In this document: one piece after another, positions 1-48,043 of the stretch
How the letters are laid out: each line of letters starts with the position of its first letter
Position numbering within the stretch: the stretch's first letter is position 1
Assembly: GCA_018263335.1 (NCBI GenBank)
Contig: JADFCY010000014.1
Coordinates: 1 to 48,043, forward strand
Origin: Methanolinea sp.
Lineage (GTDB): Archaea > Halobacteriota > Methanomicrobia > Methanomicrobiales > Methanospirillaceae
Length of the DNA stretch: 48,043 nt
Direction: 5' to 3'
The notes under the pieces: generated by a model
Databases searched by the model: none
The model's input: the letters and a program-made list of their open reading frames with translations, nothing else
Told to the model about the DNA's origin: nothing
Position numbers and translations under genes: made by a program

Positions 1-330
1 AATTTTTCTTCTTCGAAATTGATGGAGAAACTCGTGTATCCGCTCTGGATATTTGGTAGATCTGATACTCTCCTTCTTATGAAACGGTTTGTATCGCTAG
101 TCAGGAAGTTGCTCATGTACCTCAAGGACCAGACACCATTTCTGGAGAAGAGATCTCTTATCGAGGATGTATTCAAAACAGCGAAGAATGCATTCGGTTT
201 AAGGAGAATACACAAATATACAACGAAATCAGTGAAAAAAACGGTCTGTTTGAATGTACTTTTACTCGGACTCGTTATTTCTTTGGGATTTGGTGAAAAG
301 ATTGGATTACAACGGCTTTCTGAGTGGTGA
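1..330 (+). pseudogene. C-terminal fragment of a DDE-type transposase, cut by the window edge
   Basis: The frame is open from the first base to the stop at 330, so the 5' end lies outside the window. The tail (RSLIEDVFKTAKNAFGLRRI, then a Lys/Thr-rich stretch and a hydrophobic end) resembles the C-terminus of IS4-like archaeal transposases, where a conserved Glu sits in an IE-x-x-F-K-x-A-K context. The DNA is clearly more AT-rich than everything downstream, which fits a mobile element. I cannot see the catalytic Asp residues or terminal repeats. It could be the end of an intact insertion sequence or a decayed relic. Family assignment is from pattern memory only. Confidence 0.5.
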
Positions 331-401
331 TTAGGGGAGGGGGCTATTCCCTTGATACTACGAGACCGCCAGTGGATCTTCCCCACTCTTTTGGCGGTGA
401 G

Positions 402-409
402 AAAAAAAA
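402..409 (-). terminator. U-rich terminator of the FKBP gene
   Basis: Eight A residues on the plus strand give eight U in the minus-strand transcript about 15 bases after the FKBP stop. An inverted repeat (ACCGCCA/TGGCGGT, about 365-397) lies just beyond. Archaeal termination often needs only such a U-tract. Confidence 0.5.
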
Positions 410-422
410 GCGGTATGGGAAT

Positions 423-1115
423 TTATTCTTCCGTACCTTCGGGCTCATCCGTCCCGGTGCGCCTGAAGGTCTCCACCAGGGTGATCTCTTCGATGCCGGG
501 GATGTGATCGAATCCTTCGCGGATTATCCTGCTCCTCCAGAGGAGCCACCTGCGGTCGTATGTGATCCCGGGCGGCAGGTGCAGGGTAATGACAGCGCCG
601 TCGAGGGTTACGTCCATGTCCCGGCCAGCGTAGAGGGTGATCAACCCTTTCATCTGTTCCACTGCTCCCTCAACCATGCCCTCGATACGGAATGTATATG
701 AGAGCGGTTTTCCCGCCAGGGGGTGGTTGAAGTCGATCAGGACACGGTTTCCTATGACGTCGACGACCGTGCCCTCCCCCTTCTCGGGAACCTTGAGGCT
801 CATTCCCTTCTTTGGCTTCTCCGAGAAGGAATTCTTGTTGAACGCCTCGACCCTGGCAGGATCATGGGGCCCGAACGCCTTGTCGGATGGGACGAGAATC
901 TCTCCTTCCTCTCCGACCTCTCTTCCTTCAAGTGCCTCATCAAGCCCGAGAATGACATGGTGGCTTCCGACACGGATGGTCACCGGGCCGTAATGGGCCT
1001 CGGGATTGAAGATCTCGGCACTTTTAGCGACATCTTCGTCAGTCGTGTCAAAGATCTTCCCGTCCACCCTGCCCGTATAGCTGAGCCTGATAAAATCTCC
1101 CGCCTTTATTGACAT
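423..1115 (-). CDS. FKBP-type peptidyl-prolyl cis-trans isomerase, long archaeal type
   Basis: Protein of 230 aa; catalyses proline isomerisation and probably acts as a cytoplasmic folding chaperone. The N-terminus (SIKAGDFIRLSYTGRVDGKIFDTT) is the typical SlyD/FKBP opening. It is followed by an insert-in-flap region (VRVGSHHVILGLDEALEGREVGEEGE) and a return to the FKBP core around residues 130-155 (VIGNRVLIDFNHPLAGKPL). About 75 further residues form the extra C-terminal domain of the long archaeal FKBPs. The gene is transcribed alone, divergently from the CYTH gene. A TATA-like ATATAG on the minus strand near 1178-1186 would place the RNA start about 40 bases before the ATG. Confidence 0.93.
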   Translation of the reverse strand: MSIKAGDFIRLSYTGRVDGKIFDTTDEDVAKSAEIFNPEAHYGPVTIRVGSHHVILGLDEALEGREVGEEGEILVPSDKAFGPHDPARVEAFNKNSFSEKPKKGMSLKVPEKGEGTVVDVIGNRVLIDFNHPLAGKPLSYTFRIEGMVEGAVEQMKGLITLYAGRDMDVTLDGAVITLHLPPGITYDRRWLLWRSRIIREGFDHIPGIEEITLVETFRRTGTDEPEGTEE

Positions 1116-1137
1116 TCTTTCACCTGCAATCTCCGGC

Positions 1138-1172
1138 TACCCGGGTGAAAATCCCTGGTGGTCCCCCGGGTA
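1138..1172. promoter_or_regulatory. Inverted repeat near the FKBP transcription start
   Basis: TACCCGGG (1138-1145) and CCCGGGTA (1165-1172) are exact reverse complements separated by 19 bases, between the FKBP start codon and its TATA-like box. The position fits an operator or a 5'-UTR stem. The rest of the 1116-1372 gap holds only AT-rich promoter sequence for the two divergent genes. Confidence 0.35.
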
Positions 1173-1372
1173 AAGGTTCTCTATATGGTTACCCCGATGT
1201 TCTTAAATAATTAATCAATACACCCGAAAAACAACCACATTCCCTTTGAATTCTAAGTCTTCTCTCTTTTCATTGGCAGGGTTCATGCCGCTTCACAGGG
1301 ATCTCCCGCGGCGGACCATGGTCCAGACCATACATATTATGGTAATCCCAGGAAAGACGGGAAGTGGAGAGA

Positions 1373-1915
1373 ATGCTTGAGATCGAGCTGAAGGCCAGGG
1401 TAAACGACCTTGCTACGGTAAGAGACCGGCTCTCTTCCCTCCACGCGGAGAGGGAGGGGAGGGTGTTGGAGCGGGATCTGTACCTCAATGCACCGCATCG
1501 TGATTTCGGGATCACGGATGAAGCGCTTCGTATACGGCATGCAGGGGAGAGGTGCACAGTGACGTACAAAGGCCAGAAGAAGCAGGGCTTTCACCTCAAG
1601 GCAAGGGATGAGTTCAATTGTGGAGTCGAGTCCGCTGATGTGATGGCCAGGATCTTTTTCTCCCTTGGGTTTACACCGGTCGCTGAGGTGACGAAATGGA
1701 GGGAGTATTACCGTTTCAGGGATGCAACTGTCTGCCTCGACGAGGTGGAAGGGCTCGGGGAGTTCGTCGAGATCGAACTGAACAACCCTGTGAGCGTGGA
1801 GCGTCCTTCCGAGTATGTGATGGCGCTAGGAGAGGAGATCGGGGTGACCGGGGAGCCGATCCTCTCGTCTTATCTCGAACTGCTCCTTGAAAGGAAGAGG
1901 GATCTTCAGGCATAG
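1373..1915 (+). CDS. CYTH domain protein (class IV adenylate cyclase/CyaB-like)
   Basis: Protein of 180 aa. It opens with the CYTH signature E-x-E-x-K (MLEIELKARV), and carries many paired acidic and basic residues expected in the triphosphate tunnel (RDLYLNAP, ALRIRHAGERCTVTYKG, WREYYRF, VCLDEVEGLGEFVEIEL). CYTH proteins bind nucleotide or inorganic triphosphates with divalent metal. CyaB makes cAMP, while relatives are thiamine- or tripolyphosphatases, and the archaeal substrate is unknown. I chose ATG 1373 rather than GTG 1364: a TATA-like element (TACATATTAT, 1331-1340) predicts RNA initiation near 1362, and the family normally begins with M-x-E-x-E-x-K. Confidence 0.88.
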   Translation: MLEIELKARVNDLATVRDRLSSLHAEREGRVLERDLYLNAPHRDFGITDEALRIRHAGERCTVTYKGQKKQGFHLKARDEFNCGVESADVMARIFFSLGFTPVAEVTKWREYYRFRDATVCLDEVEGLGEFVEIELNNPVSVERPSEYVMALGEEIGVTGEPILSSYLELLLERKRDLQA

Positions 1916-1993
1916 GGCCCGACAATTCCTGCGACGGCGCTGTGCGAAGAAAGGAGCGGATCGTTCTCGGAGTGCCTCCCTGCTCCCGAGGGG

Positions 1994-2647
1994 TTACACC
2001 TGCAACAGCTCGACCGTGATGTCTTTAGGCTCCTTTCCGAAGTGGATCATCGCGCACTGGCCAAGGGCAGCCATGCCCGGGTTGACCACTTTTACCCCCC
2101 CCTCCTCGACAATCCCTCTCTGCTCGTGGATATGGGCGCAGCAGACCAGGTCAAAAAACTTCATGTGTTTCCTGATACTGGCGCTTCCCACATGGTTTCC
2201 TCCTGCCTCGTCAAGGAACCCCTGCGGGGGGGCATGGGAGATGAGCACGTTGTGCATGGTGCGCTCCATCTTTGCGATGATGGAACCCAGCAGGTCATCG
2301 ATCTGCTTGTCTGTCATCTCGAACGGGGTATTGAAAGGAGTCGGGTTTGACCCTCCAATCCCCACGATTGAGATCTTCCCAAGGTTGATGTACGAACCAT
2401 GGAGACAGACGCAGTCCGAATGCTCCAGTGTGTCGATGATCTCGCGGGGGTCACAGTTACCCGGTACTGCAAACGCGGGCACTTCAATGCGGGAGAAGAG
2501 TGATTCGACCGAATCCGCAGGTCCCATATTGGTGATGTCGCCGGCAATAAAGACGGCATCGGGGGAGAGTTCCAGGAACGATTCGAGCTTCCCGAACTCT
2601 CCGTGAAGGTCTGCCAGCAAAAGCACATCCATCATGTCAATATTCAT
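1994..2647 (-). CDS. Calcineurin-like metallophosphoesterase
   Basis: About 217 aa, shorter if Met5 or Met6 (2635 or 2632) is the true start. All the two-metal phosphoesterase motifs are visible: D-x-H (LLADLHGEF), GD (FIAGDITNMG), GN-x-D (VPGNCDP), a later His (LISHAPPQ) and H-x-H (CCAHIHEQ). The protein is cytoplasmic and resembles the YfcE/MJ0936-type phosphodiesterases; the substrate cannot be read from sequence. It follows the radical SAM gene on the same strand by 12 bases, so the two are probably co-transcribed. It converges on the CYTH gene, with 78 bases between their stops. Confidence 0.9.
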   Translation of the reverse strand: MNIDMMDVLLLADLHGEFGKLESFLELSPDAVFIAGDITNMGPADSVESLFSRIEVPAFAVPGNCDPREIIDTLEHSDCVCLHGSYINLGKISIVGIGGSNPTPFNTPFEMTDKQIDDLLGSIIAKMERTMHNVLISHAPPQGFLDEAGGNHVGSASIRKHMKFFDLVCCAHIHEQRGIVEEGGVKVVNPGMAALGQCAMIHFGKEPKDITVELLQV

Positions 2648-2659
2648 TCGAAGGGGCCT

Positions 2660-3760
2660 TTAAAAAAATCTTCGCGTAGGGTCACCCCATGACCCGGTCA
2701 CTCTGCCCTTCAGCGCGAGTGTTCCCAGGAGCCGCTCAACCTCGGGGAGGAGTTCGCGCGGGGATTTTCCTGCAAGGGGGGTGCCGGGGAGCGGGATACA
2801 CCTGTGGAGATGGACCCGCCCCCTTTGGCTGATCCACTCCACAAGCCTCGCGGTCATCAGCTGGTCTTCATCTTCTTCACCCGGGATTCCGACTATGCAG
2901 TCTACCACAGGCTCAAGGCCGGCCTCGAGGCAGAGTTCCACGGCCCTGATCACGTCATTCACCGTGTGCCCCCTGCTGAGGATCGAGAGGATTCTGTCAC
3001 TCCCCGATTGTGCGCCGAAATGGAGACGGGTGTTGGTGCAATACGTAGTGACAAGTTCGATGGCATCCCTGGTGACCCATTCCGGCCGGACTTCGCTTGG
3101 GAAAGTCCCGAAGTAGATGTGCTGGTCCTTGTGATGGAGCGCGGAGAGGAGGTGTTTGACCTTCTCAAGTCGGGGCGTTCTTCCGTCTGATCCATATGCC
3201 AGGGCATTCGGAGTCACGAAACGCGCATCCCTGAACCTGCGTGCCGCACGAGTGATGGCATCGATGCTCCTGTGCCGCATGTACGGCCCGAAGATACGGG
3301 GCGTCTGGCAGTATGCGCAGGCGTGCGGGCACCCCCGGGATATCTCGATATACCCCTTCATAGTCGAGAACGGGGGGTACCCATCCAGCCTTACGCAGTG
3401 GTCAGCCGGCACGAATCCATTCGCTGTCGCCACCCCGCCGGGAACTGGTCCGCCCTTCTTGAGGGATCGGAGGAGGGCCGGGAGGAGATACTCCCCCTCT
3501 CCCACGATCACGTAGTCGGCAATTTTTGCCATCTCCGCAGGGCACGCCGTTGCATGCGGTCCGCCGACTATGGTGACACACGGGGCATCCCGGATCTCAT
3601 TCAGATATCGGGATGCAGTGAGCGAGTTGAGGCTGTAGCATGTCACATCCGGCGCAGGCGCTCCGACAGGTTCGAGTGTGAAGCCCTCCTGCTCGCACGC
3701 CGCGTAGAGTGCGGCATACGAGTTCCTTGCTGCCGGGATAAACCTCCAGTGGACGTCCAT
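2660..3760 (-). CDS. B12-binding domain/radical SAM protein, MJ_1487-like
   Basis: Protein of 366 aa. The N-terminal third looks like a cobalamin-binding fold, ending with the VGEGEYLLPALL motif common in B12-radical SAM enzymes. The radical SAM cluster motif C-x3-C-x2-C is in ISRGCPHACAYCQTPRIFG, near residue 145. Downstream are the FGAQSGSDRIL and VDCIVGIPGEEDED blocks typical of the radical SAM barrel. The pattern matches a family of unknown function found mainly in methanogens (TIGR04013-like, from memory). It is likely co-transcribed with the phosphoesterase. Substrate unknown. Confidence 0.88.
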   Translation of the reverse strand: MDVHWRFIPAARNSYAALYAACEQEGFTLEPVGAPAPDVTCYSLNSLTASRYLNEIRDAPCVTIVGGPHATACPAEMAKIADYVIVGEGEYLLPALLRSLKKGGPVPGGVATANGFVPADHCVRLDGYPPFSTMKGYIEISRGCPHACAYCQTPRIFGPYMRHRSIDAITRAARRFRDARFVTPNALAYGSDGRTPRLEKVKHLLSALHHKDQHIYFGTFPSEVRPEWVTRDAIELVTTYCTNTRLHFGAQSGSDRILSILSRGHTVNDVIRAVELCLEAGLEPVVDCIVGIPGEEDEDQLMTARLVEWISQRGRVHLHRCIPLPGTPLAGKSPRELLPEVERLLGTLALKGRVTGSWGDPTRRFF

Positions 3761-3819
3761 TCGCAGGTGAAGGAGGGGATGGATGCGAGCGGGGGATCTG
3801 TCAACCCCCCGGTTCCCGT

Positions 3820-4254
3820 TCAGCCCCTGGTCCTGTAGGGGACGAGCTGGTCGATCACCTTGTAGGTGTTCCCATTCGTGAGGGAGACGTAGGCCTCGAT
3901 ACGGTCATCCGCCTTCGTCCCCTCGAACTTCAGCTCGGCACCCTTCACGGGTTCGAGGTGTTTCTCTGTCACCTTGCCATCGGACCGAATGACGCGGACA
4001 AGAATATCTGTCACCATGACCTGGCCCTTGCCTCCGGCAAAGATGACGGTGATAGTCGCGTATATCGGGTCTTTCTCGTTGATCTGGATCTCAACCGCAT
4101 GCTCGGGGGGGAGAGTGACAGTCGGGCCAGGAATCATCCCATTCGGGGAGATGCCCTGCGGGGACCTGGGGCTCCCTGCCGGGCCCTGGGTACACCCGCA
4201 GATTGCCACTCCTGAAAGGAGCAGCATCACGAAGAGGAAAGGAAGGAGTCGCAT
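3820..4254 (-). CDS. Predicted secreted lipoprotein
   Basis: Protein of 144 aa. The N-terminus (MRLLPFLFVMLLLSGVAICGC) is a signal peptide ending in a lipobox-like I-C-G-C, with the lipidated Cys at residue 21. A Pro/Gly-rich linker follows, then a compact domain with alternating beta-strand-like segments (AVEIQINEKDPIYATITVIF, GQVMVTDILVRVIRSDG). It is probably anchored outside the membrane. I do not recognise a named family; similar short lipoproteins are common in Methanomicrobiales. It lies between the radical SAM gene and the phosphomevalonate dehydratase gene, all on the minus strand. Confidence 0.75.
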   Translation of the reverse strand: MRLLPFLFVMLLLSGVAICGCTQGPAGSPRSPQGISPNGMIPGPTVTLPPEHAVEIQINEKDPIYATITVIFAGGKGQVMVTDILVRVIRSDGKVTEKHLEPVKGAELKFEGTKADDRIEAYVSLTNGNTYKVIDQLVPYRTRG

Positions 4255-4281
4255 GTGTGAGTCTTAGGGAGTGATGACTGA

Positions 4282-4704
4282 TTAGGCTGTCTCTCCGGAT
4301 TCATCACCGTTCAGAATTTCAACGAATCCCTCCCCGCCATCAACCCTTGCCAAGGCCCCGTCCGGGACCAGTGACAGCCCACCTTCCAGCCGGTCAACGA
4401 GCGGTATCCCTGCGATGATGGCTCCCACCGCGATGATTGGCTCGGCTTCGAGGTTGATCATGGCCGCCGGTGCCTTCCCGTTCCTCCTGAGTGCATATAC
4501 AATATACGAGCCCACCGTCGAGCCCTTGCCGTGGGGAAAGACGAGCACCCTTCCTGCAATCAGCGCTCCCTCGAGGGGGTGTCCCTTCTCGACGATCATC
4601 CCGGATTCCGGGTCCACTCCCGAGAGGAAAGAGATCGGTTCAGGACTTGCCAGCACCCTGCCTGTGCCGCTTCCTTTCGAGATGCCGCGGCCCCTGATGA
4701 GCAT
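4282..4704 (-). CDS. Phosphomevalonate dehydratase small subunit (aconitase X swivel domain, DUF126)
   Basis: Protein of 140 aa from ATG 4704, the start that gives the usual MLIRGRGISKGSGTG opening. Family blocks include LSFLSGVDPESG, GHPLEGALIAGRVLVFPHGKGSTVGSY and PAAMINLEAEPIIAVGAIIAGIPLVD. The PHGKGSTVGS loop is the small-subunit signature of aconitase X. In archaea this enzyme dehydrates (R)-mevalonate 5-phosphate to trans-anhydromevalonate phosphate, with a 4Fe-4S cluster held by the large subunit, in the modified mevalonate pathway to isoprenoids. The large subunit is not in this window. The promoter (ATTATATC on the minus strand, 4735-4742) interleaves with that of the divergent PAN-1 gene. 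Confidence 0.9.
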   Translation of the reverse strand: MLIRGRGISKGSGTGRVLASPEPISFLSGVDPESGMIVEKGHPLEGALIAGRVLVFPHGKGSTVGSYIVYALRRNGKAPAAMINLEAEPIIAVGAIIAGIPLVDRLEGGLSLVPDGALARVDGGEGFVEILNGDESGETA

Positions 4705-4714
4705 GATCACACCA

Positions 4715-4742
4715 CATAAATGTAGGGAACTCAAGATATAAT
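4715..4742. promoter_or_regulatory. Interleaved divergent TATA boxes for PAN-1 and the dehydratase subunit
   Basis: CATAAATG (4715-4722) lies about 26 bases before a predicted PAN-1 RNA start near 4744, 5 bases before its ATG. GATATAAT (4735-4742), read on the minus strand as ATTATATC, lies about 26 bases before a start near 4712 for the dehydratase gene. Each polymerase would cover the other TATA box, so the two promoters should compete. Confidence 0.55.
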
Positions 4743-4748
4743 GGTAGC

Positions 4749-5912
4749 ATGGAAGAGAGCGTCATAAGGAACGCGGGATCCGACACAGAACTCAAATACC
4801 AGCTGAAACTCCAGGACCTCGAGTCACAGGTTCTCGACCTCAAGGTCAAAAACGATGAGATCCTGCGGGAGAATGCGCAGCTGAAACGCGAGAATAACCA
4901 GCTCAAGCGGATGCCCCTCTTTGTTGCGGTGGTGGTTGACCTTCTCGACAGGGGCGAGGTCTACCTCCGGCAGCAGGGGAACAACCAGGAGTACCTCACC
5001 CACGTCAACGACGAGATCTTTCGCCAGCTCAAGCCCGGGACCAAGGTCGCGGTCAACAATGCCCTCTCCATCGTGAAGATAGTGGGGAACATATTCGACT
5101 CGAGAGTCAGGGTGATGGAGCTTGACGAATCGCCGGAGATCACGTTCGACCAGGTCGGTGGCCTTGCAAAGGAGATAGAAGAGGTCAGGGAGGCGGTCGA
5201 GTATCCCCTCACGAAACCCGAGATTTACGAGAGGGTAGGAGTGGAGCCGCCAAAGGGGATCCTCCTCTACGGTTCCCCGGGAACAGGCAAGACGCTGATT
5301 GCTAAGGCGGTCGCACACCAGGCAAGGGCGACATTCATCCGCATGTCAGGCAGCGAACTCGTGCACAAGTACATCGGCGAGGGAGCACAGCTCGTGCGGG
5401 AACTCTTCTCGCTTGCCAGGGAAAAATCACCATCCATCGTCTTCATCGACGAGATCGATGCAGTGGGAAGTACCCGCACGAACGACGGGACTTCTGGCAG
5501 TGCGGAGGTGCAGAGGACCCTGATGCAACTCCTGGCTGAGATGGACGGGTTCGATACCAGGGGCGATGTCAGGATCATGGCCGCGACCAACAGGGTTGAC
5601 ATGCTCGATCCGGCGCTGCTGCGTCCCGGAAGGTTCGACCGGGTGATCTCCATTCCCCTTCCCACGCCGGAAGGCAGGATGGAGATATTAAAGATACACT
5701 CCGCGAGAATGGTCCTTGGGAAGGATGTGGATCTCAAGGCCATCGTGGAAATGACGGAGAACGCAACGGGAGCGGACCTCCAGGCAATATGCAGGGAGGC
5801 AGGGATGATGGCGGTCCGAAGGGAGGCACGGACCCTCTCGCACGACGACTTCGTAAGGGCGGTTCGGAAGGTCAGGGCGGAAGTCAGCACGGATCTCAGG
5901 ATGTATACCTGA
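4749..5912 (+). CDS. pan: Proteasome-activating nucleotidase (PAN-1), AAA ATPase
   Basis: Protein of 387 aa. Residues about 14-55 form the N-terminal coiled coil (repeated Leu/Glu/Lys/Asn heptads) that receives substrate. An OB domain follows, then the AAA module with Walker A GSPGTGKT, pore loop KYIGEG, Walker B IVFIDEID and Arg-finger region LLRPGRFDR. The C-terminus ends MYT, an intact HbYX motif, the hydrophobic-Tyr-X tail that docks into and opens the 20S proteasome gate. The family unfolds proteins for degradation. A second PAN lies at 7127-8365 on the opposite strand; the proteasome core subunits are not in this window. Confidence 0.95.
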   Translation: MEESVIRNAGSDTELKYQLKLQDLESQVLDLKVKNDEILRENAQLKRENNQLKRMPLFVAVVVDLLDRGEVYLRQQGNNQEYLTHVNDEIFRQLKPGTKVAVNNALSIVKIVGNIFDSRVRVMELDESPEITFDQVGGLAKEIEEVREAVEYPLTKPEIYERVGVEPPKGILLYGSPGTGKTLIAKAVAHQARATFIRMSGSELVHKYIGEGAQLVRELFSLAREKSPSIVFIDEIDAVGSTRTNDGTSGSAEVQRTLMQLLAEMDGFDTRGDVRIMAATNRVDMLDPALLRPGRFDRVISIPLPTPEGRMEILKIHSARMVLGKDVDLKAIVEMTENATGADLQAICREAGMMAVRREARTLSHDDFVRAVRKVRAEVSTDLRMYT

Positions 5913-6019
5913 ATAATACTCCTTTTCTCCTCTCCTTTCTCCTCCGCAATCCACCGGAACGAGGGATGGCATTGCCACCCCGAGCCAAATTGGCAGAACA
6001 CTGCATCTTAACACCTCCC

Positions 6020-6030
6020 GGGTATAATAT
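6020..6030 (+). promoter_or_regulatory. TATA box of the DUF5804-like gene
   Basis: GTATAATATT, about 26 bases before a predicted RNA start near 6050, so the ATG at 6052 would be effectively leaderless. The rest of the 5913-6051 gap is unremarkable. Confidence 0.5.
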
Positions 6031-6051
6031 TCCGCGTTAAGGTGTATCACC

Positions 6052-6552
6052 ATGGAGGTGCTCTTCATCCCCAAGGAAGGGGTCGCGCTTTATCAGGAGC
6101 TTCTCTCCTCAGAGACCAGCAGGGACGCGCTGCGGTTTTACCGGCCGGTGCAGACACCTGCGGGCGTGAAGATATCGATGGCGTCGCTTGGAAGCGCACT
6201 TTCGCTCACGTCAGACCTCCGGTGGTACGTGAGGAGGTACATGCGCGATGTCCTCTTTGAGATCTCCGATGGAGTGTATTGCACAAGGGCACTGGCGCAG
6301 GAGATATACTACGGGAGGCTTGTGGTCCTGCATACCCCCTGGAAGTTCAGGAAGACCTGTACGTTTCAATCGGGCCAGGTGATCAGTGAGGATCGGATCG
6401 GCGTGGATCTCGAAAAGGCAGAGGCAGCCCCCGGGCCTGCGACTGGGGAGACAGTGCTGCTTGAAATCTGGTGCACGGAAGAGGAGTTCCTTGGCCAGAA
6501 GAGGTGCGACGAAAAGAGTGATGATCTTGAGGATGAAGTCACTTCTTTGTGA
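6052..6552 (+). CDS. Conserved archaeal protein, DUF5804-like
   Basis: Protein of 166 aa, soluble. The core (YQELLSSETSRDALRFY, then SLGSALSLTSDLRWYVRRYMRDVLFE) recalls the DUF5804 family of haloarchaea and methanogens, as far as I can recall it. Function is unknown and no catalytic motif is evident. The acidic, Lys/Glu-rich C-terminal 40 residues look disordered. The gene ends tail to tail with mscL, overlapping it by 14 bases. Confidence 0.72.
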   Translation: MEVLFIPKEGVALYQELLSSETSRDALRFYRPVQTPAGVKISMASLGSALSLTSDLRWYVRRYMRDVLFEISDGVYCTRALAQEIYYGRLVVLHTPWKFRKTCTFQSGQVISEDRIGVDLEKAEAAPGPATGETVLLEIWCTEEEFLGQKRCDEKSDDLEDEVTSL

Positions 6553-6844
6553 CCTTGTCCTCGCGGAGCACTTTCTTTGCGATCAGGAATATCACGAACG
6601 CAACGATGATGAAGTAGATCAGGTCTGCCAGGAACTGTCCCCAGCTGATGACAATCGGGCCGATGACCAGTTTTGCAGTCTGCCAGTCGCCACCCGGTAT
6701 AAAGAAGGTGATGATTGGCATGATGATGTTGTCTACGAGGGATTTTACGAGCTGGTTTGCGGCCAGGCCCATGATAAATGCAATAGCAAGCCCGATGACC
6801 TTGTACTCGTACAGAAAGTCCATAAACTCTTTTACAATACTCAT
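6539..6844 (-). CDS. mscL: Large-conductance mechanosensitive channel MscL
   Basis: Protein of 101 aa. There is a short N-terminal amphipathic helix (SIVKEFMDFLYEYK), TM1 (VIGLAIAFIMGLAANQLVKSL), a short periplasmic-side loop (PGGDW) and TM2 (GQFLADLIYFIIVAFVIFLIAK), then a charged Lys-rich tail. The order and the DNIIMPII block are typical of MscL. The homopentameric channel opens under membrane tension to release solutes on osmotic downshift. A TATA-like GTTTATTA on the minus strand near 6884-6891 suggests a leader of about 16 bases. It overlaps the DUF5804-like gene end by 14 bases. Confidence 0.92.
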   Translation of the reverse strand: MSIVKEFMDFLYEYKVIGLAIAFIMGLAANQLVKSLVDNIIMPIITFFIPGGDWQTAKLVIGPIVISWGQFLADLIYFIIVAFVIFLIAKKVLREDKVTKK

Positions 6845-6892
6845 GTTCTACACCTGTAATTGAGAAGAGCATGGGGGAGTTAATAAACCCTT

Positions 6893-7126
6893 TGGTGGCG
6901 CACCCTTTTTATGATCCCCTGGCGATCGTACCCAACGTCCTTTTTTCTCCCTCGAACTGCACTCCGTTTTGATGAAGATTACCCACAGGCATTTCACTCA
7001 TTCGTATGAAGTTTTGAGTTGAGTTCACGTGCGTTGCAGGGCAGGAAGTGTGCTCCCTCAACGGGATACATCATCAGGGCCACGATGCAGGAAACGGGAT
7101 AAAATGAAGGAAAAGGGGAATTGCAT
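6893..7126. other. Gap between mscL promoter and PAN-2 stop
   Basis: I see no ORF with coding character and no recognisable RNA here. A T6 run on the plus strand near 6906-6911 and a small hairpin over the PAN-2 stop (TTGCA/TGCAA, 7121-7134) are the only structures. Confidence 0.5.
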
Positions 7127-8365
7127 TCATGCAAACATTGCGCCATACCCACTCTTGTAGATGTGGCGGTCGAAGTCAAGACCGATCTTTTCGATTGCAT
7201 CAAGGAAGTCCTCCTTCGAGACTGCATCCCGGTCTTTCCGGATCGCGAACATGCCTGCCTCCATGCAGATTGCCTTGAGATCGGCTCCGTTCTTCCCCTC
7301 GGTCATGGCGGCAATCTCGGAAAGGTCGACGCCGTGATCAAGGCGCATCTTCCTGGTATGGACGTCAAGGATGGCGACCCGGCCCAGGATATCGGGGAGG
7401 GGTATCTCGATGATGCGATCGAACCTGCCGGGCCGGAGCAACGCCCGATCAAGGATATCGATACGGTTGGTCGCCCCGATGATCTTGACGTCGCCACGCC
7501 GCTCAAATCCGTCCATCCCGGCCAGAAGCTGCATAAGTGTCCTCTGCACCTCGCGGTCACCGGAGGTGGTGGCTTCTGTCCGGGAAGCGCCCACTGCATC
7601 GATCTCGTCGATGAAGATGATCGTCGGGGCTTTCTTTCGCGCAAGGTCGAAAAGCTCCCGGACAAGGCGGGCCCCCTCCCCGATGTACTTCTGGACGAGT
7701 TCTGACCCCACGACCCGCAGAAAGTGCGCATTGGTCTCATGGGCGACAGCCCTCGCAAGAAGCGTCTTTCCCGTCCCCGGGGGGCCGTGCAGGAGAACTC
7801 CTTTTGGAGGTTCGATCCCGATACGGTCAAAGAGTTCGGGCTTCTTGAGCGGGAGCTCGACGGCCTCCCTCAGCTCGTTGATCTGGGGGTTTAAGCCCCC
7901 GATATCCGCATATGTCTCTTCAGGGCTCTCCACCACCTCCATGCCGTAGACCTGGGCGTCGTAGCTCTCGGGCAGCACGTCGATCACCGCAAGCGACTGC
8001 TGGTTCAGTGTGCACCTGGCGCCGGGTTTCAGCTTTTCGGGGTCGATGCACATGGAACTCCTGACCATGAACCTCGGACCGGCACTGCTCCTGACCACCA
8101 CTCTCCCGTTGTCCAGCACATCGGTGACAGTCCCGATGACGAGCGGAGGACTCCTCAGCTGCTCGATCTCGCTCTTCAGTTTCCTTACTTCCCGTTCGTA
8201 CCGTATCTTCTGTGTCTCGATATAGCGCTTGTCCGACTCGATCTGGCGGATTTGCTCGCGCAGTTCCAGGTTGCGGGTCTCCATGTTGGTGACCCGGTCC
8301 AGGAGATAGCGGTAGAGCTCCTCGGGGTTCTGGGGTTCCTGGGGTTGGCGGGCGCTTTCCACCAT
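7127..8365 (-). CDS. pan: Proteasome-activating nucleotidase (PAN-2), AAA ATPase
   Basis: Protein of 412 aa. An N-terminal coiled coil spans residues about 20-70 ([20 protein letters not shown]), followed by an OB domain ([19 protein letters not shown]) and an AAA module with Walker A GPPGTGKT, pore loop KYIGEG, Walker B IIFIDEID and LLRPGRFDR. The C-terminus is AMFA: the HbYX position has Phe in place of Tyr, so gate-opening may differ from PAN-1 (MYT). Haloarchaea also carry two PANs, and mixed or alternative rings are possible. It is divergent from the MBF1 gene; the probable minus-strand TATA is TTTATAG at 8402-8408. Confidence 0.95.
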
Positions 8366-8381
8366 TTTTCAGCCTCAAATA

Positions 8382-8408
8382 AGTATATAGGGAAAAATGT
8401 CTATAAAG
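8382..8408. promoter_or_regulatory. Interleaved divergent promoters of PAN-2 and MBF1
   Basis: AGTATATAG (8382-8390) fits a plus-strand TATA box with RNA start near 8412. CTATAAAG (8401-8408), read as CTTTATAG on the minus strand, fits a PAN-2 start near 8378. The arrangement repeats that seen between PAN-1 and the dehydratase gene. Confidence 0.5.
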
Positions 8409-8423
8409 ATGTTTGCGACGAGT

Positions 8424-8915
8424 ATGCAGTGCGAATTGTGCGGAGGGAAGATTGTCGGCCCTTCAAAGACCGTCCGGGTGGAGGGAGCCGAGCTCGTGGT
8501 CTGCGCCAATTGCGCCCGGTACGGGACCGAGGTGCAGATGACTGCAAAGGCACAGCCGCGTGCCGGGACTGGCCCCCGCGCAGGGAGATCGGTCCCCGTC
8601 AGGCGCTCGAGGGACGTTTTTGACCTGATCGAGGGCGAAATTGTTGAAGATTACGGTGAACGCATCCGCGCTGCCCGGATGGAGAAGGGCCTCTCGCAGA
8701 AGGATCTTGCGATGCAGCTCAAGGAGAAGGAGCTGCTGATCAAGAAGATCGAGAAGGGAGACCTGATCCCCGAGGACGAGGTGCGGAGGAAACTTGAGAA
8801 GGCGCTTGGCATCAGGCTGATCGACTCTCCTGCAGATGATGAGGGGAAGCGTGGCGGAGGGACGGTTGTCCCGACCCTCGGGGACGTGATCTCGATCAAG
8901 AAGGTCCATAAATGA
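8424..8915 (+). CDS. Multiprotein bridging factor 1 homologue (zinc ribbon-HTH)
   Basis: Protein of 163 aa from ATG 8424. The N-terminal zinc ribbon has C-x2-C (MQCELCGGK) and C-x2-C (VVCANCARYG). After a basic linker comes a Cro-type HTH (YGERIRAARMEKGLSQKDLAMQLKEKELLIKKIEKGDL), as in archaeal MBF1. Archaeal MBF1 has been linked to ribosomes and translation rather than classic TBP bridging. An in-frame ATG at 8397 is rejected because it precedes the RNA start predicted from the TATA box at 8382-8390. A hairpin just after the stop precedes the aromatic-operon promoter. Confidence 0.93.
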   Translation: MQCELCGGKIVGPSKTVRVEGAELVVCANCARYGTEVQMTAKAQPRAGTGPRAGRSVPVRRSRDVFDLIEGEIVEDYGERIRAARMEKGLSQKDLAMQLKEKELLIKKIEKGDLIPEDEVRRKLEKALGIRLIDSPADDEGKRGGGTVVPTLGDVISIKKVHK

Positions 8916-8940
8916 GAGAAAGGTCCACGGGCCATCTCAT
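8912..8940 (+). terminator. Hairpin after the MBF1 stop codon
   Basis: ATGAGA (8912-8917) pairs with TCTCAT (8935-8940), with GGTCC/GGGCC pairing inside. It is followed by a T-run (8944-8947) that is also part of the next TATA box. A plausible terminator separating MBF1 from the aromatic operon. Confidence 0.45.
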
Positions 8941-8943
8941 CAC

Positions 8944-8952
8944 TTTTATATA
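8944..8952 (+). promoter_or_regulatory. TATA box of the aromatic amino acid operon
   Basis: TTTTATATA, the best TATA element between MBF1 and the first operon gene. It predicts an RNA start at about 8973-8975 and so a leader of about 215 bases, far longer than the near-leaderless transcripts elsewhere in the window. Confidence 0.65.
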
Positions 8953-8977
8953 CTTGGTCGTTCCATTCTGATCTTCA

Positions 8978-9025
8978 ATGCAAGGTGAGTGTTTTTTCGC
9001 CGGTGAGTGTTTTTATCTCGCTTAG
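8978..9025 (+). CDS. Possible leaderless upstream peptide ([15 protein letters not shown])
   Basis: The only ATG near the predicted RNA start (3-6 bases downstream) opens a 15-codon ORF ending in TAG. The peptide contains FF and FY within a repeated G-E-C-F-F/Y unit, encoded by the direct repeat GGTGAGTGTTTTT (8984-8996 and 9002-9014). It overlaps the longer aromatic leader ORF in another frame. It could be translated leaderlessly, or be a chance product of the T-runs. Kept as a candidate because it sits first on the transcript of an aromatic amino acid operon. Confidence 0.35.
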   Translation: MQGECFFAGECFYLA

Positions 9026-9137
9026 CCTGGCGCCTGCACCGTGCATCAACGAACCTGTCCTTCTGAACCATAAGCCAGTAGCTGCGGCACTTTCCCGCTA
9101 TCACCGCTATTTTGGTTATTTCTGGTATTTTTACTGA
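8985..9137 (+). CDS. Candidate aromatic leader peptide of the operon, ending [12 protein letters not shown]
   Basis: A 50-codon ORF from GTG 8985 (alternative GTG 9003) to TGA 9135-9137. Its last twelve codons (9099-9134) read TAT CAC CGC TAT TTT GGT, then TAT TTC TGG TAT TTT TAC: five Tyr, three Phe and one Trp. The stop is followed after one base by a hairpin over the SD of the first enzyme gene. Position, aromatic run and hairpin match a ribosome-sensing leader peptide. Weak points: the start is GTG with no clear SD and the tract is T-rich, which favours Phe and Tyr codons by chance. No database support was possible. Confidence 0.6.
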
Positions 9138-9138
9138 A

Positions 9139-9184
9139 ACTCCATCGGCCATTTCTCATACAAATGCGCTGGATGGATGGGAGT
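9139..9184 (+). promoter_or_regulatory. Hairpin predicted to bury the SD of the first aromatic gene
   Basis: ACTCCATC (9139-9146) pairs with GATGGGAGT (9176-9184, one bulged G), and inside it CATTT pairs with AAATG around a short loop. The 3' arm contains the GGGAG Shine-Dalgarno (9179-9183) of the gene starting at 9190. The 5' arm starts one base after the aromatic leader ORF stop, so a ribosome held on the last leader codons would cover it and leave the SD free. Confidence 0.5.
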
Positions 9185-9189
9185 GTTAC

Positions 9190-9990
9190 ATGAGAGGAAA
9201 AGAAATTCGCCTGGAACGCATCATGGACCGGAATACCGGCAAGACGATCATTGTCCCGATGGACCACGGGGTGAGCAACGGCCCTATCGAGGGCCTCATA
9301 GACCTGGGGAGAGCAGTCGACCTCGTGGCGACAGGGGGTGCCAACGCCGTCCTCGGACACGTCGGCCTGTCCCTGTACGGCCACCGGAAGAGCGGGAGGG
9401 ATGTGGGGCTGATCCTCCATCTCTCGGCAAGCACCTCGATCGGGCCTGACCCGAACGAGAAGGTACTGGTGAACTCGGTGACAAGCGCCCTGAAGATGGG
9501 GGCCGACGCCGTCTCTATCCACGTAAACATCGGGGCCGACTCTGAAGCGCGGATGCTCTCTGACCTCGGGCGGGTGGCAATCGACTGCATGGAGTGGGGG
9601 ATGCCGCTCCTCGCGATGATGTACCCGAGGGGAAGGAAGATCAAGGACGAGCACCAGGTCGAGCACGTCTGCCTTGCCGCAAGAGTGGCAGCGGAGCTTG
9701 GGGCTGACCTCGTCAAGACGGTCTATACCGGTGACCCTGACAGTTTCCGCCTGGTGACAAGGGGATGCCCTGTCCCGGTGGTGGTGGCAGGAGGCTCTAA
9801 AACAAGCGACCTTGCCACCCTGGAGTTAATTGAGGGGGCGATGGAAGGGGGTGCCGCCGGGATCTCAATCGGGCGGAACGCCTTCCAGCACCCTGCACCG
9901 GACCGCTTTGTCAGGGCCGCGGCAGAGATCGTCCACCGGGGGTGCTCGGCGGAAGAAGCACTGGAGATTGTGAAGGAGAAGAGAAGATGA
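9190..9990 (+). CDS. 2-amino-3,7-dideoxy-D-threo-hept-6-ulosonate synthase (ADH synthase)
   Basis: Protein of 266 aa from ATG 9190, with GGGAG seven bases upstream. It is a class I aldolase of the archaeal AroA'/MJ0400 family, which condenses 6-deoxy-5-ketofructose 1-phosphate with aspartate semialdehyde in the DAHP-independent route to 3-dehydroquinate. The [18 protein letters not shown] block is very like MJ0400. Catalytic Asp/His (MDHG), Tyr (MMYPRG) and Schiff-base Lys (LVKTVYTGD) are present, as is the phosphate-binding GRNAFQH. First enzyme gene of the operon; ATGA overlap with the next. An upstream in-frame extension was rejected because it lacks family residues. Confidence 0.92.
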
Positions 9991-10772
9991 TTGGAAAAGA
10001 GATTCGTATCGAGAGGATCATGGACCGGAACACTGGACGGGCCGTGATCGTTCCCATGGACCATGGGTTCACGCTGGGACAGATTGAAGGGCTGCTGGAC
10101 ATGACCACGACAATCTCGGAGGTGAGTGAGGGCGGAGCAAACGCGATCGTCCTGCACAAGGGGATCGTCAAACGCGGGCACCGGAGAAGGGGAAGAGACA
10201 TCGGGCTGATTGTCCATCTCTCGGGGAGCACATCCCTCAACCCAGACCCGAACGACAAGGTGCTGGTCTGCACCGTAGAGGAGGCGGTGGCGCTCGGCGC
10301 AGACGCGGTCTCCATCCATATAAACCTCGGGGCCCCGAACGAGTCGAAAATGCTTGAGTCCGCGGGGAAGGTGGTAAAGGACTGCAACCGCTGGGGGATC
10401 CCTCTCCTTGTCATGATCTACCCGAGAGGCAAGGGTATCGATCCCACCTCGCCTGCAACGGTGGGGCACTGCGTAAGGGTCGCCGAGGAACTTGGCGCCG
10501 ACCTCATAAAGACCAATTACACGGGTGACCCGGTCTCTTTTGGCAAGATCGTCACCTCGTGCTCAGTCCCGGTCTTCATTGCCGGGGGAGAGAAGGCAGG
10601 GGACCTCGAGACGCTCCAGATCATACGCGACTCCGTGAAGGCGGGGGGGGCGGGGGTCTGTGTAGGCCGGAACGCCTTCCAGAGGGAGAACACACGGGCA
10701 TTCGTCAAGGCCCTCTGCCGCGTCGTGCACGAGGAGGCAGACCCGGAGCAGGCGCTCAGGGAGGCGGGATGA
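9987..10772 (+). CDS. Second ADH synthase/fructose-bisphosphate aldolase family enzyme
   Basis: Protein of 261 aa, clearly paralogous to the preceding gene (shared GKEIR[10 protein letters not shown], MGADAVSIH-type, YPRG and TGDP blocks). Schiff-base Lys (LIKTNYTGD), Tyr (MIYPRG) and Asp/His ([12 protein letters not shown]) are kept. In Methanocaldococcus the two relatives MJ1585 and MJ0400 make and then use DKFP, so this copy may supply the substrate of its neighbour, or be a second ADH synthase. The VSNGP block is replaced by FTLGQ, which argues for a distinct role. ATGA overlaps on both sides imply translational coupling. Confidence 0.85.
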
Positions 10773-11755
10773 AGGAGTTCTGGGTTGACGCCCGGTCTTG
10801 GAAGAAGGAAGTGGTGACCGCCGCCCTTGAGAGTGGAGCAGATACCATCGTCGCTGACGAGAGCGGCAAGGTGAAGGCGCTCGGGAGGGTCCGTGTCGTG
10901 GCTCCTGACGGGGACCTCGCGATCGGCAGGGACGTCTGGGAGGTGAAGATTGCCGGCAAGGAGAGCGAGGAGAAGGCGGCCACCCTTGCAAGGAACGGGT
11001 ACGTCATCGTCAGTGCAGAGGACTGGACGGTGATCCCCCTCGAGAACCTCGTGGCCCAGTCAGACCGTATCATCGCACTGGTACATGATGCAGGGGAAGC
11101 AGAACTGGCGCTCCAGGTGCTTGAGCGTGGGGTCGCAGGAATCCTGCTCCTGACGGGAGACCCGAAGGTGGTGAAGGAGACGGGATCATTGATACACCGC
11201 GGCAATGAACGGTGTGCCATGGTACCATTCATGGTCACCGCGATCCGCCCGGTGGGGATGGGGGACCGGGTCTGCGTCGATACCTGCTCGATGCTGAGAG
11301 AAGGGGAGGGGATGCTCGTCGGCAATACCTCTTCGGCTTTCCTGCTCGTCCACGCAGAAACGCTGGAGAACCCATACGTGGCCCCGAGGCCGTTCCGGGT
11401 CAATGCAGGGGCAGTACATGCCTACATCCTCTCATCCGGAGGAAAGACAGCCTACCTCTCGGACCTTGCTGCAGGAGACCGCGTGCTGGTGGTGGGGGCC
11501 GATGGCAGTACAAGGGAGGTGACAGTCGGGAGGGTGAAGATCGAGCAGAGGCCGCTCCTTCTCGTCGAGGCCGAGGCAGAGGGGAGAACCTACAGCCTTG
11601 TCCTGCAGAATGCCGAGACGATCCGCCTGGTGGGAGATGACGGGAGTGCCCGTTCAGTCGTCGATATCTCTCCGGGAGACAGGGTGATGGGCTGCCTCAA
11701 GGAGGCCGGCCGCCACTTCGGGATGGCGGTCAGGGAGAAGATCCTGGAGAAGTGA
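10769..11755 (+). CDS. aroB': 3-dehydroquinate synthase II (archaeal AroB')
   Basis: Protein of 328 aa beginning [20 protein letters not shown], a typical opening of the archaeal DHQ synthase family (DUF98/COG1465). It carries out NAD-dependent oxidative deamination and cyclisation of ADH to 3-dehydroquinate. Conserved blocks include GDRVCVDTCSMLREGEGMLVGNTSSAFLLVHAE and PRPFRVNAGAVHAYILSSGGKTAYLSDLAAGD. Unrelated to bacterial AroB. It starts with an ATGA overlap after the second aldolase. Confidence 0.94.
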   Translation: MKEFWVDARSWKKEVVTAALESGADTIVADESGKVKALGRVRVVAPDGDLAIGRDVWEVKIAGKESEEKAATLARNGYVIVSAEDWTVIPLENLVAQSDRIIALVHDAGEAELALQVLERGVAGILLLTGDPKVVKETGSLIHRGNERCAMVPFMVTAIRPVGMGDRVCVDTCSMLREGEGMLVGNTSSAFLLVHAETLENPYVAPRPFRVNAGAVHAYILSSGGKTAYLSDLAAGDRVLVVGADGSTREVTVGRVKIEQRPLLLVEAEAEGRTYSLVLQNAETIRLVGDDGSARSVVDISPGDRVMGCLKEAGRHFGMAVREKILEK

Positions 11756-12586
11756 TTGCAGGTGAAGATCGGGATCATCGGCGGAACCGGCAGGATGGGT
11801 ACGTTCTTCCGGGAGGTATTCGAGAGGGCGGGGTGGGAGGTGCAGGTTGCAGGGAGGAGCACTCCGCAGAGTCCCGCGGACGTCGCAGGGGCCTGCGATG
11901 TCGTCATGGTATCGGTGCCGATCAGGGAGACGGCCGGTGTGATACGCTCGGTTGCACCGCTCCTCTCGGAGGACCAGGTATTCTGCGATCTCACCTCGCT
12001 GAAGACCGGGCCGGTGGAGGCGATGCTCGCATCCCGGGCCCAGGTGGTGGGTCTTCACCCGATGTTTGGGCCCACCGTAAGTAGCCTGTCGGGCCAGACC
12101 ATCATCGCGACCCCTGCGCGCTGCACCCAGGAGACCCTCGATCTCCTCCTGTCGGTCTTTTGGTCCCAGGGGGCCAGGGTGACCCTCTCCACTCCTGAGG
12201 AGCATGACCGGATCATGGCCGTCGTGCAGGGGCTGACCCACTTCGTCACTCTCGGCGTGGCGGAGACGATGCGGAGGGTGGGAGTCAAGCCGGAAGACAC
12301 CCTGGCATTCATGAGCCCGGTCTACCAGATGGAGATGAGTCTCGTGGGAAGGCTCCTCTCCCAGGATGCCCGCCTCTATGCCGATATACTCGGGCAGAAC
12401 CCCCACGTGATACCTGTCATCGAGGCATGCGAGGGCACATTCTCTTCCCTTCGGGAGATCATTGGGACCGGGGACACCGACGCCTTTGAAGAGGTGTTCA
12501 GGAAGAATGCGCAGCACTTCGGGGCGTACTGCCAGAAGGCAGCCCAGGAGTCTGACCTGCTGATCGCGTCCATGGTGAGGCAATGA
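11756..12586 (+). CDS. tyrA: Prephenate dehydrogenase
   Basis: About 276 aa. The Rossmann motif is at the very start (KIGIIGGTGRMGTFF), followed by GLHPMFGPTVSSLSGQTII, the TyrA region with the catalytic His (LHPMFGP). The C-terminal helices contain TLAFMSPVYQMEMSLVGRLLSQD and a long helical end. It converts prephenate to 4-hydroxyphenylpyruvate with NAD(P). The start is TTG 11756, directly after the previous stop and five bases after GGAGA; GTG 11762 is the alternative. No chorismate mutase domain is fused, so that activity must be elsewhere. ATGA overlap with pheA. Confidence 0.9.
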   Translation: MQVKIGIIGGTGRMGTFFREVFERAGWEVQVAGRSTPQSPADVAGACDVVMVSVPIRETAGVIRSVAPLLSEDQVFCDLTSLKTGPVEAMLASRAQVVGLHPMFGPTVSSLSGQTIIATPARCTQETLDLLLSVFWSQGARVTLSTPEEHDRIMAVVQGLTHFVTLGVAETMRRVGVKPEDTLAFMSPVYQMEMSLVGRLLSQDARLYADILGQNPHVIPVIEACEGTFSSLREIIGTGDTDAFEEVFRKNAQHFGAYCQKAAQESDLLIASMVRQ

Positions 12587-13380
12587 AGGTATTTGTACTC
12601 GGACCGGAGGGCACGTTCAGCCACGAACTTGGTTGGCGCGTATTTGGAGACCGGGTCACCCTCGTCTCTACCATCCGGCGCATCTTCGAGGCTGTGGAGA
12701 AGGGGGAGGGAACAGGACTCGTCCCCTTGGAGAACAGCGAGGCCGGGGGCGTCGGGCCATCACTGGACGGGCTGCTCCAGCACCATGTCTGGATCACGGG
12801 AGAACTGTACATGCCCATCCACCACTACCTCGTCTCCCCTGGGCCGCTCGAAGAGGCGGAGGTGCTCTACGTCCATCCCCAGACCCACGAGCAGTGCAGC
12901 GAGGTGGTGGACGCCCTCGAGATACCTGTCGTGCATACCCCGAGCAATGCCCAGAGCGCGATGGAGATGCGGCGGTCGGGGAAGAGTGCGGCCATCGTGT
13001 CACTGATGACCGCCCGCCTCTACGACCTCCCAATCCGGCGCGAACGTGTGGAGAACAACCAGAGGAACATCACCCGGTTCGTGACCATCTCTTCGGCGAG
13101 GTATCCTGGGCCTGATGCCGCGAAGGGGAGCATCATCATTGATCCAAGGGAGGACCGTGCGGGGCTCCTCCACGACATCCTCGGGATCTTCTCCCGTCAC
13201 GGCATCAACCTCACCAGGATCGAGTCACGCCCATCCAAGCGTGGCATGGGGAGTTACGTCTTCTTTCTCGATTTCGTGTACAACGGAAATTCAGAAGAGG
13301 CAGTCAGTGAACTCAAAGGGATGACGGCAGTCAAGGATCTTGGGAGGTATCCCACGCTGGAGGTCCCTGAATGGAAGTAA
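12583..13380 (+). CDS. pheA: Prephenate dehydratase with ACT domain
   Basis: Protein of 265 aa. The PDT domain (MKVFVLGPEGTFSHELG; LVPLENSEAGGV; ENNQRNITRFVTI) includes the conserved T-R-F catalytic motif. The ACT regulatory domain at residues about 185-260 has RAGLLHDILGIFSRHGINL followed by TRIESRPSKRG, the ESRP motif that binds phenylalanine. It makes phenylpyruvate from prephenate. The ACT domain predicts allosteric inhibition by Phe on top of any control in the leader. Starts with an ATGA overlap and overlaps aroA by 10 bases. Confidence 0.94.
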   Translation: MKVFVLGPEGTFSHELGWRVFGDRVTLVSTIRRIFEAVEKGEGTGLVPLENSEAGGVGPSLDGLLQHHVWITGELYMPIHHYLVSPGPLEEAEVLYVHPQTHEQCSEVVDALEIPVVHTPSNAQSAMEMRRSGKSAAIVSLMTARLYDLPIRRERVENNQRNITRFVTISSARYPGPDAAKGSIIIDPREDRAGLLHDILGIFSRHGINLTRIESRPSKRGMGSYVFFLDFVYNGNSEEAVSELKGMTAVKDLGRYPTLEVPEWK

Positions 13381-14639
13381 CGCTTCGAAAAGCAGGAGAT
13401 GTTTACCTCAACTTCCAGGCGCCACCTTCAAAGAGTTACACTCACAGGGCGCTGATAGCCGCCTCCCTTGCCCTGGGCGACTCGATCATCACAAATCCGC
13501 TGGAGGCAGAGGATATTGCGGCCACAAGAGCAGCCCTCGTGGGAATGGGTGTGCAGATCATGGAAGGGGACCGCTGTTCCCGGGTCAGGGGCACGGGCGG
13601 AACGCTCTCCTGTGCTCCCGGGCTTGTTATGGACATGCAGAACTCCGGGACGAGCATGCGGCTGCTCACTTCAGTCGCGCTCCTTTGTAAAAGCCCTGTA
13701 GTCCTCACGGGCTCCCCTCGCATGAAGGAGCGCCCGCTTGGCCCCCTTGCGGACGCACTCACCGCCCTTGGCGGGAGGATCGAGTTCATGGAGAAGGCGG
13801 GATTTCCGCCGGTGAAGGTCTCGGGGAGGCTCACCGGTGGGCGGGCGCGGGTGGATGCAGGTATGAGCAGCCAGTTCGTCTCCTCGATCCTGATGGCGGC
13901 GCCATATGCCCACCGGGACGTGATCCTGGACCTCGATCCAGGGGTTGCATCCCCCTCTTACCTGGACGTCACACTCTCGGTGATGGAGGCCTTCGGTGCG
14001 ACGGTTGAAAGAGAGGGATACCGGCGTTTCCAGGTAGCAGCCGGGATACCGTACCGGGCAAGAACGTACGAGATCGAGGGGGATTACTCGTCTGCATCGT
14101 ACTTCTTTGCACTCGCAGCGCTCTGCGGCGGCCGGGTCCGTGTCGGAAACCTGAACCCGACTTCCTGCCAGGGAGACAGGCGGTTCCTGGCCGCACTCGA
14201 GTCGATGGGGTGCAGGGTGAGCACCCCTGGAGATTCGGTCGAGGTCTCCTGCGACGGATATCTGGATGGGATCGAGATCGATATGTCCTCGTCTCCTGAT
14301 ACGGTTCAGACACTCTGCATGGTCGCTGCGAAGGCCCGGAGCCCGACAAGGATCTCCGGGATCGCCCACCTGAAGTGGAAGGAGAGCGACCGCCTGGAGT
14401 CCACCACGAGGCTCCTTCGAAGCCTTGGGGGAGATGTGACAGTAGAGGGGGACGCACTCATCATAAGACCTGCACCGTTGCACGGGGGAAGGATAGACCC
14501 TGGCGATGACCACCGGACCGCGATGAGTTTCACGGTCCTTGGGCTTTCGATGGGAAACGTAAAGATAACCCAGGCGGAATGTGTCAGTAAATCCTTCCCG
14601 GGTTTCTGGGAGCAGCTTGCAGGGCAGGGACTGGTATGA
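13371..14639 (+). CDS. aroA: 3-phosphoshikimate 1-carboxyvinyltransferase (EPSP synthase)
   Basis: Protein of 422 aa. It transfers enolpyruvate from PEP to shikimate 3-phosphate. Visible signatures: PPSKSYTHRALIAASLALG (substrate Lys/Ser), NSGTSMRLLTSVALL, GSPRMKERPLGPLADAL, SSQFVSSILMAAPYA, HLKWKESDRL and DDHRTAMSF near the C-terminus. Length and all motifs are normal. The start ATG 13371 lies within the end of pheA, and the stop overlaps the start of the kinase-dehydrogenase fusion. Confidence 0.95.
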   Translation: MEVTLRKAGDVYLNFQAPPSKSYTHRALIAASLALGDSIITNPLEAEDIAATRAALVGMGVQIMEGDRCSRVRGTGGTLSCAPGLVMDMQNSGTSMRLLTSVALLCKSPVVLTGSPRMKERPLGPLADALTALGGRIEFMEKAGFPPVKVSGRLTGGRARVDAGMSSQFVSSILMAAPYAHRDVILDLDPGVASPSYLDVTLSVMEAFGATVEREGYRRFQVAAGIPYRARTYEIEGDYSSASYFFALAALCGGRVRVGNLNPTSCQGDRRFLAALESMGCRVSTPGDSVEVSCDGYLDGIEIDMSSSPDTVQTLCMVAAKARSPTRISGIAHLKWKESDRLESTTRLLRSLGGDVTVEGDALIIRPAPLHGGRIDPGDDHRTAMSFTVLGLSMGNVKITQAECVSKSFPGFWEQLAGQGLV

Positions 14640-16021
14640 ACGTCGTGCTGATTGGTTTTCGGGGGACGGGGAAGACGGAGTCGGGCAGGCTGCTCGCACA
14701 TCTCCTCGATGTCCCTTTCTACGATACCGATGCGCTTGTCGAGGAAGAGGCGGGTGCCACGGTCCACGAGATCTTCGAACGAGAGGGAGAGGCCGGTTTC
14801 AGGGAACGCGAGAAACGGGCGATCGCGAATCTCCCGCGCGGTCCAGGGGTCTTTGCCACCGGCGGTGGCGCAGTCATCGACCCCGAGAACGTGGAACAGC
14901 TCCGTCGGGGGAGAACGATGGTTCTCCTCCAGGCAGACGAGGCAACCATCGAGAAGCGCATCCAGCATGGCAGTCGTCCCGCGCTGACCAGGATGGGGTT
15001 GCGGGCAGAGATCCATGCCCTCCTCGAAGCCCGAAGGGACGCGTACCTTGCAGCGGCAGACTACTGTATTGACACCAGCGCCCGCAGTGCAAACGAGGTC
15101 GCCATTGGCATCAAGCGCCTCCTGATGGAGGGGGGGACGAAAGAGGGGGCGAGGAGGGAAGCCCTTCTCGCAGTCGCAGGATCAGGTATCCCACGGCAGG
15201 AGGCCGAGGCGCTTGCAGCGAGGGTTGATGCGCTCGCCGAGAACCCGGTCCTCCGGATCTTCGGTGTCGCGGGGTACCCGAGCCTGCACAGCAGAAGCCC
15301 TGCCCTCTTCCAGCACCTCTTCACCTACTTCGAGATCAATGCGTTTTATACGAGGTTCCACGACCCGGCACTCACCCGCATACTGGGGATCGCACGGGAC
15401 CTTGACGTGCGCGGCCTGTCGGTGACAATCCCTTTCAAGCAGGAGATACTCAGGCACCTTGACCACATAGATGCCCACAGCAGGGCAATCGGTGCATGCA
15501 ACACTGTGGTCTTTTGCGGGGGCGAATCCCACGGCTATAACACCGACTGGATAGGTATCAGGGATCCTCTGGGTCCTTCACGCGGAAGCAGGGCAGTGAT
15601 CCTCGGCGCCGGGGGAGCCGCGGCTGCCGCTGCCTACGCCCTCCTGTCGCTTGACATGGAGGTCACCCTCCTGAACCGGACGGTCGAGCGGGCAGAGAGG
15701 CTCGCTGCGCGCCTGGGCTGCCATTATGGTTCGGTCCGCGATTTCGGCAGAATTAAACCTGAAGTGGTGGTGAATGCGACCCCGGTAGGCATGGAACCCG
15801 ATACCGCGAGCCCGCTCCAAAAGTCGGATCTTGCCCCTGGCATGACGGTCTTCGATCTCGTCTACACCCCTCCCGAGACACCCCTGATAAGGGCTGCAAG
15901 GGGCGCTGGCTGCACCGTGATCCCTGGCAGGGAGATGTTCATCCGGCAGGCAAGGGCCCAGTTCCGCCAGTTCACCGGCATCGACGCCCCGCTCGGCATG
16001 ATACGGGAGATCCTGGGATGA
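14636..16021 (+). CDS. aroE: Fused shikimate kinase (bacterial type)-shikimate dehydrogenase
   Basis: Protein of 461 aa with two complete domains. Residues 1-165 are a P-loop shikimate kinase of the bacterial AroK fold: Walker A GFRGTGKT (7-14), D32, FREREKR (R56/R58), GGG (76-78), lid Arg in [10 protein letters not shown], and [16 protein letters not shown]. Residues about 180-461 are AroE: HSRSP, catalytic Lys in VTIPFKQE, Asp in [12 protein letters not shown] loop [13 protein letters not shown] and NRT for NADPH. It reduces dehydroshikimate and phosphorylates the shikimate made. Most archaea use an unrelated GHMP-type shikimate kinase, so the kinase half probably came from bacteria. Confidence 0.93.
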
Positions 16022-17022
16022 ATACGTTCGGCCGCTCATTCCGGATCACCACCTTCGGGGAGAGCCACGGCCCCGCGCTTGGCGTCGTGATTGACGGGTG
16101 CCCCCCTGGGATCGAACTCTCGGGAGACGATATTCAGCCGTTCCTTGACAGGAGGAGGCCGGGCAAAGGCCCGCTCATGTCGCCCCGCCGTGAAGAGGAC
16201 CGGGTCGAGATCCTTTCAGGCGTTTTTCTGGGGCGGACCACCGGCGCCCCTGTTGCCCTCCTCGTCAGGAATGCCGATTTCCGCGCTGAAGATTACGATG
16301 CGCTCAGGGAGGTGTTCAGGCCCGGCCACGCGGATTATACCTGGTGGAAAAAGTTCGGAATACGTGACCACCGGGGCGGCGGAAGGAGTTCAGGCCGCGA
16401 AACGGTCGCCCGGGTTGCGTCAGGCGCGGTGGCGGCAAAGATGCTTGGAGTCCGGGGCATCAGGATCGGGAGCAGGATCCTTGAAATTCACGGCTGCACC
16501 AGCCCGCAAGATATGGAGAAAGAGATAGCGCATGCCATGGAGATCGGAGATTCTGTAGGGGGAATTGTTGAGATCACCGCGAGTGGGTGCCCCCCTGGCC
16601 TCGGCGACCCGGTCTTTGGGAAGCTCGACGCCATGATCGGGATGGCGATGCTCTCAATCGGCGCAGTCAAGGGCGTTGAGATTGGGGAGGGCTTTGCCGC
16701 CGCACGGATGCGGGGGAGCGAACAGAATGACCAGATGGATGAGGGGGGCTTCCTCTCCAACCACGCGGGAGGGATCCTCGGGGGTATCAGCACTGGCGAA
16801 GATATCGTGGTGCGGATAGCGGTAAAACCGACACCTTCAATCGCCCGGGAGCAGCGGACCGTTGACACCGGCGGGAAAGGGCGTCTGATCTCGGTTCGCG
16901 GAAGGCATGATCCCTGCATCGTTCCCCGGCTGGCCCCCGTTGCGGAGGCGATGCTTGCCCTCGTTCTTGCCGATGCGCTGCTTCTGCAGGAAGGGACAAG
17001 GGCCTGGATATCTCAAAGATGA
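16018..17022 (+). CDS. aroC: Chorismate synthase
   Basis: Protein of 334 aa. It needs reduced FMN to remove phosphate from EPSP, giving chorismate. Signatures are [18 protein letters not shown] (signature 1), [29 protein letters not shown]-type signature 2 and [21 protein letters not shown] with [18 protein letters not shown] near the end. It is shorter than many bacterial forms, having a brief C-terminus. Last gene of the tightly overlapped aromatic operon, starting within the stop of the fusion gene. Confidence 0.95.
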
Positions 17023-17128
17023 AAGGCTTTATCCTGGTCCTGCACACCATTCCTGCAGCGATGACACAACACCTTGAATCCTGCCCCCTTCCAGGGAGAC
17101 ACAGCCTGGACGAGGAGAGAGGGGTACC

Positions 17129-17539
17129 ATGAGAGGAACAGGACTGGGAATACGTCTCCTCCTCGCATTCCTGGTGTGCGGAAGCATCCTTGCCGGAGGC
17201 TGCATCTCGGTTCTCTCGCAATCCGCGCCCGAGGGCGCGGGAGGGGAGGGGTCCTCCCTGCGGGCGACCCTCGTCGACCAGGACGCAGACTGGGGCTTTT
17301 CAAGGGGTTGCACCTGGACCGCGGTGCTCCAGGTAGCAAACCCCGGCAGTATCCAGGAGAAGAACGTGCACCTGCATGTGGAACTTGTGAATGCCAGGAC
17401 CGGGGCGGTGAGGGATGCAAAAGACCTGTTCCTGGGGACGATCGGGCCGGGGGAGGAGAAGACAGCCAGGGTCGTTTTGGACGGAGAATGCCTTGACGAG
17501 TATACTATCAGGGCAATCCCTGTGGTCAGAGGTCCCTGA
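17129..17539 (+). CDS. Predicted secreted lipoprotein, CARDB/FxLYD-like
   Basis: Protein of 136 aa. The signal peptide (LGIRLLLAFLVCGSILAGGC) ends in a lipobox A-G-G-C. After a Gly/Ser-rich linker comes one beta-sandwich-like domain (CTWTAVLQVANPGSIQEKNVHLHVEL; GTIGPGEEKTARVVLDGEC) resembling domains seen in archaeal surface lipoproteins. No enzymatic motif. It follows aroC by 106 bases and overlaps the 3' end of aroD by 14 bases tail to tail. Its function is unknown and probably unrelated to the aromatic genes. Confidence 0.75.
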   Translation: MRGTGLGIRLLLAFLVCGSILAGGCISVLSQSAPEGAGGEGSSLRATLVDQDADWGFSRGCTWTAVLQVANPGSIQEKNVHLHVELVNARTGAVRDAKDLFLGTIGPGEEKTARVVLDGECLDEYTIRAIPVVRGP

Positions 17540-18161
17540 CAAGGCGGCAGAACTCCTTCCACTCGCGGACGTGATACTGCCCGGGAGAGGCAGCGGTGCC
17601 GCAGTGGCAGAATATAAGGTATGACCCAAACAGCGGGAGCAGGAGGCGGGCATAACGGAACCCGGTTCCCATGATGCTGGTAATGACAGGTTTTCCTGCC
17701 TGCCTTGTGAAGGAGAGGAGTGCGAGGACATCGTCTTCTGTGCGGGGGCCGACGACGATTTTGGGGATATCGCCAAACGATCGCAGGCGTGACTCCCGGA
17801 CAGCAAGTGCATGAGGGTCGAGCATTGAGGGAGTGTGGTACGAGGAGATCAGGGTCTTTCCCATGCCTTTCAGGAGAGGGGCAAAGGATGCAAACCGCTC
17901 TTCGATGTCAATATACGTGGCATAGGAGAGGTATGGCTGGAGGATCTCCCACCATTCACCGGCTCCGCCTTGGAACGACCCCCCCTCGTCGGCACTCCTG
18001 AGGGTGAATATCAGGGGGACGGGGATATCAGAAAAGACTTCCTGTGCATACTGTTCTGGTATCCTGCCGGTAAGGTCCAGCCTGACTTCTATTATATCTG
18101 CTCCTGCGGAGAGGGCATGAGAAATGAGGGCCGTGTCAGGGACCGATACCGCGCATCGCAT
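17526..18161 (-). CDS. aroD: 3-dehydroquinate dehydratase, type I
   Basis: Protein of 211 aa, a TIM-barrel enzyme converting 3-dehydroquinate to 3-dehydroshikimate through a Schiff base. Seen: ADIIEVRLDL (the E-x-R substrate motif), TLISSYHTP with the catalytic His, PKIVVGP with the Schiff-base Lys, SIMGTGFRYARLLLP and the substrate-loop region. It fills the one chorismate-pathway step missing from the operon at 9190-17022 but is on the opposite strand with its own promoter, probably leaderless (TATA element 18186-18193). Confidence 0.93.
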   Translation of the reverse strand: MRCAVSVPDTALISHALSAGADIIEVRLDLTGRIPEQYAQEVFSDIPVPLIFTLRSADEGGSFQGGAGEWWEILQPYLSYATYIDIEERFASFAPLLKGMGKTLISSYHTPSMLDPHALAVRESRLRSFGDIPKIVVGPRTEDDVLALLSFTRQAGKPVITSIMGTGFRYARLLLPLFGSYLIFCHCGTAASPGQYHVREWKEFCRLVRDL

Positions 18162-18185
18162 TCCAACGATTCTTAGCCGGGCGAG

Positions 18186-18193
18186 TATTTAAT
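18186..18193. promoter_or_regulatory. Symmetrical TATA element between aroD and the U32 gene
   Basis: TATTTAAT reads as a TATA-like box on both strands. It is 28 bases from the aroD start on one side and about 31 bases from the U32 start on the other, so a single element could set near-leaderless starts in both directions. No second TATA-like sequence is present in the 59-base gap. Confidence 0.5.
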
Positions 18194-18220
18194 CTGCATC
18201 CGGGCGACCTCTCACCCCAC

Positions 18221-20845
18221 ATGAGACATCCCGAATCTCTCCACGGCAAAGAACGCCGGTGTCCCGAACTGCTTGCCCCGGCAGGATCAAAGGAGGCATT
18301 GCAGGCAGCGGTGGCTGCCGGGGCCGATGCGGTATACCTGGGAGGGAGGAAGTTTGGGGCCAGGCACTTTGCGGCCAACTTCAGCGAAGGAGAGATACGG
18401 GATGCAGTGAGGTATGCACACCTCCAAGGCGTGAGGGTATACGTCACGGTCAACACGCTCATCCAGGACCAGGAACTCCGGGATGCGATGGAGTATCTCC
18501 TGTCGCTCCATGGGATGGGTGTCGATGCAGTCCTTATCCAGGACCCCGGGCTCCTTGCTCTTGCACGGGAGATGATACCGGGTCTTGACCTTCACGCGTC
18601 CACCCAGTGCACGATATCCACGAGAGAGGGAGTGGAATGGGCATGGAGGGCCGGGTTCGCCCGCGTGGTAATGGCGCGCGAGACGCCGCTCTCCGAGATT
18701 GACCGGATCATGGCGATCCCCCGGGAGAATAGGCCGGGGATCGAGATCTTCGTCCATGGGGCACTCTGCTATTCGTATTCCGGGCAGTGCTTTCTCTCTT
18801 CGGTGATCGGGGGGAGGAGCGGGAACCGGGGGATGTGCGCCCAGCCCTGCAGGAAACCCTACACGTTGCTTCATGGTGTTTTTGACAATTTTGGCCGGCT
18901 GACGGATGTGTCCCAGGTCTCCTGTCGCGACCGCTACCTTCTCTCAACCAAAGATCTCTGCTGCTATGACGGACTGCGCGAGATTGTCGCGCGGGGAGTT
19001 GAGGCCCTGAAGATCGAGGGGAGAATGCGCTCCCCTGAGTACGTGGCAGCAGTAGTGGGTGCGTACCGGAGAGCCCTCGATGCATTGGAAAAAGGGAATG
19101 AATGGCACTCGCATGATGATATTGACGAGATGGCAAGAGCGTTCAACCGGGGTTTTACGAGAGGCTATCTCCTTGGCGACAGAGGCCCGTCACTCATGGG
19201 GAGGGATCGGCCCGACCATCGCGGGCTCTTCCTCGGGACGGTCGTGCGGGCACCTAAGGGTGAAGGGATTCTGATCAGTCCGGCTTCGCCATACCTGCCG
19301 GTTTCGGGAGACGGGATCCTTGTTGCGGATTCCACGGGGGAAATCAGGACGGGGCACTTACTTCACAGGGATTCTGAACGCCGCGGGGATATGCTCTTTT
19401 TACCTGTCCAGGTGACCGGGGTGAAGCCAGGTTCGTTCGTCTCCGTCACAAGGAGCCTGCACCTTTCCGGCAGGCTCAGGGAGGCGCTCCATGCGGGCCC
19501 TAAGCGTTTTTGTATCCCTGTTGTGATGCAGGTCCGCATCGAAGAAGGAAGACCGCTGGAAGGGAGTGCCACGTGCCCGGGACCCCGGGGAGGAGAAATT
19601 GTGGTCAGCCGTGTGATGGATTTTATTCCCAATCACGCACAGACTGCACGTCTCTCGCTGGAGGCCGCATCCCGGCAACTGCGAAAGACTGGGGGGGCCC
19701 CTTTCCGAGTGGATAAAGTGTTCATTGACCGCCATGGCGATCCGTTCGTCCCGCTTGGTGCGCTGAACCATCTCAGGCGCGAGCTCCTCACCGGTCTCGA
19801 GGAAGCATGGCTGCGCGAATCTCTCCCTGAAAGGACAGCACTTGGGGATGCCGGGATGCGTATCCAGAAGTTTTTTCAACGGGATGTCCCAAAAATCCTG
19901 CCTGGAAATCCACATGACCGGGAGGCCCCGCGCCCTGTACTGCACATTTATTGCGCGACACCCGGGGAACTCGAATCAGCCTGCAGTGCAGGGTGCGATG
20001 CGATCTGCTATGAGCCATCAGCCCTGGGGTGGGAGGATTATTTCGGGGATCTCTGCACCGGGTCCATGTACTGCAGCGAGCGCAACGTGTCGTATACCTG
20101 GAAATGGCCCCGAATCACCTTCCGCTCCTTCCTCGAAAAGGCCCTCCCAATGCTTCCTCAACTTTTCAGGGCAGGGGTCCGGCGCGTCATGGTCGATGAG
20201 GCGGGGATGGCGGACGCAATCCTCTCGTCCGAGCACCGCATGGAGGTCATTGGAGGCCAGGGCTTAAACATCTACAATGCCTGTGCAGCCCGTGCATTTC
20301 ACCCCCCCATATCCCAATTCACCCTCTCCCCGGAACTCTCATCTTCCCAGGTGGCGGCACTCATCGCAACGTCATCCAGAGCGAAGCCGCAGATCAGGTA
20401 CGAGATCATCTGCCAGGGAAATCTGGACACGATCGTGAGTGAGGACCGTCTCCTGTCCACCCTGGTTGGGGATCGCCCCCATTTGAGTTCGGATGCATTC
20501 GGACTCAGGGATGAGACGGGCAGGGTCTTCCCTGTGTACGAGGATCGTCTGGGGAGAACCCACGTACTTAATGCGGTGGAGACAACGCTCATAGACCGGA
20601 TACCAGAACTGGCATCGATGGGTGTCCATTCCCTTGCCGTGGATGCCCGGGGGAGGGGTGAGCGGTACGCAGCAGGCATGACCGCGCTCTACCGTGAGGG
20701 CATCGGGGCGGCATTCAGGGCCCATACACCCCGGTCATATTGGGGAAACCTTCTGCAGCGGGTGCGGGCGATATCCAGGGGCGGAATCACCGCGGGTCAC
20801 TTTGAGAGGGGAGTGGCAGGATACGGCGACAATGGAGCAGAATAG
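18221..20845 (+). CDS. Peptidase U32 family protein with DUF3656, long form
   Basis: Protein of 874 aa. The N-terminal TIM-barrel region starts CPELLAPAGSKEALQAAVAA and AVYLGGRKFGAR. The U32 signature E-x-F-x-H-G-A-x-C-x-x-x-S-G-x-C is at residues 175-190, followed by C206 and C210 (GMCAQPC), likely cluster ligands. IEGRMRSPEYVAAVVGAYRRALD and the middle DUF3656-like part follow. Bacterial relatives RlhA and TrhP hydroxylate 23S rRNA or tRNA, so an RNA-modification role is more likely than proteolysis. The C-terminal quarter, with YEIICQGNLDTIVSEDRLL, is a second U32-like module. Bacterial RlhA is about 650 aa. Confidence 0.88.
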   Translation: MRHPESLHGKERRCPELLAPAGSKEALQAAVAAGADAVYLGGRKFGARHFAANFSEGEIRDAVRYAHLQGVRVYVTVNTLIQDQELRDAMEYLLSLHGMGVDAVLIQDPGLLALAREMIPGLDLHASTQCTISTREGVEWAWRAGFARVVMARETPLSEIDRIMAIPRENRPGIEIFVHGALCYSYSGQCFLSSVIGGRSGNRGMCAQPCRKPYTLLHGVFDNFGRLTDVSQVSCRDRYLLSTKDLCCYDGLREIVARGVEALKIEGRMRSPEYVAAVVGAYRRALDALEKGNEWHSHDDIDEMARAFNRGFTRGYLLGDRGPSLMGRDRPDHRGLFLGTVVRAPKGEGILISPASPYLPVSGDGILVADSTGEIRTGHLLHRDSERRGDMLFLPVQVTGVKPGSFVSVTRSLHLSGRLREALHAGPKRFCIPVVMQVRIEEGRPLEGSATCPGPRGGEIVVSRVMDFIPNHAQTARLSLEAASRQLRKTGGAPFRVDKVFIDRHGDPFVPLGALNHLRRELLTGLEEAWLRESLPERTALGDAGMRIQKFFQRDVPKILPGNPHDREAPRPVLHIYCATPGELESACSAGCDAICYEPSALGWEDYFGDLCTGSMYCSERNVSYTWKWPRITFRSFLEKALPMLPQLFRAGVRRVMVDEAGMADAILSSEHRMEVIGGQGLNIYNACAARAFHPPISQFTLSPELSSSQVAALIATSSRAKPQIRYEIICQGNLDTIVSEDRLLSTLVGDRPHLSSDAFGLRDETGRVFPVYEDRLGRTHVLNAVETTLIDRIPELASMGVHSLAVDARGRGERYAAGMTALYREGIGAAFRAHTPRSYWGNLLQRVRAISRGGITAGHFERGVAGYGDNGAE

Positions 20846-20887
20846 GTTTTCCCCTGGTGTAGCCATATCATTGGCTGAGAGATCTGT

Positions 20888-21556
20888 ATGGGAATGCCAT
20901 TCATCCTTCTCAACCTGAAGACCTACACCGAGGGCAGCGGTCAGCGCGCCCACCACATTGCAGAAGCTGCCCAGCAGGTGGCAGAGGAATCCGGAGTGGA
21001 GATCGGGATCGCCCCCAGTTACATGAACATCCACCCGATGTCAATGCACTACTCGCTCCCGGTATACGCCCAGCATGTGGATGCCGCCGCGCCGGGTGCC
21101 CATACGGGCTCGGTGACCGTCGAGGCGCTCCGCTCCGCGGGGGCGACAGGCTCCCTCGTAAACCATTCCGAACGCAGGCTCACCCTTGCGGATATCGACG
21201 CCGCGATCACGCAACTCCGGTCGGCAGGTCTTATCTCGGTGGTGTGCTCGAATAATATCGCGACGAGCGCTGCGGCTGCAGCCCTGGGCCCTGATTTTGT
21301 CGCAATTGAGCCACCGGAACTGATCGGCGGAACTGTTTCTGTCTCCCAGGCCAATCCCGAGATCATCACCGGAACAGTGGATGCGGTGCAGAGGGTCAAT
21401 CCCTCGGTGAAGATCCTGACAGGTGCGGGGATCCACTCCGGCGAGTGCGTGAAGGTCGCAGTCGATCTCGGGACAGCGGGAGTGCTCCTGGCCTCAAGCG
21501 TGGTCAAGGCAAAAGCGCCCATCAGCGTGCTGCGGGACCTGGTCTCGAAACTCTAG
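20888..21556 (+). CDS. tpiA: Triosephosphate isomerase, archaeal
   Basis: Protein of 222 aa (220 from Met3 at 20894), the short archaeal tetrameric type. It interconverts DHAP and glyceraldehyde 3-phosphate. Evidence: FILLNLKTYTEGSGQ with catalytic Asn/Lys, QHVDAAAPGAHTGSVTVE, NHSERR with catalytic His, AIEPPELIGG with catalytic Glu and the phosphate loop TGAGIHSGE, then GVLLASSVVKAK. Its stop and that of the convergent HTH-CBS gene share the palindrome CTAG (21553-21556). Confidence 0.95.
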   Translation: MGMPFILLNLKTYTEGSGQRAHHIAEAAQQVAEESGVEIGIAPSYMNIHPMSMHYSLPVYAQHVDAAAPGAHTGSVTVEALRSAGATGSLVNHSERRLTLADIDAAITQLRSAGLISVVCSNNIATSAAAAALGPDFVAIEPPELIGGTVSVSQANPEIITGTVDAVQRVNPSVKILTGAGIHSGECVKVAVDLGTAGVLLASSVVKAKAPISVLRDLVSKL

Positions 21557-22113
21557 CGGTCCATGATAAGAGGGATGAGGTCATGCTTGGTGATGACACC
21601 CCTCACCCTTCCCCCTTCGGTCACCAGCACCGCGTGGTGGTTCTGGAGTATCCTGATCACCGTTTCGATATCCATATCGTGGGGGACTGTGGGAAACCCC
21701 GACTCCATGTAATGCTTCACCTGCTCTCCCTGCGTGCGGTGGGCCCCCTGTTCCTCGATCGCGGTCACGATCGCCGATTCCGAGATGCACCCCACGGGGA
21801 TACCCTCCTCGAGGACGGGAACCTGGGATATGCTGTATCTCTCCATGATGTCCACCGCATGGGTGATGGTGTCTTCGACTCTCACACTGATGACCGGTGA
21901 GTGCATGACACGCGCAGCGGTGATCCTTGGCCTTGCCATGGTATTGAGTACATGGACGATCTTTGCGAGGGTGCTTGCCCTTGGGTCCACGCTCCCCGAT
22001 TCGATTCGTGCCACCATAGACTGGCTGATCCCTGCACGCTCGGCAAGGTCAGCCTGCTTCATTCCCAGGAGTTCTCTCTTCGCCTTGATCTCCGCGGGTG
22101 TCGGGATATGCAT
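21553..22113 (-). CDS. HTH-CBS domain transcriptional regulator
   Basis: Protein of 186 aa from ATG 22113. An N-terminal Cro/XRE helix-turn-helix (IKAKRELLGMKQADLAERAGI, then SQSMVARIESGSVDPRASTL) is followed by two CBS motifs (about 70-125 and 130-186; VMHSPVISVRVEDTITHAVDIM and FPTVPHDMDIETVIRILQ). CBS pairs usually bind adenosyl ligands such as AMP, ATP or SAM, so this is probably an energy- or SAM-sensing regulator. The longer in-frame ORF to 22278 would run into the RNase P RNA gene and is rejected. A minus-strand AT box (AATAAAATTTAT, about 22143-22154) fits its own promoter. Confidence 0.9.
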   Translation of the reverse strand: MHIPTPAEIKAKRELLGMKQADLAERAGISQSMVARIESGSVDPRASTLAKIVHVLNTMARPRITAARVMHSPVISVRVEDTITHAVDIMERYSISQVPVLEEGIPVGCISESAIVTAIEEQGAHRTQGEQVKHYMESGFPTVPHDMDIETVIRILQNHHAVLVTEGGRVRGVITKHDLIPLIMDR

Positions 22114-22176
22114 TTGTGGTATTACCCTGGCGCATAGAGGAGGATAAATTTTATTGCAGAAAGTGCATACAGGAAT

Positions 22177-22527
22177 GGAGTGGGAGGAGTAAGCCCCCTT
22201 CTGTTCGGTGCGGCATTCAGCTATGCGCCATACCCGGGCAGGCACTGAGCAGCCTTCATGCCCTGTTCTGGCTTGCACCCGCAGGGATTCACCGTTTCAT
22301 CGATTCCTGCCCTTATGCATCAACGAGACATACGCGCACTCGAAGAGGCGCGACGCATCGCCCCTCTGGGGGCTCGATCGCATCATCGCTGGGGGCAGGC
22401 CGTGTCGTTTCTGTGCCATTGCCATGACTCTCGCCACCCGTACTTGCATACGGCTGCGCGCTCAGCAGGTGGGGGGACTTTCCTCAGCAGCATCATGTGC
22501 CACCGTCGGCCGCACTCTCCCTCTCCC
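22177..22527 (-). ncRNA. rnpB: RNase P RNA, archaeal type A-like
   Basis: Read on the minus strand the region has the universal RNase P core: CR-I GAGGAAAGTCC at 22485-22475, and CR-V ACAGAA-GGGG-GCTTA at 22204-22190. P1 pairs the 5' GGAGAGGGAG (22526-22517) with the 3' CTCCTCCCACTCC, with one mismatch. A GGGTGCAAGCCAGAACAGGG segment lies in the specificity part. The RNA is the catalytic subunit that removes tRNA 5' leaders. The ends given are those of P1, about 351 bases. It lies between the HTH-CBS gene (downstream, same strand) and the divergent AMMECR1 gene. Confidence 0.93.
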
Positions 22528-22554
22528 TATATAATAGGAAGGCACCTTATTTAC
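22528..22554. promoter_or_regulatory. Interleaved promoters of rnpB and the AMMECR1 gene
   Basis: TATATAAT (22528-22535) predicts a plus-strand RNA start near 22557, so the AMMECR1 gene (ATG 22560) has almost no leader. CTTATTTAC (22546-22554), read as GTAAATAAG on the minus strand, predicts an rnpB start near 22524, which agrees with the 5' end of P1. The two TATA boxes lie between both start sites. Confidence 0.6.
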
Positions 22555-22559
22555 ACCTG

Positions 22560-23147
22560 ATGGATGCGCTCACGCCAGAAGAGGGAGCACTCGCGGTGCG
22601 ACTGGCACGCTCGGTCCTGGATCACGCCATTGGCGGAAAACCGGAGGCAGTTCTCAATCTCCCGCCAGTATTCAGGGAGAAGAGGGGGGTATTCGTGACT
22701 CTCACGGTGCATGGGGAACTGAGAGGGTGTATCGGGTTCCCCTACCCGCACATGGCCCTGGAAAAGGCTGTCCGGGATGCTGCCTACGCTGCAGCGAGGG
22801 AGGACCCGAGGTTTCCCCCCGTTGAGAAGGGGGAACTGCCGCGAATCAGGATTGAAGTGACTGTGCTCACCGTTCCCATGCTGCTGGGTGCCGAACCCTT
22901 GGATCGTCCAATGGCTGTCCAGGTCGGCAGGCACGGACTGATCGTCAGGGGATTTGGCAGGAGTGGGCTCCTCCTCCCCCAGGTACCTGTGGAATGGAAA
23001 TGGGACAGCCGGGAGTTCCTTGACCACACCTGCATGAAGGCAGGACTGCCGGCAGGGTGCTGGAAGCAGAAGGGGGTCGAGGTCTTCACCTTCGAAGGGC
23101 AGATATTCCGTGAACCTCTCCGGCATGAGGGTGGGAGAGAGTGGTGA
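22560..23147 (+). CDS. AMMECR1 domain protein
   Basis: Protein of 195 aa from ATG 22560. It carries the AMMECR1 core, including RGVFVTLTVHGELRGCIGFP, in which the conserved hexapeptide LRGCIG is exact. RDAAYAAAREDPRFPPVEKGEL, IRIEVTVLTVP and GLIVRGFGRSGLLLPQVPVEW follow in the usual order. Archaeal members often sit beside MEMO or radical SAM genes; none is here. Function is unresolved in all domains of life. Its promoter is interleaved with that of rnpB. Confidence 0.93.
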   Translation: MDALTPEEGALAVRLARSVLDHAIGGKPEAVLNLPPVFREKRGVFVTLTVHGELRGCIGFPYPHMALEKAVRDAAYAAAREDPRFPPVEKGELPRIRIEVTVLTVPMLLGAEPLDRPMAVQVGRHGLIVRGFGRSGLLLPQVPVEWKWDSREFLDHTCMKAGLPAGCWKQKGVEVFTFEGQIFREPLRHEGGREW

Positions 23148-23562
23148 CCTGCTCCCCTATTCGCAGCTTGATGGGCACGGCTGACAAGGTCTCCGAAAGG
23201 GATCTCCTGCACCCGGTTTTTTCCTCTTCCCACCCATGAGAGGCCCCAGAGCAGGAGGCGGCAGGCCAGGAGAACTGGCCAGGGAAGATTTAAATAGTCG
23301 GTGGCGGAAGGCTTGGATGGGAAATTGATATCGGCCAGGTTGCGGCTCCGCCGGGCCTTGCGTGCGGGACGCGCTTCCGGCATCACCCGCCGTGATGCAG
23401 GTTTGAATACTCGTCTTCCCAGGGGTATCTGCCTCTCTTTGGGATATACCGGGGTTCCTGCAGGGGCACTCTGATCTGTGACCGGTGCGGGGATCACCCC
23501 CCGGTATATCCACACGCTTCTGCACCTGCGCTATCACCGGATTACGAAGGAAAGGAGCACTC
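23148..23562 (+). promoter_or_regulatory. 415-base leader region of the decarboxylase-antiporter operon
   Basis: A TATA box ATTTAAATA (23288-23296) would start an RNA near 23318 with a leader of about 245 bases. A second TATA-like GGTATATCC (23503-23511) would give a leader of about 30 bases. The exact 13-bp inverted repeat GGATATACCGGGG (23442-23454)/CCCCGGTATATCC (23499-23511) brackets smaller pairings such as TGATC/GATCA. It may act as an RNA stem or as a DNA operator over the second promoter. An AGGAG Shine-Dalgarno lies six bases before ATG 23563. Confidence 0.5.
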
Positions 23563-25875
23563 ATGAACCCTGAAGAAAGGCTGAATGTTGTCATCATTGA
23601 CGACTCAATTCATACCGATACTCCCCGCGGCAGGACTCTCATGCGCATCGTAAAAGGGCTTGCCGATTATCAGATCGCGGCCACAATGATCGCATCGCTG
23701 GAGGACGCGAGGTCAGCGTTTGCACACCTGCCAGAGGCAGACTGCGTCATGGTCAACTGGAACCTCGGCGGCACGGGCGCAAAGGATCATAACGATGCGA
23801 AGAGACTGATCGACGAGATCCGGAAGCGGAACGAGGATATCCCTATCTTCGTATTTGCAGAACCCATATCCGCGGCAACTGCCTCGATGAATGTCGACGT
23901 CATCCGCGAGGTCAATGAGTTTGTCAACATAATGGATGATACCCCTGAGTTCATCGCCGGAAGGATCACGGCAGCCGCACATCGGTACAAGGAGAGCCTG
24001 CTCCCCCCGTTCTTCGGTGCGATGGTGAAGTTCTCGCGGGACTTCGAGTACTCCTGGCATACGCCCGGCCACGCGGGAGGAACCGCCTTTCGGAAGTCTC
24101 CTGCAGGTCGTCTCTTCTTCAATTTCTTCGGCGAGCAGCTCTTCCGGTCAGATCTCTCGATATCCGTTGGCGAGCTCGGGTCGCTCCTTGACCACACCGG
24201 GCCCCTCGGCGAGGCCGAGCGGTATGCCGCGAAGGTCTTTGGTGCTGACCGGACGTATTTCGTGACGAACGGAACCTCAACGGCGAACAAGATCGTCTTC
24301 TTTGGCAGGGTCACAGAGGACGACCTCGTCCTCGTCGACCGGAACTGCCACAAGTCTGCCGAGCATGCGCTCACGATGACCCATTCGATCGCTGTCTTCC
24401 TTGTGCCGACGAGGAACCGTTACGGGATTATTGGCCCGATACCCCCCGGTGAGATGACTCCGGGGGCAATACGCTCGAAGATTGAAGCCTGCCCGTTCGT
24501 CAGAGATCCAAAAGCGGCGGTCCCTGTCCATGCCATCATCACCAACTCGACGTATGACGGGCTCTGCTACCATGCCTCACAGGTTGAAGGCATGCTTGGG
24601 AAGAGCGTGGACAGCATCCATTTCGACGAGGCATGGTATGGGTATGCCCGTTTCAATCCCCTTTACCGGGAACGCTTCGCAATGCGCGACGATGCAAGGG
24701 TTCCCGGGGGCCCGACGGTTTTTGCAACCCAGTCAACCCACAAGCTTTTGGCGGCCCTCTCCCAGGCGTCCATGATCCACATCCGGAACGGGCGCATCCC
24801 TGTTGATCACGCCAGGTTCAACGAGGGGTTCATGATGCACAGCTCGACGTCCCCCCTCTATCCCCTCATGGCGTCCCTTGACGTCTCTTCAAAGATGATG
24901 GACGGGGCCGCAGGCAGGGTGCTTACCACTGAATCCATCGAAGAAGCGATACGGTTCCGCCTGACAATGGCACGGATATACCGGGAGGTGATGAGGGCGG
25001 GAAGGCAGAAGGACTGGTGGTTCGGGGTATGGCAGCCCGAGATGGTGACCGATCCAAAGAGCAGGAAGAAGATACCGTTTGCAGACGCATCGCTTGAGGT
25101 GCTCCGTGACAACCCCTCCGCGTGGGTGCTCCACCCGGGTGACGGGTGGCACGGGTTTGTGGGTCTTCCCGACAACTACTGCATGCTTGACCCTATCAAG
25201 GTGACCGTCGTGACGCCCGGCGTGAGGGATGACGGCTCACTCGGTCCGTGGGGAATTCCTGCAGCGGTTGTAGTCAGGTTCCTCGAAACCAGGGGTATCG
25301 TGAACGAGAAGTCAGGGGATTACATCATCCTCTTCCTCTTCTCGATGGGCAACACCAAGGGCAAGTGGGGGACACTCATCACGGAACTCTTCGAATTCAA
25401 GCGCCATTACGACCAAAAGACCCCGCTTGAAGAGATTTTTCCCGAACTCGTGAACGCGTACCCGGAGAGGTATGCAGGGATGACGTTGAGGAGCCTCTGT
25501 GACGAGATGCATGCCTTCAAGAGAGAACGGCGGATGTGTGAACTGCTCGAAGAGGCCTATTCCACCCTTCCGGAGCCTGCCGTGGTGTATGCAGAGGCCT
25601 ACAGGAGCATCGTGCAAGGCAGGGTCGAACATGTCCCCGTGGAGGAGGCAGGAGGCAGGATCGTCGCCACCGGAATCTACCCGTATCCCCCCGGGATTCC
25701 GCTCCTCGCTCCCGGGGAACGGACGGGGCTGCAGGATGGCCCGGTACTCATGTATCTCTCATGCCTCCAGGATTTCGATGCACGGTTCCCCGGTTTTGAG
25801 CACGATATCCACGGTGTGGAGAACGTGAAGGGACGCTACATGATGCACTGCTTAAAGGAGCATCCCCATGAGTGA
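23563..25875 (+). CDS. PLP-dependent Orn/Lys/Arg decarboxylase (AdiA/LdcC-like)
   Basis: Protein of 770 aa from ATG 23563, with a strong AGGAG. Residues 1-130 are the receiver-like wing domain (LNVVIIDDSIHTDTPRGRTL; CVMVNWNLGG). The fold-type I core has YSWHTPGHAGGTAF, FVTNGTSTANKIV, DRNCHKSAEHAL, SIHFDEAWYGY and the PLP Lys in ATQSTHKLLAALSQ. Length and order match the large biodegradative acid-stress decarboxylases. Arg, Lys or Orn could be the substrate. Many methanogens make agmatine with a pyruvoyl enzyme instead, so this may be a transferred bacterial gene. Overlaps the permease gene by 8 bases. Confidence 0.92.
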   Translation: MNPEERLNVVIIDDSIHTDTPRGRTLMRIVKGLADYQIAATMIASLEDARSAFAHLPEADCVMVNWNLGGTGAKDHNDAKRLIDEIRKRNEDIPIFVFAEPISAATASMNVDVIREVNEFVNIMDDTPEFIAGRITAAAHRYKESLLPPFFGAMVKFSRDFEYSWHTPGHAGGTAFRKSPAGRLFFNFFGEQLFRSDLSISVGELGSLLDHTGPLGEAERYAAKVFGADRTYFVTNGTSTANKIVFFGRVTEDDLVLVDRNCHKSAEHALTMTHSIAVFLVPTRNRYGIIGPIPPGEMTPGAIRSKIEACPFVRDPKAAVPVHAIITNSTYDGLCYHASQVEGMLGKSVDSIHFDEAWYGYARFNPLYRERFAMRDDARVPGGPTVFATQSTHKLLAALSQASMIHIRNGRIPVDHARFNEGFMMHSSTSPLYPLMASLDVSSKMMDGAAGRVLTTESIEEAIRFRLTMARIYREVMRAGRQKDWWFGVWQPEMVTDPKSRKKIPFADASLEVLRDNPSAWVLHPGDGWHGFVGLPDNYCMLDPIKVTVVTPGVRDDGSLGPWGIPAAVVVRFLETRGIVNEKSGDYIILFLFSMGNTKGKWGTLITELFEFKRHYDQKTPLEEIFPELVNAYPERYAGMTLRSLCDEMHAFKRERRMCELLEEAYSTLPEPAVVYAEAYRSIVQGRVEHVPVEEAGGRIVATGIYPYPPGIPLLAPGERTGLQDGPVLMYLSCLQDFDARFPGFEHDIHGVENVKGRYMMHCLKEHPHE

Positions 25876-27322
25876 GAGTGAGGCTGGACCCCCGGGAACG
25901 GCTCACGCTCCGCCAAAGGTGCTTGGGATCTTCGCACTTGCGATGATCAACGTTGCGGCGGTGCTCAGTATCAGGAATTTCCCCTCGATGGCAGAGTTCG
26001 GCTGGTCGTGCATCGGGTGGTACATCATCGGAACGGTCCTCTTTTTGATCCCGCTCTCGCTTGCGGGGGCAGAGCTGGCAACCATGCTGGCCGACCGGGG
26101 TGGAGGGGTGTATGCCTGGTGTAAAGAGGCTTTCGGAGAGAAAGGCGGGTTCACCGCGATTTTCTGCGAATGGTCGAACAACCTTGTCTGGTTCCCTACA
26201 GTGCTTGCATTCATCGCATCCACCCTCGCGTTCGCACTCTCCCCGGCGCTCGGCACCAACTCGCTTTACCTTTTTACAGTCATGATGATCGCCTTCTGGG
26301 GGACTACCGCAATCGCATATTTTGGTGAGGATATCTCCACGAAATTCCAGAATGTCGGGGTTATCCTCGGGAGCATTCTCCCTTCTGTCCTGATCATCGG
26401 GCTTGGGGTATGGTGGTTTTTATCGGGAGCAGCGATCGTCCTCCCCCCGTTCTCGCCTGAACAGATCGTCCCGGTCGTCAACTTCTCCACGCTCCCGTTC
26501 TTCGCGACCGTGATACTGCTCTTTGCAGGCATGGAGATGGCCGGGTTCCACGCGCTCGAGACCCGGAACCCAGGGGCGGATTATCCCAGGGCCATGGCAG
26601 TGTCGGCCCTCATCATATTCGGGTGCACGGTACTCGCAACCCTTGCCATCGCCTTTGTCATTCCGGTAAAAGACCTGAGTCTTGCATCGGGGGTGATGCA
26701 GGCAATCCAGTACTTCTTCGATGCCGCACACATCCCCGGGGCTGTCGCCCCGATGGCAGCACTGATCACAGTCGGCGGGGTTGTCTCCCTCGCAGCCTGG
26801 CTCATCGGCCCTGCAAAAGGCCTTGGGGTGGTTGCAGAGGAGGGAAACCTCCCGCCGCTCTTCAACCGGACCAACAGGTACGGGTCACCGGTCGCGGTGC
26901 TCCTTGTCCAGGCCCTTATCGGGACTTTTGTATCATTGCTCTACGTATTCCTTCCATCGGTCAACCAGGCCTACTGGATCCTCTCTGCGATCACGGTCGA
27001 ACTGCTCTGCATCGTGTATCTCCTCGTCTTTGCCTCCCTTATCAAACTCAGGTACCGCAGGCCCGACGCACCAAGGCCGTTTCGAATCCCGGGAGGGATG
27101 GCCGGGATCTGGATCATTGGCGGCATGGGTGCCGCAGGGGTCATCTTCTCATTCATAGTCGGGCTGATGCCGACGGCAGACTTCTCCGCAGAGGAGGCAA
27201 TTGCGTACGTGGGGGGGATACTGCTCGGCACGTTCCTCCTTGCCGTCCCTCCTCTTATCTTCCTCAAAATCAAGAGACCGGAATGGATCGGGGCGGGATC
27301 ACCAAAGGAGGAATCGCCATGA
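25868..27322 (+). CDS. APC-family amino acid antiporter, GadC/AdiC-like
   Basis: Protein of 484 aa, with about twelve hydrophobic segments. TM1 carries the substrate-backbone loop (FALAMINVAAVLSIRNFP), followed by AELATMLADRGGGVYAWCKEAFGEKGGF, FAGMEMAGFHALETRNPGADYPRA and FRIPGGMAG before the last helices. It overlaps the decarboxylase gene by 8 bases. The pairing resembles bacterial acid-resistance modules that import the amino acid and export the decarboxylated amine with net proton use. The exact substrate is inferred only from that context. Confidence 0.9.
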   Translation: MSESEAGPPGTAHAPPKVLGIFALAMINVAAVLSIRNFPSMAEFGWSCIGWYIIGTVLFLIPLSLAGAELATMLADRGGGVYAWCKEAFGEKGGFTAIFCEWSNNLVWFPTVLAFIASTLAFALSPALGTNSLYLFTVMMIAFWGTTAIAYFGEDISTKFQNVGVILGSILPSVLIIGLGVWWFLSGAAIVLPPFSPEQIVPVVNFSTLPFFATVILLFAGMEMAGFHALETRNPGADYPRAMAVSALIIFGCTVLATLAIAFVIPVKDLSLASGVMQAIQYFFDAAHIPGAVAPMAALITVGGVVSLAAWLIGPAKGLGVVAEEGNLPPLFNRTNRYGSPVAVLLVQALIGTFVSLLYVFLPSVNQAYWILSAITVELLCIVYLLVFASLIKLRYRRPDAPRPFRIPGGMAGIWIIGGMGAAGVIFSFIVGLMPTADFSAEEAIAYVGGILLGTFLLAVPPLIFLKIKRPEWIGAGSPKEESP

Positions 27323-27354
27323 TCCCTCGTGTATCCGGGGGGTGGCAGAGATGA
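27319..27354 (+). CDS. Possible 11-codon coupling ORF
   Basis: ATG 27319 overlaps the permease stop (ATGA), and the [14 protein letters not shown] ends in a TGA that overlaps the ATG of the next gene at 27351 (again ATGA). It could carry ribosomes from the permease gene to the membrane-protein gene. It has an upstream AAAGGAGGA at about 27304-27312. It is too short to judge as a protein and may be chance. Confidence 0.3.
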   Translation: MIPRVSGGWQR

Positions 27355-27800
27355 CCGGGGCCCAGAAAGGATCGGCGGCAGTCCTCGTGGTGCTCTTCAT
27401 GATCGTCCTCCTGCCGGTCGGATGGATACTCCTCGCCTTTCCCGCCGAGCCCCACTACGCCGTATCCGGGGAACCTGTGGGTCATGCGGCGAATGTTTCG
27501 GGGATAACGGTTGCACAGGTGAGCGATACCACCTGGCAGTTCCCGGGTGCGATGGGCGGGAGGACCTATGTCCTGGAAGATGGGGAAGGCAACACGCTTG
27601 TGATCCAGACTCAGGTATTCGACACGGCAGAATCAAGAGATGCCGCAGTCGTGACATTTTCGGCGCAGGCGGTCGGGAAGGGAAGACCAATCGGGAGGAT
27701 CATGGTGATTGGGCACCAGGTCATCCATATCGGCCCCGATCCTGGAGAAATTTTCCCAAGGATTGCTCCCAGACTCAGGAATATGAGGATTGCAGGGTGA
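27351..27800 (+). CDS. Membrane-anchored protein of unknown function
   Basis: Protein of 149 aa. One N-terminal transmembrane helix ([23 protein letters not shown]) is followed by an external domain of about 120 residues, with beta-rich segments ([48 protein letters not shown]). No known motif recognised. It is the third gene of the decarboxylase-antiporter operon and may be linked to it through the small ORF at 27319. A role in the same response is only a guess from position. Confidence 0.7.
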
Positions 27801-27948
27801 TACGCCCGGTCCCGGCGATCTCAAAAGGAACACATCACCCTCACCTGTCTTTCTTGTGGATCCCATTATCCCCGACTATGGACCGGTCAGTGAAGGATAC
27901 CTTCTTGCATCAGCGACACACACCTACTGCAGAAATTCCGGTCAGACC

Positions 27949-29394
27949 ATGCCGATCACGTTCGAAGTAACGGAGAAGGATATTGCGGGTCGCCTTGGGA
28001 GGCTGAAGGCAGGGCACCGGACCATCCGGACTCCGGCGCTCCTCCCTGTCGTCAATCCCCACCTCCAGCCTGTTACCGCCGCAGAGATGCAGGCGATGGG
28101 AGCAGAGGGGCTTATCACAAATGCCTACATCTTCTCCCGGAGCGAGGATTTCAGGGAGCGGGCGCTCTCGCTTGGGCTCCACCGGCTACTCGGGTTCGAT
28201 GGCCTTATCATGACAGACTCGGGCTCCTTCCAGCTCTCGGTATATGGCGAGGTGGAGATCACCAACATGGAGACGCTCCGGTTTCAGGCGGCTATCGGGA
28301 GCGATATTTTCGTCCCGCTTGACATCCCGACTCCCCCGGATGCCGACAGGGGGCAGGCTGAGAGGGAACTGGGCCTGACCATGGCACGCCTCAGGGAAGC
28401 AAAGGAACTCCTCGGCCCCGACGCTCCGGTCGCCGGCCCTGTACAGGGCGGCAGGTTCCAGGACCTCCGCGAGGAAGCCGGAAGAGAGGTGGGGGAACTC
28501 GGGTTTACCTTCTGCCCTGTGGGGGCGGTCGTCCCGCTGATGGAGTCATACCGGTACGGGGACCTGGTAGACGTAGTGACGGCATCAAAAAGGGGCATCC
28601 CTGCGTCATCGTGCGTGCACCTCTTTGGTGCAGGACACCCCGCGATGTTTGCCCTCGCGGTGGCGATGGGCTGCGACATCTTCGATTCGGCCGCGTATGC
28701 CCTGTATGCGAGGGAGAGGCGCTACCTGACTCCGTCGGGGAGCGCAAAACTTGACGAGCTCCAGGAGCTGCCCTGCCCCTGCCGGATTTGCCGTAGCCAT
28801 TCGGCGGAAGAGATGAGATCATCAGCCGAATGCGAAAGGCTCCTTGCGCTCCATAACCTCCAGGTGAGCCTCGCCGAGATCTCGCGGATACGCCAGGCCA
28901 TTCAGGACGGTGTGCTCTGGGAGCTGGTGGACGAGCGGTGCAGGAGCCATCCCCAGCTGTTAAAAGGGTATCGAGCGCTCCTGAACCACGCGGGAAGCCT
29001 TGAGGTATTTGACCGTGTGAGCAAGCGACGGTTCTTCTACCGCGGGTCCGAGAGCTGTGCGCGGACAGAGGTGGTACGCTACCATGCACTCATGGAACGA
29101 CTTTCCCTTCCCCCACGGGTGCTCATCTCCATGGACGGGAGGGAGCCGCCGGGTTTCGACCTGGCACTCCCCTTCCGCCCCCCGTTCGGCCCATACCCTC
29201 AGGAACTGGGTGAGACGTTTCCCATCGGGCAGAGCGAGATCCCTGACTGGGATGAAGCGATGGTCTGTGCCGGCTGCAGGGGGATACAAAGGCTGATCGA
29301 GACTCACCCGGGATGCCGCGTTGCGATCTCGTGCCCGGATGAATGGATTGCGCTTGTAAGAAGGGAAGTCCCTGGCGTCGAGGTAGTCCAATGA
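27949..29394 (+). CDS. tgtA: Archaeosine tRNA-guanine transglycosylase TgtA
   Basis: Protein of 481 aa from ATG 27949. It swaps G15 of archaeal tRNA for preQ0. Catalytic Asp motifs are [15 protein letters not shown] and [14 protein letters not shown], with [14 protein letters not shown] between. The zinc-ligand region is CPCRICRSH, and the C-terminal part ends in a Cys-containing domain ([19 protein letters not shown]). A longer in-frame ORF to 27790 lacks family residues and is rejected. The stop overlaps the arcS start (ATGA), fitting two consecutive steps of archaeosine synthesis. The gap 27801-27948 shows nothing clear. Confidence 0.95.
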
Positions 29395-31031
29395 CCATCG
29401 TCGAAGTGAGGAAAAGGGACGGCCTGGCCAGGATCGCGACCTTCCAGGCAGATGAAAAGACCATCCATCTCCCCGCCGTCATTGAGACAGGAGAACTGTT
29501 CCACAGCCTTTCACACTCGCGAATGGAGAACGTCCCGCTTGGTGCCGGTCCGGCGTTCGTGGCGCAGTATCTCCCGAAGGGTCATCTCATTCCCGCCTGG
29601 ATTCATCCGTCGGGGGATCTCACTCTCCCTCCAGGCATGGCTGTCATGGTGCCCTGCTGGCACACGGCGCTTGCGCACCCCCGGAAGTACGTGGAATGGC
29701 TCGCCGCGATGAAGACCGCCCTTCCGCCCGATACCGCCTGGTATGCCCCTGCAGCGGCGCTTCCCTCAAATGCCGCGATCCTCAGCTACTCGGGTTTCGA
29801 TATCTTCGACTTCACTGCGGTCGACCTCCGGTCTTCGCAGGGCATATTCTGCCTCCCGGAGGGAGAATTTCCCCGCGGTACGATGGAGGGCGGAGCCTGC
29901 GACTGCCCGGGCTGCCGTGTTGGCGACCTGAAAGCTCACAACCGCGACCGCCTGATTCGGGAGATCGCCCTTGCCCGGCAATTCATTGCGGCCCAGAGGC
30001 TGCGCGACCTCGTGGAGAGCAGGTGCAGGATGGACGCCGCGCAAGTGGCAATTCTCCGGAATCTCGACAGGACCTGCGGGTTCTTTGAGAAGGCAGTACC
30101 AGTCGCGCGGCAGGGAACGCTCCTTGCCACGACTGGGGAAGTTCTCCAGAGGCCCGAGGTGACCAGGTTTTCGGAACGGGTCGTCAGCAGGTACCGCCCG
30201 CCTGCCGCGGACGTGGCAGTGCTCCTCCCATGCTCGGCGAGGAAGCCCTATTCCCTCTCCCAAAGCCATCGGAAGTTCAGGCAGGCCATCGCCGGCCGGG
30301 CCAGTGAGCTTATCGTTACCTCGCCCCTCGGGCTCGTCCCGCGGGAACTCGAACTGGTCTATCCCGCCGCGCATTACAATGTTCCGGTCACCGGTTACTG
30401 GGATGCAGAGGAGAGAGAGTTCACAGGCGGCATCATTGCCGCGTTCCTCGAAAAGCACCGTTTCAAGAGGGTCATCGCCCACCTCGAAGGGGGGGCGCTC
30501 GCGGCTGCAGAGAAGGGTGCGGCCCTGGCGGGCGTTGAGCTCGAGATTACCTGCAGGGGCAGACCCTTGTCGCAGGAATCCCTTGCGCTCCTTGACTCCG
30601 CCCTGTCAGGTGAGAGGAAAGTCCGCCACGATGTCATCAGGGGGACATCTTCGTGGCAGTTTGGCCTCGCGATCGACACGCGGAACCTGGTGGTCAAGGG
30701 CCGTTATCCCTGGATCAGGGCGTTCAGGGGGAGGACCCCCTTCTTCTCAATCGACGAAGCGACTGGCCTTCTCCGCCCCACGTTCGAGGGCTGGAATCTG
30801 ATCCCTGAAGGGTATCGTGTCACCATCGATGAGTTCGTCCCTACAGGTGACGTACTCGCGCCAGGAGTGGTGGACGCAGACCCCCGGATACGGGAAGGGG
30901 ACGAGGTGCTCGTGACCGGGCCCTGCGCCATTGCCACGGGGAGGGCTGCCATGCCCGCCTGCGAGATGCTCCGCTCGGGGAGGGGGGTCGCAGTCCGGGT
31001 GCGTAAGGTAAAGACACTCCCGCGCACATAG
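29391..31031 (+). CDS. arcS: Archaeosine synthase alpha subunit ArcS
   Basis: Protein of 546 aa. It has a TGT-like N-terminal half lacking the catalytic Asp pattern and the ArcS-specific motif P-C-x3-K-P-Y-x2-S-x2-H ([14 protein letters not shown], near residue 282). A C-terminal PUA domain covers the last ~90 residues ([38 protein letters not shown]). ArcS attaches lysine to preQ0-tRNA, after which the radical SAM partner RaSEA releases archaeosine. RaSEA is not in the window: the radical SAM genes here belong to other families. Confidence 0.94.
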
Positions 31032-31034
31032 CTA

Positions 31035-31922
31035 ATGGAAAGCCAACCTGATGGCGTTCTCGGAGTGAAACCATTGTACCGGGTGATCGAGGCCGGGCAG
31101 CTGGCCGATAGGATATTCCAGATATGGGTGGAGGCCCCCCACGTGGCCCGGCACGCCCTGGCAGGGCAGTTCCTTGTGATCCGCATCGACGAACATGGCG
31201 AACGCATACCCCTTACTGTCTCTGCGGTGTCAGGCGACCTGGTCCGGATCATATTCATGGCAGTGGGCAAGACCACCCACCAGCTCTCCACGCTGAAGGC
31301 AGGAGATTTCATCCGGGACGTGGCAGGCCCGCTGGGCAGGCCGAGCGAAATCGGGATGTTTGGGACCTGCGTGGTGGTAGGCGGCGGTGCGGGAATCGCG
31401 AGCTGCCCGATCATTGCCCGGGCTGCGCGAGCTGCCGGAAACCATGTCATCGGGATCATCGGCGCGAGGAATGCCGGTTTTCTCATCCTCGAGGACGAGA
31501 TGCGCGAGGCCTGCGACGATCTTTTCGTTGCGACAGACGACGGGAGCCGGGGATTCCACGGGTTTGCCGCAGATGTGCTAAAAGAGGTCATCGAGGGGAG
31601 AAAGGTCGACTGCGTCTGGATTATCGGCCCTGCAATCATGATGAAAGTGACATCCGAAGTGACCCGGCCAAAGGGGATCAGGACCTTCGTCTCCCTCAAC
31701 CCGATCATGGTGGACGGGACCGGGATGTGCGGGTCCTGCCGTGTCCAGGTGGGTGGGGAGACGAAGTTTGCCTGCGTGGACGGGCCCGAATTCAATGCCC
31801 ATGAGGTCGATTTCGACCTCCTGATGCAGCGGCAGCGGACGTATTTTGACGAAGAGAAGGCATCCCTTGAGCGGTACCATGAGCGCGCGTGCCGGTGCGG
31901 GGAAGGCGGTCACCATGGGTGA
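31035..31922 (+). CDS. NfnA/SudB-like ferredoxin-NADP reductase subunit
   Basis: Protein of 295 aa from ATG 31035, four bases after arcS. An FNR-type FAD domain (GQFLVIRIDEHGERIPLTVSAV) is followed by a nucleotide-binding half (CVVVGGGAGIASCPIIARAARAAG). The C-terminal cluster-binding Cys motif is GTGMCGSCRVQVGGETKFAC, as in dihydroorotate dehydrogenase electron-transfer and sulfide dehydrogenase subunits that hold a 2Fe-2S. With the next gene it makes the pair that links NAD(P)H and ferredoxin, or reduces polysulfide. Overlaps the next gene by 8 bases. Confidence 0.9.
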   Translation: MESQPDGVLGVKPLYRVIEAGQLADRIFQIWVEAPHVARHALAGQFLVIRIDEHGERIPLTVSAVSGDLVRIIFMAVGKTTHQLSTLKAGDFIRDVAGPLGRPSEIGMFGTCVVVGGGAGIASCPIIARAARAAGNHVIGIIGARNAGFLILEDEMREACDDLFVATDDGSRGFHGFAADVLKEVIEGRKVDCVWIIGPAIMMKVTSEVTRPKGIRTFVSLNPIMVDGTGMCGSCRVQVGGETKFACVDGPEFNAHEVDFDLLMQRQRTYFDEEKASLERYHERACRCGEGGHHG

Positions 31923-33270
31923 ACGGCCTGCACGGGAACGTGTCCGTGACTTTTCAGAGGTGGATTGCGGGCTCTCTGCCGAGGAGGCGGTTGCCGAGGC
32001 AGAACGTTGCCTTCAGTGCAAGAAGCCCTCGTGCATAAAGGGATGCCCGGTGGAGATCGACATCCCTCTGTTCATTGCCCGCATCGCGGAAAGAGACTTC
32101 CTGGGTGCTGCACGGATCATCAAGGAGGCAAACCTCCTCCCTGCCGTCTGCGGCAGGGTCTGTCCCCAGGAGGTCCAGTGCGAGGGCGCGTGTATCCTCG
32201 GAGGAAAGGAGAGGCCAGTCCGGATTGGTGACCTGGAGCGTTTTGTTGCAGACCGGGAGCGGGAGCAGGGGCTCGTCATCCCTCCGGTCGCGGAGCCGAC
32301 CGGCAAAAGAGTCGCGGTTGTGGGTTCGGGGCCTGCGGGCCTGACCGCTGCGGCAGAGCTTGCCCGGGCCGGGCACAATGTCACGGTGTTTGAGTCCCTC
32401 CACGAGCCCGGGGGTGTCCTGATGTACGGAATCCCTTCGTTCCGGCTCCCCAAAGACGTGGTGCAGGCCGAGATCGACCAGCTCCGGGGGATGGGCGTCG
32501 AGATACTCACCAATCACCTCGCGGGTGCGAGCATTCCCGTCGCAGACCTGCATGCGTATGACGCAGTCTTTATTGGCACGGGCGCCGGGCTCCCCTTCTT
32601 CATGAATATCCCAGGTGAGCAGTTGAACGGTGTCTACTCTGCAAACGAGTTCCTGACACGGGTGAACCTGATGCACGCTGACCGGTTTCCCGAGTACGAT
32701 ACCCCTGTCAGGCATGCAGGCCGGGTCGTCGTGGTCGGGGGAGGGAACGTGGCGATGGACGCTGCCAGGGTTGCCCGGAGGCTTGGTGCACGGGTGACAC
32801 TTGTGTACCGGCGAAGAGAAGAGGACCTCCCCGCACGGAGGGCAGAGGTGATTCGTGCACAACAAGAGGGGGTCGAGTTCGAACTCTGCGCAAACCCCGT
32901 CAGGATCCTCGGGAGTCACTTCGTGACAGGGGTCGAGTGCGTGAGGATGGAGATGTGTTCACTGGACGATTCCGGCAGGCCCGAACCATCTCCTCTCAAG
33001 GGAAGCAACTTCACCATCGATGCCGACATGGTCATCCAGGCGATTGGCCAGGGGCCAAATCCCCTCCTGATACGAAAGATTGAGGGAATCACCTATGGAA
33101 GGAAGGGAAACATCCTTGTCGATGAAGAGGGGAGAAGCTCCCTTGAGAAGGTGTTTGCCGCAGGTGATGTCGCCACAGGCGCCGCAACGGTCATCCTTGC
33201 AATGGGAGGAGCAAAGAAGGCGGCAAGAGCGATCGACCGTATGCTCCGGGAAGATCAAAGGGATCATTGA
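31915..33270 (+). CDS. NfnB/SudA-like (glutamate synthase small-chain family) flavoprotein
   Basis: Protein of 451 aa from ATG 31915. The N-terminal Fe-S domain has AERCLQCKKPSCIKGCPVEI and CGRVCPQEVQCEGACILG. Two Rossmann motifs follow: FAD (VAVVGSGPAGLTAAAELARAG) and NADPH (VVVVGGGNVAMDAARVARRLG). The end DVATGAATVILAMGGAKKAA is typical of the GltD/NfnB family. Because the FNR-like subunit precedes it, a bifurcating transhydrogenase (Nfn) or sulfide dehydrogenase role is more likely than glutamate synthesis; no gltB is nearby. Confidence 0.92.
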   Translation: MGERPARERVRDFSEVDCGLSAEEAVAEAERCLQCKKPSCIKGCPVEIDIPLFIARIAERDFLGAARIIKEANLLPAVCGRVCPQEVQCEGACILGGKERPVRIGDLERFVADREREQGLVIPPVAEPTGKRVAVVGSGPAGLTAAAELARAGHNVTVFESLHEPGGVLMYGIPSFRLPKDVVQAEIDQLRGMGVEILTNHLAGASIPVADLHAYDAVFIGTGAGLPFFMNIPGEQLNGVYSANEFLTRVNLMHADRFPEYDTPVRHAGRVVVVGGGNVAMDAARVARRLGARVTLVYRRREEDLPARRAEVIRAQQEGVEFELCANPVRILGSHFVTGVECVRMEMCSLDDSGRPEPSPLKGSNFTIDADMVIQAIGQGPNPLLIRKIEGITYGRKGNILVDEEGRSSLEKVFAAGDVATGAATVILAMGGAKKAARAIDRMLREDQRDH

Positions 33271-33431
33271 TCTCCTCTGTCCGTTATCGACTGACCCGGG
33301 AACCACTGATCCCGCTGCGAACATGAGACCAGAATGAAGATAACACTTTTATTCTGAGAACAGAGGGTGCTGCATCACTTATTTTTTGAGTGAGACAAGT
33401 ATTATTTATCACACTCCTGCAAGTGATCACC

Positions 33432-33953
33432 ATGCCATTCATGGAGCTTATATGGCCGGTCTTCTTCCCGGCACTCGGTGCAATCGTCGCATTCGTGCAT
33501 ATATTGTGGAAGCGTCATGAGGGGGCAGATGTTTTTTGGGTCTTTCTCATGTGGCAGCTTGGGATCGGCCTCGGCCTCTCCTACATCTATGCCGGGTTCG
33601 GGCACCTTGCGTTTCCGGACCAGGTTGCCGCGTCCATCGGGTGGCCCCCTGGCAGCCCCTTCCAGCGGGAGGTCGGGCTGTGGGACTTCTCGATCGGCAT
33701 CGTCGGGTTGCTCTGCCTGAAATTCAGGTCGATCGGGTTCTGGACCGCGACCGTGATTGCATTTGGAATATTCTCTATCGGGGCAGGCATCGGGCATGTT
33801 TACGAACTGGTCGTCCACGGGGACGTGTCAATCAACAATGCAGGCCCGGTAATGTACGTGGATCTCCTGTACCCGGTCTTCCTGGGGATACTCCTCTTCC
33901 TCTGTGCGAGGAGGCATGCCATTTCCCATTCCACGCGGACTGAAGCGGACTGA
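33432..33953 (+). CDS. Integral membrane protein, DUF6790-like
   Basis: Protein of 173 aa with about five membrane segments (LIWPVFFPALGAIVAFVHIL; VFWVFLMWQLGIGLGLSYIY; WDFSIGIVGLLCL; WTATVIAFGIFSIGAGIGHVYELV; YVDLLYPVFLGILLFLC). The GIGHVYELVVHGD and NAG-x-V-x-Y-x-D blocks recall DUF6790 from memory. Function unknown. The start at 33432 follows a TATA-like TATTATTTATC (33399-33410) at leaderless distance. The gap after NfnB (33271-33431) shows no other feature. Confidence 0.75.
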   Translation: MPFMELIWPVFFPALGAIVAFVHILWKRHEGADVFWVFLMWQLGIGLGLSYIYAGFGHLAFPDQVAASIGWPPGSPFQREVGLWDFSIGIVGLLCLKFRSIGFWTATVIAFGIFSIGAGIGHVYELVVHGDVSINNAGPVMYVDLLYPVFLGILLFLCARRHAISHSTRTEAD

Positions 33954-34140
33954 TCCGGACTGATCCAGTATCGGGTGGGGTTCACCTCCTTTTTTCCCTG
34001 GCTTCACCTCATTTTCCAGGCAGGGCGAGTGGTTCACCCGGAGATGGTGAAAGAAAAAAATGTGGGGCGCGCTTCTAACCTGACCATGAGGGGAATATTA
34101 CAGTCCGGGGAGGCCTGGCTCCTGCAGGGAATCCATCGTG

Positions 34141-34147
34141 TTTTTTT
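34141..34147 (+). terminator. U-tract downstream of the DUF6790-like gene
   Basis: Seven T residues followed by further T-rich sequence in the convergent 290-base gap 33954-34243. A plausible plus-strand terminator, though TTTATACT here could also be read as a TATA box. Nothing else in the gap looks coding. Confidence 0.4.
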
Positions 34148-34243
34148 ATACTCTTTCTTGCATTTTAGACAGATGCAGGCGTCAGGCCAGGTTCTCGTTT
34201 GGGCCAGTGTACATCTGTCTCATGCCCTTATTGCGCACCACTC

Positions 34244-35419
34244 TCACATAAGCGCATAGCGCGCGAGCATTCCTTCATACACCAGGACTGCCTTCTCAAG
34301 GGATTCCACGGTGACATGCTCGTCGATTGCATGGAGCGTCCGGATCTCGCCCGGACCATACTCCACGACAGGAAAGCCGGCGTTTCTCAGGTATCTGGCG
34401 TCGCTTGCCGCCCACTGGACGATTGGCCTGGCGTGCTTTGAGTACACCTTCTCTATCTCGCCGAGGAGGCGGGTCACGAGCGGCGAGTCGGGCGGCGTGA
34501 TGGTCGGGTCCGAGCTGTTGGTCACCGATATCTCCGCTCGTGGCGCGTGGCAGCGGATCTCACCGAGGAGGGCAGGGAGGCTGCACCCCCATGGTATGCG
34601 GAGGTCAAGCTCGAGGCTGCACTGCTGGGCTACGATGTTCGCCTTCTCGCCCCCCTCGATCTTCCCCGGGTTGTACATCACGTGAGTGAGGACTCTCTTC
34701 GTATCCTCCATTGCGAAGAGCTCTCTGAGGATCGCAGACGATTCGGTGATGATCCGGGCAATCGCGGGATCGGCCGGGCGATACTCCCGCTCGTGAAGCC
34801 CCCTGATGAAATCGAGGAGCGAGAACGCCTCCATCACTGCGCTCACCCCTTTTGCAGGGTAGAGAGAGCCGTGCCCGGGCTCCCCCCTGAACCTGCAGCA
34901 GAGGCGCATCAATCCCTTCTGCCCGACGTTTGGGGAATGAGCCGGTGTGGGCTCGGCAACGATAGTATCACAGGGGACGAGGCATTTGCTGGCAAGGAGG
35001 GCCTGGATGCCATGTGTCCCGCTTGTCTCCTCATCACACACGAACGCAAGATCTGCAGGGAGTTCCCTCCCGGAATCGATGAACTCCCTGCAGGCAGCAA
35101 GGATCGAGGCGCATCCCCCCTTCATGTCAGTGGCACCCCTGCCCCAGACCTTCCCTTCTTTGAGTTCCCCACCCCATGGGTCCATCGTCCACCCGTCATC
35201 AAGTGCAGGAACCACGTCTACGTGCCCGCAGAAGAGGAGTCTCCCGTTCGCCGGGAAAGTGACAAGGTTGTCCCTCCCTTCCGGCCTGTGTATCACCCGG
35301 GTGGCAATCCCGAGAGAATCAGTAAATTGACGAATAAATTCGATGATTTCCCGGGTGTCTCCCGGGGGATTCTCGCTCCGGATTCTCACCAGGGCAGCAC
35401 AGAGGTCAGCGACGTTCAT
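34244..35419 (-). CDS. M20 family metallopeptidase/deacylase (ArgE/DapE-like)
   Basis: Protein of 391 aa. Two-zinc site residues: H and D in LLFCGHVDVVP, the bridging Asp in GRGATDMKGG, Glu pair in CDEETSG, Glu/Asp ligand in VAEPTP and the last His in LHAIDEHVTV. The dimerisation domain lies at residues about 175-285. The family hydrolyses amide bonds of N-acyl amino acids or succinyl-diaminopimelate. Because dapA and dapB are in this window a DapE role is tempting, but the genes are not adjacent and specificity cannot be read. Co-directional with the upstream hypothetical gene, 14 bases apart. Confidence 0.9.
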   Translation of the reverse strand: MNVADLCAALVRIRSENPPGDTREIIEFIRQFTDSLGIATRVIHRPEGRDNLVTFPANGRLLFCGHVDVVPALDDGWTMDPWGGELKEGKVWGRGATDMKGGCASILAACREFIDSGRELPADLAFVCDEETSGTHGIQALLASKCLVPCDTIVAEPTPAHSPNVGQKGLMRLCCRFRGEPGHGSLYPAKGVSAVMEAFSLLDFIRGLHEREYRPADPAIARIITESSAILRELFAMEDTKRVLTHVMYNPGKIEGGEKANIVAQQCSLELDLRIPWGCSLPALLGEIRCHAPRAEISVTNSSDPTITPPDSPLVTRLLGEIEKVYSKHARPIVQWAASDARYLRNAGFPVVEYGPGEIRTLHAIDEHVTVESLEKAVLVYEGMLARYALM

Positions 35420-35433
35420 GTGATACGGGGGGG

Positions 35434-35937
35434 TTAGGTCTTCCCCTTGAATTCCTCAAAGAGGGTTGCGAGCGAGGCGTCCTGGTAAAGGCCCTTTAAA
35501 AATTCTGCCTTGAAGAACTCATCGATCAGAGAGCGGTAGACATGGGGAGGGGTTGGGTTTCTGCTGTCCCGCTCAAAGATGATCCTGAAGCTCATGTAAC
35601 GGGCCTCGTCTTCGTCGTCGTATACCCTACGCCAGAGAGTGGGAAGCGCCTTGAACCGTTCAGGGTGCTCCTTCTTCAGCCAGTTTATAAACGCCGGAAA
35701 TTTTGGCCGGTCGCCGAGCTTCTCCTGGTCAACTCTGCACCGCAGGTATTCGCCGGTCATCATCACCCTGGGAGACTTGTAATGGTAGGCCATGAGACTG
35801 ATCGTGTAGTCCAGGTGTGCGAGGGCATCTATGAAATAAAACGCGAGCACGTGGTGCCACATGGTCTCGTCCTGTAAAATGAGAGACTTCTCATAGAGGT
35901 GCTCGAGTACGTGCACGTATTCGCTGTCTGAACTCAT
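35434..35937 (-). CDS. Conserved hypothetical protein
   Basis: Protein of 167 aa, soluble and mainly helical. It is rich in His, Tyr and Trp in its first half (DETMWHHVLAFYFIDALAHLDYTI; LMAYHYKSPRVMM) and charged in its second half. I do not recognise the family. The clustered His/Asp/Glu could bind metal, but this is speculation. A minus-strand TATA-like TGTATTTACT (35961-35970) predicts a leaderless start. Probably co-transcribed with the M20 gene. Confidence 0.7.
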   Translation of the reverse strand: MSSDSEYVHVLEHLYEKSLILQDETMWHHVLAFYFIDALAHLDYTISLMAYHYKSPRVMMTGEYLRCRVDQEKLGDRPKFPAFINWLKKEHPERFKALPTLWRRVYDDEDEARYMSFRIIFERDSRNPTPPHVYRSLIDEFFKAEFLKGLYQDASLATLFEEFKGKT

Positions 35938-36025
35938 GGTGAAATTTCAGACGCGGGGGAGTAAATACATTCCGGAAATGGCAAATTTTCCTGTTTTCAC
36001 AAAAAATACGCAGGAAAACACCCGT

Positions 36026-36919
36026 TTACCGGAAGAAGGGAGCCCGCCGGCGGACCGCCTCGCAAAAGAGCGCCTCGAGTTCCCCGCCGTACTTCCCCCG
36101 GATGTCGACGTGGTTGTCTGTGCGGAGGAGGCACGGCTTCAATTTTCCATCCGAGGTGACCCTGAGGCGGTTACAGAAGGCGCAGAACTCGGTGTTGTGA
36201 AGGGGCCTCACCACCTCGACTTCCGCCCCGTCGATGCAGTACTTCTTCCTGTGGTGCATCCTCCTCGTGAGGATCTCCTGAGAGTTGCGGGAGAGCCATG
36301 CCTCGAGTTCCCTGAGTTCATGATGATTGGTACAGTCCCGGAACTCCATGAGCTCGATCACCTGCAGGATAAGGTTTCGGTTCCCTCTCACGAACCGGAT
36401 GAAGTCATCGACCTCGTGCTCGTTTATCCCCTTCAGGAGGACCATGTTCAGCTTTATCGGAGTAAGCCGGGCATCGATCGCGGCATCGATGCCGGCCAGC
36501 ACGTCGTCAAGGCAGTCAGACCCCGTGATCTTCCGGTATGTCTCGTGGTCAAGGCTGTCAAGGCTCACATTCACCCGCGATAGCCCTGCATCGGCGAGAT
36601 CCTGTGCGATGTCGGCAAGGAGCGTACCGTTGGTGGTCATCGAGCACTCCATCTGGTCCGGGACGGCCCTCACAATGTCGGGAAGGTCGGCGCGGAGGCA
36701 TGGTTCACCGCCTGTAAACTTGACGCTGCCTATATCGAACTTTGCGGCCACCCTCATGATCTCGGCAAGCTCTTCAAGGGAGAGTGGGGCTTTTGGATCT
36801 TTCTCTCCCTCGGCGTGGCAATAGATGCAGTGGAGGTTGCACGCCGGTGTCAGGCTGATCCGGAGGTTGCTGACCGGGCGGTTATAGGGGTCCTTCAGTC
36901 TCACTCCTGTACCCCACAA
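36026..36919 (-). CDS. moaA: GTP 3',8-cyclase (molybdenum cofactor)
   Basis: Protein of 297 aa. It is a radical SAM enzyme catalysing the first step of molybdopterin synthesis, used in methanogens for Mo/W formylmethanofuran and formate dehydrogenases. N-terminal cluster: LTPACNLHCIYCHAEG (C-x3-C-x2-C). KFTGGEPCLRADL and NGTLLADIA follow. The second cluster is at the C-terminus (TEFCAFCNRLRVTSDGKLKPC, C-x2-C-x13-C). The ATG at 36919 overlaps rlmE by 38 bases; GTG at 36904 is a shorter alternative. The C-terminus ends RRAPFFR rather than bacterial Gly-Gly. Confidence 0.94.
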   Translation of the reverse strand: MWGTGVRLKDPYNRPVSNLRISLTPACNLHCIYCHAEGEKDPKAPLSLEELAEIMRVAAKFDIGSVKFTGGEPCLRADLPDIVRAVPDQMECSMTTNGTLLADIAQDLADAGLSRVNVSLDSLDHETYRKITGSDCLDDVLAGIDAAIDARLTPIKLNMVLLKGINEHEVDDFIRFVRGNRNLILQVIELMEFRDCTNHHELRELEAWLSRNSQEILTRRMHHRKKYCIDGAEVEVVRPLHNTEFCAFCNRLRVTSDGKLKPCLLRTDNHVDIRGKYGGELEALFCEAVRRRAPFFR

Positions 36920-37490
36920 AGTTCCTTGCGATGATGTAAATCTCGCTGCTCCCCTTCCGGGAAGCCTGGCATTTGAAGGTCTTTACCGAGAAGAAATACT
37001 GCCGTACCTCCTCGAGGAGGGTGGAAAAGTCCTCTCCCTGGAATGATTTTAAAATGAGATTTCCCCCGGGTTTCAGCACGTCGCATGCAAATGCGAGCAC
37101 CTCCTCCCCGAGGCCGATTGCCCTTGCCTGGTCATAGCTCCGGTGGCCCGAGAGTTTCGGAGCAGCGTCGGAAATCACCACGTTGACAGTCCCGAGAAGA
37201 GATCGTACCTTTTCACGGAGATCGTGGTCTGTGAGGTCTGCAACGAGGGTGGTTACTCCCTCAAGGGGAGCGATGGGGGAAAGGTCTATACCCGCCAGTC
37301 GGCCGTCAGTGAGGCCTCTCGCTACCTGGAGCCAGCTCCCAGGTGCTGCACCAAGGTCGAGGACATTGTCATGGTCCCGTATCAGGTGATACCGGTCCTG
37401 GATCTCCTGCAGTTTATATGCGGCCCGGGACCGGTATCCCTCGCGAACTGCCCGCAGATACGTACGATCCCTTCCCCATTGTGAACCCAT
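36882..37490 (-). CDS. rlmE: rRNA (uridine-2'-O-)-methyltransferase RlmE/FtsJ
   Basis: Protein of 202 aa from ATG 37490. SAM-binding motif VLDLGAAPGSWLQVA, then VVISDAAPKLSG, LKPGGNLILKSFQG and SSEIYIIARNF. The K-D-K-E catalytic tetrad of FtsJ enzymes is visible (K in YKLQEI, D in SDAAP, K in LILKSF, E in SSEIY). It methylates a 23S rRNA ribose in the A loop, or tRNA in some relatives. A minus-strand TATA-like element around 37538-37547 serves rlmE and probably moaA. Confidence 0.93.
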   Translation of the reverse strand: MGSQWGRDRTYLRAVREGYRSRAAYKLQEIQDRYHLIRDHDNVLDLGAAPGSWLQVARGLTDGRLAGIDLSPIAPLEGVTTLVADLTDHDLREKVRSLLGTVNVVISDAAPKLSGHRSYDQARAIGLGEEVLAFACDVLKPGGNLILKSFQGEDFSTLLEEVRQYFFSVKTFKCQASRKGSSEIYIIARNFVGYRSETEGPL

Positions 37491-37561
37491 GGCATTATCC
37501 ACCGTCGTAATACCGGAAAGATTGGATGAAATCAGATATCATTAAAACGTTGATGGCGTAG

Positions 37562-37569
37562 TTTATAAT
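37562..37569 (+). promoter_or_regulatory. TATA box of the PCNA-primase operon
   Basis: TTTATAAT, centred about 26 bases before the PCNA ATG, predicting a leaderless mRNA. A second AT-rich stretch (ACATATATAC, 37571-37580) is too close to the ATG to serve. Confidence 0.6.
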
Positions 37570-37590
37570 TACATATATACGGGGTGTACG

Positions 37591-38334
37591 ATGTTAAAAG
37601 CAACGATTGATGCAGATATTCTCAAAGAGTCCATCGACGCCATCTCAGCCCTGGTCACGGAATGCCGGCTCCACACCGACGAGAACGGCCTCTCGACCCG
37701 TGCGGTCGATACCGCCAACGTGGCCATGGTCTCACTCACGCTGAAGAAAGAGGCTTTCTCTGCGTTTGAGTCGACGAAAGGTGAGATTGGACTCGATATC
37801 GCCAAGCTGAAGAATATATTCGGCATGATGGGGAAGAACGACCTCATCAGCCTTGAACTCCCCGAAGACGGACACAAGCTGAAAGTAAGTTTTGAAGGGT
37901 ACCGCTATTCCATCACCCTGCTTGACCCTAACACCATCAGGAAAGACCCGAACCCTCCGAATATCGACCTCCCGGGCAAGGTGGTCCTCTCCGGGAATGA
38001 TCTCTATAACTCCATCAAGGCCGCGGCAGTGGTCTCCGATAAGATCGCACTTGGGATCGACGCTGCCCAGCAGCTCTTTTTCATGGCGGCAGAGGGGGAT
38101 ACCGATCATATCAGGCGCGAGTTCGGAAAGAGCGAGGTGAACTTCCTCAACGGGATTGAGGCCCGTTCCCTCTTCTCGCTCGATTACCTCAAGGACATGG
38201 GCAGAGTGATGGGCAGGGCGGATGAGGTGGAGGTCTCGCTCGGCATCGATCACCCTGCAAAGTTTGCATTCTATATCGCGGGAGGTCAGGGGTATGTGGA
38301 GTACCTGCTGGCGCCCCGCATTGAGGCGGATTGA
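37591..38334 (+). CDS. pcn: DNA polymerase sliding clamp (PCNA)
   Basis: Protein of 247 aa. It forms the trimeric ring that tethers polymerases, ligase and FEN1 through PIP boxes. The N-terminus (MLKATIDADILKESIDAISAL) and LSTRAVDTANVAMVSLTL are typical of archaeal PCNA. The interdomain-loop and C-terminal strands (AKFAFYIAGGQGYVEYLLAPRIEAD) are present. Its stop overlaps the start of priL by one base (TGATG), giving a replication operon. Confidence 0.96.
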   Translation: MLKATIDADILKESIDAISALVTECRLHTDENGLSTRAVDTANVAMVSLTLKKEAFSAFESTKGEIGLDIAKLKNIFGMMGKNDLISLELPEDGHKLKVSFEGYRYSITLLDPNTIRKDPNPPNIDLPGKVVLSGNDLYNSIKAAAVVSDKIALGIDAAQQLFFMAAEGDTDHIRREFGKSEVNFLNGIEARSLFSLDYLKDMGRVMGRADEVEVSLGIDHPAKFAFYIAGGQGYVEYLLAPRIEAD

Positions 38335-39362
38335 TGCGGGTCTCTCTTGAGACAAGAGATTTTGCAAAATACCCTTTTTTGAAGGAATCCCAGCAGTTCA
38401 TGCTGCAGAACCATGAATCGGTCGACACTTTCCTCCAGTCAAGCGCCGGAAAGGTCGCGATACGGTACGCGGTAGAGCGGGTGCAGCGCGCGCTCTCCCA
38501 CGCGGCGCAGGCAATCGATACAGGAAGCTCTTCTGTCCCCTCAGACAACCTTGGAGTGAGGCTCGAAGTCTCATCCTATGCGCTCGCAAGAGTCCTGGTG
38601 TCCTGCGGGAAGGAGCGTGCACTGATCGATCGCCTCACGCGATATGAGGCGCAGCGGGCGTTCGCCTTCCTTGAGGCTGACGACGAAACGAAGAGGGAGT
38701 ATGTCGCAGCGCAGGTAGGGTTCTCTTTCGAGGAGTCTTCCCTTCCCGTCACCAGGTACGTCGAGATTACCGCGGGAATGAAGGAGGAACGCTGGAGGCT
38801 GGTGAACAGGGAGGTCATCGAGGGAAGAGTCAAGATCGAACCCCTTGAGGCGGAAGAACTCCTGAAAGAGCAGATCAGGGTGACCCTCCTCTCCCAGCTG
38901 CCCCTGGACGTGCCATGGTCCCTCTGCGAAGAGCTGGCACCGTATGTGTCCAGGATCCAGGAGACGTTCCAGCAGAAGATGCTCGAAGACTTCGGGGAGG
39001 TCGACGAGTCGTGCTTCCCCCCCTGCATGCAGGCGATCGTCTCGGCACTCTCGGGTGGATTGAATATTACGCACTCGGGGCGGTTTGCCCTCACCGCGTT
39101 TCTGCACAATATCGGGATGGACAGCACCCAGATTATCACGCTCTATTGCAGGGCCCCGGATTTCGACATAAGCAAGACCCAATACCAGGTCGAGCATATC
39201 TCTGGGAGAGGGGGCACCGGAACAGAGTACACCGCCCCCTCATGCGCGGCGATGCGGACACTGGGGCTCTGCGTTTCGCCGGATGCATCCTGCGAGAGGG
39301 TGAACCACCCCCTCAACTATTACCGGAGCAGGAAGAAGGGAAAGAGTGGGAAGCCTAACTGA
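38334..39362 (+). CDS. priL: DNA primase large subunit PriL
   Basis: Protein of 342 aa from ATG 38334. It pairs with the catalytic PriS (not in this window) and helps primer initiation and transfer. The C-terminal domain has clustered Cys expected for the 4Fe-4S site (CFPPCMQAIV; TAPSCAAMRTLGLC; SCERVNHPLNYY) and the NITHSGRFALTAFLHNIG block. The N-terminal half is helical. It ends tail to tail with a small membrane-protein gene, overlapping it by 8 bases. Confidence 0.94.
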   Translation: MRVSLETRDFAKYPFLKESQQFMLQNHESVDTFLQSSAGKVAIRYAVERVQRALSHAAQAIDTGSSSVPSDNLGVRLEVSSYALARVLVSCGKERALIDRLTRYEAQRAFAFLEADDETKREYVAAQVGFSFEESSLPVTRYVEITAGMKEERWRLVNREVIEGRVKIEPLEAEELLKEQIRVTLLSQLPLDVPWSLCEELAPYVSRIQETFQQKMLEDFGEVDESCFPPCMQAIVSALSGGLNITHSGRFALTAFLHNIGMDSTQIITLYCRAPDFDISKTQYQVEHISGRGGTGTEYTAPSCAAMRTLGLCVSPDASCERVNHPLNYYRSRKKGKSGKPN

Positions 39363-39585
39363 TGGCTTTGTTTATGTAGAACCCGGCACCGCTCATGGTA
39401 AGGATGAATATGGCGATTGCGAGCAGGTAGGCGATCCCCGGTTCGAGGAACGCGGGCAGCACGAGGAGAAAGACCAGCAGGACGATGAAACTGACCACGG
39501 CAGAGAGTATATCGAGTATCCGTGCATCCATGCGTATTTGTACTTCGTCCTGCATGATATCATTATCTTCTCCCTGGGATCCCAT
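39355..39585 (-). CDS. Small membrane protein with two transmembrane helices
   Basis: Protein of 76 aa from ATG 39585. The N-terminal 25 residues are polar and acidic. Two hydrophobic helices follow (LSAVVSFIVLLVFLLVLPAFL and IAYLLAIAIFILTMSGAGFYI) with a short turn. No known family recognised. Longer in-frame starts up to 39756 are rejected because they overlap the thiN coding region. Function unknown. Confidence 0.6.
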   Translation of the reverse strand: MGSQGEDNDIMQDEVQIRMDARILDILSAVVSFIVLLVFLLVLPAFLEPGIAYLLAIAIFILTMSGAGFYINKAIS

Positions 39586-39640
39586 GGTGCCGAAAGGCCT
39601 GTGAAGGATAGGTACATAGCGCCGCAGCGTGCATGGGATA

Positions 39641-40195
39641 ATGATGAGCATACCGGGTGATGACAGGGAGTCGGTACTGCGCGCATTGCAGGAAGGCGTG
39701 CACAGTCTCTGCCTCGGCATGGACGTTCGCCTGATACCTGAGGTGGGATCAAACATCGCCTATGCCCTTCCCGCGGCACGTGATCCGGGACAGGTTGCGG
39801 CTGTACAGGGACGCATCGTGCGCCTGTCGGGGCGCCCCCATCCCGTGGGCGAAGTATCGTTCGGGGCCAGCGATCACGTGGCTCGCATCGTGCTCACGGC
39901 CATGCGGTTCGATCCCCAGGTAAGGTGCGCCGCAAATATTGCCTACGCTGCCGCGACTGTCAGGATGCTTGAGGATATGCTCCTTGAGGTCCGCACGTTT
40001 GACAGGTCTGCAGAGCCTCCCGGGGTGAAGACCATGGACTGGGGCGTGGCCTCGTGCTGCCGGGATGGAGTCCCTGATGTGATCTATGACCTTGGATCGA
40101 AAGGAAAGGAGCCCATGATCAGGCTCCTCGGGGAGAACCCTGATGCAGTCGTAAAAAACATTCTTAAAGTCTCGGCGCGTATGAATAAAGAATAA
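39641..40195 (+). CDS. thiN: Thiamine-phosphate synthase ThiN domain protein
   Basis: About 184 aa (ATG 39641, 39644 or 39629 all possible). The whole protein is a ThiN domain: PEVGSNIAYALP, FGASDHVARIVLTAMRFDPQVRCAAN and PDVIYDLGSKGKEPMIRLLGENP. ThiN replaces bacterial ThiE in archaea, joining HMP-diphosphate and thiazole phosphate. It is usually fused to ThiD; here it stands alone. Free-standing ThiN can also be part of regulators, but no HTH is seen. S17e follows after 17 bases. Confidence 0.88.
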   Translation: MMSIPGDDRESVLRALQEGVHSLCLGMDVRLIPEVGSNIAYALPAARDPGQVAAVQGRIVRLSGRPHPVGEVSFGASDHVARIVLTAMRFDPQVRCAANIAYAAATVRMLEDMLLEVRTFDRSAEPPGVKTMDWGVASCCRDGVPDVIYDLGSKGKEPMIRLLGENPDAVVKNILKVSARMNKE

Positions 40196-40212
40196 CCACG
40201 AGGAATGTCCAC

Positions 40213-40401
40213 ATGGGAATCAAACCCACCTACATCAAGGCAATAGGAATCGAGCTGCTGAACCATCACGGGACCAGGTTCTCCAACAATTTCGACGAGA
40301 ACAAGCAGACCGTCACTGAAGTCACGAACATCGAGAGCAAACGGGTGAGGAACCGGGTCGCCGGGTATATCACCAGAAAGGTAAATACCAAAAGACGCTG
40401 A
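40213..40401 (+). CDS. rps17e: 30S ribosomal protein S17e
   Basis: Protein of 62 aa (MGIKPTYIKAIGIELLNHHG; NNFDENKQTVTEVTNIESK; basic end KVNTKRR), the normal archaeal length and pattern. GAGGAATG lies a few bases before the ATG. It sits between thiN and dapA, 13 bases before dapA. Confidence 0.96.
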   Translation: MGIKPTYIKAIGIELLNHHGTRFSNNFDENKQTVTEVTNIESKRVRNRVAGYITRKVNTKRR

Positions 40402-40414
40402 ATACCTCTCTCGT

Positions 40415-41290
40415 ATGTTCGAGGGAGTTATTCCGGCTATCGTCACTCCTTTTCTGCGAAATTCCACGAGAGACGTGGATATCGAAGGTTTGAGGTCAAA
40501 TATCGAGTTCCTCCTTGCCCATGGGGTGCATGGGATCGTGCCCTGCGGCTCCACTGGGGAATCTGCGACACTCACGTTTGAAGAGCATGAGAAGGTGATA
40601 GAGGTGGCCATCGATGTGGCAGACGGGAAGGTTCCGGTCATTGCCGGCACGGGGTCAAACAATACTGCCGAGGCTATCCGTCTCACGAAGGCCGCCCGCG
40701 ATATGGGTGCCGACGGCGCGCTGGTGATAAGCCCGTACTACAACAAGCCAAACCGCTCAGGGCTCGTGAAACACTACACCGCCCTTGCGGATATCGGTAT
40801 CCCGGTGATCATGTACAATGTGCCGGGTCGGACCGGGCAGAACCTGGCCCCCGACCTGGTAGCGGAGCTTGCCCGGCATCCCGATATCGTGGCAATCAAG
40901 GAGGCAAGCGGAGACATCGGGCAGATATCAAGGATCATCGAGGCGACTCTTGACGAAGACTTCCAGGTGATATCTGGCGACGATAACATCACCCTTCCCA
41001 TCCTCGCACTCGGCGGTGCGGGGGTCATCTCGGTTGCCGCAAACGTGGAGCCCGCACGCATGGTCGCGATGTTCGAATCTTTCTGCGACGGGGATCTCGA
41101 AGCTGCGCTCGACATGCACTTCACCCTCTCTCCACTCTTTCGGGCCATGTTTATCGACACCAACCCGATCCCGGTGAAGAAGGCGGTCGAGTTGCGCGGG
41201 ATGGCGGGAGGACCGCCGAGGCTTCCCCTGGATGAACTCGATGCCGAGAAGACGGCAAAACTCGCGGAGGTACTCTCAACCTATGACTAA
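40415..41290 (+). CDS. dapA: 4-hydroxy-tetrahydrodipicolinate synthase
   Basis: Protein of 291 aa, a class I aldolase condensing pyruvate with aspartate semialdehyde. GSTGESATL (pyruvate-binding Thr), YNVPGRTG (catalytic Tyr) and AIKEASGD (Schiff-base Lys) are all present, with the TIM-barrel length normal. The reading frame overlaps dapB by 8 bases, and asd, which supplies the substrate, is two genes downstream, so the start of the diaminopimelate/lysine branch is grouped here. Confidence 0.96.
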   Translation: MFEGVIPAIVTPFLRNSTRDVDIEGLRSNIEFLLAHGVHGIVPCGSTGESATLTFEEHEKVIEVAIDVADGKVPVIAGTGSNNTAEAIRLTKAARDMGADGALVISPYYNKPNRSGLVKHYTALADIGIPVIMYNVPGRTGQNLAPDLVAELARHPDIVAIKEASGDIGQISRIIEATLDEDFQVISGDDNITLPILALGGAGVISVAANVEPARMVAMFESFCDGDLEAALDMHFTLSPLFRAMFIDTNPIPVKKAVELRGMAGGPPRLPLDELDAEKTAKLAEVLSTYD

Positions 41291-42044
41291 AGTCGTGGTA
41301 TGCGGTGCCCTGGGGAGAATGGGGTCAACGATAGGAAGACTCGTAAATGAGGCCCCTGACCTTGACCTGGTCGGAGGCGTGGACGTGAGGGCGGGAGATC
41401 TCTTCGGGGTGAAGGTGGTTGAGGCAGCCCGCATGAGCGCCCTCCTTGCTGAGAAAAAGCCCGACGTGGTCATCGACTTCACGGTGGCAAGTGCGGCAGT
41501 TCAAAACGTCAAGACTGCCGCACAGCACGGGGCGGCACTCGTCGTCGGAACCACCGGTTTTACACCTGAACAGCGGGCGGAGATGTCCCAGGCGATCGAG
41601 GGACACGTCCCGGCCGTAATCTCAAGCAATTACAGCATCGGGGTAAACATCTTCTGGCAGCTTCTCAAACAGGCTGCCAGGATGCTCCCGGGATACGACA
41701 TCGAGGTGCTGGAGGCCCACCACCGGTACAAGAAGGATGCGCCGAGCGGCACGGCAAAGACCATTCTCCAGATCCTGGAAGAGGAGGTGGGTCAGCGAGA
41801 GAAGTTATACGGCCGCAAGGGAATGAGAGAAAGGGGCAGCGAGATCGGCGTCCATGTCATCAGGGGAGGGGATATCGTCGGAGATCATGAGGTCATATTT
41901 GCCGGCAACTTCGAGACCATCCAGCTCTCCCACAGGGCATACGACCGCTCGGTGTTTGCGCAGGGGGCCCTAATGGCAACCCGCTGGGTGGTGGGAAAGA
42001 AGCCCGGGGTTTATGGGATGGACAGCGTGCTGGGTCTGGCGTGA
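41283..42044 (+). CDS. dapB: 4-hydroxy-tetrahydrodipicolinate reductase
   Basis: Protein of 253 aa from ATG 41283. NAD(P) loop CGALGRMGSTIGRL, VIDFTVASA, GTTGFTPEQ and the family signature EAHHRYKKDAPSGTAK with catalytic His and Lys. IGVHVIRGGDIVGDHEVIFAG and the C-terminal helix are normal. It acts directly after DapA, whose gene it overlaps. Confidence 0.96.
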   Translation: MTKVVVCGALGRMGSTIGRLVNEAPDLDLVGGVDVRAGDLFGVKVVEAARMSALLAEKKPDVVIDFTVASAAVQNVKTAAQHGAALVVGTTGFTPEQRAEMSQAIEGHVPAVISSNYSIGVNIFWQLLKQAARMLPGYDIEVLEAHHRYKKDAPSGTAKTILQILEEEVGQREKLYGRKGMRERGSEIGVHVIRGGDIVGDHEVIFAGNFETIQLSHRAYDRSVFAQGALMATRWVVGKKPGVYGMDSVLGLA

Positions 42045-42080
42045 TCCGGGCGTAAATACCCAAATAGAAACCTATTTCTT

Positions 42081-42090
42081 TTTTTATACT
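42081..42090 (+). promoter_or_regulatory. TATA box of the ferredoxin gene
   Basis: TTTTTATACT, about 26 bases before a predicted RNA start near 42112, six bases before the ferredoxin ATG. It suggests the ferredoxin can be expressed apart from dapAB. Confidence 0.5.
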
Positions 42091-42117
42091 CCATTTTAAT
42101 GCTGGATACGTGCAACC

Positions 42118-42291
42118 ATGACAGCAGTTGTTGACAAAGAGAAATGTACCGGTTGTGAGACCTGCGTTGACGAGTGCCCGGCGGCGGCAATCAGCATGGA
42201 GGACGGAAAGGCAAAGGTGGACAAGGACCTCTGCGTTGATTGCGGCTCCTGCGTGGACGTATGTCCGTCAGAGGCCATTCATCTGGAATAA
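42118..42291 (+). CDS. 2[4Fe-4S] ferredoxin
   Basis: Protein of 57 aa, too short for many gene finders. Two C-x2-C-x2-C-x3-C-P motifs are seen: KCTGCETCVDECPAAAI and LCVDCGSCVDVCPSEAI, one for each cluster. It is the clostridial/methanogen low-potential electron carrier of about 6 kDa. Its own TATA box lies at 42081-42090. It stands between dapB and asd and has no obvious tie to lysine synthesis. Confidence 0.95.
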   Translation: MTAVVDKEKCTGCETCVDECPAAAISMEDGKAKVDKDLCVDCGSCVDVCPSEAIHLE

Positions 42292-42336
42292 AATCAAACG
42301 ATTTAATTACTCCAGGGATACAGCTATTTTTTACGT

Positions 42337-43353
42337 ATGATCAATGTCGGAGTGCTTGGTGCCACGGGAGCGGTGGGTCAGCGTTTTGTCCAGCTCCTGG
42401 CGCAGCATCCCTGGTTCAACCTGACAGCGCTGACTGCGTCGGACCGAAGTGCGGGGAAGCGGTATGGGGAGGTTGTGAACTGGCGGCTCGATGTCCCGTT
42501 CCCGAAGAGCGTTGCGGATATCAGGATCCGCAATACGGATGTGAAGAGCCTCAAAGACGTAGACCTTGTCTTCTCCGCACTTCCGGCAGAGGTTGCGGCT
42601 GAGGTTGAGACTGCGTGTGCGGATGCCGGGCTTGGTGTCTGCAGCAATGCGAGCTCGCACCGGATGGATCCTCTTGTTCCCCTCGTGGTCCCTGAGGTGA
42701 ACCCCGACCATCTCGGGCTGATCGATGCGCAGCGGGACGCGGGGAGAGACGGGTTCATCGTGACGAACCCCAACTGCTCCACCATTGTGATGTGCCTCTC
42801 ACTCGCTCCATTGCGGCAGTTTGCCTTCAAAGATATCCGGGTGGCGACCATGCAGGCCATTTCGGGTGCCGGGTTTCAGGGAGTCGCCGCAATGGGGATC
42901 TACGACAATGTGATCCCCTTTATCGGATCCGAGGAGCAGAAGATGGAGACCGAGACTCTCAAGATCCTGGGACGACTTGAAGGTGGGGGTGTGTCTCCCG
43001 CGCCTCTCAAGGTGAGTGCAAGCTGTCACCGCGTCCCGGTCATCGACGGCCATACGATGGCGGTCTGGATCGACATCCGCGAACCGGTAGAGAAGGTCCG
43101 CGATGCATTCCGGAAGTTCGTCCCGCCCATCTCGGGTCTCCCGACCCAGCCGGAACATTCTCTCCTCTACCTGGAAGACCAGGACCGTCCGCAGCCACGC
43201 CTTGACAGGAACAGGGGCAATGGGATGACTGTCAGCGTGGGACGGGTGAGGGAAGGTATCCGGTACGTTACCATGGGCCACAACACCATCCGGGGAGCAG
43301 CAGGAGCATCAGTGCTCAACGCAGAATTGATCCATACCAGGAAATATCTCTGA
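42337..43353 (+). CDS. asd: Aspartate-semialdehyde dehydrogenase
   Basis: Protein of 338 aa, archaeal/fungal-type ASADH. NADP loop GVLGATGAVGQRF, the catalytic Cys in VTNPNCSTIV, catalytic His in SASCHRVPVIDGH, and EVNPDHL and GHNTIRGAAGAS blocks. It makes aspartate semialdehyde for DapA, for Thr/Met, and in this organism also for ADH synthase (9190-9990), so it links the lysine cluster to the aromatic operon. Alba follows after 12 bases. Confidence 0.96.
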   Translation: MINVGVLGATGAVGQRFVQLLAQHPWFNLTALTASDRSAGKRYGEVVNWRLDVPFPKSVADIRIRNTDVKSLKDVDLVFSALPAEVAAEVETACADAGLGVCSNASSHRMDPLVPLVVPEVNPDHLGLIDAQRDAGRDGFIVTNPNCSTIVMCLSLAPLRQFAFKDIRVATMQAISGAGFQGVAAMGIYDNVIPFIGSEEQKMETETLKILGRLEGGGVSPAPLKVSASCHRVPVIDGHTMAVWIDIREPVEKVRDAFRKFVPPISGLPTQPEHSLLYLEDQDRPQPRLDRNRGNGMTVSVGRVREGIRYVTMGHNTIRGAAGASVLNAELIHTRKYL

Positions 43354-43365
43354 AGGTGCCTCTCA

Positions 43366-43641
43366 ATGTTAAAAGACAACACAGTATTCGTGGGGAACAA
43401 GCCGGTCATGAATTATGTGCTGGCTGTGGTGACCCAGTTCAACAACGGTGCACAGGAAGTCTCGATCAAGGCACGTGGCAAGGCCATATCAAGGGCGGTG
43501 GACACCGCGGAGATCGCCCTGAACCGTTTCCTGGAAGGAGTCGGAAAGAAAGAGATCATCACGTCCACGGAGATTATTGACACCGACAGCGGCAAGACAA
43601 ATGTTTCGAGCATCGAGATAGTCCTCTCCGCGGCCGGGTGA
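43366..43641 (+). CDS. albA: DNA/RNA-binding protein Alba
   Basis: Protein of 91 aa. The nucleic-acid-binding loop [20 protein letters not shown] includes the conserved Lys (acetylation site in Sulfolobus Alba). [23 protein letters not shown] is a near-exact family block. It is a dimeric chromatin protein. A hairpin at 43731-43749 probably ends the transcript. Confidence 0.96.
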
Positions 43642-43730
43642 GCCGGGCTATCCGGTCTCCCTCCCTGCAATAGGATGCAGGCTGGAAATACCTGGTGGTT
43701 TACAGAATGGCTGGGAAAACCCGGGTGCAT

Positions 43731-43749
43731 TCCCCTGCCCTGCAGGGGA
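43731..43749 (+). terminator. Hairpin downstream of albA
   Basis: TCCCCTGC and GCAGGGGA form an 8-bp stem with a three-base loop, 90 bases after the albA stop. ATATTTTTTG (about 43808-43817) follows further on. The rest of the 258-base gap is the promoter of the next gene, with a TATA-like GATATAAC near 43866-43873 giving a near-leaderless start. Confidence 0.4.
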
Positions 43750-43899
43750 GGAATATCGGCCACGCCATTGATGTGTGGATGCAATAAAAAAACTAATAAA
43801 TTCGAGATATTTTTTGAATCCAGCCAATAATTACCCTCTAACCAGATGGCATCCGCTACCAGAAAAGATATAACCGGCAGGTTCTAATATACTACACGA

Positions 43900-44352
43900 A
43901 TGAGAGGCGTAGCCATCGCAGTTACAGTGATGTGCATACTGTCGATTGCACTCCCTGTAGCCGCAGCAAACGAGGATAAATATGGCTACATCACCATCCA
44001 GAACGTGGACATTACCCTGGAGAAGGGGAAGGCCAATATCGATGTCCAGTATTCCCTCGATGAACCGACCCGCCTGATTGTTCTCCTCCTGGGCAAGCAG
44101 GATCTCAAGAACAGGATTCTCAAGGTTCTCAATTACGATGAGGCCGAGGTGGTGGAGATTGAGATGAACAGGGCGAACCTGGTTGTCAAAGATGTATCGT
44201 ACAACTATGGAAGAGGGATCTACTGGTTCCCCGCCCACCAGTTCAATGTATTCATCCCTTCCCTCCGGATCACCACCCCCCAGATATCCCGCGAGTTCTC
44301 TTCTACCAATATGATCCCGAATGGTATCGGGTATTTTGATAATCCTGACTGA
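43900..44352 (+). CDS. Predicted secreted protein of unknown function
   Basis: Protein of 150 aa. The signal peptide (AIAVTVMCILSIALPVAAA) is probably cleaved after VAA-A. The mature part is beta-rich (YGYITIQNVDITLEKGKANIDVQYSL; RLIVLLLGKQDLKNRILKVLNYD) and ends with an Asn/Pro-rich stretch. No transmembrane anchor or catalytic motif. I do not recognise the family. Its last codons and stop lie inside the first unit of a 35-base tandem repeat. Confidence 0.78.
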   Translation: MRGVAIAVTVMCILSIALPVAAANEDKYGYITIQNVDITLEKGKANIDVQYSLDEPTRLIVLLLGKQDLKNRILKVLNYDEAEVVEIEMNRANLVVKDVSYNYGRGIYWFPAHQFNVFIPSLRITTPQISREFSSTNMIPNGIGYFDNPD

Positions 44353-44430
44353 TGGGAGTCAGGGTTTGGAACCCTAATCCTGACTGATGGGAGTCAGGGT
44401 TTGGAACCCTAATCCTGACTGATGGGAGTC
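44341..44430 (+). repeat. Tandem 35-base hairpin repeats, 2.6 units
   Basis: Units run 44341-44375, 44376-44410 and 44411-44430 (third diverges after 20 bases). Units 1 and 2 are identical. Each full unit can form CCTGACT/AGTCAGG (loop GATGGG, extended by AAT/GTT) and, in competition, AGGGTT/AACCCT. Unit 1 contains the stop codon of the upstream gene. T-rich sequence follows the last unit (44442-44459). The array could serve as serial terminators or 3'-end protection. Confidence 0.75.
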
Positions 44431-44886
44431 GGGGGTTCGACCATTTTTATCCCTTTTTCAACACGCGATACGTTTGACGTCGGAATTCCATCCAGTCCAG
44501 CCGGGCTGCATTGAAATGAGAGGGCCTGGAAATCCGGAGGTCATGAGGATACGCGTGAATGAAAAAAATTCCCGGGAAAATATCGGGCAAATTTTGATGC
44601 GTGTTGGTGCGAATCAGGGATACCCCATCGTAAAAAAAGGCTTTTCGCTGACTGGCGCAGGCAGGAGGGGATTGACAAACCCTGTGAATTTTTTTTCGGG
44701 CTCTCTCTCACTCTTACCGCCGTATTCGATGCATGCCGCCGTCCCAGGGGGGCCTTCGCGGCGGCGGAACGATAATTGAATACGGATGTGAGAGGACGAC
44801 CTCAGTTCGGCCACCCACACAAAACCGCAAAGAGGTAAAAATAATGAATTTTCGGGGAGAGTAAAGAAGTGAGGCCGTATTCGGTG
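44431..44886. other. Convergent gap with one strong nested hairpin
   Basis: No convincing gene. CCGTATTC (44720-44727) pairs with GAATACGG (44778-44785), enclosing GCCGCCG/CGGCGGC (44735-44741 and 44759-44765), a stable nested stem. For the minus-strand DUF373 transcript a U5 tract near 44838-44842 may terminate. A 101-codon ORF here lacks family features. Confidence 0.45.
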
Positions 44887-46011
44887 TTATACGACTTCGA
44901 TGATCTCTCCACTCTCACCTGATGCCAGGTATTTGTTCACCATGTACTGGATTCCGATGCCCGAGAGGGCGCATATCAGTCCCCCGAGGGTGCCATAAAA
45001 GATATACTGGACCGCGGTGCTGGTGCTGTAGGGGAAATCGGGAATATTATTCATCGATATGGCATAGATGCAGGCCCCATACGTGATGAGTCCCACCGCG
45101 CCGATGAAGAATGGGAAGACTATCACTTTTGCGAGGCCGATCCGGTCATAGAAGTAGTTGTCAATGATGATCCCAATCGAAGATACCACTCCTGCAAGGG
45201 CAAGCCATAGAATTGCGCCGTACATGAATATGAGGAAGTACAGGAGGAGCCCAATCTCTGCATAATACACGAGGAGGCTCATGAGTCCCATGATCACGCC
45301 CACGATCACGAGGAGAATCCCTGCAATATAGGTAATAAAGGAGAACTTCCCCCGTGTGAGGGAGGTGCGGAGTGCGTGTGCGAACCCCTCGAATATCTCG
45401 TCTACTCCCAGTCCCCTGTAGAGAAGGTAGATGCCTATTGCCCCGATCACGATGAATGTGGCAATCTGCGGCCTGTCCATGAGGTAGGCGACGGCCCAGA
45501 GGAGCATGGCAAGGCCGAGGGGGACCAGGACGAGCCTTGCGATCTTCGGATCATTGAGGAGTTTCTTGATGATGTAGTATGTCCCTTCGAGGTTCGGTAT
45601 CTGGCTGACCACGACCCTCCTGATGCTCGAGACTGGGATCTTCGATTGGACGACAGGGATGACAAACTCGTCTTCCGCTCCATCGGTGACGACGATGCAG
45701 TTCGAGGCTCCTGTCTTTCCCACCACTTCTGCGAGGGAGGCTGCGATCTTGCGGTCTCCCTCGATCATGTGCATGTGGTTTCCCGCGATGACCGCCACCT
45801 CCACCTCCTCGCCCTTCGCCAGGAGTTCGTCATAGATCTTGACTGCCTGGAAGATGGCGTTCACGTCGGAATCTTCAGGGTCTGCAAGTCCCAGGGTGTT
45901 CGCAGCTGACAGGCATGCTTCACGCCCGATCACAGGGCTCACAATATTGGCCTTAAAGCCGATATCATCGTCACGGTCCACGGAAAGGACAAGCGTGCGC
46001 CCCTGGTACAT
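44887..46011 (-). CDS. DUF373 family membrane protein
   Basis: Protein of 374 aa from ATG 46011. The N-terminal 140 residues are soluble and carry the DUF373 opening TLVLSVDRDDDIGFKANI, then AVIAGNHMHMIEGDRKIA and VVTDGAEDEFVIPVVQS. The C-terminal part has six or more membrane helices (ARLVLVPLGLAMLLWAVAYL; TFIVIGAIGIYLLYRGLG; ITYIAGILLVIVGVIMGLM and others). The family is archaeal and of unknown function. A minus-strand TATA-like ATTTAATAG (46032-46041) predicts a leaderless start. Confidence 0.92.
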   Translation of the reverse strand: MYQGRTLVLSVDRDDDIGFKANIVSPVIGREACLSAANTLGLADPEDSDVNAIFQAVKIYDELLAKGEEVEVAVIAGNHMHMIEGDRKIAASLAEVVGKTGASNCIVVTDGAEDEFVIPVVQSKIPVSSIRRVVVSQIPNLEGTYYIIKKLLNDPKIARLVLVPLGLAMLLWAVAYLMDRPQIATFIVIGAIGIYLLYRGLGVDEIFEGFAHALRTSLTRGKFSFITYIAGILLVIVGVIMGLMSLLVYYAEIGLLLYFLIFMYGAILWLALAGVVSSIGIIIDNYFYDRIGLAKVIVFPFFIGAVGLITYGACIYAISMNNIPDFPYSTSTAVQYIFYGTLGGLICALSGIGIQYMVNKYLASGESGEIIEVV

Positions 46012-46073
46012 CAATATAGAAATCGCAAGATATCTATTAAATGATTGCCTTGAAGGGCCTGAATAAAAGGGAA

Positions 46074-46934
46074 TTAGATGAGTTTTGACCGCTGCAGGAG
46101 CAGGATATCGTCCGTAGTGAGTTTCTCTCCCGCACGGAACATCTTGAAGAGGTGCTCAGCCTCCTTGCGCACGGCCTTCTGCTCTTTTGTGACCTTTGCC
46201 TTCTTGGTCTTCTTGCGGAGGCCCGAGATGACCTTGTCGTAGTCGCGGAGTTCCTTCTGGCAGGCGATGAAATACTTGTGTTCGGCATCAGCAGACTCCT
46301 GTGCCTCTACAAAGTTCTTGTGGGCAGCATCTGCCTCCTCTCTCGACTTGTCGGCTTTCCGGTAGAAGTCAACCATCAGGTCATGGTGCTTCTGTGCGAG
46401 TTCCGCCATCTCGGTGACCTTTGCATGCAGGTCAGATGCCTGTTTCCGGAGGTCCCTTGCCGAGGAGATCTTGGCCTTGATCTCCTTGTTCTGCTCGAGC
46501 TCTGCCTCCTGTTCCCGGACCGACTCCTTCATCTGTTTGATCTTCTCGATCAACTCGCGTTCCTTGTCGGTGGAGAAGACCTCGGTCTGCTGGCGGAACT
46601 CAAGGTGCTCAATCTGCTTCTGAAGCTCCTTTAAGCCCCTGTTCCGCATCCCGCCATGCTCTTTCTTGAAGGATTCGATCTCTTCGAAGAATGCGTTGGC
46701 CTGCTCGTTTATGTGGTTGCGTTCGTCCTTTATCGCCTGGACTTCATTGTTGTACTTATCGCGCAGTTCCTTGTTCTTCTGCGCTTCCTCAACGTATTCC
46801 CTGGTCTGGTTGTTGAGCGTGTTCCGCTCCCTCGCCCACTTGCTGGCCAGGGCGTTGAGTTCATTCCTTCTGTTCTTGTGCTGTTCAGACTCGGCAAGAA
46901 TCTTCTTTCGTTTCTCAATCAGTTCATTCAACAT
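46074..46934 (-). CDS. Archaeal coiled-coil protein (COG1340-like)
   Basis: Protein of 286 aa from ATG 46934, preceded by GGGAGAG. Almost the whole length is charged heptad sequence (LNELIEKRKKILAESEQHKNR; NELNALASKWARERNTLNNQ; EHLEFRQQTEVFSTDKERELI), with a globular end LFKMFRAGEKLTTDDILLLQ. It matches the archaeal coiled-coil family sometimes labelled phosphoserine phosphatase-like. No enzyme motif is visible, and a structural or chromosome-related role is possible. In-frame extension to 47111 is rejected. A minus-strand GGTATATCC (46987-46995) fits the promoter. Confidence 0.9.
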   Translation of the reverse strand: MLNELIEKRKKILAESEQHKNRRNELNALASKWARERNTLNNQTREYVEEAQKNKELRDKYNNEVQAIKDERNHINEQANAFFEEIESFKKEHGGMRNRGLKELQKQIEHLEFRQQTEVFSTDKERELIEKIKQMKESVREQEAELEQNKEIKAKISSARDLRKQASDLHAKVTEMAELAQKHHDLMVDFYRKADKSREEADAAHKNFVEAQESADAEHKYFIACQKELRDYDKVISGLRKKTKKAKVTKEQKAVRKEAEHLFKMFRAGEKLTTDDILLLQRSKLI

Positions 46935-46995
46935 GCTCTCCCATCCTCGACGCACACGTCGGAATGCCCGCATTCCACGAAAAAAGGGATATACC

Positions 46996-47376
46996 AGAGA
47001 AAGGATGGACCTCCCTGACAGAAATTTGGAGATCTTGCCTCTGTCCGGAGCACTCCGTGGAGGGAACGTCTTCTTCCCTGCCTTCCACGGCTCCATTGAA
47101 AAAAGCGCCACGGCACCTGCCGGGGCCTTTGTTCATACGGCTGTCCATCGTGTTCAACTCCCGATTCCAGAAGGGGACCATCAGGTTCCCTTTCAGCCAC
47201 CCTTCTCCTGGCAATCCCGGGTGCGTGGAACCCGGTGATTTTCTATTATTTAGACGATATGTATCCTATTAATGGTTTCGCCGGGATAGCATACCCGGGA
47301 TATCACACCGGGAGAAGCAGGGATCGAAGAGGAGGTGGTGCGTATTAAAAGAACCAAAAAGAGTATGGGGAACAGG
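46996..47376. other. Gap upstream of the coiled-coil gene with no recognised gene
   Basis: Beyond the coiled-coil promoter this stretch shows only out-of-frame ORFs without family features. An AT-rich patch (about 47243-47275) and CCGGGATA/TACCCGG pairing around 47281-47299 are the only structures. I see no tRNA or other RNA gene. Confidence 0.4.
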
Positions 47377-47398
47377 AGACCCGGGCGATCCCGGGTCT
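47377..47398 (-). terminator. Perfect hairpin downstream of ftsZ
   Basis: AGACCCGGG and CCCGGGTCT form a perfect 9-bp stem with a CGAT loop, 55 bases past the ftsZ stop. On the minus strand CTCTTTTTGGTTCTTTT follows, so hairpin plus U-rich tract make a likely terminator. Confidence 0.55.
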
Positions 47399-47452
47399 GC
47401 CCGTTCATTATTGGCAGTTGTGTGAATCAAGGTGGTTTGTGCAAATCCTGTC

Positions 47453-48043
47453 TTATCCGACCCACTCGAGTAATGTACCTCCTGCCGTCTGGTCACGTGC
47501 CTTCCTGTTCTTCGGGAGTTGTGGTGCCTTGGGACTCACCTTCTTCTGTTCGAGATCTTCAAGGATTGTCTTGTAGGAGACCCTGCTCCCCATGATCTTT
47601 CCTGTCTGGACCCCGGTCATGATTGCGAGCACCCTGACCTTGCCCTCCATGTCATTCTTTACCCTGGCTCCCCAGATGACGTCTGCATGGGGGTCGAGTT
47701 CGTAGGTGAGGGACGAGGCGATCTCCTCTGCATCCTGCAGGGTGAGGTCCCCGCCGCCGGTGATGTGGATGAGACTTCCGGTTGCACCGCGGTAGTCTAT
47801 GTCAAGCATCGGGTTGCTCAGGCATTCCCTGACCACGCTCTCCGACTTGTTCTGCTGCTTGCTCTCCCCGACCAGCATCACCGCCACACCTCCCTTGCTC
47901 ATGATTGCCCTGACATCAGCGTAGTCAATGTTGATCAGCGAAGGCTGGGTAATGGTCTCGCTGATCCCTTTCACGGTCTCACCGATGAGCTGGTCCATCA
48001 CTGAGAACGCCTGTCCGAGCGGGAGGTTGGGTACAAAATTTTT
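47453..48043 (-). CDS. ftsZ: Cell division protein FtsZ, C-terminal part (cut by window edge)
   Basis: The frame is open to the last base, so the 5' part, with the GGGTGTG GTP-binding loop, lies outside. The visible 196 codons start within [21 protein letters not shown], followed by [22 protein letters not shown] (T7/H8 region) and [21 protein letters not shown], then the C-terminal beta-sheet ([21 protein letters not shown]). These are diagnostic of FtsZ, the tubulin-like GTPase of the division ring. A short basic tail ([14 protein letters not shown]) ends in LLEWVG. Confidence 0.96.

Follow-up and report, generated by a model that had tools for sequence, protein, structure and literature searches.

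A conserved aromatic-rich leader of the aromatic amino acid operon in Methanomicrobiales, a likely ribosome-mediated attenuator on a predicted leaderless archaeal mRNA

The leader of the aromatic amino acid operon of Methanolinea sp. is likely a ribosome-mediated attenuator in an archaeon, carried by a predicted leaderless transcript and probably entered by a +1 frameshift. It lies in a contig stretch of 48,043 nt that was analysed as a whole (hereafter the window), and it has the appearance of a sensor of starvation, of a type unreported from Archaea. An earlier note on this DNA had proposed attenuation, a reading which is supported here; ribosome stalling, the sensing of tRNA charging and the control of expression are what we infer from the sequences. 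Comparison of homologous leaders establishes the leader ORF with its aromatic run, reading frame and stop codon, as well as the hairpin, the spacing of ATG and TATA box, the constant +1 offset and the existence of fused variants.

In the window, the leader lies between an aMBF1 gene and the first of two genes for 2-amino-3,7-dideoxy-D-threo-hept-6-ulosonate (ADH) synthase (ADHS), whose ATG is at 9190. The features are as follows.

8397-8915: aMBF1 gene, upstream neighbour of the leader
8945..8952, + strand: TATA box TTTATATA, starting 33 nt 5' of the ATG at 8978; predicted leaderless transcript
8978..9025, + strand: ORF1, a leaderless, ATG-started short ORF (frame A), of a type found in 119/144 leaders
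8985-9137, + strand: frame B, the open frame with the aromatic run, 50 aa, as delimited in the earlier note with a GTG start at 8985
8993..8999, + strand: candidate shifty site 1, TTT TTC G (YTT TTY); third T of YTT kept in 102/102 distinct sequences
9011..9017, + strand: candidate shifty site 2, TTT TAT C (YTT TAY C); third T of YTT kept in 102/102, the next C in 98/102
9023..9025, + strand: frame-A stop of ORF1, TAG; in nearly all split leaders this stop lies 1-5 codons past the Tyr codon
9099..9134, + strand: aromatic run, the last twelve codons, conserved across Methanomicrobiales
9135..9137, + strand: leader stop TGA; in homologues the stop likewise lies directly 3' of the run
9141..9177, + strand: hairpin of the minimum-energy fold, starting 6 nt from the first base of the stop and ending beside the ADHS Shine-Dalgarno sequence
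9179..9183, + strand: Shine-Dalgarno sequence of ADHS, GGGAG, from the sequence
9190..9990, + strand: ADH synthase, operon gene 1 (TIGR01949, E=5.6e-102)

The operon continues with a second ADHS gene, 3-dehydroquinate synthase II, prephenate dehydrogenase, prephenate dehydratase, aroA, aroK-aroE and aroC, whose products lead to Phe, Tyr and the precursor of Trp. The genes and the TATA box are as described, and the aromatic amino acid operon that had been claimed behind the leader was found. Since this operon makes the very amino acids that would be sensed, its identity was counted in favour of an attenuator. Rfam covariance models gave no leader, riboswitch or T-box in the window leader, only two sub-threshold snoRNA matches, both on the opposite strand.

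The last twelve codons before the stop of the ORF at 8985-9137 comprise five Tyr, three Phe and one Trp, in agreement with the earlier count. No other 12-codon stretch in the six frames of the 48 kb is as aromatic, the runner-up before a stop having 6/12, and among 20,000 dinucleotide shuffles of the leader (8978-9189) none placed 9/12 aromatic codons before a stop and two placed 8/12. The GTG start proposed at 8985 is doubtful; a leaderless start at the ATG of 8978 is preferred, 33 nt from the start of the TATA box and in a different frame. The aromatic frame is therefore probably reached by a +1 shift.

Searches for ADHS provided 144 distinct upstream regions from six families of Methanomicrobiales. 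A common layout of TATA box, ATG 29-34 nt further on, open frame, aromatic run and stop is present in all but one of them, the exception (L066) being a leader cut by a contig end whose start cannot be judged, and in nearly all of these leaders a hairpin lies within 8 nt of the leader stop. The earlier note had proposed to look in relatives for a missing run or frame-breaking indels. This comparison was made and the leaders passed it: run, frame and stop persist in the 144 distinct leaders, with the hairpin after the stop, while sequence and length drift; the sequences diverge widely and the layout stays constant. The stop that ends the run is usually 35-80 nt 5' of ADHS. Examples of runs, each followed by the stop, are GAAAFYRYFTRF in Methanoculleus, FSFYQFFWY in Methanospirillum, FGFFSFYYRFYYWY in a Methanoregula type and FFFRYFYLF in a Methanofollis type. 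Two leaders (L120 and L121) were considered as losses of the run and rejected as such, their run lying further upstream and ending in FWFRQ before the stop. This ending, followed by a hairpin of the CTGCACC...GGTGCAG type far from the ADHS start, is shared by L120, L121 and L130-L133, which belong to two families, and may reflect transfer or a different, perhaps transcriptional, read-out.

The composition of the runs is specific to aromatic residues. The last 14 codons of 127 distinct runs hold 483 Phe, 398 Tyr and 70 Trp versus 92 Leu, Val and Ile together (951 versus 92), which argues against mere T-richness, and in 107 of the 127 the in-frame aromatic count exceeds that of best-of-three-frames shuffles of the same run at p<=0.05. 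Counted from the stop, aromatic frequency peaks at codons -4/-5, with Trp nearly restricted to codons -2 to -5, beside the hairpin. Codon usage in the runs (TTT 351/TTC 132, TAT 339/TAC 59; TTT 73%, TAT 85%) is the reverse of that in the ADHS genes (57/294 and 47/256; TTC 84%, TAC 84%). The open frame is roughly 40-100 codons long in every genome, and its residues between ORF1 and the run are conserved in neither sequence nor length.

In the 119 split leaders, the ATG lies at about 30 nt from the TATA box and out of the aromatic frame, the TATA 8-mer starting at -29 to -34 from the ORF1 ATG in 117 of them and likewise in most fused leaders (see below). ORF1 has 14-26 codons of the pattern M[QRC].[EG]C...[FL]F[AT].[ED].[FL]Y..stop (short form M.GECFFA.ECFY..stop) and is built of 18-nt repeat units, two in number or three in Methanoregula types. 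As a global regulon signal this motif was rejected, occurring only before ADHS besides scattered hits with 2-3 mismatches. The unit GGTGARTGYTTTTTCGCC is repeated two or three times in the window (8978-9017) and in homologues; its GGTGA resembles a Shine-Dalgarno sequence and creates a TGA in the -1 frame just past site 1, and its wobble T, kept in 99/102, creates a GTG in the last unit.

ORF1 holds two candidate sites for a frame change. A P-site YUU with U as the next base is a classical +1 slippery codon. At site 1, a P-site UUU could slip +1 while the Phe codon UUC is empty, and site 2, with a Tyr codon in the A site, would be the preferred site of the +1 shift. The C after TAY is demanded by neither coding frame, being a wobble base in frame B and starting a Leu, His, Arg or Pro codon in frame A. 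Between the ORF1 stop and the run stop of 118 leaders, frame B has no stop in 4,393 codons, as opposed to 183 stops in frame A and 145 in frame C. Substitutions within ORF1 do not tell frames A and B apart (synonymous/nonsynonymous 4014/5714 and 2684/3395). Features of programmed +1 frameshifting are found together: the aromatic frame is +1 relative to ORF1 in 119/119, YTT TAY C is conserved, and some relatives are fused by an indel at the site. Two marks of leader-peptide attenuation are present as well, with a conserved Phe/Tyr/Trp run before ADHS in the 144 leaders and an adjacent hairpin structure. Every split leader also has an ATG or GTG of frame B at +4, +7 or +25, almost always without a Shine-Dalgarno sequence, and because of this possible start codon we call the system frameshift-like rather than proven programmed frameshifting.

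About 24 leaders have the ATG at the same distance from the TATA box and in frame with the run. These fused leaders come from several families and include two Methanospirillum types, L139/L140, L142, L124, L130-L133, L120, L121, L155 and L156; the Phe/Tyr shift units are missing from all of them. Leader L140 begins ATG CGT GGT GAA TGC CTT TCC GCT CCC GGT TGC CTT ATC, and the corresponding part of the split leader L027 reads ...TGC CTT TTC GCC CCT GGT TGC CTT TAT CGC. Relative to L027, one T is deleted in L140 exactly at site 2 (YTT^TAY), so that frame A is joined to frame B, and its site 1 has decayed; L139 likewise has one T fewer at site 2. Such a pattern is what would be expected if ORF1 and the run form one translational unit via a +1 shift in most lineages. 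The fused leaders are natural controls, which makes the idea directly testable.

The structural evidence concerns the segment between the leader stop and the ADHS start, to which the claims are restricted since the single-sequence fold of the whole window leader is not unusual (z = 0.33). In 120/123 intergenic regions, the first base of the stop and the beginning of the main hairpin are 0-8 nt apart, and 88/123 have a hairpin with at least 7 pairs that extends into the Shine-Dalgarno zone, versus 766/2460 shuffles (31%); the mean minimum free energy of the segment is -15.7 versus -11.9 kcal/mol in shuffles. The Shine-Dalgarno core is at least half paired in 82/128, and the hairpin of most genera extends up to or into this sequence and has no U tract after it. 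The arms differ completely among genera (CCCGGA/TCCGGG, CTCAGCAG/CTGCTGAG, GATCACTC/GAGTGATC). Two-sided covariation is weak, at 1/11 pairs in one aligned group of Methanoregula-type spacers, in which the stem was recovered. For the window, a hairpin beside the stop and over the next Shine-Dalgarno sequence had been described; the adjacency to the stop stands and the covering does not, as the hairpin abuts GGGAG. An alternative ACUCC-GGGAGU pairing, read by eye, would possibly cover it. In L119, L122, L123 and L130-L133 the hairpin is far from the ADHS start, and the read-out may therefore be different there. The control codons lie beside the 5' arm of the hairpin, a geometry that, in single folds, fits switching by a stalled ribosome.

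We propose that the transcript starts at, or a few bases from, the ATG at 8978 and would be translated immediately. In the lineage of the window, as in about five sixths of all leaders, translation would begin in frame A, and the ribosome would meet YUU UUY and then YUU UAY C and terminate early unless it slips by +1. Slipped ribosomes would enter frame B and reach the Tyr/Phe/Trp run right before the stop, where a ribosome delayed in the final codons would abut or overlie the hairpin's 5' arm and keep the ADHS ribosome-binding site open; to touch the hairpin, a ribosome should have to stall within about the last three codons. With the binding site kept open, aromatic starvation would raise translation of the operon. 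When aromatic amino acids are plentiful, exit at the ORF1 stop or quick run-off would let the hairpin shut the site. The direction of this response to aromatic supply is one we infer. A ribosomal +1 shift probably accounts for the frame change, and control probably acts on translation and not on transcription, translational control being the best reading for most lineages. Starvation may drive the +1 shift, a point on which we stand just short of evenly divided. A bolder form, in which hungry-codon +1 frameshifting is the sensor itself, is put forward tentatively: scarcity of Phe- or Tyr-tRNA at YUU UUY and YUU UAY C would make ribosomes slip out of a dead-end ORF into the frame with the run, where they would be held beside the hairpin, so that a leaderless mRNA would carry a starvation switch of two steps.

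The main rival is attenuation without frameshift, in which translation of frame B begins directly at a GTG or ATG close to the 5' end (position 8985 in the window), with ORF1 as a decoy or as another leader that overlaps it. All 119 split leaders do offer such a start at +4, +7 or +25 from the ATG, the T making the GTG of the last unit is kept in 99/102, and in E. coli overlapping frames can be opened from AUG and GUG starts that lie next to each other (PMC9841429). However, these starts are almost devoid of Shine-Dalgarno sequences and lie away from the predicted 5' end, the first of them being 25 nt in for 25 leaders, and direct initiation leaves unexplained the near-invariant C after TAY, the frame-A peptide, and the fused leaders with their ATG at the ORF1 position and their lost Phe/Tyr units. 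With Shine-Dalgarno sequences scarce, the position wrong and both ORF1 and the fusions unaccounted for, we judge it rather unlikely. The same sensor could also act on transcription, the U-rich run being exposed without ribosomes to termination by aCPSF1/FttA or at a U tract before ADHS and protected by frame-B ribosomes. The U-richness and reversed codon bias of the run agree with this, as do the distant hairpins of L119, L122, L123 and L130-L133 and the factor-dependent termination that FttA mediates in archaea (PMC11616081), but in most genera the hairpin reaches or overlaps the Shine-Dalgarno sequence without a U tract behind it, and such a site of action appears unlikely.

Two other explanations would dispense with attenuation. 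The tract is T-rich and the 18-nt units of ORF1 can be read as a repeated binding motif, so the run could be a mere T-rich DNA or RNA element, such as an operator or a U-rich processing site, with its frame incidental; the freedom from stops in frame B alone (0/4393), the excess of aromatic over Leu, Ile and Val codons (951 versus 92), the 107/127 runs that beat their shuffles at p<=0.05 and the invariable ending of the run at a stop make this extremely improbable. A functional small protein, acting for example on ADHS or at the membrane, would suit a frame that stays open for roughly 40-100 codons in each genome, but the residues between ORF1 and the run are unconserved in sequence and length, conservation is limited to aromatic composition and to placement with respect to stop and hairpin, and the codon bias is reversed; we regard it as very unlikely.

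Outside Methanomicrobiales, 20 ADHS upstream regions from 20 sampled genomes of other Halobacteriota contained no such ORF. A palindrome-like block, GTGYTACTATGTSACAYASTARCAY, is conserved there 3' of the TATA box and before ADHS (L221-L223, L228-L230, L232, L234, L235, L237), and is probably a transcription-factor operator; Methanomicrobiales seem to have the leader ORF in place of this block. The trp operon was checked for a Trp run and none was found. At the trpE loci (L239-L260; L250 in the genome of the window), trpE begins in most genomes with a conserved AGGTGATGCCGGTGGA[AC]TGG block that forms a mini-ORF, MP[VL][DE]W..., with a Trp codon that overlaps the apparent start of trpE. In some families this start is ATG; in Methanolinea and Methanoculleus it is CTG, and there several TrpE frames lack any ATG, GTG or TTG for 30 or more codons. 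A TRP-box-like TGTACA is present near the TATA box of these loci.

Aromatic amino acid genes in Archaea are known to be controlled by the DNA-binding transcription factors TrpY in Methanothermobacter and Tar in Thermococcus (PMC6737238), which share the target class with the present leaders and differ from them by acting without leader translation. The earlier note had called archaeal cases very little documented; no archaeal leader-peptide attenuator was found in open-access full texts, and a paper of 2021 states that no transcription attenuation or antitermination was known in archaea (PMC8448881). Few archaeal frameshift cases are listed, with the +1 case inferred in a halovirus (PMC8211752, PMC5009743), and a review of 2016 knew of no functional use of hungry-codon frameshifting (PMC5009743). 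A frame change driven by starvation would, if true, be a first natural use of it. Were an attenuator fixed throughout an order of methanogens, ribosome-based sensing of amino acids would be shown to have arisen in Archaea as well, on leaderless mRNAs.

The archaeal leaders resemble the bacterial trpL and pheL in having a short leader ORF full of end-product codons, with an adjoining mRNA hairpin, before a biosynthetic operon. Unlike trpL and pheL, they have a leaderless start, a run entered from another frame, a hairpin at the Shine-Dalgarno sequence and, in most lineages, no terminator of hairpin plus U-run. Programmed +1 sites are CUU UGA C in bacterial prfB and CUU AGG C in yeast Ty1. The likeness to these lies in a P-site YUU that would re-pair one base on, a slow A-site codon and then C (here YUU UAY C), whereas the slow codon is here Tyr (or Phe), the spaced internal Shine-Dalgarno sequence of prfB is lacking, and the site is a candidate known from sequence. 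The LEU element of actinobacterial leuA also has a leader peptide with end-product codons, and the Shine-Dalgarno box of its biosynthetic gene is structured, but there the Leu codon run itself pairs with that box, the frame does not change, and the system is bacterial (PMC1262725). Frameshifting in the E. coli pheL is regarded as incidental (PMC5009743). In the ermC leader (ermCL), a frameshift induced by the ketolide telithromycin opens ermC, as ribosomes pass the leader stop and unfold the spacer mRNA (PMC5009743). Frameshifted ribosomes opening the next start site are the point of likeness, while ermCL is bacterial, has no aromatic run and is triggered by an antibiotic instead of amino acid scarcity. 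By analogy, the leader described here would work like a leader-peptide attenuator with an ermC-like entry by frameshift.

Follow-up and report, generated by a model that had tools for sequence, protein, structure and literature searches.

In bacteria, attenuation at pheL, trpL and ilvBNC relies on a short leader with many codons for the end product of the operon and on an RNA structure downstream of it, and the sensing of amino acids by a leader-translating ribosome is a bacterial mechanism. A Shine-Dalgarno (SD)-like element with a 3-nt spacer is part of the RF2 frameshift signal. Passages of a 2016 review (PMC5009743) describe the RF2 +1 shift as occurring at CUU_U, with UUU_U used in a minority of species, and state that a slow-to-decode A-site codon matters more in +1 than in -1 shifting. 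The same passages present the ermC leader as a case of translational attenuation with telithromycin-induced frameshifting, call frameshifting in pheL incidental and note that one archaeal virus probably uses a +1 shift (PMC5009743). They also hold that frameshifting at hungry codons could yield starvation-specific products, adding that 'no examples are known' (PMC5009743). For Archaea, the only programmed frameshift counted in the relevant passages of a further paper is the -1 shift in fucA1 of Saccharolobus solfataricus (PMC8211752). In the open-access full-text literature, we found no archaeal leader-peptide attenuator.

Here we analyzed a stretch of 48,043 nucleotides, in the following called the window, which forms one contig from an archaeon of the Methanomicrobiales (labelled G000). 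The operon downstream of the predicted leader is, as judged by the protein profiles its genes match, an operon for aromatic biosynthesis (Phe/Tyr), while an aMBF1-type regulator gene and a proteasome-activating nucleotidase gene lie upstream of the leader on the other strand (features in Table 1). Among the matches listed, the ADTH synthase of the window is 98% identical to that of Methanoregulaceae archaeon PtaB.Bin056 and matches the Euryarchaeota MAG L139 at 100%, with Methanolinea records also near. The sole Rfam match in the window is an archaeal RNase P RNA (RF00373, 206 bits) at 22178-22525 on the - strand; no riboswitch or leader family was found at gathering score.

Table 1. Features of the leader, the hairpin region and the operon, in window coordinates.
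Feature	Position	Strand	Remarks
TATA box TTTATATA	8945-8952	+	Centre 29 nt upstream of leader ATG
Frame A	8978-9025	+	Near-leaderless ATG, 15-residue reading, stop TAG 9023-9025
GGTGAG, SD-like hexamer	8984-8989	+	3 nt upstream of shift site 1
Frame B leader	8985-9137	+	Rival start GTG 8985, stop TGA 9135-9137
Putative +1 shift site 1	8993-8998	+	TTT_T, next codon Phe TTC
Second GGTGAG, SD-like	9002-9007	+	3 nt upstream of site 2; weaker in some genomes
Putative +1 shift site 2	9011-9016	+	TTT_T, next codon Tyr TAT
Aromatic run	9099-9134	+	Leader's last 12 codons, 9/12 Phe/Tyr/Trp
Hairpin, register of the initial annotation	9139-9184	+	Covers SD; near-equal energy here, not conserved in sisters
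Hairpin, genus-conserved register	9141-9177	+	3' arm ends 1 nt before SD
Shine-Dalgarno GGGAG of ADTH synthase	9179-9183	+	
ADTH synthase (2-amino-3,7-dideoxy-D-threo-hept-6-ulosonate synthase)	9190-9990	+	Operon's first gene; TIGR01949, 340.8 bits, cut-off 299.45
Rest of operon after first ADTH synthase	9987-14639	+	
Second ADTH synthase	9987-10772	+	Profile match
3-dehydroquinate synthase II	10769-11755	+	Profile match
Prephenate dehydrogenase (tyrA)	11756-12586	+	Best hit below curated equivalog cut-off
Prephenate dehydratase (pheA)	12583-13380	+	Best hit below curated equivalog cut-off
aroA (EPSP synthase)	13371-14639	+	Profile match

The locus was compared across 149 Methanomicrobiales genomes (61 + 88), the order being the only one that a class-level search yielded; genera are labelled g1, g2 and so on, with g1 denoting the window's genus. 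Some matched genomes were left out of the 149 (G066, G087, G110, G114, G130, G131, G146, G153, G161 and G166), G129 was entered as a miss, as it represents the second paralog's locus, and the upstream region of G028 is broken off by a contig end. As leader, we took the open reading frame (ORF) ending at most 140 nt from the start codon whose last 14 codons held the most aromatic residues. The ORF picker's minimum of 20 codons introduces a slight bias to open frames; no selection was made for a +1 frame relative to the ATG. At least six Phe, Tyr or Trp residues occurred in the leader's last 14 codons in 110 of the 149 genomes, against 1.6 expected from dinucleotide shuffles. This bias is specific to one frame, since across 115 unique runs 766 of 1,380 codons (56%) are aromatic in frame, versus 157 (11%) and 275 (20%) in the other two frames. 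Similarly, the middle segment, which separates site 2 from the run (n = 116 unique), is open in frame B in 116/116 cases, in frame A in none and in the +2 frame in 13. Leader stops lie 112 to 277 nt from the ATG, at 31 distinct distances that are all 1 mod 3, which shows frame-dependent filtering of many indels. The locus therefore combines a short upstream ORF enriched in codons for the end product with a reading-frame constraint on that ORF, both of which characterize leader-peptide attenuators. Single positions within the run are loose, as 75 of 90 substitutions are non-synonymous and 18 of the 30 changes hitting an aromatic codon exit the aromatic class (staying 0.40, 0.20 expected).

These comparisons show that the Methanomicrobiales as an order have kept a leader gene rich in aromatic codons. 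Isolates carry it as well, with a readable dual-frame layout in Methanoculleus sediminis and M. chikugoensis and a one-frame form in Methanospirillum stamsii. Among the misses, f2 g25 and f6 g29 have a leader placed further upstream, and in these lineages (G047, G061, G091, G106) a CTGCACC...GGTGCAG hairpin with T-runs follows the stop, at a long distance from the start codon, and the switch may act on transcription in this lineage. The leader is seemingly absent in G013, G029 and G056, which have short palindromes near the start in its place. These palindromes are related to GTGCTACTATGTCACATACTAACAC, and many of 40 loci from other families of the phylum (L316-L355) show a GTGCTACTATGTCACATACTAACAC-like palindrome near the ADTH synthase promoter and no leader. 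None of these 40 loci has an aromatic leader: 39 reach at most 5/14 aromatic residues, and L337 has 6/14, located 187 nt upstream. Within the loci inspected for other amino acids, no enriched leader was seen at hisG (16 of 30 loci, one unreadable) or ilvB (14 of 27 loci). At trpE, 20 of 26 loci (G000:C11 L244 included) share a conserved GGTGATGCC(G/A)(C/G)TGGA(C/A)TGG, a mini ORF reading MP[VL][DE]W..., with one Trp codon, that overlaps or just precedes trpE near TGTACA-like boxes and is followed in much of the window's genus by a GCCGCC/GGCGGC inverted repeat. This mini ORF may be a second, Trp-specific leader.

The initial annotation of the window missed the dual-frame make-up of the leader's 5' end, which holds two overlapping frames. 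A 5' motif, ATG NNN GGT GRR TGY YTT TTY ... YTT TAY followed by a stop, is carried by 117 genomes, that is, the 149 without the 32 lacking it; as these genomes are related, their counts do not represent independent events. Some lineages carry an 18-nt insertion inside the motif. The frame A layout is the same in 117/117 motif genomes, and the aromatic frame is +1 relative to the ATG in every one of them and never the ATG frame itself. An upstream TATA-like octamer (at least 6/8) is present in all 117, centred 26-30 nt upstream of the ATG in 113 of them, and an SD-like sequence precedes the leader ATG in 4/117 only. Judging by the TATA box, transcription probably begins at the leader ATG or a few bases upstream of it. 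Of 61 genomes, 44 contain a single copy of the cassette, each time at the leader locus, with a count of 0 for the reversed control.

Both putative shift sites read YTT_T in 117/117 genomes, and the next codon is invariably TTY at site 1 and TAY at site 2. Each thus provides, in all 117, the CUU_U/UUU_U-type sequence at fixed phase to the start that marks RF2-type shifting, with the frame A stop following site 2 within five codons in 112/117. The hexamer at site 1 is GGTGRR in 99 of the 117, CGTGAG in 9, CATGAG in 8 and GGTAAA in 1, and it overlaps the rival GTG start. A search for the 16S 3'-end (anti-SD) pattern gave no match in this assembly; GGTGA is called SD-like by its putative pairing with the general anti-SD sequence. 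The unit GGTGAG-TGT-TTT-T occurs twice in 8984-9016, more than one would usually see in a simple start region, and G095 and G179 contain three units of this type, the first with a broken shift site. Cassette-less lineages were inspected in 26 of the 32 genomes, 19 of which have a single frame from the ATG to the aromatic stop. In G053, G058 and G067, which show this one-frame form, alignment by eye places a 1-nt loss inside a shift site. G047 and G100 have no clear TATA box before the ATG.

Turning to the hairpin, the initial annotation had placed it one base after the leader stop, and the sequence bears this out: TGA 9135-9137 is followed by one base (9138), ACTCCATC at 9139-9146, GATGGGAGT at 9176-9184 and the ATG of the gene at 9190. 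The two arms can indeed pair, forming 8 pairs with one bulged G. The accompanying claim that the hairpin covers the SD fared less well. Coverage is possible in this register (-13.0 kcal/mol), but a rival register, pairing UCCAUC 9141-9146 with GAUGGA 9172-9177, leaves the SD free at -13.3 kcal/mol and is the one conserved in the genus. In the ensemble, the two outer stems reach about 12% and 17%, and the SD bases are 40-56% unpaired. Thermodynamic folding, proposed earlier as a check, gave values no better than dinucleotide shuffles (z +0.32 for 8976-9215, -0.11 for 9135-9200). With z near 0, the window sequence alone does not establish the hairpin by energy, and single-sequence folding was rejected as evidence for it. 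Instead, the predicted hairpin is established by comparison between genomes.

Across the order, the first paired base lies a median of 1 nt past the leader stop, and at most 8 nt past it in 110 of the 118 unique sequences used for hairpin position; the stem has a median of 13 pairs. Fold z averages -1.55 over 111 unique sequences with at least five aromatic residues, a gap of at most 90 and the required SD call. In the window's genus, 13 unique sequences keep the SD-free register, with 15 pairs, three of them showing two-sided changes, and 17 of 195 cells broken or gapped. The close sister G004 reads GATAGGA at the window's GATGGGA, hence the exact register initially proposed is not conserved. 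Covariation in the arms, the other suggested check, was observed as two-sided changes in several clades (g1, g20, g5+g11, g12, g30 and g27), although not for that exact register, and arm sequences differ between clades. No pair with a two-sided change was found in g21, the best sampled genus, nor did the g16 alignment contain one, and in g8, g13, g14, g17, g32, g33 and g35 the hairpin was no better than shuffles. A conserved RNA structure after the leader stop, the further hallmark of an attenuator, is therefore present in the order, with some genera negative.

Comparison with shuffled spacers confined the role of SD burial to part of the order. The 3' end of the hairpin overlaps the SD in 85 of the 111 sequences having an SD call, yet burial in 29 genera (n = 111 unique sequences) was 3.56 kcal/mol versus 3.48 for shuffles, with 13/29 genera above shuffles; placement at the SD is thus general, whereas burial is not. 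The window's genus has an SD less buried than shuffles (0.9 versus 2.9 kcal/mol). General SD burial, unsupported across genera, was dropped and the claim narrowed accordingly. The related idea that a ribosome masking the 5' arm would open a buried SD holds clearly in g27, g11 and g20, where the SD is strongly bound and is freed in the model by masking the first 15 nt (relief of 7.9 versus 1.3, 6.1 versus 1.0 and 5.7 versus 1.6 kcal/mol for shuffles, respectively), and appears as a trend in g21, g30 and g12. Overall, genus means do not differ from shuffles, with relief above shuffles in 16/29 genera only, and the idea does not hold in the window's genus, where masking lowers SD accessibility in the model (relief -2.5 versus 0.5 kcal/mol). 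Likewise, a fold with a single-stranded SD, named at the outset as an argument against the switch, is what the conserved register of the window's genus shows, while the SD is paired in other clades. Even where the stem only touches the SD, it may get in the way of the small subunit; alternatively, it may serve re-initiation by holding the leader stop near the SD.

The leader, its frame and aromatic bias, the two sites and the position and conservation of the hairpin are observations made here. Building on them, we consider it quite probable that the locus is a ribosome-sensed leader-peptide switch for aromatic synthesis in Methanomicrobiales, with frameshift entry in most lineages; translation of the leader, the frameshift, the direction of the response and the action of the hairpin are what we infer. 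A ribosome on the leader would read the dense run of Phe/Tyr/Trp codons just before the leader stop, and the hairpin between this stop and the ribosome site of the ADTH synthase would hamper initiation; in some genera it would pair with the SD, in others it would lie directly against it. If charged aromatic tRNAs were scarce, the ribosome would linger on the run and cover the 5' arm of the hairpin, so that the operon would be translated; if they were plentiful, the ribosome would depart and the hairpin would form. The gene set and the bacterial precedent suggest that the switch would be on in aromatic starvation. In most lineages, the ATG frame would act as a decoy, ending about 15 codons in, and a +1 shift, most likely at YUU_U before Phe (site 1) or Tyr (site 2), would be needed to reach the run. 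Hungry ribosomes would thereby enter the aromatic frame, and well-fed ribosomes would run into the early stop. Whether such a starvation-gated, RF2-like shift at the two YUU_U sites leads from the decoy into the aromatic frame that controls the ribosome site is, in our estimate, evenly balanced.

A frameshift would be dispensable if frame B started at the internal GTG 8985 (ATG in some relatives), with the ATG frame serving as a ribosome-competing decoy and the aromatic switch unchanged, a scenario we regard as possible but unlikely. Most genomes do have a GTG at the start position of frame B, but it would lie 7 nt into an mRNA that is nearly leaderless, 113/117 genomes lack an SD in front of it, and in G150 this first GTG is lost (GTA) with the leader still open. 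CATGAG replaces CGTGAG in a start-codon-like exchange (8 versus 9 genomes, mainly in g5/g11, about half there), a pattern that suits an internal start codon better than it suits an SD-like element. Changes between the two sites also fit an internal start, with 9/15 single-step changes synonymous in frame B (0.29 expected) against 3/15 in frame A (0.24 expected), a comparison of weak power given its 15 changes; such constraint in frame B is compatible with a frameshift as well as with an internal start. The conserved layout is harder to reconcile with an internal start, as ATG and site 1 have the same relative phase in 117/117 genomes, including lineages with the 18-nt insertion, the GTGA-spacer-YTT_T unit is duplicated where a single start needs one copy, and many lineages go from the ATG straight into the aromatic frame. 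We therefore hold it fairly likely, from the arrangement of the motif, that frame B is entered by an RF2-like +1 frameshift in most lineages.

Other readings concern what happens downstream. Rather than a lock, the hairpin could be a bridge that sets the leader stop beside the SD, such that finishing ribosomes re-initiate on the ADTH synthase and, with the gate, only starved ones arrive. The stem of the window's genus, reaching from just past the stop to about 1-2 nt before a free SD, would suit such a bridge, and termination-reinitiation coupling is reported in archaea in passages of PMC6728339; nevertheless, we judge it improbable, since the SD itself is paired in g11, g20, g21 and g27, starved ribosomes would be slow to finish the aromatic run and the response would have the wrong sign in lineages that lack the gate. 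Still less credence is due to an action on transcription, in which the position of the ribosome decides termination. No terminator-like site (hairpin plus U-tract) was found in the window at 8900-9300, and the hairpin sits at the SD in most genera, so that the translational, not terminator-based, mode proposed initially is the better guess; the mode may differ in f2 g25 and f6 g29, whose distant hairpin and T-runs would fit termination. Finally, the leader peptide or the 5' repeat could have another role, either as a small protein or as a regulator's target in the DNA, with an incidental hairpin. The strong conservation of the repeat at the base level would agree with this, but the aromatic content runs up to the stop ahead of an aromatic operon, the ATG-to-stop distance is variable and the cassette is unique in each genome, making this a very remote alternative to the ribosome-sensed leader-peptide switch.

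If true, the switch would be the first archaeal leader-peptide attenuator found in the open-access literature, and its shift the first programmed +1 frameshift found there for an archaeal cellular gene, as well as a natural use of hungry-codon frameshifting. Most members of an order of methanogens would then rely on the switch. The layout makes both archaeal leader sensing and hungry-codon frameshifting testable with simple reporters, and lineages that seemingly have a one-base deletion in place of the shift offer natural controls. With pheL, trpL and ilvBNC, the locus has in common a short leader rich in product codons and a subsequent RNA structure; it differs in being an archaeal leader without a terminator in the window, with the structure at the ribosome site, a near-leaderless start and two overlapping frames. 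A further likeness to RF2 may be the putative SD-like element with its 3-nt spacer, although at site 1 the same bases include the rival GTG start. The early end of a short zero frame, the +1 frame beyond and the site of the CUU_U or UUU_U type are RF2-like, as described in passages of PMC5009743. In contrast to RF2, the archaeal A-site codons are Phe/Tyr codons and not a stop, the output is a leader and not a protein, and there are two tandem sites. The ermC leader, as portrayed in the same passages, is similar in that leader translation opens a downstream ribosome site and a leader frameshift can be the trigger, whereas it senses an antibiotic and belongs to a bacterial gene, unlike the conserved putative shift sites before Phe/Tyr codons and the biosynthetic gene seen here (PMC5009743). 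The fucA1 gene is comparable as a case of archaeal recoding but, according to the passages concerning it, involves a -1 shift with an enzyme as product and no leader role (PMC8211752). Together, the parts of the proposed switch are of known kinds, while their combination and the domain of life in which they occur appear new to us.
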